The translations under genes were made by a program, and so were the position numbers. A model generated the notes under the pieces. It was not told the origin of the DNA, did no database searches, and saw nothing but the letters and a program-made list of their open reading frames with translations. A stretch of DNA of 64,000 bases. It comes from Coniochaeta sp. PMI_546. Lineage: Eukaryota > Ascomycota > Sordariomycetes > Coniochaetales > Coniochaetaceae. Location: positions 1,674,001-1,738,000 of the forward strand of contig MU271147.1 of assembly GCA_021432605.1 (NCBI GenBank), read 5' to 3'. Positions 1 through 64,000 of this stretch are shown one piece after another (position 1 is the stretch's first letter; the number at the start of each line of letters is the position of its first letter).

Positions 1-1
1 G

Positions 2-1497
2 GACGCCGTCACCAAGACGCACAAGCAGCGGAAGGCGCTGGCGCGCCGCGTCCTCGAGCGCGAGCTGGGGCTAGGCGACAGCGTGGCGAGGAAGCTGAAC
101 CTGGGCTTGATGAAACTGTCCATGATTCCGTCCAATGAGCCGGAGAAGATCATCCACTACCCTGCACCTGTGTGCTGCGGACAGTTCAGCGACGACGGGA
201 ATTTCTTCTACGCCTGCGTCAAGGATTTGCGGGTTAGGATGTACGATACCAGCGATCCGTATAACTGGAAGCACTACAAGACGGCGGACTACCCCTTTGG
301 GCAGTGGACGCTCACGGATGCGGATCTGTCGCCGGATAACAAGTGGTTGGCATACTCGAGTCTGCAGAGTCATGTCGCCTTTGCACCGACGGATCCTGGT
401 GACAAGGGCGAGCCGTATACGTTGAACCTAGCGAGTCCGCATGGAGGCGGCGGCGGGTGGAGGAGAGGAGGAAATTTCGCCATCTTCTCGGTGCGGTTCT
501 CGGGGGACGGGACGAAGCTCGTGGCCGGTACGGGGGCGGACTCGATCGTCGTCTACGACATCGAGAGCCGGACGGTGCTGAACAACATTGCCGGACACGA
601 GAACGACGTCAATGCGGTCTGTTTTGCGGACAAGGGGAGTCCGCATATATTATACTCGGGCTCCGACGACTGCACCATCAAGGTGTGGGACACGCGGAGC
701 ATGGGTGACGGCCGTGAGGGAGCGGCGTTCGTGGGACACGTCGAAGGAATCACGTACATCGACAGCAAGGGCGACGGGCGGTATATCCTCAGCAACGGCA
801 AGGACCAGAGCATGAAGCTGTGGGACCTGCGGATGGCCATGTCGACCAACCGGTTTGAGGAGGTTGATGCGTCGAGGTGTACGCGGCAGCGCAACTACGA
901 GTATGACTACCGGTGGGAGGACTACGATGATTATCAGTGGTTCCCGCATCCGCATGATAACTCGACGGTCACGTTTAGGGGACACAAGGTTCAGCGGACG
1001 CTGATCCGGTGCCACTTCAGCCCGCCTGGCAGCTCGGATAGTCGGTATGTGTACTCCGGCAGCCAGGATGGGTATGTCTACGTCTGGAATCTAGACGCTA
1101 CCCTCGCGGCCAAGATTGACGTCAAGGCTGCGACCATGGGGAAGACGATGGCGAATCGGAGGTACAGGGTTCATCGGAGCATGGCCGGCAGAAGGGAGTC
1201 GTGGACCACGCTCGTGAGGGATGTAGGGTGGCATCCTAACCTGCCTATGCTTGTTGGTAAGTTGTCCAGACACAAAGTGGTCTTTTGTTCTTATCCTGGG
1301 CTATGTGACGCTGACTTTACCTCGTAGCCTCTTCTTGGACGGGAGCTACTATGGATGGCGGAGCTGCCACGGTCCATAGCTACAACGAGTCCATGTCTGA
1401 CGAGGGCGTGCCGCCGATGGGCATTTCGGTCAACGAGAAGATGGAGGAGGACCCGGACATAAGTGCTGGCGATGACATGTTTGATGATGGCTTCTGA
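2..1497 (+). CDS. LEC14B/DCAF11-like WD40 repeat protein, 5' end cut by window
   Basis: The frame is open from base 2, so the gene starts upstream of the window. Two exons are visible, 2..1256 and 1328..1497, joined by a 71-nt intron (donor GTAAGT, acceptor TCGTAG) in phase 1; reading through the intron gives a stop at its 3' end. The protein carries several WD repeats ending in VWDTR and LWDLR, and the stretch around GHVEGITYIDSKGDGR is characteristic of the LEC14B/DCAF11 (WDR23) family. Known members act as substrate receptors of CUL4-DDB1 ubiquitin ligases; that role is inferred here from the family. The C-terminal exon encodes the usual ATVHSYNE-type strand closing the propeller, followed by an acidic tail ending FDDGF. 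An unusual GGGGGWRRGG loop sits in the middle of the propeller. Confidence 0.9.
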
Positions 1498-2557
1498 AAA
1501 CGACATAAAGGCAGTTGGTTTTTCCTGGTGCGGAATCACGGCAGGGCAAAGAGTGTACAAGGTCGCAAAAGATGTTTGTTTCTTGTATGATAATTAGCAT
1601 CTCCCCTTCAAAGCTGCCACTGGAGGGAGACACTTGGAAAGGGCCGGTACGTAAGAGAAGACGAAATGACTAAATGAATGCGATGCCCCCGAATCACGCA
1701 TACCTTCTCGCATCTTCCCCTGCGGTGTTTGACGATCAATCTAGACGTAGCATGCCAGACGATGAATCTGGGGCTGCGGAGTGATTCGTCAATCCCGATA
1801 GTCAAAATGTATTGCTAGCTCTGGTGTCCTGAAATGTCGATTCCCAGCGCGATGTAATTTACAGGTGGACTGACCCATTGATATCTTCCAAGACCGTAGA
1901 ACACCTCTGACATTCATAACGCCAATATGAAGAAGCAGTCCTCGAAAGAGACACCATATTATAAAAAGGAGAATTGATTCCATTGAAGGCTACGCCTGTC
2001 TTGACCGAATCCCCAAAAACCCTCAAAAAAGAAAGAAGAAGATCAAACCGATGAACGAAGACCAAATCCAGCAACCAAAAGCACGGTCTCTTCATCCCTT
2101 TCGTTACCGAAAAGACTGCAACTGGTGGCCACCCTTTAAAGTCACACTTCTGCCGACGGAGCGACTCAGAACGAGGATCCAGCGAACGCATGGCCCATCC
2201 AGTGTGAAGATTGTACGGTTCCGCAAAGTTCTTCGCCGCTTGTAGAAGACTGACATTGTTGTCGGAAGGCTCCGTCGTAGTTAGGAGCCGAAAACAACCT
2301 TGGCAAATGTACTGAATATCAGCAACGGTCAAGGGCGATAACTTCTTTGCCCCGTTCGGGCGCGGGAAATGGAGATATGCTTCGTATTGTACTGGGTCTC
2401 GGCGGCCGAGGAGTACTCTGACTGCTTCTCCTCGCCACGACAACGATTTACCGGCGAGGTATCCGTGAGAGACGATGCGGTTATGAGAACCCGGCGAGGG
2501 CGGTGACTACTACTCATGACGGACACCCTGAGCGCGGCGCGAGTTCGTTTGTGATAC
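1498..2557. other. Intergenic/3' region between convergent genes
   Basis: This stretch lies between the stops of the WD40 gene and the CPSF6-like gene, so it should hold both 3' UTRs. A 194-codon open frame on the minus strand (1859..2443) directly follows the CPSF6-like stop; it has no recognisable domain and I read it as chance. Nothing else is seen. Confidence 0.5.
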
Positions 2558-3984
2558 CTACTCGCCACGAGGACGCTTCGCACCGTGCGGGTTCTGCCAC
2601 TCGTTGCCGCCGCCGCCGCCAGACTGGTTACCGCCGAAGAACGCAGGGTTGAAGTGCGGTTGCATGCCTTGGAAGCCTGTAGTAGGAACGTGGGCACCAC
2701 GTGTCAGTCCTTGCCCTTGCTGCTGGTGATGATGAGGGTGAGGAGTCTGAGAGTAAGAATGATGGGGTGGGGGTTGTTGAGGAGCAACAGAAGGAACACG
2801 AGGGTACGAACCGGGCATACCAGCGCCCATCATTCCCATGCCACCCATTCCAGGGCCCATTGGACCCATGCCCATCCCTCCTCCCATCGGCATACCGCCC
2901 ATCATGTTCATGCCTCCGCGACCGCCTCGCATCCCTGCGCCGCCGCGCATACCGCCTCCCATCATGCCACCCCGGTTGAAGCCTCCGCCGAAGCCACCGC
3001 CGCCAAAGTTGCCTCCACCTCCCATGCCGAAGCCACCACCACCTCCGCCCATATTGTTGCCGAAGTTGTTCATGTTCTGGTTGTAGTTATTCCGGTTGAA
3101 GCCTCCAATATTGCCTCCACGCGGTTGGAAACCTCCCCTGCCACGATATCCGCCTCCGCCTTGGTAACCGCCGCCACCACCCATATTGTTTGGTGGCCGG
3201 TCGTTGTACCCTTGTCCGGAAGGTGCACGGTTCTGCATTGGTCCGTCCTTGACTGGCCGAGCCGCAGCATCCTTGGGCAGGGTCCGGAACGGGTTGGTTG
3301 AGGGGGACGAGTAGATGACGGCCAGTTTCTTGTGGCCCGGGGTGCTGCTCTCGTTGTTCAGTGCGTCGATGCGGTGCTTTGTGGCCGTTGCCGCTTGTTG
3401 AGAGGTAAATTCCACATAGGCTTGACTGTTTGGTACGTTAGGTCAGCACTTCAGTCGTTGTACGACGGGGGCAGGAGGTCTCCTGTGGGCATCCAGAAAG
3501 TTATGGACAGAGACGATGCTTTGACATACCCCTTGCTCTTGCCATTGACTTTATGTTCACTAAACGTTATGTCCTTTAACTCGTCCTCGCAGTTTGCCTG
3601 CCGTGCCATTCCACGTATATCGTCGTCGGTATTCCACCAGTTGAGATCCGAAATGAGCAATGCCGAGGTTGCGCCCGGGTCAACTGGTCGGTCGTCCGAT
3701 CCCTCTTTCCGCTTCACACCCTGTTGAGGGGGTGGGTTGTGAGGTGTAAGCGTTCCGGAAGTCTCGTCCGCATTACTATCTCTCCGCCCTTGCTGTTCGT
3801 CCCTGCTGTCATAGTCGCCGTGTCCGTCGTGACTGTAGTCGTGGCTGTCGGCATTCATATCATGCGACTCATCCTGCTCGTAGTCGTGCCCTTGTTCGTC
3901 CCTCGGCTGTTCTGCCTGGTTGTTGTTGGCGTTATTGGCCTGTTCATCGCCGTAGATGTCGATATCATACTCTTCGTCGGCCAT
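2558..3984 (-). CDS. CPSF6-like RRM protein (cleavage factor Im large-subunit type)
   Basis: Two exons, 3984..3530 and 3425..2558, are separated by a 104-nt intron; splicing restores SKGQAYVEFTS across the junction. The product is about 440 aa. It has an acidic Asn/Asp/His-rich N-terminus, one RRM around residues 105-185, and a long Gly/Met/Asn-rich tail with GGGGGYQGG and GGMRGG repeats ending in KRPRGE. The RRM contains NLNWWNTDDDI, close to the NLTWWTTDEDL signature of human CPSF6, and RNP1-like KSKGQAYVEF. CPSF6 is the large subunit of cleavage factor Im, which helps choose pre-mRNA 3' processing sites. A nuclear RNA-binding role follows from the domain; membership of a CFIm complex is inferred. 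The low-complexity tail suggests condensate-forming behaviour. It is divergent to SSS1 across 1.2 kb. Confidence 0.85.
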
Positions 3985-5218
3985 GTTGGCGAAGCGAGAT
4001 CACAAGCCTGCTACTGGAGCAGGTAGATGTGGAATCTGAAGTAGTGAGGACGCTGTATTGGGTTGGCTAGGTATTTCAGGATATACAGGAGTGCTGCGCG
4101 TCTGTAGACTTGCAATATCAGATATCAGCAACTGACAATCCACAGAAGCTCCAGCCAAAAGTGTGCTCGCCACGCCAGCCAAGAGCAGGAAAGAGAGGTG
4201 GACATAATACACAAACGAACAAAGAAGACAGAGAGTTAGCTTGTACGTACACTCCAAATCGTGGACAACTCGAGAAACCCAAAGATGACTGGTCTGATCC
4301 TCAACGGATGTAGAAGACCTCCGTAACAGCTGTGGGAGACGAAGCTCTGTGCTTGCGGTCTCGCGTTCACTTCCTCGACAGAAGCGTGCGGTTTGCGGAT
4401 ACTTTGCTTGTGGAGCAGATACAAGGATGACGGGGATGTTGCCACGACGGAAGAAAAGAGGTAGTAGACAGGCAAGAGGACGGAATCAGGTCTTGGAAGT
4501 TCCTTGATATCTCTCGCAACCAAAAAGCCTCCAGACAGGCACAGTACAACCGTCAAGAAGCGCGATACCCTTGTTCTCTTCCCCGCACCAAATCAGACCT
4601 CGAAATACTTCGAGCAGAAGAACGCGACCTGTCAGTTAGTGGCTTGCGGCGATGGGATCACCAGCTCATGGGAAGAGACAAGATTGGGATGATGGCAAAC
4701 TGGAGCCAAGGCAAGATGAGAGTGTCCGGATGCTGTAACAGCGCTTCGTGGAGGAGAACTGAGAGACAAGTCGTATTCCACAGAGTCTCAAGAAGTTTCG
4801 TGGGGGGTGGAAGGTCGATACTTGAAACTAAGGAGGAAAGCGTGAGCTTCAGTTTGTTGGAGGTCTTCGTGCAGGTCGAAGCTTCCCCGTTTCAATCCAG
4901 CGTCAAGGAGTCAAGGCAAGGCTGAGCTAGGCGCACAGTCTGTGGGGTGAACAGTGCACACACCCGCTCCATTTTTCGGTGGCATCACGTGCGTGCAGTT
5001 GAACCCCAGCTTTCGGGCGATCTGGCATTACATCGGCGAAATTGGAGCTAAGAGTTCCGGCCAGGTCTCCCCTAAAGGCCACTGCAACCGCGAGCGTCGA
5101 ACTTCCACCTCCTCAAGCACACTGCGATAACCTCTCTACTGATATTCCATATCAATTGGACCTCTCTCTTTACGAACCGACCGAACATACCGCTCACCTT
5201 CGCTACCACATCACAGTC
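3985..5218. promoter_or_regulatory. Divergent promoter region (CPSF6-like / SSS1)
   Basis: This 1.2-kb stretch separates two divergently transcribed housekeeping genes and must contain both promoters and 5' leaders. A CACGTG palindrome (E-box type) lies at 986-991 of the fifth kilobase (4986..4991), about 230 bp before the SSS1 start. No conserved coding segment was seen. Confidence 0.45.
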
Positions 5219-5585
5219 ATGTCGGACCAAGTACAAGAGATCCTCGACGTTCCTAGGGAGTTTGTCAAGGATGGCATCCAATTCCTGAACCGGTGCCAGA
5301 AGCGTGCGTCTATCTCACCATCACCATACACAGCCGCGCTGTCTCTGGAGGAGTATGCTAACTCAAACTCTCTGCAGCTGACAAGAAGGAGTTTCTCAAG
5401 ATCTCCCAGGCCGTCGGCGTTGGCTTCCTGATCATGGGTGCCGTTGGTTACGTCGTCAAGCTCGGTATGCAACCACTCTTCTTGACTACTTTCGAGTCTG
5501 CTTCGTACCAGTCAGTAGCTCACTGCTAACTTGTATTTTCTCAGTTCATATTCCCCTCAACGGAATTCTCGTGGGTGGCGCATAA
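5219..5585 (+). CDS. SSS1: Sec61 gamma subunit (protein translocon)
   Basis: Three exons (5219..5303, 5378..5464, 5545..5585) give a 70-residue protein, the normal length of the family. It starts MSDQVQEIL, has the amphipathic helix with FVKDG and NRCQKPDKKEF, and a single C-terminal tail-anchor segment (VGVGFLIMGAVGYVVKLVHI) ending NGILVGGA. Sec61 gamma is the small clamp subunit of the heterotrimeric ER protein-conducting channel and is essential in yeast. Both introns are in phase 1 and have canonical donors and pyrimidine-rich acceptors. The ATG sits in CAGTCATGT context and no upstream in-frame ATG fits the family. Confidence 0.97.
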
Positions 5586-5911
5586 CGAGACGTAGCGTTT
5601 ACTGTGAACTTTGAGCCGTATTTGCGAAGCGTCGTTTAGTTAGGAGGATGGATATAAGCTACCAACGATCGAACAGTCTCGCAGCTTTCCCAAGATAGGG
5701 GAATATGTGGCTCATGCAGTTGCTGCTAGGTCGATTCGGGGATGCATTTGCATCTCGTTGCACAAGCATCTGGTGGAACGTGGCCAAGGTACCACGCTAC
5801 TGGACCTAAACAACATGGAGGAGAAACCCATGGACTCAAGATGCACAGGCATATATGTATTAACAAGGCGAAATGTATCAATAATTCATGAAGAATACAT
5901 TGGAAAGATTT
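5586..5911. other. Convergent 3' intergenic
   Basis: Short gap between the stops of SSS1 and the SET-domain gene on the other strand. It presumably holds both 3' UTRs; no specific signal was recognised. Confidence 0.5.
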
Positions 5912-7096
5912 TCATGTCCTATCAGCCTCTAACCTTCTTATGGTATCCTCAACTAACACCCGTATTTGCGACCACCTCTTGCGCAACATTCCCCTTTGAC
6001 CCTCGGTCCCATCTTTCATGCCTTCCAGCTCAGCTATTATACCCAAGACATCCTTCTCGTAGGCTCTCAGCAGCTTCACAATCAGCTCATCAACCTTGCC
6101 CTTCAATACCTCTGCGTCCTCTAACCCGTCCACGAGCCTCTTCCACTTGTCAACAGGCATACACAACCTCCTTACCGCGATCTGCGTCCGGTAACATACC
6201 GTGTCGGCGTCGAGCCTATAGTTACCCGAGAAGCCGACATTCTCGAGATCGATTCTCTGCTCCTTGGTCAGGTGTGACAAGACAGGTTCATCTAGCCCTA
6301 TCTCATCCCACTTATTCTCCTCTAGTACGAAGCCGTACTCTGCAAGGAGGAAATCATTCCCATGCCGGCCATAGCAAATAAATACCTCCTCTCCAGCTTC
6401 ATACGTGCGATTTGCCCGGATAGTAAAGCTCTCCGGGTCAAACGCAACTGCACATCCCTCGTCGGCGTGGTTGAATAGATCAGCCACTGGCTGCATGGCC
6501 ATCCTGTCGTCTCTGTGATACAGTTTCTCTGTCTTGGGAGTAGAGTAGTAAAAGGTCCTGGTATTGACCAGCATCCACGCATACCGGTATTCCTGCTCGG
6601 TCAGAGCCGGAAAAGCGAGCCGGACTTCCTCCCAGTCGCGCGCAAACTTGGATTGCTGCTTCCGTAAACGTTCAGCGGCCGGCGCAGGAAGGTAGGCCTG
6701 CAGTTCAGGGACCCAAGCTAGAGGACAAGAGTCTTCCAACTCTGATTTGGACGGGACGACTGCGTTCCATAGCTTGTAGGTGGGTGACTTGTCCAGGGCC
6801 AGATCTGCTGCGAGAAGACCGTGGACGGATATATCGGATGGCAGCTTCTTGCGGATAGATTTGGGGACCGTGTCGACGGTGCGCAGCAGTGTTGTTGGCA
6901 CCTGGAGAAGAAGTTTGTCTTCCTGCGGTCATTTAGCAGCCCATAGACAAAATATGGGCTTGGGGGTGCTAGGTACCTCCAATCTCTCTGTCGCAACCAT
7001 GCCTATGCCTCTGCCGGGGATCTTTCTTGGCTCAACGCCGTATATCTCAACGCCTTTGTCCGTGGCCCATCGTACAAATTCATCATGAGCATCCAT
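5912..7096 (-). CDS. SET-domain protein methyltransferase (Rubisco-LSMT/RKM type)
   Basis: Two exons, 7096..6977 (40 codons) and 6922..5912, are joined by a 54-nt intron in phase 0 with a TGCTAAAT branch site; the product is 376 aa. The N-terminal SET motif GRGIGMVAT is at about residues 28-36, the substrate-helix insert occupies the middle, and the catalytic core DLFNHADEG (188-196) and EEVFICYGRHGNDFLLAEYG (218-237) carry the N-H and Y-G residues used for SAM binding. A helical C-terminal region (about 250-376) matches the Rubs_LSMT substrate-binding domain. Relatives methylate lysines of ribosomal proteins or elongation factors in fungi; the target here cannot be told. The gene is divergent from COQ4. 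Confidence 0.88.
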
Positions 7097-7627
7097 GACG
7101 CAGAATATCAGGCCTTAGGAAGTACCTCAAAAGATGTTTGAAAGTGAATGTCGTGTTATGAGACGGTGGAAATATTGAAGATGCGTTCATTTCTGTTTAT
7201 CCAAGATTTTATACCACTAAGTCATGTACGGTTTCTGGGATGACTCTCCTCCAACGGCAAGATCGACTGCTGCATTATGAAGGCATGTTGGCATCAATGC
7301 ACTCACTATACATTCCGTTTCAGACGTAGATACCAACTCCCCGGAGCAAAGGACCCTTCCCTCCAAGTCCTCGTGGCTTTGGTTGTGGGAGCGGCTTACA
7401 GCACGGCAGGGGTGCACACAGCAGCAACTGAGCGCCGAAAAGGTCAGGACCCCAAACCCCACTCCCACGTGGCGGTCGATGTGGTGGTACCTTGAGTGTA
7501 CCTCTTCACCGAAAGCTCTCACCTTGACATCGGACGACATCTCGGCCCATTTTCTGTGTCTTTTCTTACTGCATAAGGTAGTATACCACCACAACACCGC
7601 ACAACAGTCAATGGCCAACCACTCACC
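7097..7627. promoter_or_regulatory. Divergent promoter region (SET gene / COQ4)
   Basis: About 530 bp between two start codons on opposite strands, so it should contain both promoters. No coding similarity or clear motif was seen. Confidence 0.45.
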
Positions 7628-8500
7628 ATGAAGCTCTCCATCCCCCGAGCTTCAACTCTCACAGCCGTGCGCCATGCCGCCTGCGCCTGCACCTCCGGCC
7701 TCACCCCGGCGGCAGCAATCCGGACCTTCTCCGTTCTCAACCGCCCACCACCAAACTACCCCGGCCACGTCCCTCTCACAGGCGTCGAGCGAGCAGCCCT
7801 AGCCATCGGCTCAGGTCTAATATCCTTCTTCAACCCCCGCCGCGCAGACACAATCGCCGCCTTTGCCGAAGTAACGGCAACACCGTACTTCATCTACCGT
7901 CTCCGCGACGCCATGCTCGCGAATCCCACGGGCAGACAGATACTCCGCGACCGGCCACGCATGACCAGCACATCCCTGAACCTGGAGCATCTCCGGTCCC
8001 TACCAGCCAACACTCTAGGAAGGACGTACGTCGAGTGGTTGGACAGGGAGCACGTCACCCCGGACACGCGCAGTGCGGTGCGGTTCGTGGAGGACCCCGA
8101 ATGCGCGTATGTGTTGCAGCGGTACCGGGAATCTCACGACTTCTACCACGCCCTCACAGGGCTGCCTACCGTGCGGGAGGGGGAGGTTGCGCTCAAGGCG
8201 TTCGAGTTTGCGAATACGCTGCTACCTATGACGGGGCTCAGTGTCTTTGCCGCCGCGACGCTGAAGCCGAACGAGAGGAAGAGGTTCTTGTCCATCTACC
8301 TGCCGTGGGCGGTCAGGAACGGTCTCCGGTCAGAGGAGGTTATCAATGTCTACTGGGAGAAGGAGATGGAGACTGATGTGCGTGAGCTAAGGGCGCGGTT
8401 GGGCGTCGAGCCGCCGCCAGACCTCAGGGAGATCAGGAAGCGGGAGAGGGAGGAGAGGAAGAGGAGGAAGGAAGCTGAGATGGGCAGGCAAGCTATCTGA
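7628..8500 (+). CDS. COQ4: Ubiquinone biosynthesis protein COQ4
   Basis: A single exon encodes 290 aa. The first ~35 residues are Arg/Ser/Ala-rich without acids, as expected of a mitochondrial presequence. The body is typical COQ4: FEDPECAYV-like [27 protein letters not shown], shown here in parts, includes the zinc-ligand motif HDxxHx11E (H170, D171, H174, E186). COQ4 sits on the matrix face of the inner mitochondrial membrane, organises the CoQ synthome and is needed for coenzyme Q synthesis. The C-terminus is a charged Arg/Glu-rich helix (about residues 262-285), longer than in yeast. The ATG follows a CCACTCACC leader and no intron is needed. Confidence 0.96.
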
Positions 8501-9012
8501 ACTTCTGTCTTGTACGATTATGTGTAGGAACATAGATGGGCACTGCCTTGCTCAACCGTCGCAAAGACATCGCTTGAAATGTCCGTAATCGACCTGCCAT
8601 TGCAGGCTAGGATAGTGATACCCAGCCCCAGTGATTGGGAATAGGCGAGCAACCCGGGATATGGTCGCAACGTTTCGGACTTGTAGTCGACGACTGCAGA
8701 ACTACTGTGATATACTTGCAGGGATAATTTGTGTGCAAGTCACAAATAGCTTGCTGAAGGATTTCCTAATGCAACTCCCTTGATGTCATTCGTGTCTACG
8801 ATTTCCCGATCAGTACACGATCGTCATAGTCTTCCATATTCAGTCGGCGCTCGGGCGAGTTTTCCCTATAAGGCTGGTAGGATGAAGAGAGCCAGGTTTC
8901 GTCTGTCAATTCAACAACACGTCAGAACGATCCTGGAGTCTACAGTATAGTAAAAGAGATAGCCCAGACTCCGTACAAAATAGCCACTCAGTTGCATCAG
9001 CATTTCCGTGAT
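8501..9012. other. Intergenic between COQ4 and the small secreted-protein gene
   Basis: Holds the COQ4 3' UTR and the promoter of the next gene. Base composition is ordinary and no conserved element was recognised. Confidence 0.4.
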
Positions 9013-9452
9013 ATGCACCTCTCGTCACTCGTCTCCCTCGCCAGCCTCGCATCGCTCGTATCCCCAACTCTCGCTCAGGACCAGTTCTGTTGCAATTGCG
9101 AGTCTTGCGACAATTGTAACATATGGCTGCTGTGCAGATGACATTCACCTCCAGGGACGAAGCTTTGCCTGGCAAGCAGCGAGATGGGCGGAGAATGGTG
9201 GCAGGACTGGATATGGAGCGGTAGCGGGGATGATGTCTTGCGAAGGCTACGCGTCTCGGACAACAGTGGCGGGCGGATTCGTGAGAAAAGGCCGTTCCTA
9301 CGTAGAAGCATCAGCTATGACCGCGAAAACCGTTGAGAAAGGTGTGTTTCTCGTTCTCGGATCCCGCAAGATGAGCCCTCATGTTCCGACGTCATGTCGG
9401 CACTGAAACTCCACAAGCACTCTGTGATAACTCCAGACGCGAACTTGATTAG
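9013..9452 (+). CDS. Small cysteine-rich secreted protein (gene model uncertain)
   Basis: The ATG at 9013 opens a clear signal peptide: MHLSSLVSLASLASLVSPTLA, then QDQFCCNCESCDNC. Unspliced, the frame stops at 9141 and gives 42 aa, i.e. a mature peptide of about 21 residues with six cysteines. A spliced alternative is also possible: exons 9013..9115, 9180..9341 and 9418..9452, with introns of 64 and 76 nt, would give about 99 aa with the Cys-rich head followed by a basic, Gly-rich tail and one more CDN motif. Donors in that model are weak (GTAACA, GTGTGT), so the choice is open. The type resembles fungal small secreted proteins or effector candidates; the CCxCxxCxxC spacing could also bind metal. 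Function is unknown. Confidence 0.4.
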
Positions 9453-9547
9453 GTTGGGTATCGTGACAATATCATTAGGTATTGTGTGAGAAGGGGATGA
9501 CGCAGTAACCGACCATTTGGCTTGGCAGTCTGTATGGTCGGTCATAA

Positions 9548-10131
9548 TCATAAGTCCAGCAAGTCATCGTCGTCGTCCCCATCCCACGCCTTCCGCCGGC
9601 TGACGACAATCTTCTCCTCCTTCTCGTTATCCGCGACCGCATTCAACAACTCCTTGAGCTGCTCCTCCGTGACCTTCGATCTCAGCTGTCCCGTCTGCGC
9701 GAGCGTGATGAGCCGGTTCTCGATTTCGGTCGCGCGTTGCTCCTTGACCAGTCGGATGCGGCCTAGCCTGTCTGCTGCTTCGGGGTGGAGGATCTGGTTT
9801 AGCATCGTCTGGCGGGCGTCGGCTGCGGTGCTTGTCAGTATCGCATCAGGGTCAAAGGCTTCGATGGTCGGGGAGCTGTACATTCTTGTTGTCTAAGGGA
9901 TTACATGTTAGCATGCAACTAGACAAGCTCTAGCTATACAATAACAACTTACTGCCTTTGCTGGGCTTGCTGTTCTTGTCCCGAACCGCCAGCCTTGCCG
10001 CCTGCGCCGGCTTGCGCCTTGAGCTGCTCCAGACGAGCCTTCCTGATCTGTGCGGCAACGGCAAATCAGCTGGCGATCGCCGAAGAAAGGATCGAGTAAA
10101 GACGCACCTGATCTAGCTCTGAATCGTCCAT
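9548..10131 (-). CDS. PDCD5/TFAR19-family DNA-binding protein, with an 11-nt micro-exon
   Basis: Four exons are needed: 10131..10108, 10047..9953, 9892..9882 (11 nt) and 9822..9548, giving 134 aa. The three introns are each 59-60 nt with good signals (GTGCGT; GTAAGT with GCTAAC branch and TTAG; GTACAG with ACTGAC branch and GCAG). The protein runs MDDSELDQIRKARLEQLK, a Gly/Gln-rich linker, then the PDCD5 core with ARQTMLNQILHPEAADRLGR and VTEEQLKELLNAV and an acidic end DDDDDLLDL. Members of the family are small nuclear/cytoplasmic proteins linked to cell death in animals and to chaperonin (TRiC) regulation. Skipping the micro-exon breaks the frame. Starting instead at the downstream ATG (9883) would drop the conserved first helix. 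Confidence 0.88.
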
Positions 10132-10673
10132 TTCCGCGATCTATGTGAGGTAGGTTCTTAAAACATTCAACACCAAGGAACGGAGCTGGTGGGGGGAAGC
10201 ACGTTATGGACGGCGGGGAGGAATGACGATTTAGGGTTGGCAGCTATTACTGTATAAGGCTAGTCGATTTCTTAATTTTAATTGAATACTACGAAATAAG
10301 CCTGAGTGACACCCATTCCTCACAGCCAGCATCGCAAGCTTCAGATTCACAACTTGTATAGAGTGCTCCTAAACCTAAGGTAGGACAGGTTCCATTGACA
10401 GTTTCGTCCCGAAAATGCATGTTGAGAAGAGGAACCCCCCCCTGAGGACTCAGTTTATTATATATACATATCCAACACGATAATCTATACGATGTCCTGT
10501 CCACGATTTCAACCGCGGAAAGTATTAGGACAAGCCGATGTGTACACGGGTCTGGTACACCTCTCACAGCTCCGGTGCACCTCTATACAAAGCCCTGAGA
10601 GGGACATCAACACGCAAAACCAGCCCTACCAAATGCAGTCTCTAGTAATACACAAGAGGGGAAATATCCGCTC
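10132..10673. other. Intergenic upstream of the PDCD5 gene
   Basis: Contains the PDCD5 promoter and the 3' end of the reductase gene. No coding segment or recognisable motif was seen beyond ordinary AT-rich runs near 10240-10290. Confidence 0.4.
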
Positions 10674-12171
10674 CTAGAAGCCCTCAATTTGAACCTCGGA
10701 GCGTACCTTGGCCAGGCACTGTTGGTGCTTCGCCTTGACCATCCATATCACCGACTCGTTGACTGGGCACTTGAGCCCCAGCTCCCTGCCGCGCTCGACG
10801 AAATATCCGTTGAGGTAGTCGATATCGCTCGAGAACCCGCGGTTCGTCTGGCTCCGCATCCTGCTTGTCGAGTCCTTCAGTCTTGCCAGCCTCCGATATA
10901 CGTCACGTCGGATTTCGCCGTACAGGATCATCCACCTCATGCCAGGCGAGTCTTTCAGCTCAGGCAGGCGGGAGACGACGTTGAGAATCTCCCCCAGCAG
11001 CTGGTCGATCATCTGCTTGCCGTACGTGTTCTCGGCCAGCGCTCCAAAGGTGCAGTCGAGCACGACCGTGAGCGGCTCGAGAACCGCCTGGATGATTGTC
11101 TCGTGCAGTTTCACTTCCATGAACTTCTGCAGGGGGTAGCCGCCGGCCTGCAGTCGCGGCGTGGTGGACATGATGTCGAGAAAGTGCGAGACTCTGCTGT
11201 TCCTCTCTATCGGCGGGTGGTAGTTGATGTCGGACTCGACGTAATCGTGGCCCAGTGCCGACAGGAAGAGCTTGCCCTGCCGTATCTCCGAGACCGTGAA
11301 AGCATCCCGATGCGTCTTGCGCAGCTCGTGCGACATGTGACCTAGTATATACAACGGCTGGTCTGCGTAGTCGGGAAAGCAAGCCTTGTTCACGGCCTCC
11401 ATGACGCCCAGACCGTCCTGTAGCAGGCATACCGTTGTAGTCGGGTGGATTCTATGGACGATGGATGATATCGTGCGCACGACGCTCTCGGCGGGAACGG
11501 TCACTATCAGATTAGATATGAATCCGCCTTGTTCGGTGGAGCCGATGTTCGTAACACGCGGGAGGCGGGTCTCCGGCGCAAGTTGGTATTTGTTAGACCT
11601 CGGGATGCACTCCACGATGGCCCGGGAAGTGACTATGGTGTCTTCGCCGTTGTGCAGCACCATACGGTTACCGCCTCGTTCGTACCAGCCTTGAAGGTCC
11701 CTCCGGTGGGTGAGGAAGCGCACAGGGGGCAGCGTCTCACAGCACGCAAGCGCGTGGGTGATGTATCGCCCCCGAACATCGGCCCCTAGGACATGTATCT
11801 GATCCGACAGACGGCGAACCGACGAGGCGGCAACTGGGTAAAAGGGAGCGGGTTTGAATGAGCGGAGGGTATATGTTTTGTCCGATGGAGGTCGGTTGTC
11901 CAGCTGACCATTTTGATTGTGCGGCGCCGGCGTGGGTGTCTCAGATATCTCCCGTACCGGAACCGGAGCACCCTCGTATGTATCAGGTTCTTTAGTCGCG
12001 GCAGTGGCCTCGCCGGACAGAAGTTTGCTGGCCCCCCGGCCGGCAAAGGTGTTATTGCGTTTCCATAAGGTGTGTCTGCAGGGTATTCGCGCGGGCAGCC
12101 GCGAGAGCGGTCGGCTGCTCTGAAGGAGAAACAGGATGGCGGTTATGTCACGACGAGCCTCGAGAAGTCAT
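10674..12171 (-). CDS. Ketopantoate reductase (ApbA/PanE)-family protein, probably mitochondrial
   Basis: The main exon 12114..10674 has no in-frame ATG upstream of the conserved core. A short first exon (12171..12155 or ..12152) spliced by a 37-40 nt intron supplies MTSRGS and restores phase. The resulting 485-486 aa protein begins with an Arg/Ser-rich stretch that looks like a mitochondrial presequence. Next comes a Pro/Thr-rich linker, then the Rossmann start IHVLGADVRGRY (weak G-x-G-x-x-G), an NLIVTVPAESV strand, CLLQDGLGVMEA, and a helical C-terminal domain. The fold is that of 2-dehydropantoate 2-reductase; fungal members include the mitochondrial Cbs2-type proteins, some of which lost enzyme activity. 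The altered nucleotide loop (A-D-V-R in place of G-x-G-S) makes catalysis doubtful. Family call is firm; function is inferred. Confidence 0.75.
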
Positions 12172-12721
12172 GGCACTGCGTGTGGAAAAGAGCCCAGGAT
12201 CCCAGGGATCCGGATAGCTGCGACTGTCGGCGAAGGTGTTTGATGCTTTACAACCGAGGCTCAAGCATTGAATCGGATGGTTCCTCCCGACCGGATCGAG
12301 GCTGACGTTGATGAAAAACCTAGTTGATGTTCAGGACCCTGATGCACGAATGGTCAAGTGTTGTGAGAAGAGCCCTGGTGGACGACGTAGAAGCACACTG
12401 TTGCGGTTACACGGATGGGATGGGACGGGCATTCAATGACAGCGACTTTTTTCTGCTCTGAGAAATTTCGAGGCGCGACGTTCTCTCGCCTGGCAGGGAT
12501 CCGAAGCCAGTTCCATTTCAAAGAGCTCTTATTGGCCGAGAATTTAGTTATGCCCGGCGAAAGTGGACATTCAGCTTATCGGGTAGATCTGGCTGCATGG
12601 ATAGACAAATTCAGCGCTGCATAAACATTCATCGTCGACTTTTCAGGGAAGCCAACCTCATTCTCGTTCACCCTCATATTTATACACACCTTCGGCCAAC
12701 GACATCGGTTAAGCTGCGATC
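12172..12721. promoter_or_regulatory. Divergent promoter region (reductase / LRP1)
   Basis: Separates two start codons on opposite strands. A TATA-like ATATTTATA lies near 12676-12684, about 40 bp before the LRP1 ATG. Nothing else was recognised. Confidence 0.45.
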
Positions 12722-13370
12722 ATGGATATCACCGATATCAAGCCGCAGCTAGACGACCTGAGTGCGAGCCTCGACAACTTGGAGGCAGCACTGAAGCCTC
12801 TCATCGATGATGTTGGCTCCGTTGCGTCCAAGCTTCCGTTACTCGACAAGGCGAAGTTGAATGTAATGACTTGCTACGCTATAGAATCATTACTGTTTTG
12901 TAAGTATATTTCCAGGAGACTGTATTCTTGGATCGCTAATGCTAACATTGTTTGCAGCTGCCCTCCGCCTGAACGGCGTTGACGTCAAAGACCATGCCAT
13001 TTTCACTGAATTGACCCGCGTCAAGCAGTATTTTGCAAAAATCCAGAAGATAGAGAACCCGCCTGCTGAGCGGGACACTAATGTTGACACCCGGGCAGCC
13101 ATTAGGTTCATCCGTTCGGATCTCGTAAGTCGCAGGCTCTACTAAGTGTTATGTGATGAGTATTGTACTAACAATCGGCAGAGTGACAACAAGGAGGTCA
13201 AGGACAAGCTCACTGAGCAGCTAATTAAAGAGGGTGCAAAGGCTGCGCTCAAGGCGTCCAACGCGGAGAAAAAGCGCCCAGCACAGGACGGGGCATCAAG
13301 TCAGAGCGAACCAGGTACCGAGAACGAGGCCAAGAAACTGAAACGCACCAAGTCCAAGTCCAAGAGATGA
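12722..13370 (+). CDS. LRP1: Exosome cofactor Lrp1/Rrp47 (C1D family)
   Basis: Three exons (12722..12899, 12958..13124, 13182..13370) give 177 aa. Junctions restore LLFSALRLNGVDV and IRSDLSDNKEV. The N-terminal half is the helical Sas10/C1D domain with LPLLDKAKLNVM and HAIFTELTRVKQYFAKI; the C-terminus is Lys-rich (KKLKRTKSKSKR). C1D-family proteins bind the exosome nuclease Rrp6 and structured RNA, and act in nuclear processing of rRNA and snoRNA. The length and basic tail fit the fungal proteins. Introns have GTAAGT donors and CTAAC branch sites. Confidence 0.93.
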
Positions 13371-14055
13371 ATTCTTTAGCAGTCAGTATTTTACCAACAT
13401 CTGAAGCGTCTCTTGTTGGTGGTGGCTGGACAGTAGATTCGTCGCGATTAAGGTCCTATGCCTACACATGCCGAGCTGCCATCACTAAAGCTGCACGAGC
13501 AAACCCACACACTCAATGCCGCCGAGACAGATAGGACGAAACGTCGAGGATGCCTTGAAACTCTGGACAAAAGGCCTATAGAGAGAGTGTGCTTGGTGGC
13601 TTTCATGGCTTGCCGACCTGAAGGTTCAGGTCTGGCGAGGGTGGAATAGAGAAAACGGTCTCGAAATGCTATCAGGGGTCCAAACAAATCCGTGATTGCT
13701 CAACTTTGTGCAGTCTCATAGGTTGATTGCCTAGGTCTAGGCCAGGAGGCCGAGTGACGTGTTGCTTGTTGCTACGACATCTTGCTAGCAAATCCATTTT
13801 TAAAAAAACACACTGCGCCCATTGTCCATCCCATCGTGATCTTAAGCGTCCAACGGGGGGGAAAGCCCTTGCCTCTCTCATGGTATCGTCGCTTTGAACT
13901 TGTTTTGCTTTTCTGTTGTTGTGCTGCGGCATCTCCTATCATCCACCTCACCACATTCACCATAGATCCGGCTAGGCCACTTCGGCGGTTAAGCTCCATT
14001 CAGTTTTGGGCAAGTCACGGATGTCTTTTTAACAACACTCCGAGACCAGATGACC
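13371..14055. other. Convergent 3' intergenic
   Basis: Gap between the stops of LRP1 and the F-box-like gene. It contains short homopolymer runs (T5A7 near 13798, G7 near 13855) and no recognisable gene. Confidence 0.45.
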
Positions 14056-15723
14056 TCATCCCCGTGAAAAGCCCAAGTCGGATCTGCGCTGGGTATACCT
14101 CGACGCCGGCTGGCTTCGAATGTACGCTTTAGCCCCATTGTCCAGCCGGTGTGCGTCCCACATGACATACCCCCAGCGTCGGAGGGAAGCCGGCACGAAG
14201 TCACCGAAGAGGTTACTGGCCTTCCCGTCCCAATACAGTACCCAAGCTAGCGGTGGCGCAACCGTCGTGTCCTCTTCGAAGCGCATCTCCTGCACGCTGT
14301 CCTGCGCGGTATCGGCATCGGCATCCGTGGACCATGCTGCACGTCTCGAGTCCTGGGCGTCCTTACTGATGGCAAGGTAATTGTCCGCTAGCTTGAAACG
14401 TGATTCATACGTATTGATAACCTTTTCGTTGGGCTTTCCGTCTAACCAGTCATCACGATGGTGGGAGTAGAAATACACGTCATCGAGGTATCGACGTACT
14501 GTCACCGCGAGCTCATCAGTATCTGCTGTTTTGAAAAGTGCCAACAACGGGGTTAGACCGCAGGAAAGCACATAGTTTCGTAAGTCTCCGTCGACAACTG
14601 GATCTCTCGGTTAGCCCTTGTGATGTTTGTAGCCTCGGTCAGGGGGGAAAAAAGTCCAGACTGAGTATGAAAAGTGTAGGCGCTTACCTTCGTGCTCATT
14701 GACCAGACTCCGCCTATACGTCTTCAATGTGTCCTGTAGCTCTGATGCTACTTGGTGGAAGACACTGCTAACTCTCTCTTTTGCAAATTCATGAAAACAC
14801 AACATCTCCTCCACCTCCCACGCGTCAAAGGTCGATAAGATCTCCAGCCGGTCGAGAGCGCCCCACATCTGGCACGGCGAGCGGTCGGAGCAAAGGTTGC
14901 AAAAGGTCTCAAGTCGGTACATGGCGCGCTGTATCCGCCATCTCTCTGTTTCGGTGAGAGGACGTGTTACCGGCGAGGAGCCTAGTGCCGCCAGAGCCCA
15001 CAGGGCGTACCGGTCTGTCAGAGGCTCGACAACAGAGAGGTGGAGGCGTGCCAGCTGCACATAGTCCTCCAGTCTCACAACGGCGTTGTTTATGATTGGG
15101 ACACGAGAGCTCGAGGTTCGGCTTTCCTTGTAGCTGACGAGGAAGTCCCGGATGATTGGCATAGTGATGTCGCTCCGTCGAAATGATTCTGTGCCCGTGA
15201 GATAGGCCGCGTGGGCGTCGCTTCCAACACTGCGAGTAACACAGTTCTTAAGGATGAGCAGCCTATCCCTCGCGTAGGCACTATGTAGTCTGGGCGAGGC
15301 GTGAACCATGGCCCTCAGCGCTGGTAGGTCTGGCATTGCGTACAAGATTCTTCGGTGGACCTCGAAGGGTAGTTCTTCCAGGCATGGTTGAGCAGCATTT
15401 TTCTGAATCGCGTGCTGCTCTGTACCTGCAGCACTGGTGCCTGACGGGTTCTCACATCCATATAGCACGATGCTGTTCCCTGATGAGGCGGTTCTGGTCA
15501 CTGCCAAAGCGAGACCAGCCTTAGAGACCAAGTCACGCTCGGAATCTGGTCTGGAAGCAAGGGCAGGTTCGTGGCCATCTTGTTTCTCCGACAGACATGC
15601 AGGCTCTGGGGCACCAATGAAGTTCGAATCATGGAATGGCCCGAGCCCAGGTTCGGACTCGCAGCGCTGGTGACGGTAGATGCTGCTAAGCCGTTTAAAA
15701 CGGGACACCAGCTTCTTCTTCAT
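14056..15723 (-). CDS. Hypothetical protein with F-box-like motif
   Basis: Two exons, 15723..14688 and 14597..14056, are joined by a 90-nt intron with GTAAGC donor, GCTAAC branch and CCAG acceptor; the product is 525 aa. Residues about 115-150 read ELPFEVHRRILYAMPDLPAL then VHASPRLHSAY, a form common at the N-terminus of fungal F-box-like proteins. The rest is helical with Cys pairs (CNLCSDRSPC) and no enzyme motif that I recognise. The C-terminal exon has WVLYWDGKASNLFGDF and is unassigned. The open frame continues upstream of 15723 without another ATG, so the start is the first Met. A role as a ubiquitin-ligase adaptor is possible but unproven. Confidence 0.65.
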
Positions 15724-16795
15724 TGTGAGGTGCCAAGAGGGAGCATCTGCCAGCGCCTGCGACAAGAGACTGCGAAGGAGAACGGTATTAAGTATCTACC
15801 TTCCATCCACTCTGGAGCGGGTGGCCCCCATTCAGGATATGACTCTAAGAATATGCAACGTAGTGGCACGAACGACGCGATGGACACCAGCACCAACAGA
15901 CGTGACTAGCTCGGAACACTTGTCCCATTTTGATAACCGTGGAACTCATGGCCATTGTGTGCCTAGAATTGTGTAGACCTTATAGGCCACAATAGGCGTA
16001 GAGGTTTCGTACCGATTGTAGGATACAATCGAGCGCACAGGTTAGCAGAAGACGAACAGGGTATGAGTACGCGGACGAGCAGGAGTGAGAACAGCTCACT
16101 CGCGACGATGGCCTCATTTGGAGCTGGGATTGGAAAATAACGATTTAAAGAGGCCAAATGTGGACCAAGCAGAGGACATCGGGGAATATCTTATGGTGTT
16201 CCGCTGCACCTCCACTTTTCGCAGCGATGTGTGCCTTAGTGTATAAGAATAGCCGACCGGTCAGGGGTCCCTTGCTGCTGCGGGCGGGCCGGGCAGCGCC
16301 TGGCTTCGAATGCTGTAAAGTCGGCCCGGTAGGTGATCCTATAGGTCTGCACTTGGCTGGTCGACGACAGCCAAGAAGCAGAGAAGAGCAATTGTGAACT
16401 TCATGCTGTCTTCTCGGGTCGAGGCGTTGGAGCAGGTGCAGGTGAAAGAGTTATTGTGAGTTCCATCATGTAGCCTCTTGATATCTGTATCGAATCCGTA
16501 CACTGTGAGGCCGCATGTGGTTCACCCCATAGCATCCCCTATATCGAGACTATGTAGCGGCCCCTCCCCGAATAGGATCTCAGTCATTTGTGATGGGGGA
16601 ACGCTCATATTCAAGAGACAGACCACCACCATCATGCGCGACGGAATCCGGAAACCTTTTCCTCGTCCTCGTTCGTAATCTTGTCCTCGTTAATATTGCT
16701 TGGGCTCAAAACCCCCTATGATACAAGGCCTCCTCCCATCATCTAGCAGGCTACACACCATGTCCCCATCTATCATTAGACACGGCCCCGCATAC
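15724..16795. other. Intergenic, no clear gene
   Basis: Over 1 kb without a convincing frame on either strand. It should contain the promoter of the F-box-like gene. Short frames here have no family features. Confidence 0.4.
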
Positions 16796-16909
16796 CTAGT
16801 TCGGTATGCTCTTACCCTCCTCCTCGTCTAGCTTCAATATCTCGGGGGAAACCCTCCTTAACACCCTACGGGCCCACAGCACCTGTCCCGTGCTCCAGAT
16901 CCCGGCCAT
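16796..16909 (-). CDS. Possible microprotein or terminal exon of an unmodelled gene
   Basis: On the minus strand an ATG at 16909 opens 37 codons that look genuinely coding: MAGIWSTGQVLWARRVL, then SPEILKLDEEEGKSIPN. In-frame codons LGGLV precede the Met, up to a good acceptor (GACAACACGACAG) near 16930, after which the frame is closed by TGA. This may therefore be the last exon of a gene whose upstream exons lie around 17.0-17.25 kb; there another plausible piece starts MVRWTLKERRLAIQQ at 17218. I could not join the two with consistent phase. The family is not recognised. Confidence 0.3.
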   Translation of the reverse strand: MAGIWSTGQVLWARRVLRRVSPEILKLDEEEGKSIPN

Positions 16910-16929
16910 CACCAGCCCACCCAGCCTGT

Positions 16930-17941
16930 CGTGTTGTCAATGCTCTGTCCGGACATGATGGGCGGAAAGGCGGGGATCGAGATCGGCGTTCAAGTTATGG
17001 CGGGCGACCTAATTAACCTCGATCACCAAAGGCGAAAAGAGAAGTGTACGAGAAGAAATATGGAAGATTGGGGGTGCAGATGCTGAGACCAGTCCACCCA
17101 CCCACCCAACCACATACAATACCATCCCACTACACAACGGTCTGAGCTCTTTGTAGGCCAATTGGGCAGCTGCCTGCTGGATAGCAAGTCGCCTCTCCTT
17201 GAGCGTCCAACGCACCATGATACATACAATCGGAACTCAACGGGCCACTTGCCTCTGTCAAACAAGTGTTTCGCTGATAAAGGAGCTTCCCCAAAAGTGT
17301 GCGGATCGTCATGCTACGGACCTGCAGTGAGAGAAACATGACAGACCAGGAACATTGCTTTGCTTCGTTTCAAGCGCTGCCACTGTGTCTTGTTCCATTT
17401 CGACCATTCTGAGGAGGTATTGTACATTTCGAGGACATCATCCGTGCCATCGTTATCAAGACCGCGGACTTTCACATCGTGACGGTAAAGTTTACGCGGC
17501 AGCGTAATTTCTCAACTAAAATATCTAAGGTAGGCTTCTTAAGGGATTTAAAAAGCTTACTATAGCTACCTTATCAAAGTAAACCTAGAATTAGTTCTGT
17601 AGAGGCACGATTACACTCGATACTTATCACGGCTCTTGCTAAGGTACGGTTCTCACACTATTAAAATGCGGCGGTTTTACTTACCTTAGCCATACCTAAT
17701 GGCTAATGCATTGGGTAAAAGTGGACCGCGGAACTGGTTCTTATCAAGCCCCGCCTTAATTTCTTATCGCTCAATGCTGGCAGAAAAAGTTGAAGGCTTG
17801 ATCACGTCCATAGTACCAGAATTTACAGGACAATCTCTACAACATAATTAATACACAGTAAGCAGCTTGTCTGTGCAAAAGCTTTCTAACATTGTGTTAA
17901 TACCTATTCCCCCTTAGAGGCCTAATACCCCAATCACAACC
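16930..17941. other. Intergenic with a TA-rich island
   Basis: The first third may contain exons of the unmodelled minus-strand gene noted at 16796..16909. From about 17480 to 17720 the sequence becomes rich in TpA (TACCTTA, CTAAGG, TTATC) and poor in open frames, unlike its flanks. That composition is what RIP leaves in old fungal repeats, but no element family can be named. The rest is the NOP6 promoter. Confidence 0.35.
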
Positions 17942-19136
17942 ATGGGCGAACACAAGAAAGCGAAGCGCAGCAAGAAGGCGGTAGAGGATGTCGAGGACGT
18001 AACCATGGTCGATGCCGCGCCTGTCGTGAAGAAGGACAAGAAAGAGAAGAAGGAAAAGAAGGACAAATCCGAGAACAAGGACAAGTCTGAGAAGAAAGAC
18101 AAGAGCGAAAAGAAGGAGAAGAAAGTAAAGACTGATAAAACAGAGGAAGAGGAGAAGGCCGAAAAGAAGGAGAAGAAGGACAAGAAGAGGAAACGGTCCG
18201 AGGAGGAGGAGGAAGAGGTGAAGCCGACAGCACCTACCGCCAATGGCGACAGCGAGAAGCCCGCAGAGTCGGCGCCCAAGAAGAAGAAGTCCAAGAAGTC
18301 CAGCAAGGATGACACCGCCGTCGAAGCCGACTCCTCCAAGACAGAGAACACCGACAAGGAGGAGAAGAAGAGCAAGAAGTCCAAGGTTGAAGCCGCATCC
18401 ACAGAAGCCATCGACTCCTCAAAGGCCGAAAAGAAGGAGAAGAAGTCCAAAAAGTCCAAGAAGGAGAAGAAGTCCACCGACGTCACCGAAACCGTCGAGC
18501 CCAACGGCAGCGACCCCAAGCCCGAAGATGGCGAGGAGGAAGCACAGCCGAAGAGCGGCAAGAACTCGCGCTTCATCTGCTTCATCGGCAACCTGCCCTA
18601 CACGGCCACCACGAACGCGATAAGGGCACACTTCGCCTCCCTGGAGCCGTTCGAGGTCCGTCTGCTGACGCATAAGGACAACCCGACCAAGTCCAAGGGC
18701 GTGGCCTTCATCGAGTTCGCCGCGTACGACAAGATGAAGACGTGCCTGGCCAAGTTCCACCACTCCGAGTTCAACGACAATGTCTCCCCTCCGAGGAAGA
18801 TCAATGTCGAGTTGACGTGAGTTTTTATATTCTCCCCCTTCTTCCTCTCTGTCCTTTTCCTCCTCGATTCTGGAACACATTTGGCTAACGAGTCTTGCCT
18901 GTGTGCATAGTGCCGGCGGTGGAGGCAAGAAGTCCGACGTCCGCAACGACAAGATCAAGGCCAAGAACCACAAGCTCAACGAGGAGCGCGTGAGGAAGAT
19001 GCAGGAGGAGGAGGCCGCTAAGCTGGCCAAGGACAAGAAGAAGGCAGGCGAGAAGAAGCCCGAGACCGAGGAGAAGCACAATGTGGAGGACGACATACAC
19101 CCCAGTCGGCGTGGTTGGGTTCCTTACAAGAGGTGA
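17942..19136 (+). CDS. NOP6: Nop6-like nucleolar RNA-binding protein
   Basis: Two exons, 17942..18816 and 18911..19136, give 366 aa, with a 94-nt intron in phase 2. The first ~205 residues are a highly charged Lys/Glu tract with many KKEKK and KKSKK repeats and several nuclear/nucleolar localisation-like clusters. One RRM follows (about 208-292) with RNP2 FIGNLPY and RNP1 KSKGVAFIEF. The C-terminal exon is a basic coiled-coil-like helix ending HPSRRGWVPYKR. Yeast Nop6 binds 35S pre-rRNA and snR30 regions and aids early 40S assembly. The domain layout fits, but the charged N-terminus is much longer than in yeast. Confidence 0.82.
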
Positions 19137-20051
19137 AGGGGAGTCTACAAGGGGTGACTACTATATTAGGGTAGGAAGCAAAATCTTGTTCTTGGGATTG
19201 CAAACAAGGTCAAAGAAGTTGGATGGCAAAGGCGTCCGGCGTCTGGTTCAAGCTACATGGATCGGTTGGTTATGTTGGATGTATCGCGTGATCGAACAAT
19301 ATCGATATCCTGTCTGTCCTCGCGGTAGAGATTCAATGCATATTAGACCTAGACAGCCCAGAAGCCTAAGAGAGAATAGAGAGAGAGCTACGGAGCTCCT
19401 CGCATTTGCATGTTCGAAAAAAAGCAGATCTTTCGCATTTCCCTTCCTTCACCAGAGGTCCTCGGCAGTGAGCTTCCGTCTCTCTGGTGTGGCTGTGCAC
19501 ATTCATCCTTTCCCCCTTGAGGCCGGCTTTATCTACAAACGAGAGAAGAAACAGAAAGGAGAAAAGAAAGTCGGGATATCCTTGAGTATGTGATAATGAC
19601 CATGATGCAAGCCTGTAGTCGCACAAACAAACACAAGACAAAAGCAAATGACCAACGACACCTTGTAAACCAGGGCTTGCGGAAAAACAACAACGGGTAA
19701 CGTGATAAGTCATGGAAGAAGACCTGACGAGCGCACAAGAGCCTGAAGACGCAAGCTTGCTCCCCAAGGCCTGCCTCCTTTGTGCCCTGCCAGAGCCGCC
19801 GCAAGGTCCATATCCTTCGTGATCCGAGGTGCTCGGCGTCTCGAGCTGTCGTTCCAGAACATGAGTAGCCTCTCGCAGCTATGTTTTTGTCCTCTGTGGC
19901 CTTGCTGTGAGAGGTTAAGAAGCGGGTGACGATGCGAAGAACATTCTCCAGAGCCAATTATTGCGGTGGACGTCAATCTCAAGAAGTCCATGCCACGTGC
20001 TAACAGGTCCATATTCCGAGATGTCTCGTGGTGTCTCGTAAAGGACTTGTC
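19137..20051. other. Convergent 3' intergenic
   Basis: Between the stops of NOP6 and RAC1. Contains a GA-rich run near 19371-19388 and no supported frame; the 133- and 142-codon minus-strand frames have no family features. Confidence 0.45.
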
Positions 20052-21129
20052 CTAGAGAATCGTGCACTTCGACTTCTTCTGCTTGCTAGGTTGCGGCCGG
20101 GGGTTGAGAACAGCACTACAAGCAGGTCAGTATTGAACGAATCACACGAAGAACAGCATTCAGCTAGTGCAAGGCCGAGCATTGACCGCCCCGGAGTGAC
20201 ATGCCCGGACCTCGAGCCTGCGCCGAGACATGTTTAAGGTTCATGCGAGGCCGAGCATTGACCGCGCCTTAAATCGACGCGGGGGAGCCAAAAGATCGGA
20301 TTCCAGCAGGAAAGTAAACGAAGCGGCAAGTAAACGACAGGAGAAGTAAACGAAAGGGGGGGAAAACCTACCGGATAGCCTCGTCAAAGACAGACTTCAA
20401 GTTCCGTTGCGTCAAAGCCGAGCACTCGAGATACTTGTGGGCTTTGATCTCCTTGGCGCAGATGAGCGCCTGGTCGTACGATACGGGCTCCATCCTCTTC
20501 TGCCGGAGGGCCTCGAGCGTGGCGGGGTCCTCGCGCAGATCGAGCTTGGTTCCGACGAGGATGATGGGGATGTTGGGCGCGTGGTGGTCGATCTCGGGAT
20601 ACCATTTCGCCTTGACGTTATCGAACGAGGGCGGGCTGACGATGGAGAAGCAGATCAGGAAGACATCGGTCTGGGGGTAAGATAGCGGCCGCAGTCGATC
20701 GTAGTCTTCCTGTCCTGCCGTATCCCAGAGACCGAGGCTGATGGGCTTGCCGTCGACCATTACACTCGCCGAGTAGTTGTCGAAGCTGCGGTGGGCACAA
20801 ATGTCAGAGGCCGGTTCACTGAAGGACGAGAAAGCGCGACTGCGGTGGCTAAAAACCTACACTGTGGGTATATATTCGCCTGGGAAGGCATTGGTTGTGT
20901 AGGAGATGAGAAGACATGTCTAGTCGCCACCGTTAGCCACTGTCAAGGGATTCGGAACAGCGAGAGCGGAGGGGAGATTGAGGCTTACCTTTCCGACGGC
21001 ACCATCACCAGTTACGACGCACTATTCCGAGGAGCAAACATGCCGGTCAGCTCACAGGCGGCCAAAGTGATTGCAGACGGTCGAAAGAAGAGAACAAACC
21101 TTGAGCGACTGAACCCCCGGAGCAGCCAT
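20052..21129 (-). CDS. RAC1: Rac-type Rho GTPase
   Basis: Five exons (21129..21100, 21021..20989, 20919..20861, 20785..20372, 20115..20052) give 199 aa, the exact usual length. The P-loop GDGAVGKT covers residues 15-22, the effector loop PTVFDNY 39-45 and switch [15 protein letters not shown] follows; TKLD and the SAL motif ([10 protein letters not shown]) complete the G box set. The tail is polybasic and ends CTIL, a CaaX box whose terminal Leu predicts geranylgeranylation. [14 protein letters not shown] distinguishes Rac from Cdc42. Fungal Rac controls polarised growth, actin and NADPH oxidase. The last intron is 256 nt, much longer than the others (66-79 nt), and contains an imperfect 22-bp direct repeat. 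All junctions keep phase. Confidence 0.97.
20168..20265. repeat. Direct repeat pair inside the last RAC1 intron
   Basis: The 18-bp block AGGCCGAGCATTGACCGC occurs at 20172..20189 and again at 20248..20265, 76 bp apart. It extends to 22 bp with one mismatch. Both copies are intronic on the RAC1 strand. Confidence 0.9.
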
Positions 21130-23737
21130 TGTTCGAGCTGGATTTGAAGCGCTGTTCTATGCAACGGTGTGATGTGCGACGGTCGCAGAAGTTGCGGCGG
21201 TGCAAGGGAAAGTCGGGCAAGTGGAAGAAGATTTGGCGGCGAGGAGATAGTGTGGTGGTGGTAACGTGGAGAGAGGCTTGTTGCAGCAGTTGAAGTACGT
21301 GGTTAAGGTAAGGTGAGGGTAGGTAGGTAGGAAGGTAAGGTAGCTCTTCTTTCTGCGGAATTTCTCGGTTTGGGAAAGGGAAGCGGAATTGCAGAGCAGT
21401 ACGGGCAGATCAGTAGACGGGACGTAGGGGCATGAAAGTCATGAAAGTCGGCTTGATGCTGGAAAGATGTTTTGCAAAGATCCGGAAAGGTCTGGTGCCG
21501 CAACGACGGGAAGATCGAGCTGTCTGGCGACGAGAAGTGGATACGGAGACCGGCGGTTGGAGGTTCAAGGTTACAAGTCGACGACTCGAGGTTGGGAATG
21601 GGCGGTTCAGGGAGTTGGACGGGGAGGGAGAAGAAAAGCACTGTGCTCGGCCATCGATTCGCTAGTGTTACCCCTAACTTTCGACCCCTGCTTGGTCCCC
21701 TTGCGCTTCGAGCTCGGAAGGAGGGGTCGAACTGTTCGAGGTCCCAGGTAGGGTGGCGGCCGCGAAACTCGGGACAAATCAACACAGTGCAGAAGCATAA
21801 GAGAAGATGATTCCAACGGTTGGCTCTCTACATACATACTATCATGTCACGACTTCATATGCACATTCCAAGCTAGAGAGTGGACCTGAATAACCTCAAA
21901 GCGAGAAAATCGTATCTCCTATCGTACTGAAGAATAAAACAAAAAATCCGATCTGGTCGAGATGGGTGATTTTAGACTTTCCGCCTGCTTCGGCCCGCAG
22001 CGATTGGATCCCACGTTTTTTTCACGATAGCACGGTGTAAAGGGAGGTAGAGGTAGAGGTCTCTCCAATGGCAACTGTATTATTGAATGACAACCCGAGT
22101 CTTCTTGATATACCCTATATGACGGGTTGTATAATTGATAGACTTTGACCATGTGGTTGTCTGAAACGGTTCTAGAACAGCCGGGAGCAGCAAGAAGGAA
22201 CAACACCTCACCAAGTGATGATTACCTTACACCGTAATCGCCAGCTTGTGGGGTGGTCTTCACTTGCATTTCGTATGAGGCACGGAATACCTTACCTGGT
22301 TGACTCAGGCAGTATACTTTTACAGTTCGCAACTTCAACGTGATATCTTCTTCTTGCCTAACATATACGGAGCTGGACGGTCAGTCTGGGCATGCATATG
22401 ACAGACCCGACATGTATCCAAGCGCACGCTTTTTGACGTTAGAAACGCAGGTACCTTGCCTGACCGTAGGTAAGGTCGGGTACATCAAGGGCAATTGCTC
22501 GTGGTCTCACCGAAAGGTGGGTTCAGAGACAGTCCCAATAAGAAACGGAACACAGCTCCACTACGAGGGAGAATGTTTGGTGCCACAGTGGAATGTCACT
22601 GCAGCTCGTTCCTTTCCATTCTAGTCGGCCTTGAATTTATATTGGCTCTTTTACACGTACCGAGACTTGGAAATTGAGCTTCCAGTAGCGAATGATTGGA
22701 TGGCAGACCTACCAGATTTTACTCGATTTTGTGGTGGCAATGAGGCAAAGGAGCTTTGACACCAAGGGAGGACTGGAAAAAAAAAAGCATGCCACATTCG
22801 AGGTTGAGTTCAGGCGCGACTTGATGCATGTCCTGTAACAGGGCCCCTCTTTTTGGAACACTCGACGAAGCTCTCCTGCATGCGCTTTCGGCGTGATGGT
22901 GGGTGACTGGGACAGTGCAGGACTGTTCAGTCTTGGCCAAGGCGGAAACACGGCTTTCTTGATTCGTCTGTTTCAATGTCAGAAAGGCTATCGATTCATG
23001 TCGTCTGGTCATAGACATTGGATGGTGCTCTAGCAGGTCCTACACGTAGTGATGACATGTATTTACCGTCCATTCAGCTAGCACATGAAGACGATTCGTT
23101 GCACTAGAGAAACACGTACAACTTTGTCCTCTTCGGGACTCGACAGTAGTAGTAGACAACTCTACGTACATAGAAAGTTGAAACATTGGCGGCGGACTCG
23201 GCTCTGAAACCGACCCGCACGCAGCCCTCCCTTACCACCATCGCAAGCATGATTACACCTTCTGGGTTCTGATGGACGAATGGAGACAGGCGAGGCAGAG
23301 GTCGTTGTACACGTACATGTGCAGCAGAGTTGATTGTTACTGATCCGTCAGTTGGATTGGACCTCATGAACCATCGTGCACTAGAGGTATCTCGAGATAG
23401 AGTCGAGAAGACTTCCAATTGAGCCTTTCAGGTCCAAAGACGCAGGAGGGTCCCGCAGTTGGTCCCTGCACCCCGCATTACAGTGGAGACAGTCTATCAG
23501 CTCAACTTCGGTTGAGCAATGAGGCTGAACGCGCTGAAGACGCGTCTCAACTTCACGACTCCCAATTAATCATCACGACTACGCCACGCGCCTGCAACCG
23601 CAGTTGTGACATCTGCAAATACTCGCACTCGATTGATAGTCGACATGTTGGGCTCACAAGACTCTGCCCTCTTAATCAAATCCTCAGTCTCAACGACGGC
23701 CATTTCTATCAACGACATCTCACTCCAATCTGCCAAC
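21130..23737. promoter_or_regulatory. Long divergent intergenic (RAC1 / CENP-T)
   Basis: 2.6 kb between two divergent starts. It contains a purine-rich GGTA/GGTAGG tract at about 21302-21343, just upstream of the RAC1 leader, and scattered short frames without family features (for example 21303..21785 minus). No further gene was identified; it probably holds promoters and 5' leaders. Confidence 0.4.
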
Positions 23738-25362
23738 ATGGCAGAGAGCACAACCCCCTCCGGACCTGGTCCCCAAACCACAACCCCCCGCCAGATAACA
23801 ATCACAACTCCTTCCCGCCGCGCCTACAGCGCCGATCCGCCCACTACTCTCCGGCGCTCCCTCCGCACACCGGGCAGCACCACGCGTTTCGGCCTCTCCG
23901 CCTCCGGCCGCAAGGCCAACAACCCCCCCACAGCCACGACCCCTCACGGCCGCGCCGCCATCCGCGCATTGGATTCTCGGAGAGCCGCGATCTTCACCCC
24001 CGGCCGACGACGCTCCCTCCGCGATCTGCAGCGCGAGACGCCTCGTGACCTCCTGCGCGCGCTGAGTCGGAACCTAGCCCCTAAGACGGAACCGGTGCAT
24101 ACTTCTTCTAGTCCCGGAGAGGGAAAGTCTGTTGCTAAGAGTGAGGGAGATGAGCCGGGCACGTTTCTGGATGTTGACGAGGAGGAGGAGGGCCCGTTAC
24201 GGGTGCCGCGGCTTAGTCTGCCTATCGATGAGGATGATGACGACGGGGATTGGCCTCGACCGCATCGGAGTGCGGGACTGGAAGACGAGAATCTTACGGT
24301 GCAGAGTGTAGAGTTCGGACGGAGGGATAGAGCGTTTAGCGAGCAACCTCGTCGACGGTCCAGTATGGCGGGGATGAGGATGAGTGATGTCTATGGACAG
24401 TTGGACGCGGGCGGTGGACTACGGGATGACGATGGGGACATCGAAGTCGATAACTTCCCACCGCTGCATGCTATTGATGAGGATCACGCTGCGGGGATGG
24501 CCATGGACGACACATATGAGAGGCTCGAGGTCGAGGCCGAGTTTGCGAGGAGGGGGACCGGAAGAGAAAGTGATTTTGGCCTCGTCGTGGCGGCACCTGA
24601 GGGGAACGATACTACAGTTGTTATCCTGCCTGAACTTGCAGACGAGGACGAGGAGCCGCCAGAACCAGATAATGAGCTGTTCCCCATGGAAGAGGAGTCG
24701 CATGTGCATTTTGCAGACGATGTGGTTGGCGGACAGGAGGAGGACGAGGAGCAGGATGGCGCTGAGTTGGACGACGAAGTTGATGCGGAGGCTGAGGAGT
24801 TCGCGATGGAAGTTGACTCGGCTACGGCGAAGAATGCTGCCGCAGCTGCCGCGAAACTACGGAAGAAGAAGAAAGTCGGCGCCAAGGTGTCCAAATACGG
24901 CATCCAGTATCCATCGCTACCGTCAGCGGTGGTGAAACGACTTGCGCAAACGTTCGCAAAGACCAGTGGCGTAAGGGGCAAGATCAGCTCAGACACGCTG
25001 GCCGCGATCACGCAGGCGTCGGAGTGGTTCTTTGAGCAGCTCGGCGATGATCTTCAGGCCTACGCGAAGCATGCGGGGAGAAAAACGATCGATGAGAGTG
25101 ATATCCTGCAGGTTATGAGGAGGTATGCTACATTTTGTACACTCTATGTCCGGGTATAAGTTCGGTGCCCCTGATATGGTACATGGCTGACCCGTTCTTG
25201 TGCAGACAGCGCCAAATCAACTCTTCCACCACGCCATTCTCTCTAGCTCAGCGATATCTGCCACGAGAGCTGCTGCAGGAGCTGCGCATGACCCCTCCGG
25301 CGCCGCTCAAGAAGAGCCGAGCGGCAGGATCTCGCGCCAATGATGACGAGGAAGTAACCTGA
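23738..25362 (+). CDS. CENP-T-like kinetochore protein (histone fold)
   Basis: Two exons, 23738..25122 and 25206..25362, give 513 aa; the 83-nt intron is in phase 2. The N-terminal ~100 residues are Ser/Thr/Arg/Pro-rich with SLRDLQRETPRDLLRALSR; a long acidic middle follows. The histone fold covers about 386-462 (YGIQYPSLPSAVVKRLAQTF, ISSDTLAAITQASEWFFEQL, IDESDILQVMRR). The C-terminal extension FSLAQRYLPRELLQELRM is diagnostic of CENP-T. CENP-T (Cnn1/Cnp20) pairs with CENP-W, binds centromeric DNA and recruits Ndc80 through its N-terminus. I chose the ATG in CCAACATGG context at 23738; an in-frame ATG at 23645 would add 31 residues. It converges on SHY1 with only 65 bp between stops. Confidence 0.92.
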
Positions 25363-25427
25363 ACTTGACAGGCAATTCGAACCAAGTCTTTCCCGGCTGT
25401 GACAAGCCGAGACCACGGGCACGCTGT

Positions 25428-26504
25428 CTACCACTGCTTATTCAGGCGCACGCGCCGAGTCACATCGGTTGGCGGCTTCTTGACCAAGATGTAGAACATT
25501 ATGGTTGTCGCCACAGCGAGGCCGTACCTAGGAATCATCAGCATGTCATGAGCATAGCAAGAGCTACCTATGACACAGGTCGCGCGTGAGAAGGAATGGG
25601 CTTACCAGGTGAAGATGTATTGCGCATGGTTGTTTCGCAGGTTGACCTCGGCCTGGCGACCTATTGGTATGCCCTTCTCCTGGTATTCATAGATCTTGAA
25701 CAAGTCGGGCTCTGCAACACGCAGTGTTAGCGGATTTAGCGTCCACAGGGAAGATAAGAATACCATACCCATAGTCTGCTCGACCCAAATAGGCTGACTC
25801 CCCGTCAAATGCGCCATCTGCGCAACGTCAGGGAAATAAAACTCCCCAATGTCGGGCCTGTTGTTGGGCGTAAACATATTCTTCTTCCACGGCTCCCTCA
25901 GCAGCCCCTCCACCGTGACAACACCATCGACCAGACTCTCCTTCCTATCCTTCTGCGCCCGCTTGCTCTTGGATATCCACCCCCGGTTGACCAGCACCGT
26001 CGTCCCCTCACCTTCCCTCTCCAACGGCGTGACGACCATGTACCCCTCCTCGCCGTCCCGCATGCGCGGCCCGATCAGCATCTCTTGGTCGTGCCTGAAC
26101 TTCCCCGTAGCCAGCACCCTCCTGTAATCGAAGTCTGGTATGGCGGCCGGGTCGACGCGCGGCGGTAGAGGCAGGGGAGGGGCGACCAGCCGGTCTTCAG
26201 ACTTGGCGATCAAGTCCGTCTTCCATTTTAGGCGCTGCACCTGCCACGTCCCCAGCGCGAAGGCGGTTACGGGGATGATGGCAAGGACTATGAGGCCGTA
26301 GCCGTGGCGGCGACCGGTGCGGATCAGCTCGGGAGGGTTGTCGAGGATGGAGGTGAAGGAGGGATCGTCGGCTGCTTGTTTAACTGGACGGTGGGGTGTG
26401 GAGGATATCGGGCGGCTTAATTGGGTGCTTGCGGTGTGTTTTGGGAAGCTGCTTGGTGAGATCCGCCGCGAACTTAGGCGGAGAACTCTGCTGAGTGTCT
26501 TCAT
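25428..26504 (-). CDS. SHY1: Surf1/Shy1, cytochrome c oxidase assembly factor
   Basis: Three exons (26504..25769, 25711..25606, 25527..25428) give 313 aa. The first ~45 residues are basic and Ser-rich, a mitochondrial presequence. TM1 lies around 69-86 and is followed by the SURF1 motif GTWQVQRLKWK; the intermembrane-space domain carries EGYMVVTPLE and VLVNRGWISK, and VEQTMEPDLF spans the first junction. The second TM at the C-terminus (YGLAVATTIMFYILV) completes the hairpin. Shy1 sits in the inner membrane and helps insert haem a into Cox1 and regulate Cox1 synthesis. The gene shares a 380-bp divergent promoter with the UBX gene. Confidence 0.95.
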
Positions 26505-26884
26505 CGTGGCGGGTATGTGTTGTCACGCAGAAGCTCCTGGCGACACTGCGATATTGAAATTTGGTGATGTTGAACGTTGAGCTCTCGCCAAACGGATATC
26601 GACGGAGCTGTAAAACGGGGCTGATCTTGCCGTGCACCGTGCTAGCTGGCCCGCTAACGAGCTGGATCGCATACCGATTGGCAGGGGGCACGTGGCGCTG
26701 CATCTGGATTACGGTACGTCACTTTAACACGTTGGAGCTCACATCTGCAGGGCTGTTACTGAGGTAGTTGCACATATGAACAAGGTAGGTAACTCCTCTC
26801 AGCCAGCATCAACGCATACGCGTCAACATCAGAAATATCATTTGCTGGCTCTTCAAATAAATTCCTTGTATCCCTACCGCAACC
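26505..26884. promoter_or_regulatory. Divergent promoter (SHY1 / UBX gene)
   Basis: 380 bp between two starts on opposite strands. No motif recognised with confidence. Confidence 0.45.
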
Positions 26885-28506
26885 ATGTTCTTTGAAGGAT
26901 CACTCCAGGAGGGCATTGCCGCTGCGCTGCAGCAGTCCAAGCTGGTCGTTTGCTTCGTGACAGGTATCTGTCTCTTGAATTCATCCCTTGATAGCTATGC
27001 GTTCGCAATATCTAACAATCTTCCGCAGATGGCGAGTCCGAGAGCCAGAAATGGGAGACCGAGTTCTTGACTGATGATGCCGTATGTCATTCTCACAGAG
27101 GCCAGCACGTCATGACACCCGTCACATATTAACATTAAATATAGCTGAGAGAGCCTCTATCAGCTCAGGCTGTCATGCTAAAACTCCAGGCCGGCTCGAC
27201 CGAGGCTGGATATCTGGCTGCTATCTTTCCACTACCCAAGACACCAACTCTAGTCATCATGAACAAGGGACAGCTGAAGGAGTACATCGCCGCCGGCGTG
27301 TCAAAGGAGGACTTCATCTCGCGCACCGCCAAAGCCCTAGGCACGGCCTCGCAACAGCAGCCAAGCGCGTCCACCTCATCCACCTCAATCCAGGCAACCC
27401 CAGCAGCAGCAGCAACGACATCTCCGGTAGCGGCGCCGGCACCTGCACCAGCACCATCAACCCAAGCCACCTCACCAGCACCAGCACCAGCACCTTCCAC
27501 CACCACCCAACAACCCCAACCATCACCCCAAGTCCAATCCCTACTAACCGAGCGCGCCGCCCGCCTCGAAGCCCAGCGCAAGCGCGAAGCCGAGCAGCGC
27601 CGTCTAGACAAGGGAAAAGCCAAGGCCGAGGCCGCCGCGGCCTCCAAACCCAAGGACCCGGCCCAGGAGAAGTACTCGGAGGAGCTCAAGCGGCGGCAGA
27701 AGCAGGCCCGCGAGGACCGCGCCCGCGTCCTCCAGGCCATCGAGGACGACAAGGCCGCCCGCCGGGCCAAGGCCTCGGAGCGCGAGGCGGAGAGGGCGCG
27801 GCTGGCCGAGGTGCCTGTTTCTGTCCTGCCCGAGCAGAAGAAGAAGGGGGAGGGGCAGGCTGGGGACGGGAAGTGTAAGCTCCAGATACGGCTTTTTGAC
27901 GGGAGTACTGTACGGGGCCGGTGTTATGCCACTGAGAGTTTGGGAGGGGAGGTCAGGAAGTGGCTGGACAGGCAGCCCGGCATGAAGGGTGTCGGGTCCG
28001 GGTACGGGTTCAAGGTCATCCTGACGCCGGCGCCGAGTCGGAGGATTGAGGTTGCGGACGAGGGGAAGACGCTGGAGGAGCTGGGGCTCTCGCCCAGTGC
28101 GACGCTGGTGCTTGTCCCTGTGCACGGGACGGGGGCTGGGGCGTACCCTGGTGCTGTTGGCGGGAACCCGGTTGTGAGACTGGTCATGGCCGTCTTGGGC
28201 ATGTTCACTGGACTCTGGGCGCTGATTGTGGGCTTCTTTGGAAGTCTGATCAGCACCAGACCGGCTCCGCTGGTGCAAGACCGCGATGGGGGTGCTACGG
28301 GTGCGGTTGCTGCGAGCGGTCGCGATCACGGCCGGAAGGCGGGGCTGAGGCAGTTGAGGCCAGAAGGGGAGAAGAAGGACGGGCAGCAGTTCTATAATGG
28401 GAATTCGGTACGACTTTGGTTTCAGCCTCTGTTATAACATGACAGCTAACGGTTTTTGTCACAGACCAATTTCGAGCCGAGGAAGGACGATGATGACGAG
28501 CAGTAA
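26885..28506 (+). CDS. UBX-domain protein, UBXN4/erasin-like
   Basis: Four exons (26885..26963, 27029..27081, 27145..28407, 28465..28506) give 478 aa. Residues 1-110 form a thioredoxin/UAS-like domain starting MFFEGSLQEGIAAAL, with FPLPKTPTLVIMNKGQL, as in human UBXN4. A low-complexity Ala/Pro/Thr/Gln linker and a charged coiled coil (about 165-265) follow. The UBX domain is near 287-370 and a hydrophobic stretch near 387-416 (VMAVLGMFTGLWALIVGFFG) could be the ER membrane hairpin known from UBXN4. UBX domains recruit Cdc48/p97; UBXN4 promotes ER-associated degradation. Membership is well supported and the ERAD role is inferred. Confidence 0.88.
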
Positions 28507-28768
28507 TGATGGACGTGACAGACATCTGTTTCTGTCGATGTGTACGAGTACGGAGACGGGTGCTTATTTACATTCAAGGCAACAAACCACATATGCTAGA
28601 GCGGAATGGTTTGCCAAAAGCTGTATTCTACAAGAGCGTTCTAATGCTTGCTCTGATTTTTTTTCTCTCTTCCGCCCGCCCAATGCAAAGATGAAGTGTC
28701 TGATGTCACCCAGCTTCCTCACAATTTCGCACATGTCCCATCCCCAGATCACCACAAGCGACGGCGAC

Positions 28769-29318
28769 CTAGTACTGGCTGGCAGCAGCCTGGCAAGCCT
28801 TCAGCTGCTCCAGGTACCACCCGCAGATCTGCATGTTGCCGCCTTGCTCGTCCATGCACTTGGTGAACTGCTGGGTGGCGCCGGCGCAGTTGTTGCCCCA
28901 CGACTGGCTGTTGGCGTTCTGGCTGTTGGCCTGGACGTTGTTCTGGGCGGCATCGGCGGGGAGGGGCTCGCTGCTGCTGCTGCCGCCGAAGAGGCCGGAG
29001 ACGGCGTGGCCGATGGTGGAGCCTATTGCGACACCACTGTTGGCATATTGTGTTAGCTCTTCTGGTGCATGCTCGGAGTCAAGGGAGGGGGAGAGAGAGA
29101 GAGAGATGTGCTTACGCGGCTGTGCTAGCGATGTTTCCGAGCATACCGCCGCCCATCGAGGGCGCCTGAGCGGTAGCAGGAGGGTGCGCGGCGGCGGCGG
29201 GAGGAGCGGCAGCGTACGAGGCAGGCCGGGTCTGTTGCTGGTGGGTAGGATTTGAGGGAGCGCGGCTCGGGACGGAGGGACGAGCGGGAGCCCGGCCGGC
29301 TGATCGTTGACGAGGCAT
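28769..29318 (-). CDS. MIX17: Mix17/CHCHD2-type twin CX9C mitochondrial protein
   Basis: Two exons, 29318..29116 and 29036..28769, give 156 aa; the 79-nt intron has a (CT)n tract right after the donor, seen as (GA)n on the plus strand at 29088-29108. The N-terminus is Arg/Pro/Ala-rich (MPRQRSAGRAPARP), the middle has a Gly-rich hydrophobic helix (GVAIGSTIGHAVSGLFGG), and the CHCH domain has C118-x9-C128 and C139-x9-C149 (CAGATQQFTKC, CGWYLEQLKAC). Such proteins are oxidised by Mia40 in the intermembrane space; Mix17/CHCHD2 affects respiration and cristae. Confidence 0.93.
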
Positions 29319-30076
29319 GTTGTATGTGGGTTGTGGGGTTGGTGGAGTTGAAGGTGTTCGTCCTGTTCTATTCTATTCTGATGTGTAGAGGTGGTTGAGG
29401 AGCGCGGTTGTTGTTGAGGCAGAAAGAAAAGAGAGCGATGGCAATTGTTGGAGAAATGCAATCCCCCCGGAGCTAAACATGTCCCCCGTCCCGAGCTTGG
29501 ACGCCTGGAATCCAATAGAAAGCGGCGAATGTGAGCGATGTGGGGTCTGCTGACTAGCCGGTGACTTTGCCGACGTCCGACGATCGATATGCTTTTCTCA
29601 ACTTCACCCGGGACTTCACTACCTTCATATAGTCCCTTGTTATCGAGTTAGCAAGAAGTGTACATGGGCCTTTTTGTATTATCTTTTGACACGGCATGTC
29701 TACGAACGACCAGGTTGTTGGCGGGGCTTGATGCTACTGTTATAATTCTTGTGCCCGTCCTTCTCTTTGTCCCTGGTCTGTAGTATATCACATCACGACA
29801 GTCAAAAACCGGAGGGTTGATGGACGGTGTATCATCAAGGCTATCTAGCCATCTAACAAGTATTGCAACTCACTCCCCACCACTAGAGCCTTGGACCTAA
29901 GCTATACATGAACACCGACCCAAAGAAACCCGTTGCTCTCGAGAAAAGAAATAGAATTATAATGTGCAACATTCCGCCAAGATACATACACAAGCCCACT
30001 TCCACTGGAAGATCGTGTGCTTCGCCGTAACTCAAGCCATGAGCATGACTGTGTGCAGACATATCAGGGCGGCAAC
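29319..30076. other. Intergenic upstream of MIX17
   Basis: Contains the MIX17 promoter/leader and the 3' UTR of the CFEM gene. No coding region recognised. Confidence 0.45.
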
Positions 30077-32208
30077 CTAGGAGCCCAGAATCGCGAACGT
30101 CGGGCGGTGCGCATCGACCTGTGAGGCTTGTACTTGCGCCCCAAGACCAGCCGGCTCATTGGCCTTTTGGACCGTTTGCGTCCCAGTAGCCATGATAGCG
30201 TACCCAGCGCCGGGGTACGAAGCCGGACCATTACCTCCGTTGCCGGGTGCCCCAATCGTGACAGTAACAATCGTCGTTGCGACAATGCCATTGCCGTTGC
30301 CTGCTCCTCCGTTACCCGCTCCCCCAGTGCCATCTCCGCCATTCCCTTGTCCACCGTTACCGTTCCCATTGCTAGCACCATTGCCGTTGCCAGATCCGGA
30401 CCCTGAGCCAAGAGCCAGTGGACTTGGAGTGCCGATGACAATGACTGTCTCCAGATATGGTCCGCTCATAAAGGCAGAGCCACCGTTACCATTCCCATTG
30501 CCACCGTTCCCGTTTCCGTTTCCAAGACCAGCTCCTGGTTCTGCGCCTCCATTTCCACTGCCAGCCGATGGGATTGTGACCGTGACAGTGGCTATTGGAG
30601 CGCCACTATTAGGATTCCCAGCTCCGTTGCCATTTCCGTTTCCATTCCCATTGTCCGAACCACCATTGCCACTACCATGCGGAGTCACAGCCGGTGTAAT
30701 GTATGACGGTGAGGTGATAGTCTGGTAGACGGTGAGTGTCGATCCATTCGGAGATTGATTGCCGTTTCCACTGCCATTTCCGCCATTGCCAGCACCATTT
30801 CCTCCACGACCATCGCCATTCTGACCAGCAACACCAGGGATCGTAAGTGTCACGGTAGCAAGAGCAGGTACACCACCACCATGACCAGATCCGGCGCCAT
30901 TGTCTCCTCCTCCGTTCCCATTCCCATTGCCAGCTCCGCTGCCACGAGAGGGGAAAGGGTAGCCTCCAGGTGCGCCACCTGAGCCGGCACCATTTCCCTG
31001 GCCGCTACCACCTGAGCCTGCACCAGATCCTCCTGAGCCAGCAGGGGCTACGACGACAACAGTGGTTGTAGCTATAGGACCTGCGCTGTTGCCATTGCCG
31101 TTGCCATTACCATTGCCAGAACCTGAGCCGGGTCCCGAGCCATTGCCGCCTAAACCGGAGCCGCCGGCACCTGCACCAGCAGGGGCGGCGGATTGGACAA
31201 CAACGACTGTAACTGTGGCGGGAGCACCAGAGCCGGAGCCGCCGTTACCGTTACCTGAGCCGTTAGGGTTACCAATGCCGTTGCCACTGCCGTTGCCACT
31301 GCCAGCACCGGTGCCCTGGCCACTGGGATTGCCGTAGTCTGCGTTTGGGTCGGCATCCGACTGGGATCCAGAGTAATCGTATGAGGAGAAAGTATCAGAA
31401 GACGAGGTTGAGTTAGCAAAGGGAGTGGGAGCAAAGCTGGGTCTGGACCCAACCTCCTTGAGTACTGGTGGACTTTGCTGAGATGGGCTAGGGCTTGCTT
31501 GGCCGAATGGGCTGGGAGGCGGTGTTTCTGATGGGTTGGGGAAAGATTGGGCTTTATACGTGTTCTCTTCCTCATCGAAATGTGGAGGAGGGTTCTGAGC
31601 AGAAGACTGCTGCGTATCAGAGCCATCTGCGCCGAAGGTGCTACCGCCGCCGAGGTTCACATTGAGGTTCAAGACAAGAGGAGAATTCCGCGTGGTGTAG
31701 TTGAGAGGTGCCTCAGACGAGATACCACGCTTCGCCAGTTGATTCTCGCCAATCAAGGGGTCGTTGCCCGTGAGCAAGGTGCTGGTGGAAGATTCGCTGG
31801 TAGCGTTCTCGCAAGCGAAGAATGCATGTTTCATGGCCGGAGCATATTCCTCGGCGTTGCACTCGGTAATGAAGCATTGAACTAAGTTCTAGAATTGGGA
31901 CAAGTGTTCAGCCCAAGTCATATGCCAGTGTGCACGTTGGGAGGATCCTAGAGACTAACCTGAAGTCCGTCTTGCTGCTCGCAAAGGCACTCGAGTTGTG
32001 CACAACGGGATACGGCCATGTGCTGAGCTAGGCATCGGTTGGCACATTCTGAGACACGCATAGTTTGTTAAAAGGTATCTGACCATGGGTTGGAGAGACA
32101 GATCGTGGACATACCGGGCAGAGGGCTTTTCGTCTCACAATCCGGAGCCGTTGCCTAGACGGAGGGAAAAGCCGAAAGCATGAAAATGCTGCCGATCGAA
32201 CCCTTCAT
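30077..32208 (-). CDS. CFEM-domain surface protein with Gly/Asn-rich modular tail; in-frame TAG in exon 1
   Basis: Three exons: 32208..32115, 32048..31960 and 31888..30077 (664 codons in all). Exon 1 starts MKGSIGSIFMLSAFPSV, a signal peptide, then meets an in-frame TAG (32157..32155) before ATAPDC. The CFEM domain follows with its eight cysteines: ECANRC, SRC, LECLC, VQCFITEC, FFAC. CFEM proteins are secreted or surface-bound, and some bind haem. After a Ser/Pro-rich linker, the tail alternates GNGNG-rich spacers with seven Val/Thr-rich segments (ATVTVVVV, ATTTVVVV, ATVTLTI, LTVYQTI, ATVTVTI, ETVIVI, ATTIVTVTI). No C-terminal GPI signal is evident. Apart from the TAG, the frame is open throughout. 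The gene may be nonsense-mutated in this strain, or the base may be an error. Confidence 0.7.
30280..31330. repeat. Low-complexity coding tract (GNG/GSG codons)
   Basis: Degenerate short tandem repeats of the kind CCATTGCCGTTGCC (plus strand) encode the Gly/Asn/Ser spacers of the CFEM protein. Such tracts expand and contract readily between strains. Confidence 0.75.
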
Positions 32209-32915
32209 GACGATCAAATGCGGAATCGATGCCGATGAAGGAAATCTGCGTTTGGACGAACTGTAGAACAGCTAAATCGAAAGAAAAGAGTGGGTTAGAG
32301 AAGTCAGGGGATGCTCAAGACACCTGTTCGATTCCAAAAAGAGTCCAAAAAGCGTTCCAAGAAAAGAGGCAAAAACGAGCGTCGGCCAAGAGGCGTCTGA
32401 TTGATGATGAGTGTTGTGAAGAAGAGAGAGCAGAAAACACAAACGAGTGCACGGCAGATTAATATGGAAACTATCCAGGTATGGGAGAACCACAGCTCAA
32501 ATATCAATGACATCTCGAAACGAAGGAAGGTGTGAACCGATCACTGACATTGTGTACCTTAGTCCTCTGCTGTTTCTGTCCAAACGGACGTGCGAGCACA
32601 TGCATCGGGGAGGAGTCGCCGTTGCTCATTCCAGGTCTGGTCTTGAGCAAGGAAATGAAAATCGTCCTGCTCTTCCTAAGGCTTTCCCTATGACAGGTTC
32701 GATTGCATGAGTGTCCACATCAACGCCCAGTCCCAGGAACAGTTGGCTTTGTGCTTTGGAATCGTTCAAAATTGAAGTTCGGGGTATCAAATACTTGTAT
32801 CAATCAGTCCTTCCTAACACCTATGAATGCGTGAGTCCAACAGTAGCACACCACCCGGTGCCGCATAGCGTCTTCATCCAGAGCCAAGGCAACGTTGATG
32901 CCGCAAAAATCAAGC
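32209..32915. promoter_or_regulatory. Promoter/leader of the CFEM gene and 3' region of CMS1
   Basis: On the minus strand the CT-rich stretch with CTGAC, CTAAC and TTTCGATTTAG (about 32250-32335), preceded by a GAACAG/GTGTCT donor-like site, looks like a 5'-UTR intron of the CFEM gene. No separate gene seen. Confidence 0.4.
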
Positions 32916-33909
32916 TTAGTAGAACATCAAGTCGACCTGCTTGTCAGAATCTGTGTATCTCTCCTTGAACTCCTTCCTCGCCAGCCACTTTGCGAGGGGA
33001 ATCATGGTCTCTTTCATGTCCATGACTCCTCGCTTCTTCTGGTCGATGTGCGAGGCATCAATCACGATCCTCTTCAGATTGTCCACCGACAATGCGCCTG
33101 CCATTTGGTCAGAGGCCAGCTCCTTACGCATCAGTTTGAGGAAGAGAAAGCGAACGTACCATTATCGAGCAAGTCCATCAGCCTTACTGGCGTCCCGACG
33201 GCAATACCCGTCCTGTGAGTGTTGAGAAAGGCAACTGCCTCCTCCATCTTGATGTGTTTGGCAAACTGCAGGCGCGTTAGTGTGTCTGCCGGTTTGGATC
33301 GACATGAGGCCACCGGGTCGGGTCGTGCTTACCAGTTTCGCAACCGAGTTACCCTTCTTCTGAAACTTCCTCAATGACCTCACCAGCTCAGCTGCACGGA
33401 GACCAGCTCCTGCCACCACGATAGTGTGTGGCGAGCCCTTGGCCTCTGGAGCTTCACTGAGCTGCTTTGCATCCTCGGCGAACTCCTCGAGAAACTCAGG
33501 CAGGTTCTCCAAGTTCCGCGGCTTCTGCCACGATGTGGTGTCCTTGATGGCGTTGGCTTCCCATAGAAAATAGATTAGCAACTAGGTTTGTTTCTTCTCA
33601 TTTTTCTTGTGTGATCCTCTCACCTGAGATGTACAAATCAGCCAGCTCGACTGTGCTCAAGTCGGCTGCGAAACGAGTCGTCTTCTGCGCAACGTGATCT
33701 GCCAGCAGCTGACTGTCCATTCGCTGGAAGGCCTTGTTCAGCCCAGCCTCAACATCGAGATCAGCTTCATCTTGCTCCTGTTGGTGCATCCTCTTTCTCT
33801 TCTTTTTGTTGGTTGTGCCGCTAGAGCCACCTGCATCAGGTGCTGGCCGCTTGACAGGCTTCTTCTGAGTGGTCGCCATCTTGACAGATTTCTTCTCCGT
33901 GGTCGCCAT
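32916..33909 (-). CDS. CMS1: Cms1-like 90S pre-ribosome protein
   Basis: Four exons (33909..33624, 33556..33333, 33265..33160, 33097..32916) give 265 aa. A Lys-rich N-terminus (KKPVKRPAPDA, NKKKRKRMHQQ) is followed by the conserved core: ELADLYISANAIKDTTSW across junction 1, TIVVAGAGLRAAELVRSLRKF, GIAVGTPVRLMDLLDNG and a final RIVIDASHIDQKKRG and TMIPLAKWL. These match the CMS1/CMSS1 family, whose fold resembles a DEAD-box helicase lobe without the catalytic motifs and which associates with the SSU processome. The start was chosen as the first ATG (GCAATGG context); acidic codons DQDDLEG precede it in frame, so a short 5' exon cannot be excluded. Confidence 0.85.
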
Positions 33910-35744
33910 TGCACCTTCCAAGTCGTCCTGATCCCTGGGGTGTAAGCTTTTCGAATCTTTATGTGAAAGTCCGAAGCTTTCTCGTGATCAACATCCGCTG
34001 GCTCAAGAGATGTGGTCGTGTGCAGCGCCTCACTCAAGTGCTGTGGTGGGATCTGATAACACAAGCGAAGAAAAAATTTCCGGGGTGTTACCCGCTAATC
34101 GCGTGGTGGCTTGAGTTAAACTCACTGCAACTGTCGTAGATCGCAACGGGAACTCCCTTGGCCTTGGATGTGGGGGGTTTCATTGCTCTTTACAACCGTT
34201 GTTAACTCATTCTGACTGCAACTCGTGACTGAGTTCGACACATTCGAACGGTGCTATTTTCTCAGCTGTGTACCTTATGCTATCACAGTTTTTCTCATTC
34301 TTCTTTCTTTTCCTTTCTTTTTTGGCACTAACTGTATAAGTACTTGCCCACCACGCTGAGCCATCCTGTAATACCTCTGGGATGTGCCCTAATGCATGGC
34401 ATCAAGTGGCAACCATTTGAGCCAGCACGCAATTGCAGGGTCGAATTCGATTTAGACTACTGCGTCCGGTCTTGAAGCGAACTGAATGCTCGAAGTATCT
34501 TCCGCGCAGGACGCGGTCTCGCTCTTACGGGTCATGACTGCTCACTTGCGGCCCTACGGCCTTCAAGAGGTACAGAACGCTACGCTCTGCATGCCACTTA
34601 GGACGAAGTCGGGGTTTCCCCTTGCAGACAAAACATACTGCACGCTGACGAACAAGATGCAATTCCATGCGCTTGCTTGATATGGCGGCCGACGGCACTC
34701 AGGGCCGGATGCTACATTTGACGGGGACGGCCTTTGCGTTACACACCCTCATCCATTTGCGGCACAGATTTAGCAAACTTCAAAGTTCTATCATACTCGC
34801 ACGTCCGCGTCCGATATGTTCTGCAGGCTTCCACCAACTTTGTCCTTCGTTATCGCATGTCTGAGACGCGTTGAACCGGGACAGAGTAGATACCATGGTC
34901 GACAAGTTGATTCTTTCTTTCCGTCCACATCCAGATTAACCCCTTCAAGTTTCTCTGGAGAGTGTGGCAAAGAGCGAATGATTCACCTGTTTCGAAAGTC
35001 AGTCAGATATCTCGACTTGGACAAGGTAAAAAAGTTCAAGTTGTCATGTCGGCCTCGAAGAAAGTTCTTCAAGGTCGCGGGTTGCAGGTACGTACGTCAT
35101 TGAACCACAGAATATGTCTTCCATTACTACGAGGTTGTAGTAATTATTACGGAGGCTCTGCTAGCGTCACCAAAACCTTCCACAGTCTCTTCCCGATTGG
35201 AAGGATTAGCAATGGAAATAACATCCCCGGGGGCAACAGACCCATTATGACAAGTGAAGAATGCCGGTCTTTGTGACTCTTTAACCACCTAAGGTTAGGT
35301 GCGATGAGACGGAAGGTAATGCCGTTGATCTTTCTTCATCTTTACACAACCGGAGCTGCATCATCAGTTCACTGTTTTGCGTCTGTGCCGGAAATCCAGA
35401 ATTGCACACCTTTATCCTTCATAGGCGTCAAAATCGTTTCTTAGTTCTCAACCCGGCCACCGATCCGCACCTCATCCGACTTCAGCCTTCAATCTCTGCT
35501 GCCCGGACCCGCTCGGGGTACACAGGCACACGGCACCCCGCCGCGCCTCCCGGCGCTCCTATCCTCACGACTGTCTAACCTGACCGGCTGCAACGGTCAC
35601 AGCGGGCCCGTCTTGTTACGCGTATGACGAGACATAGGGAAGCTTAAAGGGAGTAAACGTCCGAGTGTTGTTATTTATATAGTGTCTCACCACCACCCTC
35701 CTGCCACTGTCTGATCATACCGGCGTGGTGCCCACATACCTGTC
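33910..35744. promoter_or_regulatory. Long divergent intergenic (CMS1 / PQ-loop gene)
   Basis: 1.8 kb between divergent starts. A pyrimidine-rich run (TTCTTTCTTTTCCTTTCTTTTTT) spans about 34299-34323, shown here for position only, and CT-rich sequence continues towards 35600. No supported frame was found. Confidence 0.4.
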
Positions 35745-37368
35745 ATGCCAGCCCAAACGGAGATCCCTGTTGTAAGTGACCAACTCCCTAGCCACCTGTA
35801 CGCTATACATTTGACTGACGAGGCTCTTGTGACAAGGCGGCCAATGTCCTTGGTGTAAGTGTCACTGCCGACACCCATGCGAGCTCCCGTGGGTGACATC
35901 TCACTAACTCTGTGCTCGCGCGCCCTGCTGCTAGACTATTGGCACAAGTGAGGAACCCCCCTTCCAAACCGTTGCACTTGGACTATGAGCTAACTCACGG
36001 CAGTGTAAGCGTGAACCTCCTGTTCCTGGCAGTTGTACGGCCTTTCACTAACGCTCGTCTCACCCGTTGAAGCCTCTGGTGTGTTCAAGTCAGTCAAAGC
36101 CCCCCTTTCCGCGGCCCAGCACACCACCAGGTATCAAGACTGACATTGTGGCCCCCCAGCTGCTGCCGCAAATATGGACAAACTGGCGGACCAAGAAGAC
36201 CGACGGCTTGCCGGCAATCATGATGTACATATGGGCGTTGTGTAAGTCTCCTACCCAGCCGGCGGCACAGGAAGTCGGAGAAGAGGGCGACTGACTTGAC
36301 TGCGGCTAGGCGGGGTACCGTTCGGGGTGTACGCCATTGTACAGAAGTTCAACATGCCTATCCAAGTGCAGCCCCAGTGCTTCATGGCTCTGTGTCTCAT
36401 TAGCTGGGCGCAGATCCTCCATTATGGCCAGTATGTTGCCTTCCCCCGCGGGTTACCAATCTTGATCTGGCTAGTCTGTTTGTGATGTGTACTGACCATC
36501 TCGAAGCAAATGGCCTGTCTGGAAAGCATGCGCAGCCGGCGTTGGCATGGCCTGCATCTTTGCCGGTGTGGAAGCGGCGCTGATACTCACTCTCACGGTA
36601 TGATACGGTCTTGCACACTCCACCCTCCCTTCGTTCCGTGCTGACACTGCGATCGAAGCCCATATATAACGATGGAAACGAGGCGCCCATCCTAGTCATC
36701 GGTATCGTGGCCGCCGTCCTTCTGGCAGTTGGGTTACTTCCTCCATACCGCGAAATATGGAAGCGGCATGGTCGGGTAATTGGCTTCAACTGGATCTTCC
36801 TCTCGATGGACTGGGGTGGCGCTTTCTTCTCGCTTATGGCGCTCGGTAAGCTGACCACAATATCTCAACCGCCGACCTTCAGACTAATTTCCGGTGATAC
36901 CAGTGGCCCAGAACACATTCGATGTCACTGGCGGCGTTCTGTACATCATATGGTAAAGCTCAACGAACATCTTGCTTTCTTTGCCATTCGGGGTGAGGCT
37001 AACAGGGACCCAACAGCTGCTTCCTCGAAGCCGGGATATTCGCGTCACACATAGTCTGGCGCATCCGGACGCGCAAGATCCGCAAGGCTGCCGCCGCCGA
37101 GGGTAAGACCTTTGACGACATCATGGCCGAGCACGAGGCGCGAGGGGAGCACTTCAAGTGGGCGGACAGGAAGTGGCGCAGGGGGAAGAAGAGCCGGAAG
37201 ACCGACGAGGAAACCGGGGACACAGAAGAGACTGTGTACGCCGAGGACACTGGGTACGCGACGGAGGACAAGCTCAACAGCGAGCCGGACTCGCCCGTTG
37301 CCATCGGGTTCCCGCCGGGGACTGCTGTGGAGCGGACTATCGATGGAAGGTTAGGTGGGGAGGAATAG
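35745..37368 (+). CDS. PQ-loop repeat membrane protein with extreme micro-exons
   Basis: Eleven exons give 318 aa: 35745..35771, 35837..35854, 35935..35947, 36004 (1 nt), 36073..36088, 36160..36241, 36310..36430, 36507..36597, 36659..36845, 36904..36952 and 37017..37368. Only this path keeps phase and yields the family N-terminus AANVLGTIGTILWCVQLLPQ and then IWTNWRTKKTDG. A second PQ-like motif, LLPPYREIWKRHG, is near 149-161. About seven hydrophobic segments are present (for example FGVYAIVQKF, IGIVAAVLLAVGLL, TGGVLYIICCFLEAGIF), then a long charged cytosolic tail. PQ-loop proteins include lysosomal/vacuolar cationic amino-acid and cystine exporters and MPC-like SWEET relatives; the substrate here is unknown. 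The introns are 53-86 nt with canonical ends. Confidence 0.85.
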
Positions 37369-40066
37369 ATGTGGAGATAGTTTCTGGATGAGGGGCCGAG
37401 ATAGATGGGTATCTCTATGACGACTCGATATAGATGGGCATTTGGGATAAGCATGTACGGCGTTTTGTTTTAACGATATGGGAACGGCTAATGTACCACT
37501 AGGTAGTAGTGAGAGCATATCGGGCATTAACGCGGTTGACTTACAAGCATGAAAGAAGGCGCTTGGGTACTAGTTGAATAATACTTGGTCATCAGAGCAG
37601 TTCCTATCCGCGGATTTAGACTCTGACGCAGAGGGTTGGAAATACTTGACGAACGTAGGTGCCATTATGACAACCTGTGTTGTTGAAGCCCACAGACCTT
37701 CGCCATTCAGTCAAGGCGGGATATTTGGTGTGTCTTTCGCATGTTCTTGTTGGTCCCAGGTTTATAAGCCGTGACAGTATGTTCCGGGTGGACTAAACAT
37801 GCAATGGTAGACTCCATGCCACGGCTAGTGTGACCCAGAGATCTGATCAGGGCCGCAAGACGCAAGATGACTTCATACTGATACGGCTAGTTCTAGTCCG
37901 AGACTCATCATCTGGACGCTATCCGAAAACCAAGGGACGGTCGTGATGCTACGAGGATGGTACACGGCTCGGGCAATCTTTTGAAGCATTATCGATTCCT
38001 TAGCACTGCGTCACGGCGGGGTCGTGGCGGGGCAGGTCCCAACACCTACCACAGTACCTTAGTGTACGTAACTGTAGTACCAAGTGTAAAGTACATACCT
38101 GAAGGTACACAGTCAGGACAGTATTGAAGTTGGTCCGCTGACATAAGCCGTCAGCGTTTGCGTCGAGCAGTTCCAATTGTATTTGGGCTGCACAATGTTC
38201 AACCACCCTTGCACAGAGGAAAGAGCGTTCCAGGCCAAGGTCACACAGAAGCATGACATGACCTCAGGCAGCAGATCACGAGGAATTAGGCTCGACCGGC
38301 GGTCTCGTAAGACCCCCGAATTGTGCATGTGGTACTCGGAGTGTATTATGCGGTTATTTTTGGAATCCAGTCGTGTTACCTCCACATGCCGTGGGCCGTA
38401 CGACATGAGCTAGAGCGTCCAGAGTATACCTGACAGAGCGAGGCCTAAAGAATGCCAAGGCGATATGCCGAGGACGTATCTCGGGTATCAACCCGCGAAG
38501 GGGAGGGGGATAGACAGACGGAGTCTGTACCTTACAGCTACTGTGGCAATGATCAGCCCAGGTTTTCCCAGAAAATCAGAGATGCAGAGGCATGAGAGGC
38601 AGGAGCGGCTGGCAGACACTCGAGAAGCAGAGGGTGGATGGAGGAGGATGGAGAGGATTGAGAGGGTCCGGGGAAGCTTCAACCTGCATCCAGACGGAAT
38701 CCTTTCCAGGCCGCTGTTTTAGTCTTGGCGCGAGTGGTGCAGATGCTGATTAACTGGGCCTCATCCAGGTTGTTGGGTACAGTAATGTGGAGCTGGTTGA
38801 CAGTGAGGCACAAAATACTCCCAAGAGACTTTGCAAAATATCCGTGGGGAAGTGACGGGAGAGGGGGAGAGAGAGAGAAAAAGAGACAAGGTGTCATTCC
38901 TACATTCCTCTTCTCCAACTTGTTTCTAGCAGATCAGCCAATGTTTCTTGTTGTTGTCGTTGCTTGTGCTCTTGAACTTCAGGCAAACAGCTTCCTCCCA
39001 CGCCTTACTTGTCCCCAGCAGGTCAAAAGTCCAGCACACGAGCGTAATGTTGACGCGCCCTGAAGCTTGAATCCCAGCCAATGGCTTATTCCGACTTCTG
39101 AAAAGCAACAAAGCGACCTCTCAGGGCACCAATTAGAAAAAAACAACCGTCAACATTTTCCTCGACCCTCCAACAGAGAGTCCCGCACCCGGTCTTCTTT
39201 CTGAACTGCGAGCTTCGACTGACTCGGAGTGCACTGGTCTCTTGCATTGGGCTAGCATAAGGAGGTCCGTACATACATATAACGTACATACACACCCTGC
39301 TCTCACATCTTTCAAATATCCCCGGCATCGCATCTAATTATCGCTCCTCTCTGCACCTTTCCCAATCCATCACCAAGGTCCCTTAGGGTCTACCATTTTA
39401 CCCTTTGCCCTTGTCCACACCTTCGTTAAAGGCCGGCGGGCACAAGTATCAACTTTGCTGCTTTTATCCCCCGCAATCTTGGTGCCGCAGAGTCGAGACA
39501 TAAATCGATAACCCATAAAAATTCGATCTACACGACTCCCAGACCGCCGGAAGTCTCCTTTAGCTCCACGTGCACTGCGGCCGGGGCTCTGCTTGGCTCT
39601 GCTCTGCTTCTTCCTCTTATCTTGCTGTCTTATACCCCTCCCTTCCCGCCTGGCGACTGTCATACTCTGGTCTAATTGTGCCGCCTCTACGTCTCAGGAC
39701 AAGGCTCAGTCGACCGCTGTCTTATCCCCGGCTTACAACGCCAATTTGCACGGGTTACCTTGTACCGCGCGAGGACCCTAGGCGAATACCTGGGGTGGGA
39801 CACCACCTCCTGGAGGACAAGAGTTGGGACCCAAACCGCCTCATCACGATCTGGCGATCAGCCACACCACGCGATCATCGCGGCTGGGGTCTCGCACGCA
39901 ATTTGTGGCTGGCATCCAGGTCTCGACGCGGAAGCGCCTAGATCTGATCTGGCAACCTCTAGAGAGGACGATCTGGTGAGGCGTTTGTGATAGGGCCAAT
40001 CTTCGCGCTTCTTGGCAGCGATCATCCTCCGGAGCATGCTAGTTCTGCCACTCAGCTAAAGTGGCC
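37369..40066. other. Long intergenic between PQ-loop gene and RSR1
   Basis: 2.7 kb with no convincing gene. The last ~500 bp before RSR1 is CT-rich and probably promoter and 5' leader. The 97-131 codon frames around 39.4-39.99 kb overlap on both strands and show no family features. Confidence 0.4.
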
Positions 40067-41187
40067 ATGCCGTCGAGATATCAGCCCAGGTAGGCAGACC
40101 CAATTACATACGCTCCCACTGTCCCGAGACTGACCAATTGGCTTAGTCGCGAGTTCCATGTAGTTGTGCTCGGAGCAGGTATGGCTTCATCCTATTTTCA
40201 CCCGCCCGCCAAGAGAAAAAGTGTGCGAGTGTCAAACTATTTAAGCGGGCTGGGATTTATCTTTGCAATGTCACATGCGAAATCTGCTGACATTAATTGC
40301 GTCCTGCAGGTGGTGTCGGAAAGAGTTGCCTAACTGGTAGGTGCTGGCATGGCCTCAAAACCACGTGAGTGGTCTGCTGACTGGGAACCCCCCTTTCTTT
40401 CCAGCCCAGTTCGTCCACAACGAGTGGATTGAGAGCTATGACCCGACAATTGAGGACTCGTATCGGACTCAGGTATCTGTTGATGTGAGTCTGGCCCCCG
40501 ATGAGAATAGTGTACGACAAGGCGGTGCAACTGACGCTGTGCATCCAGGGCAGACAGGTGGTCTTGGAGATGTAAGTGCGTTACACGGCCTGATACGGAC
40601 GTGCGCTGACGACCCTCTGCAGCCTCGACACGGCCGGGACAGAGCAATTCGGTAATTACACTTTGAGCCGGACAACTCTCTAGCCGACACTAACAGAGTA
40701 ATAGTGGCCATGAGGGATCTGTATATGAAGAGCGGACAGGGGTTCCTGCTAGTTTTCAGCATCACGTCCAGGTCTTCACTCCAAGAAATCACATCCCTTA
40801 GAGAAGAGATCATCCGCATCAAGGACGACGAGAACATCCCTATTGTCATAGTCGGCAACAAGTCGGATCTCGAGGAGCAGAGACAGGTCGAACGAGCCAC
40901 GGCCTATTCCCTCTCACAGCGCTGGCTGGCGCCGTACTACGAGTCTAGTGCGAGAACGAGAAGTACGTATCTATGGAAGTGATGTATGCGCGGATTTCTT
41001 CTGACACCTCGCAGGGAATGTGGACGAGGTCTTCGTCGACCTCTGCAGACAGATGCTGCGCCGGGATGACGTCTACGATCGGTCGGCGGATCACGACGAT
41101 TACTACGCCAAACCTGAGGACAGCCATCCGTCGGGGAAGAAGCGACGAAGACGCAAGAGGGATCATAACAGATGTGTCATCCTATGA
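40067..41187 (+). CDS. RSR1: Rsr1/Bud1/Krev-type Ras-family GTPase
   Basis: Eight exons (40067..40089, 40147..40178, 40310..40336, 40405..40484, 40549..40571, 40623..40651, 40705..40962, 41015..41187) give 214 aa with all phases consistent. G boxes: P-loop GAGGVGKS (17-24), effector YDPTIEDSYR, DTAGTEQF, NKSDL and ESSAR. The sequence REFHVVVLGAGGVGKSCLT and DLYMKSGQGFLLVFSI place it with Rap/Rsr1. The tail is polybasic (GKKRRRRKRD) and ends CVIL, predicting geranylgeranylation. In fungi Rsr1/Bud1/KrevA marks sites of polarised growth and stabilises hyphal direction through Cdc42. Several exons are only 23-32 nt long, like the upstream PQ-loop gene. Confidence 0.95.
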
Positions 41188-41791
41188 TGCCTCATCTTGC
41201 TTCTGCGTACACTTTACACGCGGTTCGTGTTGTCTCAAGCCATGGAGAAACCCTCCGACTCACGAGGTACAACACTATCGACATTACGGATGGCGAGCGA
41301 GATCTCGCTAAGGGCAGCATGTTATGGTGCACCTGCATTTTCTGCATTTTCTCTTCTTGGAAGGTGCGCATGGCACCAGTTATAGAACTTCTTCAACTGC
41401 CCATATTTACGTTTGAAATGGGTCACGACGGCGACGACGTGGGTTAGGCCCCCAAGACGGTGGCTGGAGTTAAAGGGTCAGGGAGTTGCATGGGACTCCG
41501 GATAGGTGTCTACCCATCGGATCATGTTTCCACAGGGTATCGGTCACTTTTTTTACCTTCTCTTGCACCAAAAAGATATAAAACGGTGTTTGACATTTGG
41601 CTGTATGTCTCTTCGATGGGTTGTGTCTTTCATTCTTGCACCTGGTGCACATAGCAGATAGAGGAACTTGAGCTTTCATCACGGCATTAGATTACGGAAT
41701 TCCATCCATGTGCCAAGGTCGTGCATTCATCTTGTCCCATTATGTGCCGGCTAATAAGTAGAATCACCTAGGGCGCTATGCAGTTCCATCC
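41188..41791. other. Convergent 3' intergenic
   Basis: Lies between the stops of RSR1 and the proline-rich membrane protein gene. Nothing recognised. Confidence 0.45.
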
Positions 41792-42585
41792 TCATCCGAT
41801 GTCGCCGCCTCCTATCGAGCCTGCAAGTCTGCTACCTTCACTGTGCGGCCACCTCCCCACAACGGTCGGCGTCGTAACAGCAGGTAGCGATTCACCGTCA
41901 TGCTTGAGTCTATAATGTACAACCCCAACTAGAATGCCGACTACCAAGGCGGCTATGATGACGGCTACGGCGACGCACAGGCATATACAACGTTTGAGAC
42001 GTGTCCTGCGGCGCTGTCGTGCCGCTGCTATTGGTCCTGGACCTCCTCCGGGACCGTACCCCGGGATAGGAGGTGGATGCCCTGGGAACGGTGGTGGGTG
42101 GGTTGAGCCTGGTGGTAGGAAGGGAGAGGTGGAGGAGAATGAAGGACGTTGGTGAGGTTGGTGGTAGGGGCTGTTGGGAGGGAAGGGGTGGGACATGTGG
42201 CTTGGTGATGTAGAGGGTGGGATGGAGGGATCGTAGGGCGAGGGTGCGTTGTTGGTGTGCGGGCTGCTGAAGGATGCTGGTGACCATGGCGTTGCTGGTT
42301 TGGGGCGCCGGGCGCCAGTATGGAGGAAGGGGTCTGGTTGTCGAGGAGTCATGGGCGATATGACAGGTGATTCCCCATACTGCAAGCGGTGTGTTTGTGA
42401 TGACGGTGCTGGTACGACTTCTGGGAGTTGAGAGTATTCCATGTTTACAACCATTTTCTCATCTTCGTCTGATATCATGGGCCGGTGCTGATCGAGGGAG
42501 ACATGTAAGCGGTTGGCAAATACCGTTCAATGTGGGTGAAATGACATACCTCACCCGCGCAAGCTCCCGAGCTACTGCCAGCCAT
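41792..42585 (-). CDS. Proline-rich single-pass membrane protein, unknown function
   Basis: Two exons, 42585..42550 (12 codons) and 42487..41792, give 243 aa with a 62-nt intron (GTATGT donor, ATCAG acceptor) in phase 0. Residues 1-170 are Pro/Ser/His-rich (SPMTPRQPDPF, GHPPPIPGYGPGGGPGP) and likely disordered. A basic stop-transfer RQRRRTRLKR precedes one TM helix (CICLCVAVAVIIAALVVGIL) and a short outer tail ends in GGGDIG. Three cysteines at the membrane border could be palmitoylated. This layout is common in fungal cell-surface proteins related to SUR7/eisosome or LEA-like sets, but no specific family is recognised. Confidence 0.6.
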
Positions 42586-45500
42586 GGCGCGGATTCTAGA
42601 GTCAGACAACCTGGGTCTGGGTAGTATGAAGTTGCTCAGACATCAAGAAGGGTGATTCGAGCGAAGTTGACAGACAAACACGGTAATACAATAAACGAGC
42701 GTGGTCAAAGACGATGTTGTGGTGATGCCTTAAGATTGTGATAATTCGGCAGGATGGTTACAGTGGCATCAAGCGCCAGGGACATTCCAGGGTCACGACT
42801 CATGAAGAGGAGGCTACTCAACCTTTACCTTCAAGTATCGTTCAGGGGCAGAGGAATGGAAATCTCAAGTTTGAGGTCGTGATGTCTGGTTCGGTGCCAC
42901 CAATCGGGCGGCTTACCGTAGGAGGCGTAGCCAACTATCCCCGAGACCTCGTGAGGCTGAACCTCGAGGAGCCACTGAGCTTGAAGTCGCATAACTACAG
43001 CAATGATGGAGAGAACCAAATAGGGGGGAAAGGGGGTGATAGATGTTTTCCGCCGCTCTAGATATCAACCCTCATGGTGAGAAATCTCCTGCCAGACCTT
43101 AAGCTTCATAGCCGAGACCTCCAGCATGTCTTGTACATAAAACTGCATTTTGTAGCCTCCGGAGGCGCAAATCATACCCTGCGCAGAACATAGACTTCTG
43201 GTCGTTGGTGCCGAAGCTGACAACCATGGGTAGACACGACCATGAACGCATAGATGTTCTGCGCCATACATATAACCTGGTGAAGCTAGCGCTCCTGGCG
43301 ACGCAGGCCAAGCGAGACCGGCCTGCCAAAATTCGCGATCCCGCGTGCTCGCCTAGTTCTCGCAATGCTTCAGTCACGTAACATCCTCGTTCGATGGAAT
43401 TGCCCGTTGGGACAACAAAATCGCACGTTGAGCTGCAAACACAGCCCGAGCCGCGATACATCTTTCGAGGGATGTAGCTGACACAAACAAGCCGAACGAG
43501 CTTGGCGACGGGATGTTCAACTGCCTGCGTACCATGCAAACGAGCATTTGTGACCACTTTACGCCAAGCGGTGAGACGAACGCGGAAGGGTTGGCTTCTG
43601 GAAAGATGACGGAAACTCGAAGTGAAACACGAGGAAGATTGGACTTCGGAACGCTTTCACGGAGCGGATGCTACCGCCAACTCTGACAGATAATATGTCT
43701 GTTGTCAACATGTCCTACCTCGTAATCATGCCTGTTACAGAAAGTTTGCGAAGCACGAAGTGAGGGAGTAGTTTTGGGGCCAGTGGTTGTGATGTTGATT
43801 GATCCCTTGGAAGTGGTTGGAACTGTGAAGACTTCTCCGTTGGTTGGTTGAGATGTTGGAGGAGATCTTGACAGATACCACGTGAGTATCTCGACATCCC
43901 GGACGCGAATCGTTCTATCTTCGCCAATCAAACTCACTCTCGCTAGTCAGCTCTACGTGTGTAAGTGGACATATGTACTGTACTTTCAAAAGCGCCATCA
44001 CGCTCAACGGCCGGCCTATTCTATGGACCGTCATGACGCAAGTGCGAATGGTGTTTGTCAATCATGGTGAGATTGGACTGAAAGATGGAGAGTTCGCTCG
44101 GGACGCAGGCGCCCAGCTCCACAGGAGGCTCCACCACTTAGTGTGCGCGGACTTGTGAAAAGAAAAAGGGGAAGGGACGAATGCGGTTGACCGCGCTAGT
44201 GTTTCCGATTCAGATGGTCGCATGCGCTCTGATTTGCCAGAATATGTCAAGGTTGATCAGGGCCCTGACAGGGGTCAGCTTTTTCCCCTGAACACCCACC
44301 GCAATTGGGATTCGTTCGGCCTCGACTTTAGACTGAGACTGTCCGACTCGGCCTGGTCCGTCTTTTAAAGTTCAGAGACAATTGAGATGCAAGATATGAG
44401 ACATCTACACATGTATAAGAACTCGCAGTCTGACGACTGGCGTTGGGCAGTGAGTCGAAATGCCGTACTGCGTGAGGAGCATGGTGCTTTTCAGAGACAG
44501 TACTATTTGGTACTTACCTTAGGTATTTGGTGTGGTCGAGAGATTTGGTCCGATCTTCTCGTACCTGCATTTGCACCCTGGTTTTGCGCCTCAATTGTTG
44601 CTAGCTCGGCAGGTGATCCAGGAATCAGCTTGTGGTACCCTACCCCGTTTGCTTTTAGAACATGGCTTAGTTGTTCTATCGACAACTGGCGACAAGACCA
44701 AGAGTTGAACCAAGAAGATCTTCAAAGGACAACTCCCTCTAGGTAAGCATGGTGTACACTCAAGAAACCGTGAATACTCGAGGATTCACCGTTCGTAGTA
44801 CCTCTAGCCCTTATGGAAATCACTTGCCGACACCCGCTCACAAACGCTCAAGCCCCATCTTAGACGCAACCTACCTGGTCGCAGAATGACCGGGGTATCG
44901 TCACTCATCCGCTGCTGCAAGTCACGATGGTAGCCGACTCCTCAATTCTTGGTACTTTTTAATTTGTTTTTAGCAGTGGAGTTGGCGTTGGAGTTGGCCG
45001 TGTCTTTTTCCGGTCGTGTCCCTCGTTAGTCGTTACATACGGCCGCTCGGTCACAACTCGTCGTGCCAGAAACGAAGGGGTCCCGGTCGTCCTCACCTTT
45101 TCCACACTGAGCACTCAGCACAGTTGGTGTTCAGACAGACTGTCGCCAGTGGTTCCTTCTCCGAGTCGTCGCTCCTTTATCTGTTGCGTCAACGCCAGCT
45201 TTGCTCCGTCCATTCTTTTTCTCCCGCTGTTGAACGCCGTCGTTGTCTCGATCTCCCGAGTCTTTCTTTTTCTAACCTGACTATTCAAGTCAAAGGCGAG
45301 AAGGCCTTCGTAGTGACTTTTGACGAAGTCGCCCATTCACACTCTTTTACAACCCAACGTCGTGGATCTGCGTTCCTGAAGAGCAAACCAATACAGACTT
45401 GCGCTGACGTATAACCGTCACTTTTCCCGTCAACTGTCCCGAACAGCACCATTACTTTCTTCTTTTCTGTGAACCTCTGCGAGCTCTGCTTGATTTCCCC

Positions 45501-46647
45501 TTGATCGGCACCATCAGACGTCCGCTCGGGTCGTTCGGACGCTGACTAGGTCTTGTGACGCCTTGGCCGTCCCGCAACCCTGAAACACCTCCAAAGCTCC
45601 CGACCACCACCATCTTGTCGTGGGGGGTGTACTACCAAAACGACCTTGCACTACCGTATCGCCTTTTCCAAGTCGTGATTACGCTCTCTTCAGCTTCTCA
45701 ACTAAGATCAGCACGGCTTCGCCTTGTACGAATCTACGTGGCCTCTCGGGCGCCAAACGCTGAAAGGCAGGGCCCTCTCTCGTTCATTATTTGGGTTGGG
45801 GAGTTATTGCGAGATACCTCGACCGCAGCTTACGAAGCGACCACGCGACGGGCCAAGCTCACGAAACACCAAACGTACGTGATCCCCTGACCCTTCCTGC
45901 AACCTGCGACCCGGCTGTTTAGGTGTCCCTTGCCTGGGCCTAGCCAAGGGTGAAGCAAGTCTGCTGGGGGCCGCACCTTCAGCTTCGGGAGACCCTGATC
46001 AGGCAAATGCGCCAATGCGCCCAGATTCGCGGCTTCGTCTTTCCTAATCGTCTGTACTCTGTCGAAGTGCTATGCACATTGTCGGCCGACCACCGCATCG
46101 CTCCTTGCCGGTCAGAAGCTAACTAGTCATTCTTGTTTTGCGCAGTTCTTCACTGTGGCCGGGACCCAGTTCCTTCACGCAACTTCGTATCAACCTTAGG
46201 TTACACTTCTCCTTTCACAGTCCCCAGGTTGTGTTTTATTTGGCAACGACATAGATTGCGTTTCTTCGATTCGTTCTTCGCGCGAGATACATCAGCTGCA
46301 AGGTTCCACAACCTTCTTCGCCCTTAGACTTAACTTCCCTGGTCTTTGCGACGCCAGCCCACTTGCATCTTGTTGCGAAATTGAGTGTACCACCGGAGAA
46401 ACGACGCAGAACGCCCTGCAGCACCATCCAGTAACACCGATTGCTCACCGTCTAGTATCCGAACCACTGCAAACCTCGGAGAAAGAACACGACAAACCGT
46501 TGGACACGGGCGGGTTGTTGCATATGCAATTGGAACAGAGGAGGAACTTGTGCGATTGGGGTTCCTCCGGTACACGAGGAAGAAAGAGAGAGGCAGGGGA
46601 AAGTGCTTGGATGCCTCGTCGGGCGAAATCTGGGTGGTCACTACTAA
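42586..46647. promoter_or_regulatory. 4-kb gene-free divergent region
   Basis: Separates the two membrane-protein genes, which are divergently transcribed. From about 44.9 to 46.5 kb the plus strand is rich in pyrimidines (TTTTTCCGG, CTTTTCCCG, TTCTTCTTTTCTG), as in long fungal promoters and 5' leaders with upstream introns. The largest frame (43099..43557, minus, starting at GTG) has no recognisable features. No RNA gene was seen. Confidence 0.4.
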
Positions 46648-49428
46648 ATGAGTTTTCCTCAAGATGGGAGGGAAATGGAGCGACCACCGCCGGGCGGATC
46701 CGTTAGGAGGGCACGAGAGCGTGCTCAGGCTGGACTACCACCGGATCTACCATCGCAAATCCCTCGACTCCCGCGCACAATGGAGAACGACGAACCTCAG
46801 ATGGCTCAGCCTTCGCTGAACCCTCGTCGACCAGTCGTCCCACCGGCTGCTGGGCCGTCAAGGCTGCCGCGACCGCAAGTACCGATCGGGCTGCAGACGA
46901 GAGATGGACAAATTGGCGTAGCCATATCGAGGCCGACCCAAGTTCCCCAGTGGCCTCTGGCCGGTCCCATAACCTCTCCTTCGGGTTCATCCGATTCTGA
47001 ACCATATCGACCACCCCCTGGCAAGTCTCAGGCGCCACAGCGGCCACCACGACCCAGCCGGGTTCCATCTATCCTAGATGGATCAAAAATACAGGAACAC
47101 ACGCCAGTATTCCAGTACAAGCCACAATCAACCAGAGAGTCGTCGGAACAGGACCTCTTGGTGGTTCCGGAGACGCCTTCTTCCATGTCCCGCGCTTCAA
47201 CCATCTCTTCTGTCGCGTCAATCCCCGACTTCCCTCTTCCAGTCCAGATGCCAGTGGCACCGCCTCGCCGAAGCGTAAACTTGGGTCCTCCTCCGTCAGC
47301 GAGGCGCGGCGCGTCGTCCTTTTATTCGAATGCATCATACGTCTCGCCGATTCCTGAGGAGAGTCCTCGATCAAGATCTCACGCTTCCTATGCCTCGAGC
47401 GCCGCCATGCCAGAGAGTTGGGGCTCACCTTCACCTGGGCCGAGCCCACAATATCCGGAAGCCTTCTACGACGACATTATAGCTGAGGAGGGCAATCCGT
47501 ATGATGATGATGCCGAGGAGAGCCGTCTAGTGAGGAGTGCTAGTCTGGGAAAAAGGGGTAAACCTGTGTTGGTCACGACGGCCGTTCCTCGAGATCTGGA
47601 TGCCGTGGAGTCTAGTAGGAGACCCGACCCGGTGCCCCTGCAGAATGGCCCTTTCAGGGATGGGACGGGTTACATAGATGCCTCGACGAGCTCCTCCGGG
47701 ACCCTGCCTACGACGAAGACGGCTGTGCCTGCTGTAGCCTTGACTGCCGATAGTATTCTGGATGCTTACAGTGCGGCGAGCTCGACAGACCCGTCCAATC
47801 CTTCTAGATTCACACCCTCACCACAACCTCCAGGAAGCCGGCCATACAGCAGATTGTCTGCCATACGACGACCGCCCCAATTAGACATTGATGCGGTCAA
47901 GAAAGCACAAGCCCGAGGTAGTCTAACCAGCCTGCCAGACCTCATACGCCGAGCGACGAGGTTAGCCGCCAGCTTGGAGAAGGGCCGGAGACCAGCAAGC
48001 AGAATGGACGACTTCTCGGATCTCCCAGATTCCGACCGCTTCGGGCGGGACGGAGAGAGGGATTTGTCATGTAGGTCTTGCAATTGAGGACTCAGAGTTG
48101 ACAGGAGCTGACAGTGTGTAATAGTTGACGGCGAGAAACACCAATCTGGTCTCTCGGACATGCTTGCCGCATTTCCGCCTCCCGCACAGGCCGCTGGCCG
48201 GAGAAGCATTCGAGAGAGCATACGGCAACAGGTTCAGTCTTGGCCACTTCCGCTGACTACCAACCGTGGGCAAAGCAACAATACCTCCCGAGAAGATGTC
48301 CCGAATTCCTCAAATCCCGGCTCTAGAAGACGACGCAGATGCTGCGGCTTGCCCTTGTGGGCCTTCATCCTCGTCGTCACCATCGTGTTGATCATCGCGG
48401 CCGCAGCGATCGTGGTTCCTGTGGAGCTTTTCGTCATTCGAAAGCAAAACGTTAATCAGAGCGCCCAACCGGCGCTGCAACAGTGCCAGTCACAACTTAA
48501 TTGTCTAAACGGCGGCACGAACGTCGTGAACCAAGGCGTTTGTTCCTGCATTTGCACTAATGGATTCACCGGCTTCGACTGTAGCTCTGCTGCAGCGACA
48601 GGCTGCACCACCACGTCCCTAACTGGGGACACTAATATAAATAATGTCACACTTGGCGAAGCTATCCCCCGGCTCATTGCGCAGGCATCGACCAACTTTT
48701 CTATTCCTCTTTCTCCGACGGCGATTCTGGCCAAGTTCAATGCGGGGAATCTCAGCTGCTCGGCAGAGAATGCGCTGGTCACATTTGACGGGCAAGCGAC
48801 AAGGCAAGGCGATGCGTCGGAAGTCGTGACTGATCCGTCCGGCTTGTCCAATGCTGCGGCCGTAGCGGACAATGTCTTGCCTGTTGCCGATGGCGTGGCT
48901 TATGATATTGTCACGGTCGTCGAAGGTCCTTCGACTACGGCCACGCTAGATCACCCAAGCATCCTGCCGTCGGTTCCCGCGGTCAACAACCCAGCTGCTG
49001 ATGCGGGCTTCAGCACAATAATAACTGCCCCGACAACCTTTTCCACGTACTTCGCGACGACCATCACCTTCCCAAGGCCGACCACGACCATCACGCCGAC
49101 TCTGACCAGGACTATTACGACCACGATTCCCGCTCCTACTCCGACTGCGAGTACTGGTACGGGATTTACCGTCACTGAAGAGATCCTCGACTTCGCCCGG
49201 GTAGCAGTCCTGTTCATCCTGCAGGAGGACAGTCTCAAAGACGCCGAAACAGCACAGAATATGCTGCAGCGGCTCTTCACGACGGCCAGCGTGGGCATGA
49301 CCAGCAACAGCGTCGGGGTCAGCATCGACCAGGCAAAGAACGTCACGCTCGGGAATGGCAATTCGGTAGATCTGGTGCAATATCGGGTCGACTCCGGCGG
49401 CAATCTTGTCGGGGGAAAGAAGTCATAA
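46648..49428 (+). CDS. Large single-pass membrane protein with extracellular EGF-like module
   Basis: Two exons, 46648..48070 and 48125..49428, joined in phase 1 by a 54-nt intron, give 908 aa. The first ~545 residues are Pro/Ser/Arg-rich and probably cytosolic and disordered. A basic-Cys boundary RRRRRCC leads into one TM helix (about 551-575, LWAFILVVTIVLIIAAAAIV). Outside lies an EGF-like unit, CQSQLNCLNGGTNV then CSCICTNGFTGFDC (about 593-630), then a domain with several N-glycosylation sequons (NVT, NFS, NLS), a Thr/Pro-rich stalk and a conserved-looking C-terminal domain ending GGKKS. The layout suggests a cell-wall or adhesion sensor. The start could also be the in-frame ATG at 46675. 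I know no characterised orthologue. Confidence 0.78.
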
Positions 49429-50064
49429 ACAGCATGACGAGCACGATCATGGCCCATCCGCATGTTTATGCAACATGACAAATGGAGAAGGCTACTGGAA
49501 AATGAGAGTTGTTGACCACCGTGATCTTGGCTGGTTGGAAGCGAGGCGTTTTCTTCGAGTTCAGGCAGCGATGATTTGCGCTGCGAAGCTGGGCTCAGAG
49601 TTTTGGCGTTGGCGATGATATGGTGTAACATGTACAAAAGAGATTCCGTTCAAAGCATAGCTTCATAAGCATAGGGGCGGGTGGTTCTGATTTGGCACAG
49701 GAAGCAAGCTTAGGCGTCACGATGCTCATTTTCCTTTACTTTTTAAGAGGTTTGGCAGTTGAGATACCATTAGAAGAGACAAAAAATGGATAAGCCTATT
49801 TCGGCTTCAGCATAGCTTGGATTCACTGACCTGAAATGTAGAGATGATGCCAAGAGTCGTAACAGGTCGTGAGCGACACGGTCTGATCCCTTTTCGGGAT
49901 GGCGGCAGTTTCGGATAACTCCTGCCGATGGGAAGGCCGTCCGCCCCCGTATCTTTCCTTATCGACAACAGCAACGACGAGCAGCCAGTCCGCCTCCACC
50001 ACGCATTGAGCTTCACATTTGTGGTCTGTCTAAGCTTATACTTTTTTCTACCCTATCCTAATCC
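49429..50064. promoter_or_regulatory. Intergenic upstream of the Zn2Cys6 regulator
   Basis: Tandem plus-strand genes flank this gap, which should hold a 3' UTR and the regulator promoter. No specific motif recognised. Confidence 0.4.
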
Positions 50065-52723
50065 ATGAGCGCCGAAGCGCCCCAGGATTCGAGCGGGCGC
50101 AGATACCGTTCCAAGAAGCAGAGACCGTGCGATGTCTGCCGCTCCAGGAAGATCCAGTGCAAGCTGCACGGGAATGAAGTCGTCTGTGAGATGTGCAAGA
50201 AGCTGGGGCGGAGGTGCACGTATGTCCTGGGACCTCTGACGAGGAAGCACCGCGGCTCGAGTGCTAATGGCGACAATGACACCCGTGCGGATCTTGGGGT
50301 TTCGGTCTCGGCAGTCCAGCAGAAAGATGGCCCGGTGCCCGGAGATATGTCAAATTCGCAGACTAATCATGGACACTCACACGTGGCTGCTATGGAGATA
50401 GATTCGTTTTGGCTTGGACCGGATGTGCAATGGAGTCCACGGGGACGTAATGATCTGCTGGCGATGAATTGGCCTACCATGCATGTGCCTCTTGGTGTGT
50501 TGCCCATGAAGCGTATCTTGGCTGGCCCGCTGGAGCTGACGATAGTTGTAGGCTTGACACCCAACGATGGCAGCCAAAGTCTCTTCATATCACCTGCCGA
50601 CCATGGTGCTCCCATGTTGAACGATGTAGGTTCATCAGCCGACCACGGCGTGCGTCTAGATTCTCGAGGGCTGGCACCTACCGTCAGTTCGAGTGACTCC
50701 CCCTCTACTGCTCTGGAGGGAGGCAGTCAAGCGAGCCCGCGGGCTGCCGACATGGCGATGGAGATTGTGTCCAACACATCTCCGAGATCAAGTGCTGGAG
50801 GGCGAGAGGTTTCACGTGAGACGTGGCCGGATGACTTCTCGCTAGATTCCAGGACAGAGTACTCGCATCAACTAGTCGGACTGTCGAGCGAGTGCGATCC
50901 TTTCTTCCTCCGCCACTATGTCTACAACGAGCACGACACGTACCCCATGTACCGCCTGCACTTCCGTAAGGTGGTGGACGATGCCACTATGCCGCAACAC
51001 GAGGACAATGGGCCAACGAGTGGGCCCCAGCGGCCTTCTGGTTCGGCTCCGGTCCAGTTTGTTCTGGCAGATGAAGAAATATGGAAGGACGACGTCAAAG
51101 CTGCTGAAGGTCTGTTTTCAGGTAACAACACAGAGAGAAGTGACATGGAGCTCCTCAATAGGCTGGTGACGCCTGACTTGGGGTCGCGGCTACTCAGATT
51201 GTGAGACACCCCGGATCACGGCTTCAATAGTGCTTCATCTAATACGCTGCAGATACTCCCGGTTCGTTCATCCTCGATATCCAATTCTGTCTTTGTCCGA
51301 TCTATCGCGGATACCAGACCAAGACTGTGACTTGTCGTTCCCAGTTGGTCTGCGAGCTGCAGTGTACGCCCTGGCAACACCCTTCACTTTCCTGGACGAT
51401 GAATTGAGCGTCTCCAAGGGCTACATAGAGGTGTGTACCGACGACCTATGGGCCATTGCATATCGAAGCTTCCAGCGCGCAAGTCGAATATCACATCTGT
51501 CTTCATTGCAATTGTGTTTGCTCCTTCTCCAGCAGCCTCCTCAGAGCTACGTTGCCGCAGATCCTCCAGCTTGGTGGACATTATCGTGCTCTGCCTTGGG
51601 TCTGGCAGAGAGCCTTGGGCTCAATATCGACCCGTCAGACTGGCGCATGCCTCGACTGGAGATCATGCTCCGGAGGAGACTCTGGTGGTTCACTTACTCG
51701 TTGCACACTTGGCATGCTCTTGTAACCTCGAGGCCTTCGCACCTCAACGACGAGAACTGGCATGTCTCCAATCTCACCGCGGACGACTTTGAAGGAGATG
51801 CACACGGGGACACAGACATTCGGGAGTCCATCGTGCAGCAGATACCAATTTGTCTGGCGGAGTGCGAGCTTAGCATGATTGCTGCCGATGTACTGAAGAA
51901 ATTCTAGTAAGTCGCATCGCCCTATCCCCAGAACGCTGACACTGACGGGCAACCCTCCGCAGCACATTGAAGGCGACCTCCGAGTCGCTCACCCTGAGCG
52001 CACTCCTCGCCCGCGCACAGCCTCTGAGAGCTCGCATCGAGAGCTGGAGGCAGACACTTCCTATCCTGTCCAAGCCGGCCCTGGAGCTAGACGCGGAGGA
52101 ATTCGAGCACGGCGCCGCCCTGCGTCTGTCACATCTCACGCTCGAGATACTCATATTCCGTGCCCTCCTGCGGCCGCTCTTCTACCAGACTGGACAGCAG
52201 CCTGCTGCCGAGCACTCGCGAGAACCAGTGGCTGCTATCTTCGAGAATGGCTACACGTGTGCTAAAGTAGCCTCTGATATCGTTTCGTCCCTGCAAGCCA
52301 GGCATTTCGCTAGCTTTTGGCCTCCTTGTGAGTCTCTCCTAGTTCCTGACAGCCACATCGAGGTGTTGTACGGGCAGCACTATGTTTTCGCGACGGTTAC
52401 ATTCGGAGTTGAGCTAAGTTCTGACCCAAAATTCAATGGCAGATGTACGATACCAGCTATGCTACGTATCGACCTTTATCTTGACGAACCTGGCGCAATC
52501 TTCCACAAAGGAGATGGCCGTTCGCTTCATGTCCTTGCTGAGCAAGTGGCGAGACACGCTCCGCATACAAGCACGAGCATGGCCGCTCGCCCGGCTTGCA
52601 GCCATGAGACTCGACGCTATCTACTGGAAAGGCCTGTCCACGGTTGTCCACGGCGCCGGACCGGACAGTCCAGCGGTGTCGCTCATCAAGGAGTTGGGGA
52701 TCAAGGGGTCTGGGGAGAAGTGA
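50065..52723 (+). CDS. Zn(II)2Cys6 transcription factor with fungal-specific TF domain
   Basis: Four exons (50065..51200, 51253..51906, 51963..52327, 52443..52723) give 811 aa. The binuclear zinc cluster is at the N-terminus with cysteines at 22, 25, 32, 41, 44 and 51 (CDVCRSRKIQC, CEMCKKLGRRC), followed by a basic linker RKHRG. The middle is Ser-rich. From about 300 on, the fungal-trans domain includes HPRYPILS, WTLSCSALGLAESLGLNIDPSDW, RRRLWWFTYSLHTW and VRYQLCYVSTF. Such factors bind CGG half-sites and usually control pathway genes. The stop is 87 bp from the stop of the neighbouring amidohydrolase. Its partners may be that enzyme and the O-methyltransferase, by position only. Confidence 0.9.
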
Positions 52724-52810
52724 CGGCATGGTATTGCTAGATCAAACTACGGTGACCTCTAAATGCGGTAACATCCTCGGCTTCCCAGTCAAACTACCGC
52801 GCGCGCTCAC

Positions 52811-54404
52811 TCATGTCCTCGTCCCGTCATAGCGCACAACCGCTCCCAACAGTACCTGTGCCCCTAGTATGCAGTCTTCCGGGCTGCAATACTCGTCCGG
52901 CGTATGGCTCATCCCGTTCCTCGTCGGGGTGAAGATCATGGCCGTCGGGGCCCTCTTGCTCACGTGGCAGCTGTCGTGTCCCGCGCCGCTGGTCATGCGT
53001 CTCCACAGCTTCTTGTCCTCCGACGCACCGGCCAACCGACCGCAAACTTCCTCCGCCGACTCCTCGACGGCCGCGATACAGTCCCGGTGGAACTCAACGG
53101 CCACGTTCTCCGTCAACGTCGTCCATTGCACCTGCACGCCGCGCTCGCAATCCTCCTTCGCAATCCTGTCGAACGTCTCTCGGCACCGGGCGACCATCTC
53201 CGCCAGCTTGTCGTTGCTGGGGTGCCGGATGTCGAGGGTGAAGCGCACCGTGTGGGCCATGGTGTTGACGCTGCCCGGCTCGGCACGGAAGATACCCGTG
53301 GTGATGAGGCCGTCCAGGTCTCGCGCAATGGTGTTGGAAGCGGCGACCATCTTGGCCGCGCCCAGCAGAGCGTCTCTCCGAGCTCTCAGGGGCGTGGTGC
53401 CGGCGTGGCTGTCGCGTCCCTTGACCACCACCTCGTACCAGTTGTACCCCTGCGCACCTGTCACGACGCCGATCTTCTGCTGCTCGTCTTCCAGGATGGG
53501 CCCTTGCTCAATGTGCAACTCGAAATGGGCGCCGATCGGGTTCGCTTCGTGGGAGGCTGGTGTGGCGCCCAGGTAGCCTATGCGCTGGAGTTCCTGTTTC
53601 AGGGTGCGGGGGGATGAGGATGGGTCGGTCATGAGAGTTGGGACTTCGGTGGTGTTCCAGGCTGTCTCGAGGGGGATGGAGCCGGCCCAGACACCGGAGG
53701 AGACGGTCACGATCGGGAAGCGAGCGCCTTCCTCGCTGCGTGTGTGTTAGATACCCAGATGTTTATACAAGGTTAAATAGGAAGGGACGCGGACTTTGTC
53801 CAATTTACAATGCCCACGGGACCCTCTGTCTGGTAGTCGTTCTCGTGCAGTGTCCTCAACACCTCCAGACCAGCCATCACACCGAGGATACCGTCGTATC
53901 GTCCGCCAGTCGGCTGTGTGTCAAGATGGGAGCCCATCATGACCGGCGCTTTCTCTGACTTGCCATGGCGCACGGCGAATATGTTGCCCATTTGATCGAC
54001 TGTGACCGTGCAGCCGAGAGCTTTTGCCTGGTCGATCAGCCAGTGCCGGACTTTCTTGTCGTCGTCGTTTAGAGATAGGCGGGCCATGCCCGTTTCTGTG
54101 TGGTGGCTTGAAGAACATCCTGTAAGTGGCCATGGTAGCAAGGATGCTGGCTATGTACTTACTCGCCATATGGATGTGTTTTACCATATTCGCATGTGGA
54201 ATGGATAGAGTTCATCAACCTTGATCCGTTAACGCTCAAGGACTGGAAGGTCTGCTGGAGTGAAGTCTTTCCCGGGGCGTCATTAGCAGTCGCCAGGCCG
54301 CGAACAAGCCCTTGAACCGTCATAGTGCGATGTCTTCTACTGAGGCAACTGGTTGCGTGAGATTGATGAAGCCTAGACAGCGCCTTCACAGCTTTAAGTG
54401 ACAT
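52811..54404 (-). CDS. M20-family N-carbamoyl amino acid / ureido amidohydrolase
   Basis: Three exons (54404..54163, 54106..53795, 53735..52811) give 492 aa. The N-terminal ~40 residues (SLKAVKALSRLHQSH, LSRRHRT) could be a mitochondrial presequence. The metal-binding set of the AllC/HyuC/PYD3 group is present: GSHLDTQPTGGRYDG (H141, D152), NEEGARF (E186, E187), FELHIEQGP and the C-terminal SGAGHDS. Substrate-domain motif is DSHAGTTPLRARRDALLGAA. Relatives hydrolyse beta-ureidopropionate, N-carbamoyl-L-amino acids or allantoate, releasing ammonia and CO2; the exact substrate cannot be told. Both introns have phases that restore YGDHHTETGMARL and NWTNEEGARFP. Confidence 0.9.
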
Positions 54405-54831
54405 CGACTTCGTTCTCACCAATAGCTATACCCCAATCCTTGCTATCGCACGTCTGAAGTTGTGAATGATACATTCCTCATTACAATTTCAACGATATCT
54501 CTCACTCGCTGCTCCGGTTGCCGGCATGGGAGATCGGCCTGGTGGGGGCGACCTGCAAGCTTCCCCTCAAATCGGGGGTCGCCGTGTTATCGGCCGTCAA
54601 GCTATGCGGAAGAGTTGGGGTTCAACGGCCGAGCGGTAAACGGGCAACTCTAGCGCCACGGCGGTCTTCAATCCATGTTTTGGGATCTCCCATTTGCCCC
54701 ATGGCGATCAAAGCAGACTTAGCGCTAAGCAATCACTTGCTGGTATCCAGAACACTTCAAGATGGAAGACTCAACTTGCAAACCCAACCAGCTAATCAAC
54801 TTAAACATAATAACACAAAATACAACTGGCC
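54405..54831. other. Intergenic between amidohydrolase and methyltransferase genes
   Basis: Tandem minus-strand genes flank it; it should contain the amidohydrolase promoter. Nothing specific seen. Confidence 0.4.
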
Positions 54832-56082
54832 TTAGACCAGCTCAGCCTCAATCAGACTCTCACTTCCCATCTCATAAGTATACACTTTGACAATCCCATA
54901 CCCAGCCTTTTTTAGAATACCCTGCCAATCAACCTCAGTCCGTTCCCTCAAAGCACCCAGCACGAACACCAACTGATCCGTCGACGTGACCGCCCACGAT
55001 GCTCCCCGTTCAGGAACAACAATCTCATTGATCAAGACCCGCGAATACCCCTTTTTGATCGCCGGCTTTAGCTGCTCCAAGATCCGGACACATTCATCGT
55101 CTCCCCAATCATGCATCACAGAGTGCAGATAATACGCTCTGGCACCGACCACCGGCTGGGGACTGAAGAGGTCATGCGCCATGACCTCAAACTGCCTCGA
55201 CTGTGACACGGTGGCTATCGCATCCTCCCGATCCTGCAGCACCAATCGTCCCGGAAGGTGCGGAGCCTTCCTTCTCAGCTCCCGCAGGTCGTGGCCCAGT
55301 CCACCCCCGACATCGACGAGGAAGACGTCGCTAACGCTCGGGTCGAACCCCTTTATCAGCCTGTCCGCGACTGGGTAGAATCCCTCATCCAGCCAGCTCG
55401 GCTTTCCGGCGCGGTAGGCGCACATGTAGCTGTTGAAAGCCTTGGAATACTCCTCGTGCTGACCCAACCAGTCGAAGAACGGCAGGTCCGTGTTGTGCGC
55501 CGCCTGGAAGGGACCGTCGCTCAGGCTCGTCGGCAGGGCGTAGTTGATGCTCTTCAGGTACTCTGGCAGGTGCCGGAACGACGGGCCTGCCACGTCGTAG
55601 GTGTAGATCAGGCCGCTGCGGTAGCGCTCCTCCGTGAAGGCGTTGCTGAGAGGGGTGGAGGCGAAGGTGCCCGCGGAGGGCTCGGTGATGATGTCCATAG
55701 CGGCCAGGTGCTTCAGGATCCGGGATATGAGGACCGCGTCCGCGCCGGATCGGGCGGCGAGGTCCGCAGCGGTGCTCCCGGAGGGACCGCTGGACTTGAG
55801 GTGGGTGAAGAGGTTTAGGTCCACGGCTATGCGGCAGTGGGCTGATCGGGCGGGCTACAGGAGATCTTAAGTCTGACTGATCGTCTGGTGGGTTAACAAG
55901 AGACAGCTCACTTCTGCCCATCCTATGCGTTGGATGGCTTCGCAGGGTAGCTCTAGACTCGAGATCAAGGCATGGCTGAGGTTGAGTAGCTGCTCGCGGA
56001 CGCCGGGCTTGTGTTGTGCCAAGTCAGCGCCGAGCGCCGTCAGCTGTGTCAGAATGATTTGTGGATTTGAAGACTCTGGCAT
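54832..56082 (-). CDS. SAM-dependent O-methyltransferase (plant/fungal family 2 type)
   Basis: Two exons, 56082..55912 and 55854..54832, give 397 aa; the 57-nt intron is in phase 0. The N-terminus has the dimerisation helices, the junction reads IGWAEPARSAHCRIAVDLNLF, and a winged-helix segment follows (LISRILKHLAAMDIITE). SAM-binding motif I is LVDVGGGLGHDL. Later come AYYLHSVMHDWGDDECVRIL, with the His-Asp of the catalytic region, and RVLINEIVVPE. Enzymes of this type methylate hydroxyls of polyketides and other aromatics and are common in fungal secondary-metabolite clusters. The substrate is unknown. No polyketide synthase or NRPS lies in the window. Confidence 0.9.
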
Positions 56083-56771
56083 GGTTATTACATTGCTAAC
56101 TTAGAGACTGACTTGGGATATATCTAGCTCAAGCCATCTGAGATGCTTGCTGCAAAGCTCGTGATGGTGATCTCATATGGGATCCAGGTGCATGACGCTT
56201 AAGCCAAGCTCTTTGCTTACACATGCCCCAAGTGCCACAGCACAATTGACTAGGCTTTGTTTAGCACCACACAAACGTTCTCTGGCCGCTTGTAGGTTAG
56301 CCTATTCCTGTCAGCACTTCCTCGAGTTTTGTGATGCGTGCCCCCTCTTATGCGTGCCACGATAGCCCTGTGCATCACCTCAATTGAATCCCACGGATTT
56401 GGTGACGAAGTAGGTAATGTCTGGGCCCCCGAGACTACCACAGGCCAGTTTTCGGAGGCCCCTCTATGTGAGGCCTGCTAGATTGAATGATATGTTGAAG
56501 AGCGTTGTGCCTATATCGAGCACGTCTGCATACATGTGCGCGTTGCTGTATCCCAAAGCCTGACGTTGACGGACCCTTCGTCAAGTCGTTTGAAGTGGCG
56601 CAATCGATCATCGAGGAATTATGCTCCTCTTCGAATAGACCCGGAAAACGTCGAGGCGTTACAAGCTCGTTGCGCACCGGTAAGCAGAGCACTAGTTCAA
56701 TGCCGACGGCATATCCTTAGATCTTCGCGCCAGAGGATCTTTCTGCCCAAGGGGCTACAGGCTTTCTTCCA
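56083..56771. other. Intergenic between methyltransferase and ankyrin pseudogene
   Basis: Contains the methyltransferase promoter and the 3' side of the ankyrin locus. No supported frame. Confidence 0.4.
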
Positions 56772-59296
56772 CTATAGGCTTTCTTCCGCGTCCTCAAATA
56801 CCAGGCCTGTGTCCTCATCCGAGCTGTCACAGAAGTCCAGCGGACTCAAAAGACCAGACTCCATCCGACTCAGAACGTTTCTGTGCTGCTCAGCCTCCAT
56901 ACGCAAAACCGACAGTAGATCCTCAAATGCACCGCTGAGCTTCTCTGAGAAGTCACTACGCCCTTACAGGACCTGCCTATAATGTGCGATGATGTATGAG
57001 TTGTCGGTTTTTGCTCGAAGATGTTCCGCGGCCGTCAGGAGATGCATCGTCTCAACATCGGCATACCGGGCTACTATCTCCAGCAGATTTGGCCCAGTCA
57101 GTCTGGGACACTCGTTATACTCGAACCACCGCTCAAGGAGGAGTTTGAGCACTGCATGGTTGTTGTATTGGATCGCCGCCGTGAGCGGCGTCTGTCCGCT
57201 TTTCGAAATCGCGTTGATGTTCGCGCCGTATTCGAGAAGGAGCATGGCGTGTGCGGCGCTGTTGCCTCTTGCAACATGCAGCAAGGGGGTGACGCCGTCC
57301 ACCCCACTGGCTTCAATGTCGGCATTGAAGTCCAGGAGTGACTTGCAGAGCATAGGGTCCCGGGCATTGCGGGCGGCGCAGTTAAGCGGCGTGCCAAACT
57401 TGACACCGGGCGGTAATTGGGGATCCGGTAGCGCCCCGGCCTCGAGGAGAAGACGGACGCACACTGTATGGTTCTGGTTAGCAGCCAGGGTCAATGGGGT
57501 GTTGAGCTTCTCGTCCATGTTGTTGGGGTCGGCGCCCCAGCTGAGGAGTGTGATCAGGGCCCGTTCGTCGCCCCTCGCAGCCGCCCACTGAAGCGCAGTG
57601 CGTCTAGTCGCATCTGCGTAGTCAACGCTCTGCGGATGTTGGTCTATCTCCTCCTCTAGGTCTCCACCGCAGAGACCCAGTACAATCTTGTGTATACGGG
57701 TGAAGTTTTGCCGTTCGACGTAATCGCTGCCTTCAGAGATGACGCGGAGAATGTCGACGACCTCGGCCGGAATGCCACCCCTGAGAATGATGTCTCCAGC
57801 TTTGTCACTTGGGCAGTCATCACTCTCCGCAATTGGTCTGAGCATGTCAGCTATCAGCAATTCTTCATCAAGAACACGCCGCGGAAGACGTAGAGACGAC
57901 CCCGTACCTATATGTCGGATCTGCTCCTGCCGCCATGAGGAACTTGCATGTCTCGTACTGTTGTCCGTAAAGCGCCCACTAATCTGCTGTCAGCACTTCA
58001 CCTAGCAAGCCAAAGACGGATCTGACTTACCGGAGGAGCGAATAGCCCCTTGTTGAGCTGACATCCCGAGGGGAAGCCATACCGTGGGCGAAGAGGCTCC
58101 TCAAGCCGTCGATATTCCCGTTAATCGCAAAGCTTACGCACGGCGAAGCGTCCAAGACTCGCCGCAGAGTGCTGAGTTGAAGCAATGACCCGAAATTGGC
58201 CTCGTACGCCAGATGAAGTCGAACAATCTGGGAGCAGCAGAAGCCGAGCGGGAACCAGTACTCGAGGTTCACTGACGGAACCTGTTCTCGGACGCAGGCA
58301 GCCAAGTCGCACCTAGCACTCAGCAGTGGCAGGCCGCTATACCCTACAAAGAGCTGACCGAGCATAAAATCCATGAATGACGGCGTTTCTGTTCCGGACG
58401 GCGTGGCAGGAGCACTGACAGGTCGTAAGGCAGGTCGTACGCGATTGACGTAGTCGAATTGCAACCGACGTCGAACTTTTCCGAATACGAGACGCCGAGG
58501 TGGGACTGACGGGTCGAACCGAGCGTCTCCTCGCTGGAGGGGCCGAGGTGTTGTAGAGATGGCCAACCTGGGACAGTTGCAAGGCGCGCATTTGCGTTGC
58601 TTGGGATTGAAGCGGTGCCTCGACTCGTCCGGGGCGCTCGTCAACCTCGGAGTGTCTGCGATTGGAGGACTCCGTGATCGTCGCGTGATGCTGCTCTAGC
58701 AGCATCTGAACGAAGTTGCTCGGTACATCCAGTGCTGTCGAAGTTGGCTCCCGCTCGGCAGACCCTGAGATCTGGAGGCTCAGCTCTTCAAGTCGTAGCC
58801 GGACGTGCGTCGTATCTCGCCTTCGCGGCTAGTCAGCTCAGTCGTAAGCGCATGGCCTGTAGGATAGGTGAAACCCACGAATTTGCTGCGCCGAGCAGGA
58901 TGTTCATGCTCCCCTTGACCTGCTAGATATTCTCCTGCAGCCACGCAACTCGGCCTTGATCTCTCAAGACGCGGGGGATGGCATCTCTCTTCCCAATACC
59001 TGCAGCAGATGATAGCCTCTCGAGAATCCCTTTCAGGTCCAGCACGACCTCATCCCCACGTCTTATCAGATCGTATAGTCTTGGCTTCCCATCGTCGTCG
59101 TGACCCGATAATCGTCATTCCTCTACCACGACGGAGACTTGATGCAACACAACGCTGAAGTCTTGAATCTCGTTGTTGAGCGCGTGGATGCGGCCGTGAA
59201 GCAAATCCCAACTATCGCGAAGCTCGGCTACATGAGCGGCAAAGCTGAGATAGATCAGGAAGGCGATATCATGTTGTGTCACCTCAGCTGTAGATT
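56772..59296 (-). pseudogene. Decayed fungal ankyrin-repeat protein gene
   Basis: Pieces of one protein are strung along the minus strand in the right order. The N-terminal helical part is at 59296..59160 (LSFAAHVAELRDSWDLLHGR) and 59078..58926 (LYDLIRRGDEVVLDLKGILE); the middle is 58640..58031 (APDESRHRFNPK, ASPCVSFAINGNIDGLRSLF, TRGYSLLR), then exon 57978..57908 (WALYGQQYETCKFLMAAGAD). The ankyrin part is 57837..56967 (RTALQWAAARGDERALITLL, TPLTLAANQNHTVCVRLLLE, TPLTAAIQYNNHAVLKLLLE), and a conserved acidic tail is at 56963..56772 (LSPLDFCDSSDEDTGLVF). Breaks: TGA after about 59160, TAG at 58925..58923, a frame change near 58650, a one-base mismatch at the 58031/57978 splice, and TAA at 56966..56964 before the tail. 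The intact ankyrin frame alone is 57845..56964. Function of the parent family is unknown. Confidence 0.7.
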
Positions 59297-59596
59297 AGAG
59301 GGGCTGTTGGTCGTCCGTGTCAAGGTAAAATACATTGGAACCGTCGGCACAGACGTAGGCAGGAAAGATTAACTGTATATTTGACGATGTCAAGGAAAGG
59401 AACAAAGAAGTCCTCCAAGGAAAAAACTATTCAAGTTGGATGGCTTGGAGGCTATCACGTGGAATAGTTACAGGCCATGGTTGGCGAACTGCTATAAGAC
59501 CCTTTCAGGGAAGTCGCAACAAAGACACGTACCACATATTCAACGCCGCTGGGTTGTGGATATCATCATCAGCGACCATAGTTGCTAACGGCCACG

Positions 59597-60954
59597 ATGG
59601 ATTTGCAACTGGCAGACTCTCTTCCAAAAACGCCATTTGGGACTGAAATGCGTGAGCAGCATTTCAGCTTCGCCGAAGGATACAGACCGCTCAACCACGG
59701 GTCATTCGGAGCATTCCCTGTGGCGGTACAGGACTTTCAACGACGACTTCAGTCCGAGAGCGAGGCGCGGCCGGACACATTCATCCGGTACACATACCTC
59801 AAGCTTCTCGAGGAGAGCCGGGCAGCTATTGCACCTCTGCTTGGTGCTGACCCGGGCGAGGTCGTCTTGGTCCCAAACGCCACCACGGGTGTGAATACGG
59901 TCCTTCGCAACCTGTCCTTCTCAGAAAAAGATATTGTTGTGCATTTCTGCACAATCTACCGGGCATGTCTCAAGATCCTACAGTCGCTGTCAGAGACCAG
60001 CCCGCTCTCAACTTACGAGATTGACATCACTTATCCCATCGAAGACGACGAGATCATAAGCCGATTCAGGTCCGCCGTCGAGGACCTCAAAGCCCAAGGC
60101 AAACGACCGAAGCTCGCCATGTTTGACACAGTTCTAACCTTCCCCGGCGTCCGTTTCCCTTGGGAGGCGCTGGTGGCTGCCTGTCGAGAGCTAGAAATCA
60201 TGAGCTTGATTGATGACGCCCACGGGATAGGCCACATCGACCTGACACACCTCGGCGCGGTCGGCCCAGACTTCATGGTCAGCAACTGCTACAAGTGAGC
60301 CCTTTCCCTCTAATGATTCGACACGTTAGCTCCTAACACCCACCACGCAGGTGGCTCATGGTCCCAAGGGGATGTGCCGTCCTGTACGTACCGTCCCGGA
60401 ACCAGAACCTGATCTCGTCGACCATCCCGACGTCCTGGGGCTACGAGACAAGGGAGCAGCGAGCAAAGATGGAGCCGCGGGCGTACTTCTCCCGCCTGTT
60501 CGACAAGGTGTCGACCACGGACAACACCCCGTACTGCTGCATACCGAAGGCGCTGGAGTTTCGGTTCGAGATCTGCGGCGGCGAGGCCAGCGTGCGTCAG
60601 TACTGCGAAGACATTGCACACCGGGGCGGAGCCAGAATAGCCGAGATCCTGGGCACGGAAGTCCTCGGCGGCTCACATAGCTCGTTTCGTCGCTGTGCCT
60701 TCACCAATGTCCGGCTCCCTCTCAGTCTTTCGGTACTCGGCATCGATGCAGGCACTGGAAAACGGGTTGCGAAGTGGATGCAGGAACTCACGCCGGCCGA
60801 GTACGAGACGTATCTGCCGATCAAGTTCTACAAGGGCGAGTTCTGGTGCAGGGTCAGTGGCCAGATCTACTTGACGGTCCAGGACTTCGAGTGGGCCGCG
60901 AAGACTTTGCTGGAGCTTTGCGAGCGAGCAAAGAATGGAGAATGGAGATATTAG
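59597..60954 (+). CDS. Class V PLP-dependent transferase/lyase (isopenicillin-N-epimerase-like)
   Basis: Two exons, 59597..60294 and 60351..60954, joined in phase 2, give 433 aa. The 56-nt intron splits the codon of the Schiff-base lysine (K233) in SNCYKWLMVPRGCAVLYVP. Other family marks are YRPLNHGSFGAFPVAVQ, EVVLVPNATTGVNTVLRNL (cofactor phosphate loop), PKLAMFDTV and SLIDDAHGIGHIDL with the PLP-binding Asp. This fungal subgroup is annotated variously as isopenicillin N epimerase-like or as hercynylcysteine sulfoxide lyase-like; substrate cannot be fixed from sequence. I chose the ATG at 59597 (CACGATGG). Its position next to the methyltransferase suggests, but does not show, a shared pathway. 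Confidence 0.88.
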
Positions 60955-61630
60955 TCTAGTACGTGCTCCACGGAGAGCAGCCACTTTAGTAGATACTGTA
61001 GTCTCTGAAGCACAGTTTTCAGTCTGTGATTATTTGTAATATTTTGGCCTTCTGTGTCATCGCTCCTATACAAATCTTACGGCTTTATTTTTAAACACTC
61101 CTAATTGACTACTTAACTTAGAATCTAGAAATTATACTAAGAATCTATTATATGAAAACATGGTAAGATATCAGGTAGGCACTTTACTCCCCATCGTCTA
61201 ATCTCGTGCAACTGTACTTTTAGCGCTCCCTAATTGATGTCACTACCTAGCTGGATACCTTACTATTGTCACTGATCGTATATAGTTAACAGCAGTAGCG
61301 TTATACCTGATTGTTCCTCAAGTTACCTCTCGACCTCTGTTGAAGGCTGGCACTTGACTAAAAGACCTGCATCATAGACTGAAGGCTTATAAGGTACATC
61401 ACAGCAGGCGAGACAGCCTACAATACTACTACAATATATAAACTAGTTCAAAAGGTTCAACTTAGATAAGAGGTATTGAGGCAAACTTAAGGTGTTATGC
61501 AAATTCGTCCTTTGAACCTTTCATTGACGAGGTGGTGCAGAACTGTTCCTGGAAAAGTTGCCCTTGATCCTGGACAGTCCTCTTGCTTCAGCCTCGCGAA
61601 GTGCTTCTTGCGTCCTCCATAGTTCCGAAG
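60955..61630. other. Intergenic with a TA-rich island
   Basis: From about 61030 to 61500 the sequence is rich in TA and TTA/TAG/CTA trinucleotides, with two similar blocks, CTCCTAATTGA (61098) and CTCCCTAATTGA (61225). Open frames are absent. This resembles old RIP-altered repeat DNA, but the element cannot be named. The flanks are the 3' ends of two convergent genes. Confidence 0.4.
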
Positions 61631-62578
61631 CTAAAGGTTGTCTCTCTGATGATATTCGACTTCTCTTTGTGCACGAACACGAGCGATTCCCTCCGCCGTC
61701 CTCTTACGCCGTTCTCGTCTCTTGGGCGCCTTATAGATCCAAAGGCCAATGACACTGTTAACCAGAAGACCGGCACAAGCGACGGGCAGCCCAACAATGA
61801 GACCGTAGTGGTCAAAGGTATGCTCGCGAGGCGGGGATTCTGGACACGATCCTGTCTGTGTAGGCGTCGGTCCGGCTGGATCCCAGCTGACTATCGAGTC
61901 ACAGGAAAATGTTTCTGGTGGGCGGGGCGAAAGTCTTGAGGTGTCGCCGGACTCCCACTGGATATACCACGCATTTGTGCACTTGGACGCCATTGGTGTA
62001 ATGTGCTCGAGGCGTTACGAGATGTCTTGCCACGGCTTCGGCAAGGGTGGAAGATTTCTTCTGGGCTATTGTAGTGTCCGCTCTAGCTGGCGTGGTGATG
62101 GTTTCTGACGTGCTGGACGTGCTTGAAGCTAGGTCTAGGCTTTTGAAGCACGCTGGAAGACTGATGGGGAAATACCCCGGCTCATCTAGGGTATAGCCAC
62201 TACAGACGGGAGTGAGGTTCAGTACGCTACGCAGAAGGAAGGCGAAGCCAAGTGAACTACAAATGCACACCTTGAACAGCAATATGCATGTGTCACAGGG
62301 TCGAGCTTCCGTAACGAATATGCTGTCCAACCGCTGGGGCAGACAGCTGGGCTGAACCAATACTGGTACTGTGTCGGCTTTGCCGCCCAGCCAGGAGGCT
62401 GGCAAGAAGGATATCGAGGACCAGATGCATCTTGCACAAGGGCTTCTATGGTCGGATGATGGCCGTCGGGATCAGGGTACGCAAGGACGGTGGTTGTTGT
62501 GGAAAGCTCTGCGCAGATCGATGGTTGTACGAATGGCGTCGTCTGGGGATCTCGAGGTTGTTGGGGCTCTGATGACAT
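61631..62578 (-). CDS. Fungal C-terminally anchored membrane protein with CPSGWT-type motif
   Basis: Three exons (62578..62271, 62199..62034, 61981..61631) give 274 aa. The N-terminal region contains QYQYWFSPAVCPSGWTAY and HAYCCSSGYTLDE, a Cys-rich motif widespread in fungal proteins with a Thr/Ser-rich stretch followed by one TM. The second junction (GTGGCA donor, 52-nt intron) restores NAWYIQWESGDTSRLSP; it is weaker than usual, and without it the frame stops at 61899. Near the C-terminus a TM helix (YGLIVGLPVACAGLLVNSVI) is followed by a basic cytosolic tail, KAPKRRERRKRT. No clear signal peptide is seen. The function of the family is unknown. Confidence 0.6.
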
Positions 62579-63541
62579 GGCTAATGTTAACTGGTATCTG
62601 GCGAGGATGTGAAAGTCGGACTATGGATGGTGGTGGACGGGTCTGGCGATCGAACAAGGCCTCAGGGGTGCAGGAGACCTTAGTCTAGTAGACGGTAGTT
62701 GTGAGTTTGCGTGGTGCCCCTTTGTTCTGAAATGAAACGCCATTTACGGGTTTTATAGAAGATTGGCTGCCCGAAGCATTGTAACCAACAGCCCCGGCTC
62801 AGTAGGTTAAATGTCCTTAGCCTTCAATACAACCAACATGGCCCGATGCGGGTATCATCACCTTTACTTGCCCACCTCCTTATTTATCCCATGTACCTGC
62901 ATATACTCGGAGTTGCATCCTCGAGGAGATATAGGTCGCAGGGGTGACTAATCAGTCAGAATACGCCTTCTCAGGGGTGGACACATGTTCCCATGGGCCA
63001 TGGAAAGAGAATATGCTCAAAGTAAAAGCATTAAAGTACAGGCAACCGAGTGTCTTTAACCGCAGACGAGGTGTACTTGTGTCAACGAGTAACGCCTCGT
63101 TTGTCACACAAAGTGAAAGCATCACCAGTGGGGTGGCAGGGCTTTGAAGCAGTCACTTCCCCTTCAACTTCATGAGACTGTTACCGATAATGAAGAATAG
63201 TCATGCCCGAGCATGTATATGACCGCCAGTCTCATTTGGGACCACGATCGATGCATCTGTACGCCGTTCATGGGGTACATGATGCTTCGTAGGTGGTCGG
63301 TTGAGCCGCAAACGCGAAGGCATTGAGATTTGTGACCAATCCGGCAGGTGCTGAGTCCAGCTGTAATATTGACTTTCCGAAGTGGACAGCGCAGAAGAGC
63401 GTCGTGCCCTACTTGCCAGCTCGTAACTTCGTGAGATGCTTTTGTGTAATTTCAATGTCGGACCAACCCCTTCGGTCTAAGTGGGTGGGAGCGGACGTAG
63501 CGCGCAACATAGACTACAGTCGGAGCTAGCTACTAGGCTAG
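62579..63541. other. Intergenic, no clear gene
   Basis: Nearly 1 kb with no supported frame. It contains the promoter of the membrane protein gene and then ordinary sequence up to a short coding-like fragment. Confidence 0.4.
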
Positions 63542-63709
63542 AAGGAAGCCGAAGCGCAACGAAAAGAGATGAAGCGCCTTAAGAAAGAGAGAATCGACGC
63601 CGAGTTCGAGGAAAGGATGAGGAGGGGTGAGCTACTCGGCGCACATCGCGATGCGATGAGGGGAATGCAGATGGGTATCCCTAGAAATTTAAGGGGAAAG
63701 CAGAAGTAG
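63542..63709 (+). CDS. Coding-like fragment, unidentified
   Basis: The frame from 63542 to the TAG at 63707..63709 encodes about 55 residues of charged helix (KEAEAQRKEMKRLKKERIDA) followed by GELLGAHRDAMRGMQMGIP and a basic end LRGKQK. A stop lies directly upstream (63539..63541), overlapping a CTAG that could serve as an acceptor. It may be the last exon of a gene or a remnant of a larger frame; no upstream exon was found. The remaining 291 bases to the window end hold nothing recognisable. Confidence 0.3.
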   Translation, partial: KEAEAQRKEMKRLKKERIDAEFEERMRRGELLGAHRDAMRGMQMGIPRNLRGKQK

Positions 63710-64000
63710 GACGGGGCACAGGCGGAACCTAAAAGGAGGAGGCAAATATGGCAAAAAACGTACAACACCAGGGATTCCACAGTCGAATAGTCACTTGAAA
63801 CCCCTTTTCAAGCGACTAGCAACAGTTATCTTATACACGTGCTGATTTGTATGCGAGAAATCGCGAGAAACCGTCATCTTTCATAGATTTCTACCTACCT
63901 GAAGTCTATCCTAACCTTTTTAACTCGGCCTAGTCAGGGAATCATAAAGGTTCTGTGAGCCCGCGATATATCTATCACGGCAATAATTCGAGTCATACGC

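Follow-up and report, generated by a model that had tools for sequence, protein, structure and literature searches.

A probable single-nucleotide exon in a PQ-loop gene of Coniochaeta, apparently old and often misannotated in related fungi

Can a protein-coding gene of a filamentous fungus depend on an exon that is only one nucleotide long? This question is raised by a 64,000-nucleotide stretch of DNA (hereafter the window) from Coniochaeta sp. PMI_546 (assembly GCA_021432605.1, contig MU271147.1), whose genus is placed by taxonomy look-up in the Sordariomycetes, Coniochaetales. A sequence-only reading proposed that a PQ-loop gene in the window contains such an exon, consisting of the single T at position 36004. 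This proposal is well supported by enumeration of splice paths, by the genome-wide rarity of the surrounding motif and by the one-base gaps found in 7 of 150 homologous gene models. We conclude that T36004 is very probably a constitutive exon that supplies the middle base of an isoleucine codon (A|T|C).

The gene lies on the forward strand, from an ATG at 35745 to a stop codon ending at 37368, and has 11 exons. Its spliced reading frame, with T36004 included, is 957 nucleotides long and translates into 318 amino acids without an internal stop; all ten introns have GT-AG borders. Exon 1 (35745-35771, MPAQTEIPV) was placed by translation and homologous N-termini, and is followed by intron 1 (35772-35836, 65 nt, GTAAGT...AAG), exon 2 (35837-35854, AANVLG) and intron 2 (35855-35934, 80 nt, GTAAGT...TAG). 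Exon 3 (35935-35947, 13 nt) encodes TIGT plus the A that opens the isoleucine codon, and exon 5 (36073-36088, 16 nt) starts with the last base of that codon before encoding LWCVQ, which confirms from the sequence the exon phases given in the earlier reading. Between them lie intron 3 (35948-36003, 56 nt, GTGAGG...GCTAAC...CGGCAG), exon 4 (36004-36004) and intron 4 (36005-36072, 68 nt, GTAAGC...ACTAAC...TTGAAG). The two introns were assessed by splice-site scoring, and the single T by translation, scoring, shuffles, a motif scan and path enumeration. Intron 5 (36089-36159, 71 nt) is in phase 0 (Q|L) and leads into exon 6 (36160-36241), which encodes the first PQ motif (LLPQIWTNWR...) and was identified through its PF04193 match. 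Exons 7 (36310-36430), 8 (36507-36597), 9 (36659-36845), 10 (36904-36952) and 11 (37017-37368, stop codon included) rest on translation. The eight introns other than 3 and 4 are 58-80 nt long, a range with which lengths of 56 and 68 nt are consistent and a length of 125 nt is not. Seven of the same eight have G at donor position +5, the exception being the last intron (GTAAAG).

Membership of the protein in the PQ-loop family (PF04193) is well established, with a score of 75.5 bits against a curated cut-off of 22. The match of the 318-residue protein that includes T36004 spans profile positions 2-59 of 61, whereas the three published models from Coniochaeta reach 62.1, 56.9 and 58.8 bits, with matches that begin only at profile positions 12, 14 and 16. 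By family, the product is predicted to be a membrane transporter. A sequence search of solved structures gave no significant match (the top one was cystinosin, E 0.22). Among the matches listed, the nearest proteins are from Coniochaeta, namely C. sp. 2T2.1 (76 and 80% identity) and C. ligniaria (93% over 72% of the query). Elsewhere in the window, Pfam searches of neighbouring reading frames identified ordinary genes: Coq4 (7628-8497), a CENP-T histone fold (23606-25156) and WD40 repeats (83-1324) on the forward strand, and SURF1 (25605-26504) on the reverse strand.

The reading frame leaves little freedom at the isoleucine codon. If T36004 is omitted, the frame shifts and translation stops after 45 residues; if the exon is extended beyond the GTAAGC donor, it reads ATG TAA and stops at once. 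The frame shift and the immediate stop had both been noted in the earlier reading. Between codon bases A and C, only T yields Ile or Val. To the left of T36004 is a CTAAC at 35990-35994 TCACGGCAG and to its right is GTAAGC, with a second CTAAC at 36048-36052 upstream of the acceptor TTGAAG that ends at 36072. Exactly one base is needed between two introns for both the frame and the conserved protein, and each flanking intron has a donor, a branch site and an acceptor, of which CGGCAG is weak in the noisy self-trained set described below.

Taking all GT and GC donors and all AG acceptors from 35935 to 36088, we enumerated the paths of one to three introns at five minimum intron lengths from 25 to 45 nt; exons 1-2 were held fixed, as was the end of exon 5. 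This enumeration found no single GT/GC-AG intron linking exon 3 to exon 5. With introns of at least 35 nt, 12 GT/GC-AG paths remain open in frame, seven of which keep both TIGT and WCVQ and two of which keep the conserved spacing. When only GT donors are admitted at this minimum, four paths retain TIGT and WCVQ, and two of these contain one-nucleotide exons. At 45 nt, only two paths retain both motifs. The one-residue spacing of TIGT-x-LWCVQ is preserved by exactly two paths at each of the five minima, and both use a one-nucleotide exon, either T36004 (Ile) or C36010 (Thr). The claim that T36004 lies on the only canonical path is overstated: no single intron serves and the spacing is kept by one-nucleotide exons only, but other open paths exist and C36010 is a second one-base candidate.

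Splice sites were scored with a model self-trained on 170 introns, which we used for ranking only. Entry to the training set required G at donor position +5 and CTRA before the acceptor, and the set is noisy and contaminated, with GAG acceptors in 51 of its 170 introns. Three GC-donor introns from the path enumeration were left unscored. The acceptor before T36004 had been described as perfect, which overstates its quality: in this noisy set CGGCAG scores 2.5 (percentile 0.06), whereas its branch site (percentile 0.64) and the donor GTAAGC (0.71) rank as ordinary to good.

The arrangement of these sites is exceedingly rare. When the interval was dinucleotide-shuffled 20,000 times, with its first six and last three bases fixed, the ordered composite of branch site, YAG, one base, GTRAG and second branch site never appeared, and a bare internal AG-N-GT was present in 1,777. 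Across 308,407 bases, read on both strands, YAG-N-GTRAG occurs 28 times, and in only one case, that of T36004, does CTRAC stand 4-30 bases before the acceptor. The fuller pattern CTAAC N4-24 CAG N GTAAG N30-60 CTAAC has a single occurrence, again the T36004 site, in a scan of both strands of 33,477,513 bases (24 contigs); the reverse strand has none, and a reversed-pattern control gave 0 and 0. Since the composite was defined after the site had been seen, these figures measure rarity and do not amount to a blind test.

Homologous gene models provide a separate view of the same codon. Our sample comprised 150 different proteins drawn from the best 120 of 489, 581 and 492 matches in three protein searches, and it favours close relatives because the best-ranked matches of each search were taken. 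The relatives are represented by protein gene models, and the flanking splice sites by this genome; scans of the available genome contigs and viral contigs found no homologue. Ninety-two of the models are in frame across the junction, seven have a one-base gap, four skip ten codons and 47 are truncated or otherwise different, which leaves 51 that are uninformative or skipping. Of the 92 in-frame models, 49 have I and 40 have V as the residue x of TIGT-x-[hydrophobic]-W; R, T and G are found there once each.

Exactly two bases are decoded at the isoleucine codon in the seven gap models, and none of the 150 models has one or zero bases there. In five of the seven, a wrong-frame peptide ahead of LWC[VI]Q back-translates to TIGT plus exactly two bases (P0001, Coniochaeta sp. 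2T2.1; P0085, Parathielavia hyrcaniae; P0089, Lasiosphaeria hispida; P0101, Podospora aff. communis; P0124, Thermothelomyces fergusii). In the other two (P0137, Sporothrix schenckii; P0138, Sporothrix epigloea), TIGT is in frame and is followed by two bases and then by the F/L-W-C sequence out of frame. All seven have A or G as the first decoded base, and a T between the two would therefore give Ile, Met or Val. Among 21,918 control windows elsewhere in the same proteins, two-base fits of the first and second kinds number 4 and 16, one-base fits 29 and 1, and zero-base fits 0 and 0. By taxonomy look-up of Coniochaeta, Parathielavia, Lasiosphaeria, Thermothelomyces, Sporothrix and Podospora, the gap models span Coniochaetales, Sordariales and Ophiostomatales. 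The published P0001 model also appears to read through the intron that matches intron 2 of the window gene, as the VSVTAD that follows its ILG is the peptide that intron 2 would encode if read through.

Many of the remaining models are damaged in other ways. The ten codons of exons 3-5, and no others, are skipped in P0002, P0054, P0109 and P0112. The last of these, from Niveomyces insectorum, is assigned by taxonomy to Hypocreales, yet its nearest homologues among the matches listed are from Sporothrix (Ophiostomatales), a possible case of taxonomic misplacement or of a misidentified genome. The 47 truncated or otherwise different models are broken without revealing how large the gap is. Among the 58 that are not in frame (the 51 and the seven with a gap), eight come from metagenome sources without a species name, 13 begin at the L-x-PQ boundary and 13 near MMFLW. 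Models that are marked partial and start at L-x-PQ just after exon 5 are P0041, P0042, P0055, P0059, P0072, P0077, P0099, P0104, P0108, P0111, P0123, P0125 and P0133, and because these thirteen begin there, the start of the protein is missing from the databases.

Intact junctions also occur. Neurospora crassa, two Sordaria species, Pseudoneurospora and Diplogelasinospora have in-frame models, as does Cercophora scortea, with Arg at the variable position; Diplogelasinospora and Cercophora scortea are Sordariales by taxonomy look-up. In these Sordariales, therefore, the structure differs, was lost or was solved in another way, and our guess is that one intron was lost. In-frame models also predominate in species that we take to be Xylariales or Diaporthales, although P0125 and P0149, for example, depart from this. 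Odd or broken junctions at or near the isoleucine codon are seen in P0143 (Stipitochalara), P0150 (Hyaloscypha), P0017 (Pleurostoma), P0149 (Durotheca) and P0126 (Zalerion, Lulworthiales by taxonomy look-up). P0017, with two residues at a place that is filled by one in 92 models, is counted among the 47, as are P0143, P0149 and P0150. Such junctions beyond the three orders may mean that the unusual exon structure is older still.

Given these observations, it is appropriate to ask whether another arrangement could explain the locus equally well. The sole other path that retains the spacing would take C36010 as the exon (36010-36010), between introns 35948-36009 (acceptor TGTAAG) and 36011-36072 (donor GTGAAC), and would place Thr at the codon. 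Its acceptor outscores CGGCAG (4.2 against 2.5), and Thr is found there in one in-frame homologue (Phyllachora maydis, P0079). However, Ile or Val occupies this position in 89 of the 92 in-frame homologues, and the summed score of the path is 26.0 against 33.4 for T36004 (all others reach at most 23.6, among paths with both introns scored). The shortfall is owing to GTGAAC, which at -2.5 falls under all 170 self-trained introns, a penalty that arises by construction because the set demanded G at +5; the last intron of the PQ-loop gene itself is likewise low (-1.9). Even so, G stands at +5 in seven of the gene's eight other donors, and we regard the C36010 path as quite improbable. Longer exons that add several residues, such as 35990-36002 (13 nt) or a path through 35971-36032, are very unlikely. 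Such GT-AG paths are among those left open by the enumeration at 35 nt, but they would require an intron of 42 nt that lacks a CTRAC branch site, or one of 38 nt, an exonic branch site or weak donors. They also break the spacing held by the in-frame homologues, against which the only other readable model is the two-residue P0017.

Two further explanations would dispense with the exon altogether. One missing base at a plain single-intron junction, through an assembly or sequencing error, would account for the phase gap in a single genome. However, gene models from seven other fungi, which belong to three orders, decode to the same gap, and the 125-nt interval holds a second branch site, acceptor and donor in a combination that is found only here in the genome. 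Because seven models have the one-base gap and four skip the ten codons, an old shared gap is favoured and an error, which we consider extremely improbable, is disfavoured. A non-canonical single intron or a stwintron (a nested intron splitting a splice site) is another highly improbable solution. Stwintrons are known in fungi, and with TG-AG or GT-AA borders the junction would be ACAAG|CCTC, which stays in frame, but this junction gives Ser, which none of the 92 in-frame homologues has. A stwintron of the [D1,2] type was rejected, since it needs a donor G before the internal intron and base 35947 is A; removal of all the bases also breaks the frame, and the locus falls outside that class.

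If T36004 is indeed an exon, its codon would lie in a hydrophobic segment just before the first PQ motif, probably in the first transmembrane helix. It would be flanked by ordinary U2-type introns of 56 and 68 nt, both short and both possessing a donor, a CTAAC branch site and an acceptor of their own. Each intron would be recognised by intron definition and, because the acceptor and donor are only one base apart, the two would be removed one after the other, as has been discussed for APC11 (PMC4674806). Skipping of the T would give the 45-residue product and presumably a message prone to decay. The homologous models suggest that the one-base gap is old and common to Coniochaetales, Sordariales and Ophiostomatales, and that gene callers unable to model it would have filled public databases with N-termini that are truncated or out of frame. 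On balance, though with considerably less assurance than we attach to the exon itself, we favour the view that the exon dates back to at least the common ancestor of the three orders, has disappeared from lineages that include Neurospora and Sordaria, and has, unnoticed, spoiled the annotation of one transporter family across dozens of fungal genomes.

The origin of the arrangement was examined within the same genome. A DNA search for a second copy of 35935-36100, as might indicate an introner-like origin, returned only the query itself, and no repeat family is common to introns 3 and 4 (seed 7, length at least 12). Around the branch site, introns 2 and 4 resemble each other over 22 nt (73%), a stretch that we take to be the branch motif. 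A PQ-loop paralogue (L010) on the minus strand of contig C13 (G000:C13:77000-84000, upstream of and including 80508-80639) has no one-nucleotide exon. Instead, it has an 18-nt exon (VCWSTQ) between two phase-0 introns. The upstream intron enters the matching codon at phase 0, whereas the window gene splits that codon at phases 1 and 2, so introns at three phases are found in two genes for one codon; another intron of the paralogue lies at the same Q|L boundary.

Fusarium is, like the organism studied here, a filamentous ascomycete. The earlier reading held that one-nucleotide exons were known from very few genes and that a fungal one would be a rare case, a view made out of date by a nuclear fungal example in Fusarium CYP621A (PMC12940212, February 2026) and one in plant VPS55 (PMC8831610). 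The CYP621A exon, presented by its authors as the first known from a fungal gene and backed by RNA reads, resembles T36004: it is the middle base of a conserved codon of a nuclear gene, it lies between short introns where a phase-one exon cannot join a phase-two exon, and many orthologues have it. In contrast, it is a G (AG-G-GT) in another gene of one genus, whereas the base here is a T (CAG-T-GTAAGC) known from sequence, with three orders implied.

Other precedents differ in further ways. Arabidopsis APC11 has a one-nucleotide exon (PMC4674806) that is constitutive, lies between two introns, is missing from annotations and is conserved in land plants, but it belongs to a plant gene and was studied with reporter constructs and RNA reads (PMC4674806, PMC8831610). 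Plant VPS55 is, like the gene described here, a membrane protein whose annotations lose N-terminal residues and a transmembrane helix when its one-nucleotide microexon is left unmodelled, although some plant species have forms both with and without the exon (PMC8831610). A one-nucleotide exon is also reported in placozoan mitochondrial cox1 (PMC5436844). The mitochondrial rnl of Ophiostoma and Ceratocystis is another fungal gene with such an exon, a lone A, but there it separates group II introns of an rRNA gene and is not spliceosomal (PMC12308204). Fungal stwintrons likewise involve two adjacent short introns removed successively; unlike the T36004 arrangement, they leave no exonic base in the message (PMC12403724). 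In the open-licence literature, we found no pairing of a PQ-loop gene with a single-nucleotide exon or micro-exon, and no further nuclear fungal one-nucleotide exon besides CYP621A among the matches listed.

Single-nucleotide exons as such are therefore not new, and the PQ-loop gene looks like the second nuclear fungal case in the open-licence literature. Its interest rests on the implied age of the exon and on the likely systematic misannotation that accompanies it. The gene models hint that a one-nucleotide exon can persist across fungal orders, and they indicate that public models of this PQ-loop family probably suffer from a systematic error by which the start of the protein is lost. Given its short introns and many sequenced relatives, we believe that this gene offers a tractable system for learning how the spliceosome handles an acceptor and a donor that are one base apart, and that it is equally suited to questions about the order of intron removal and about the origin and loss of one-nucleotide exons.
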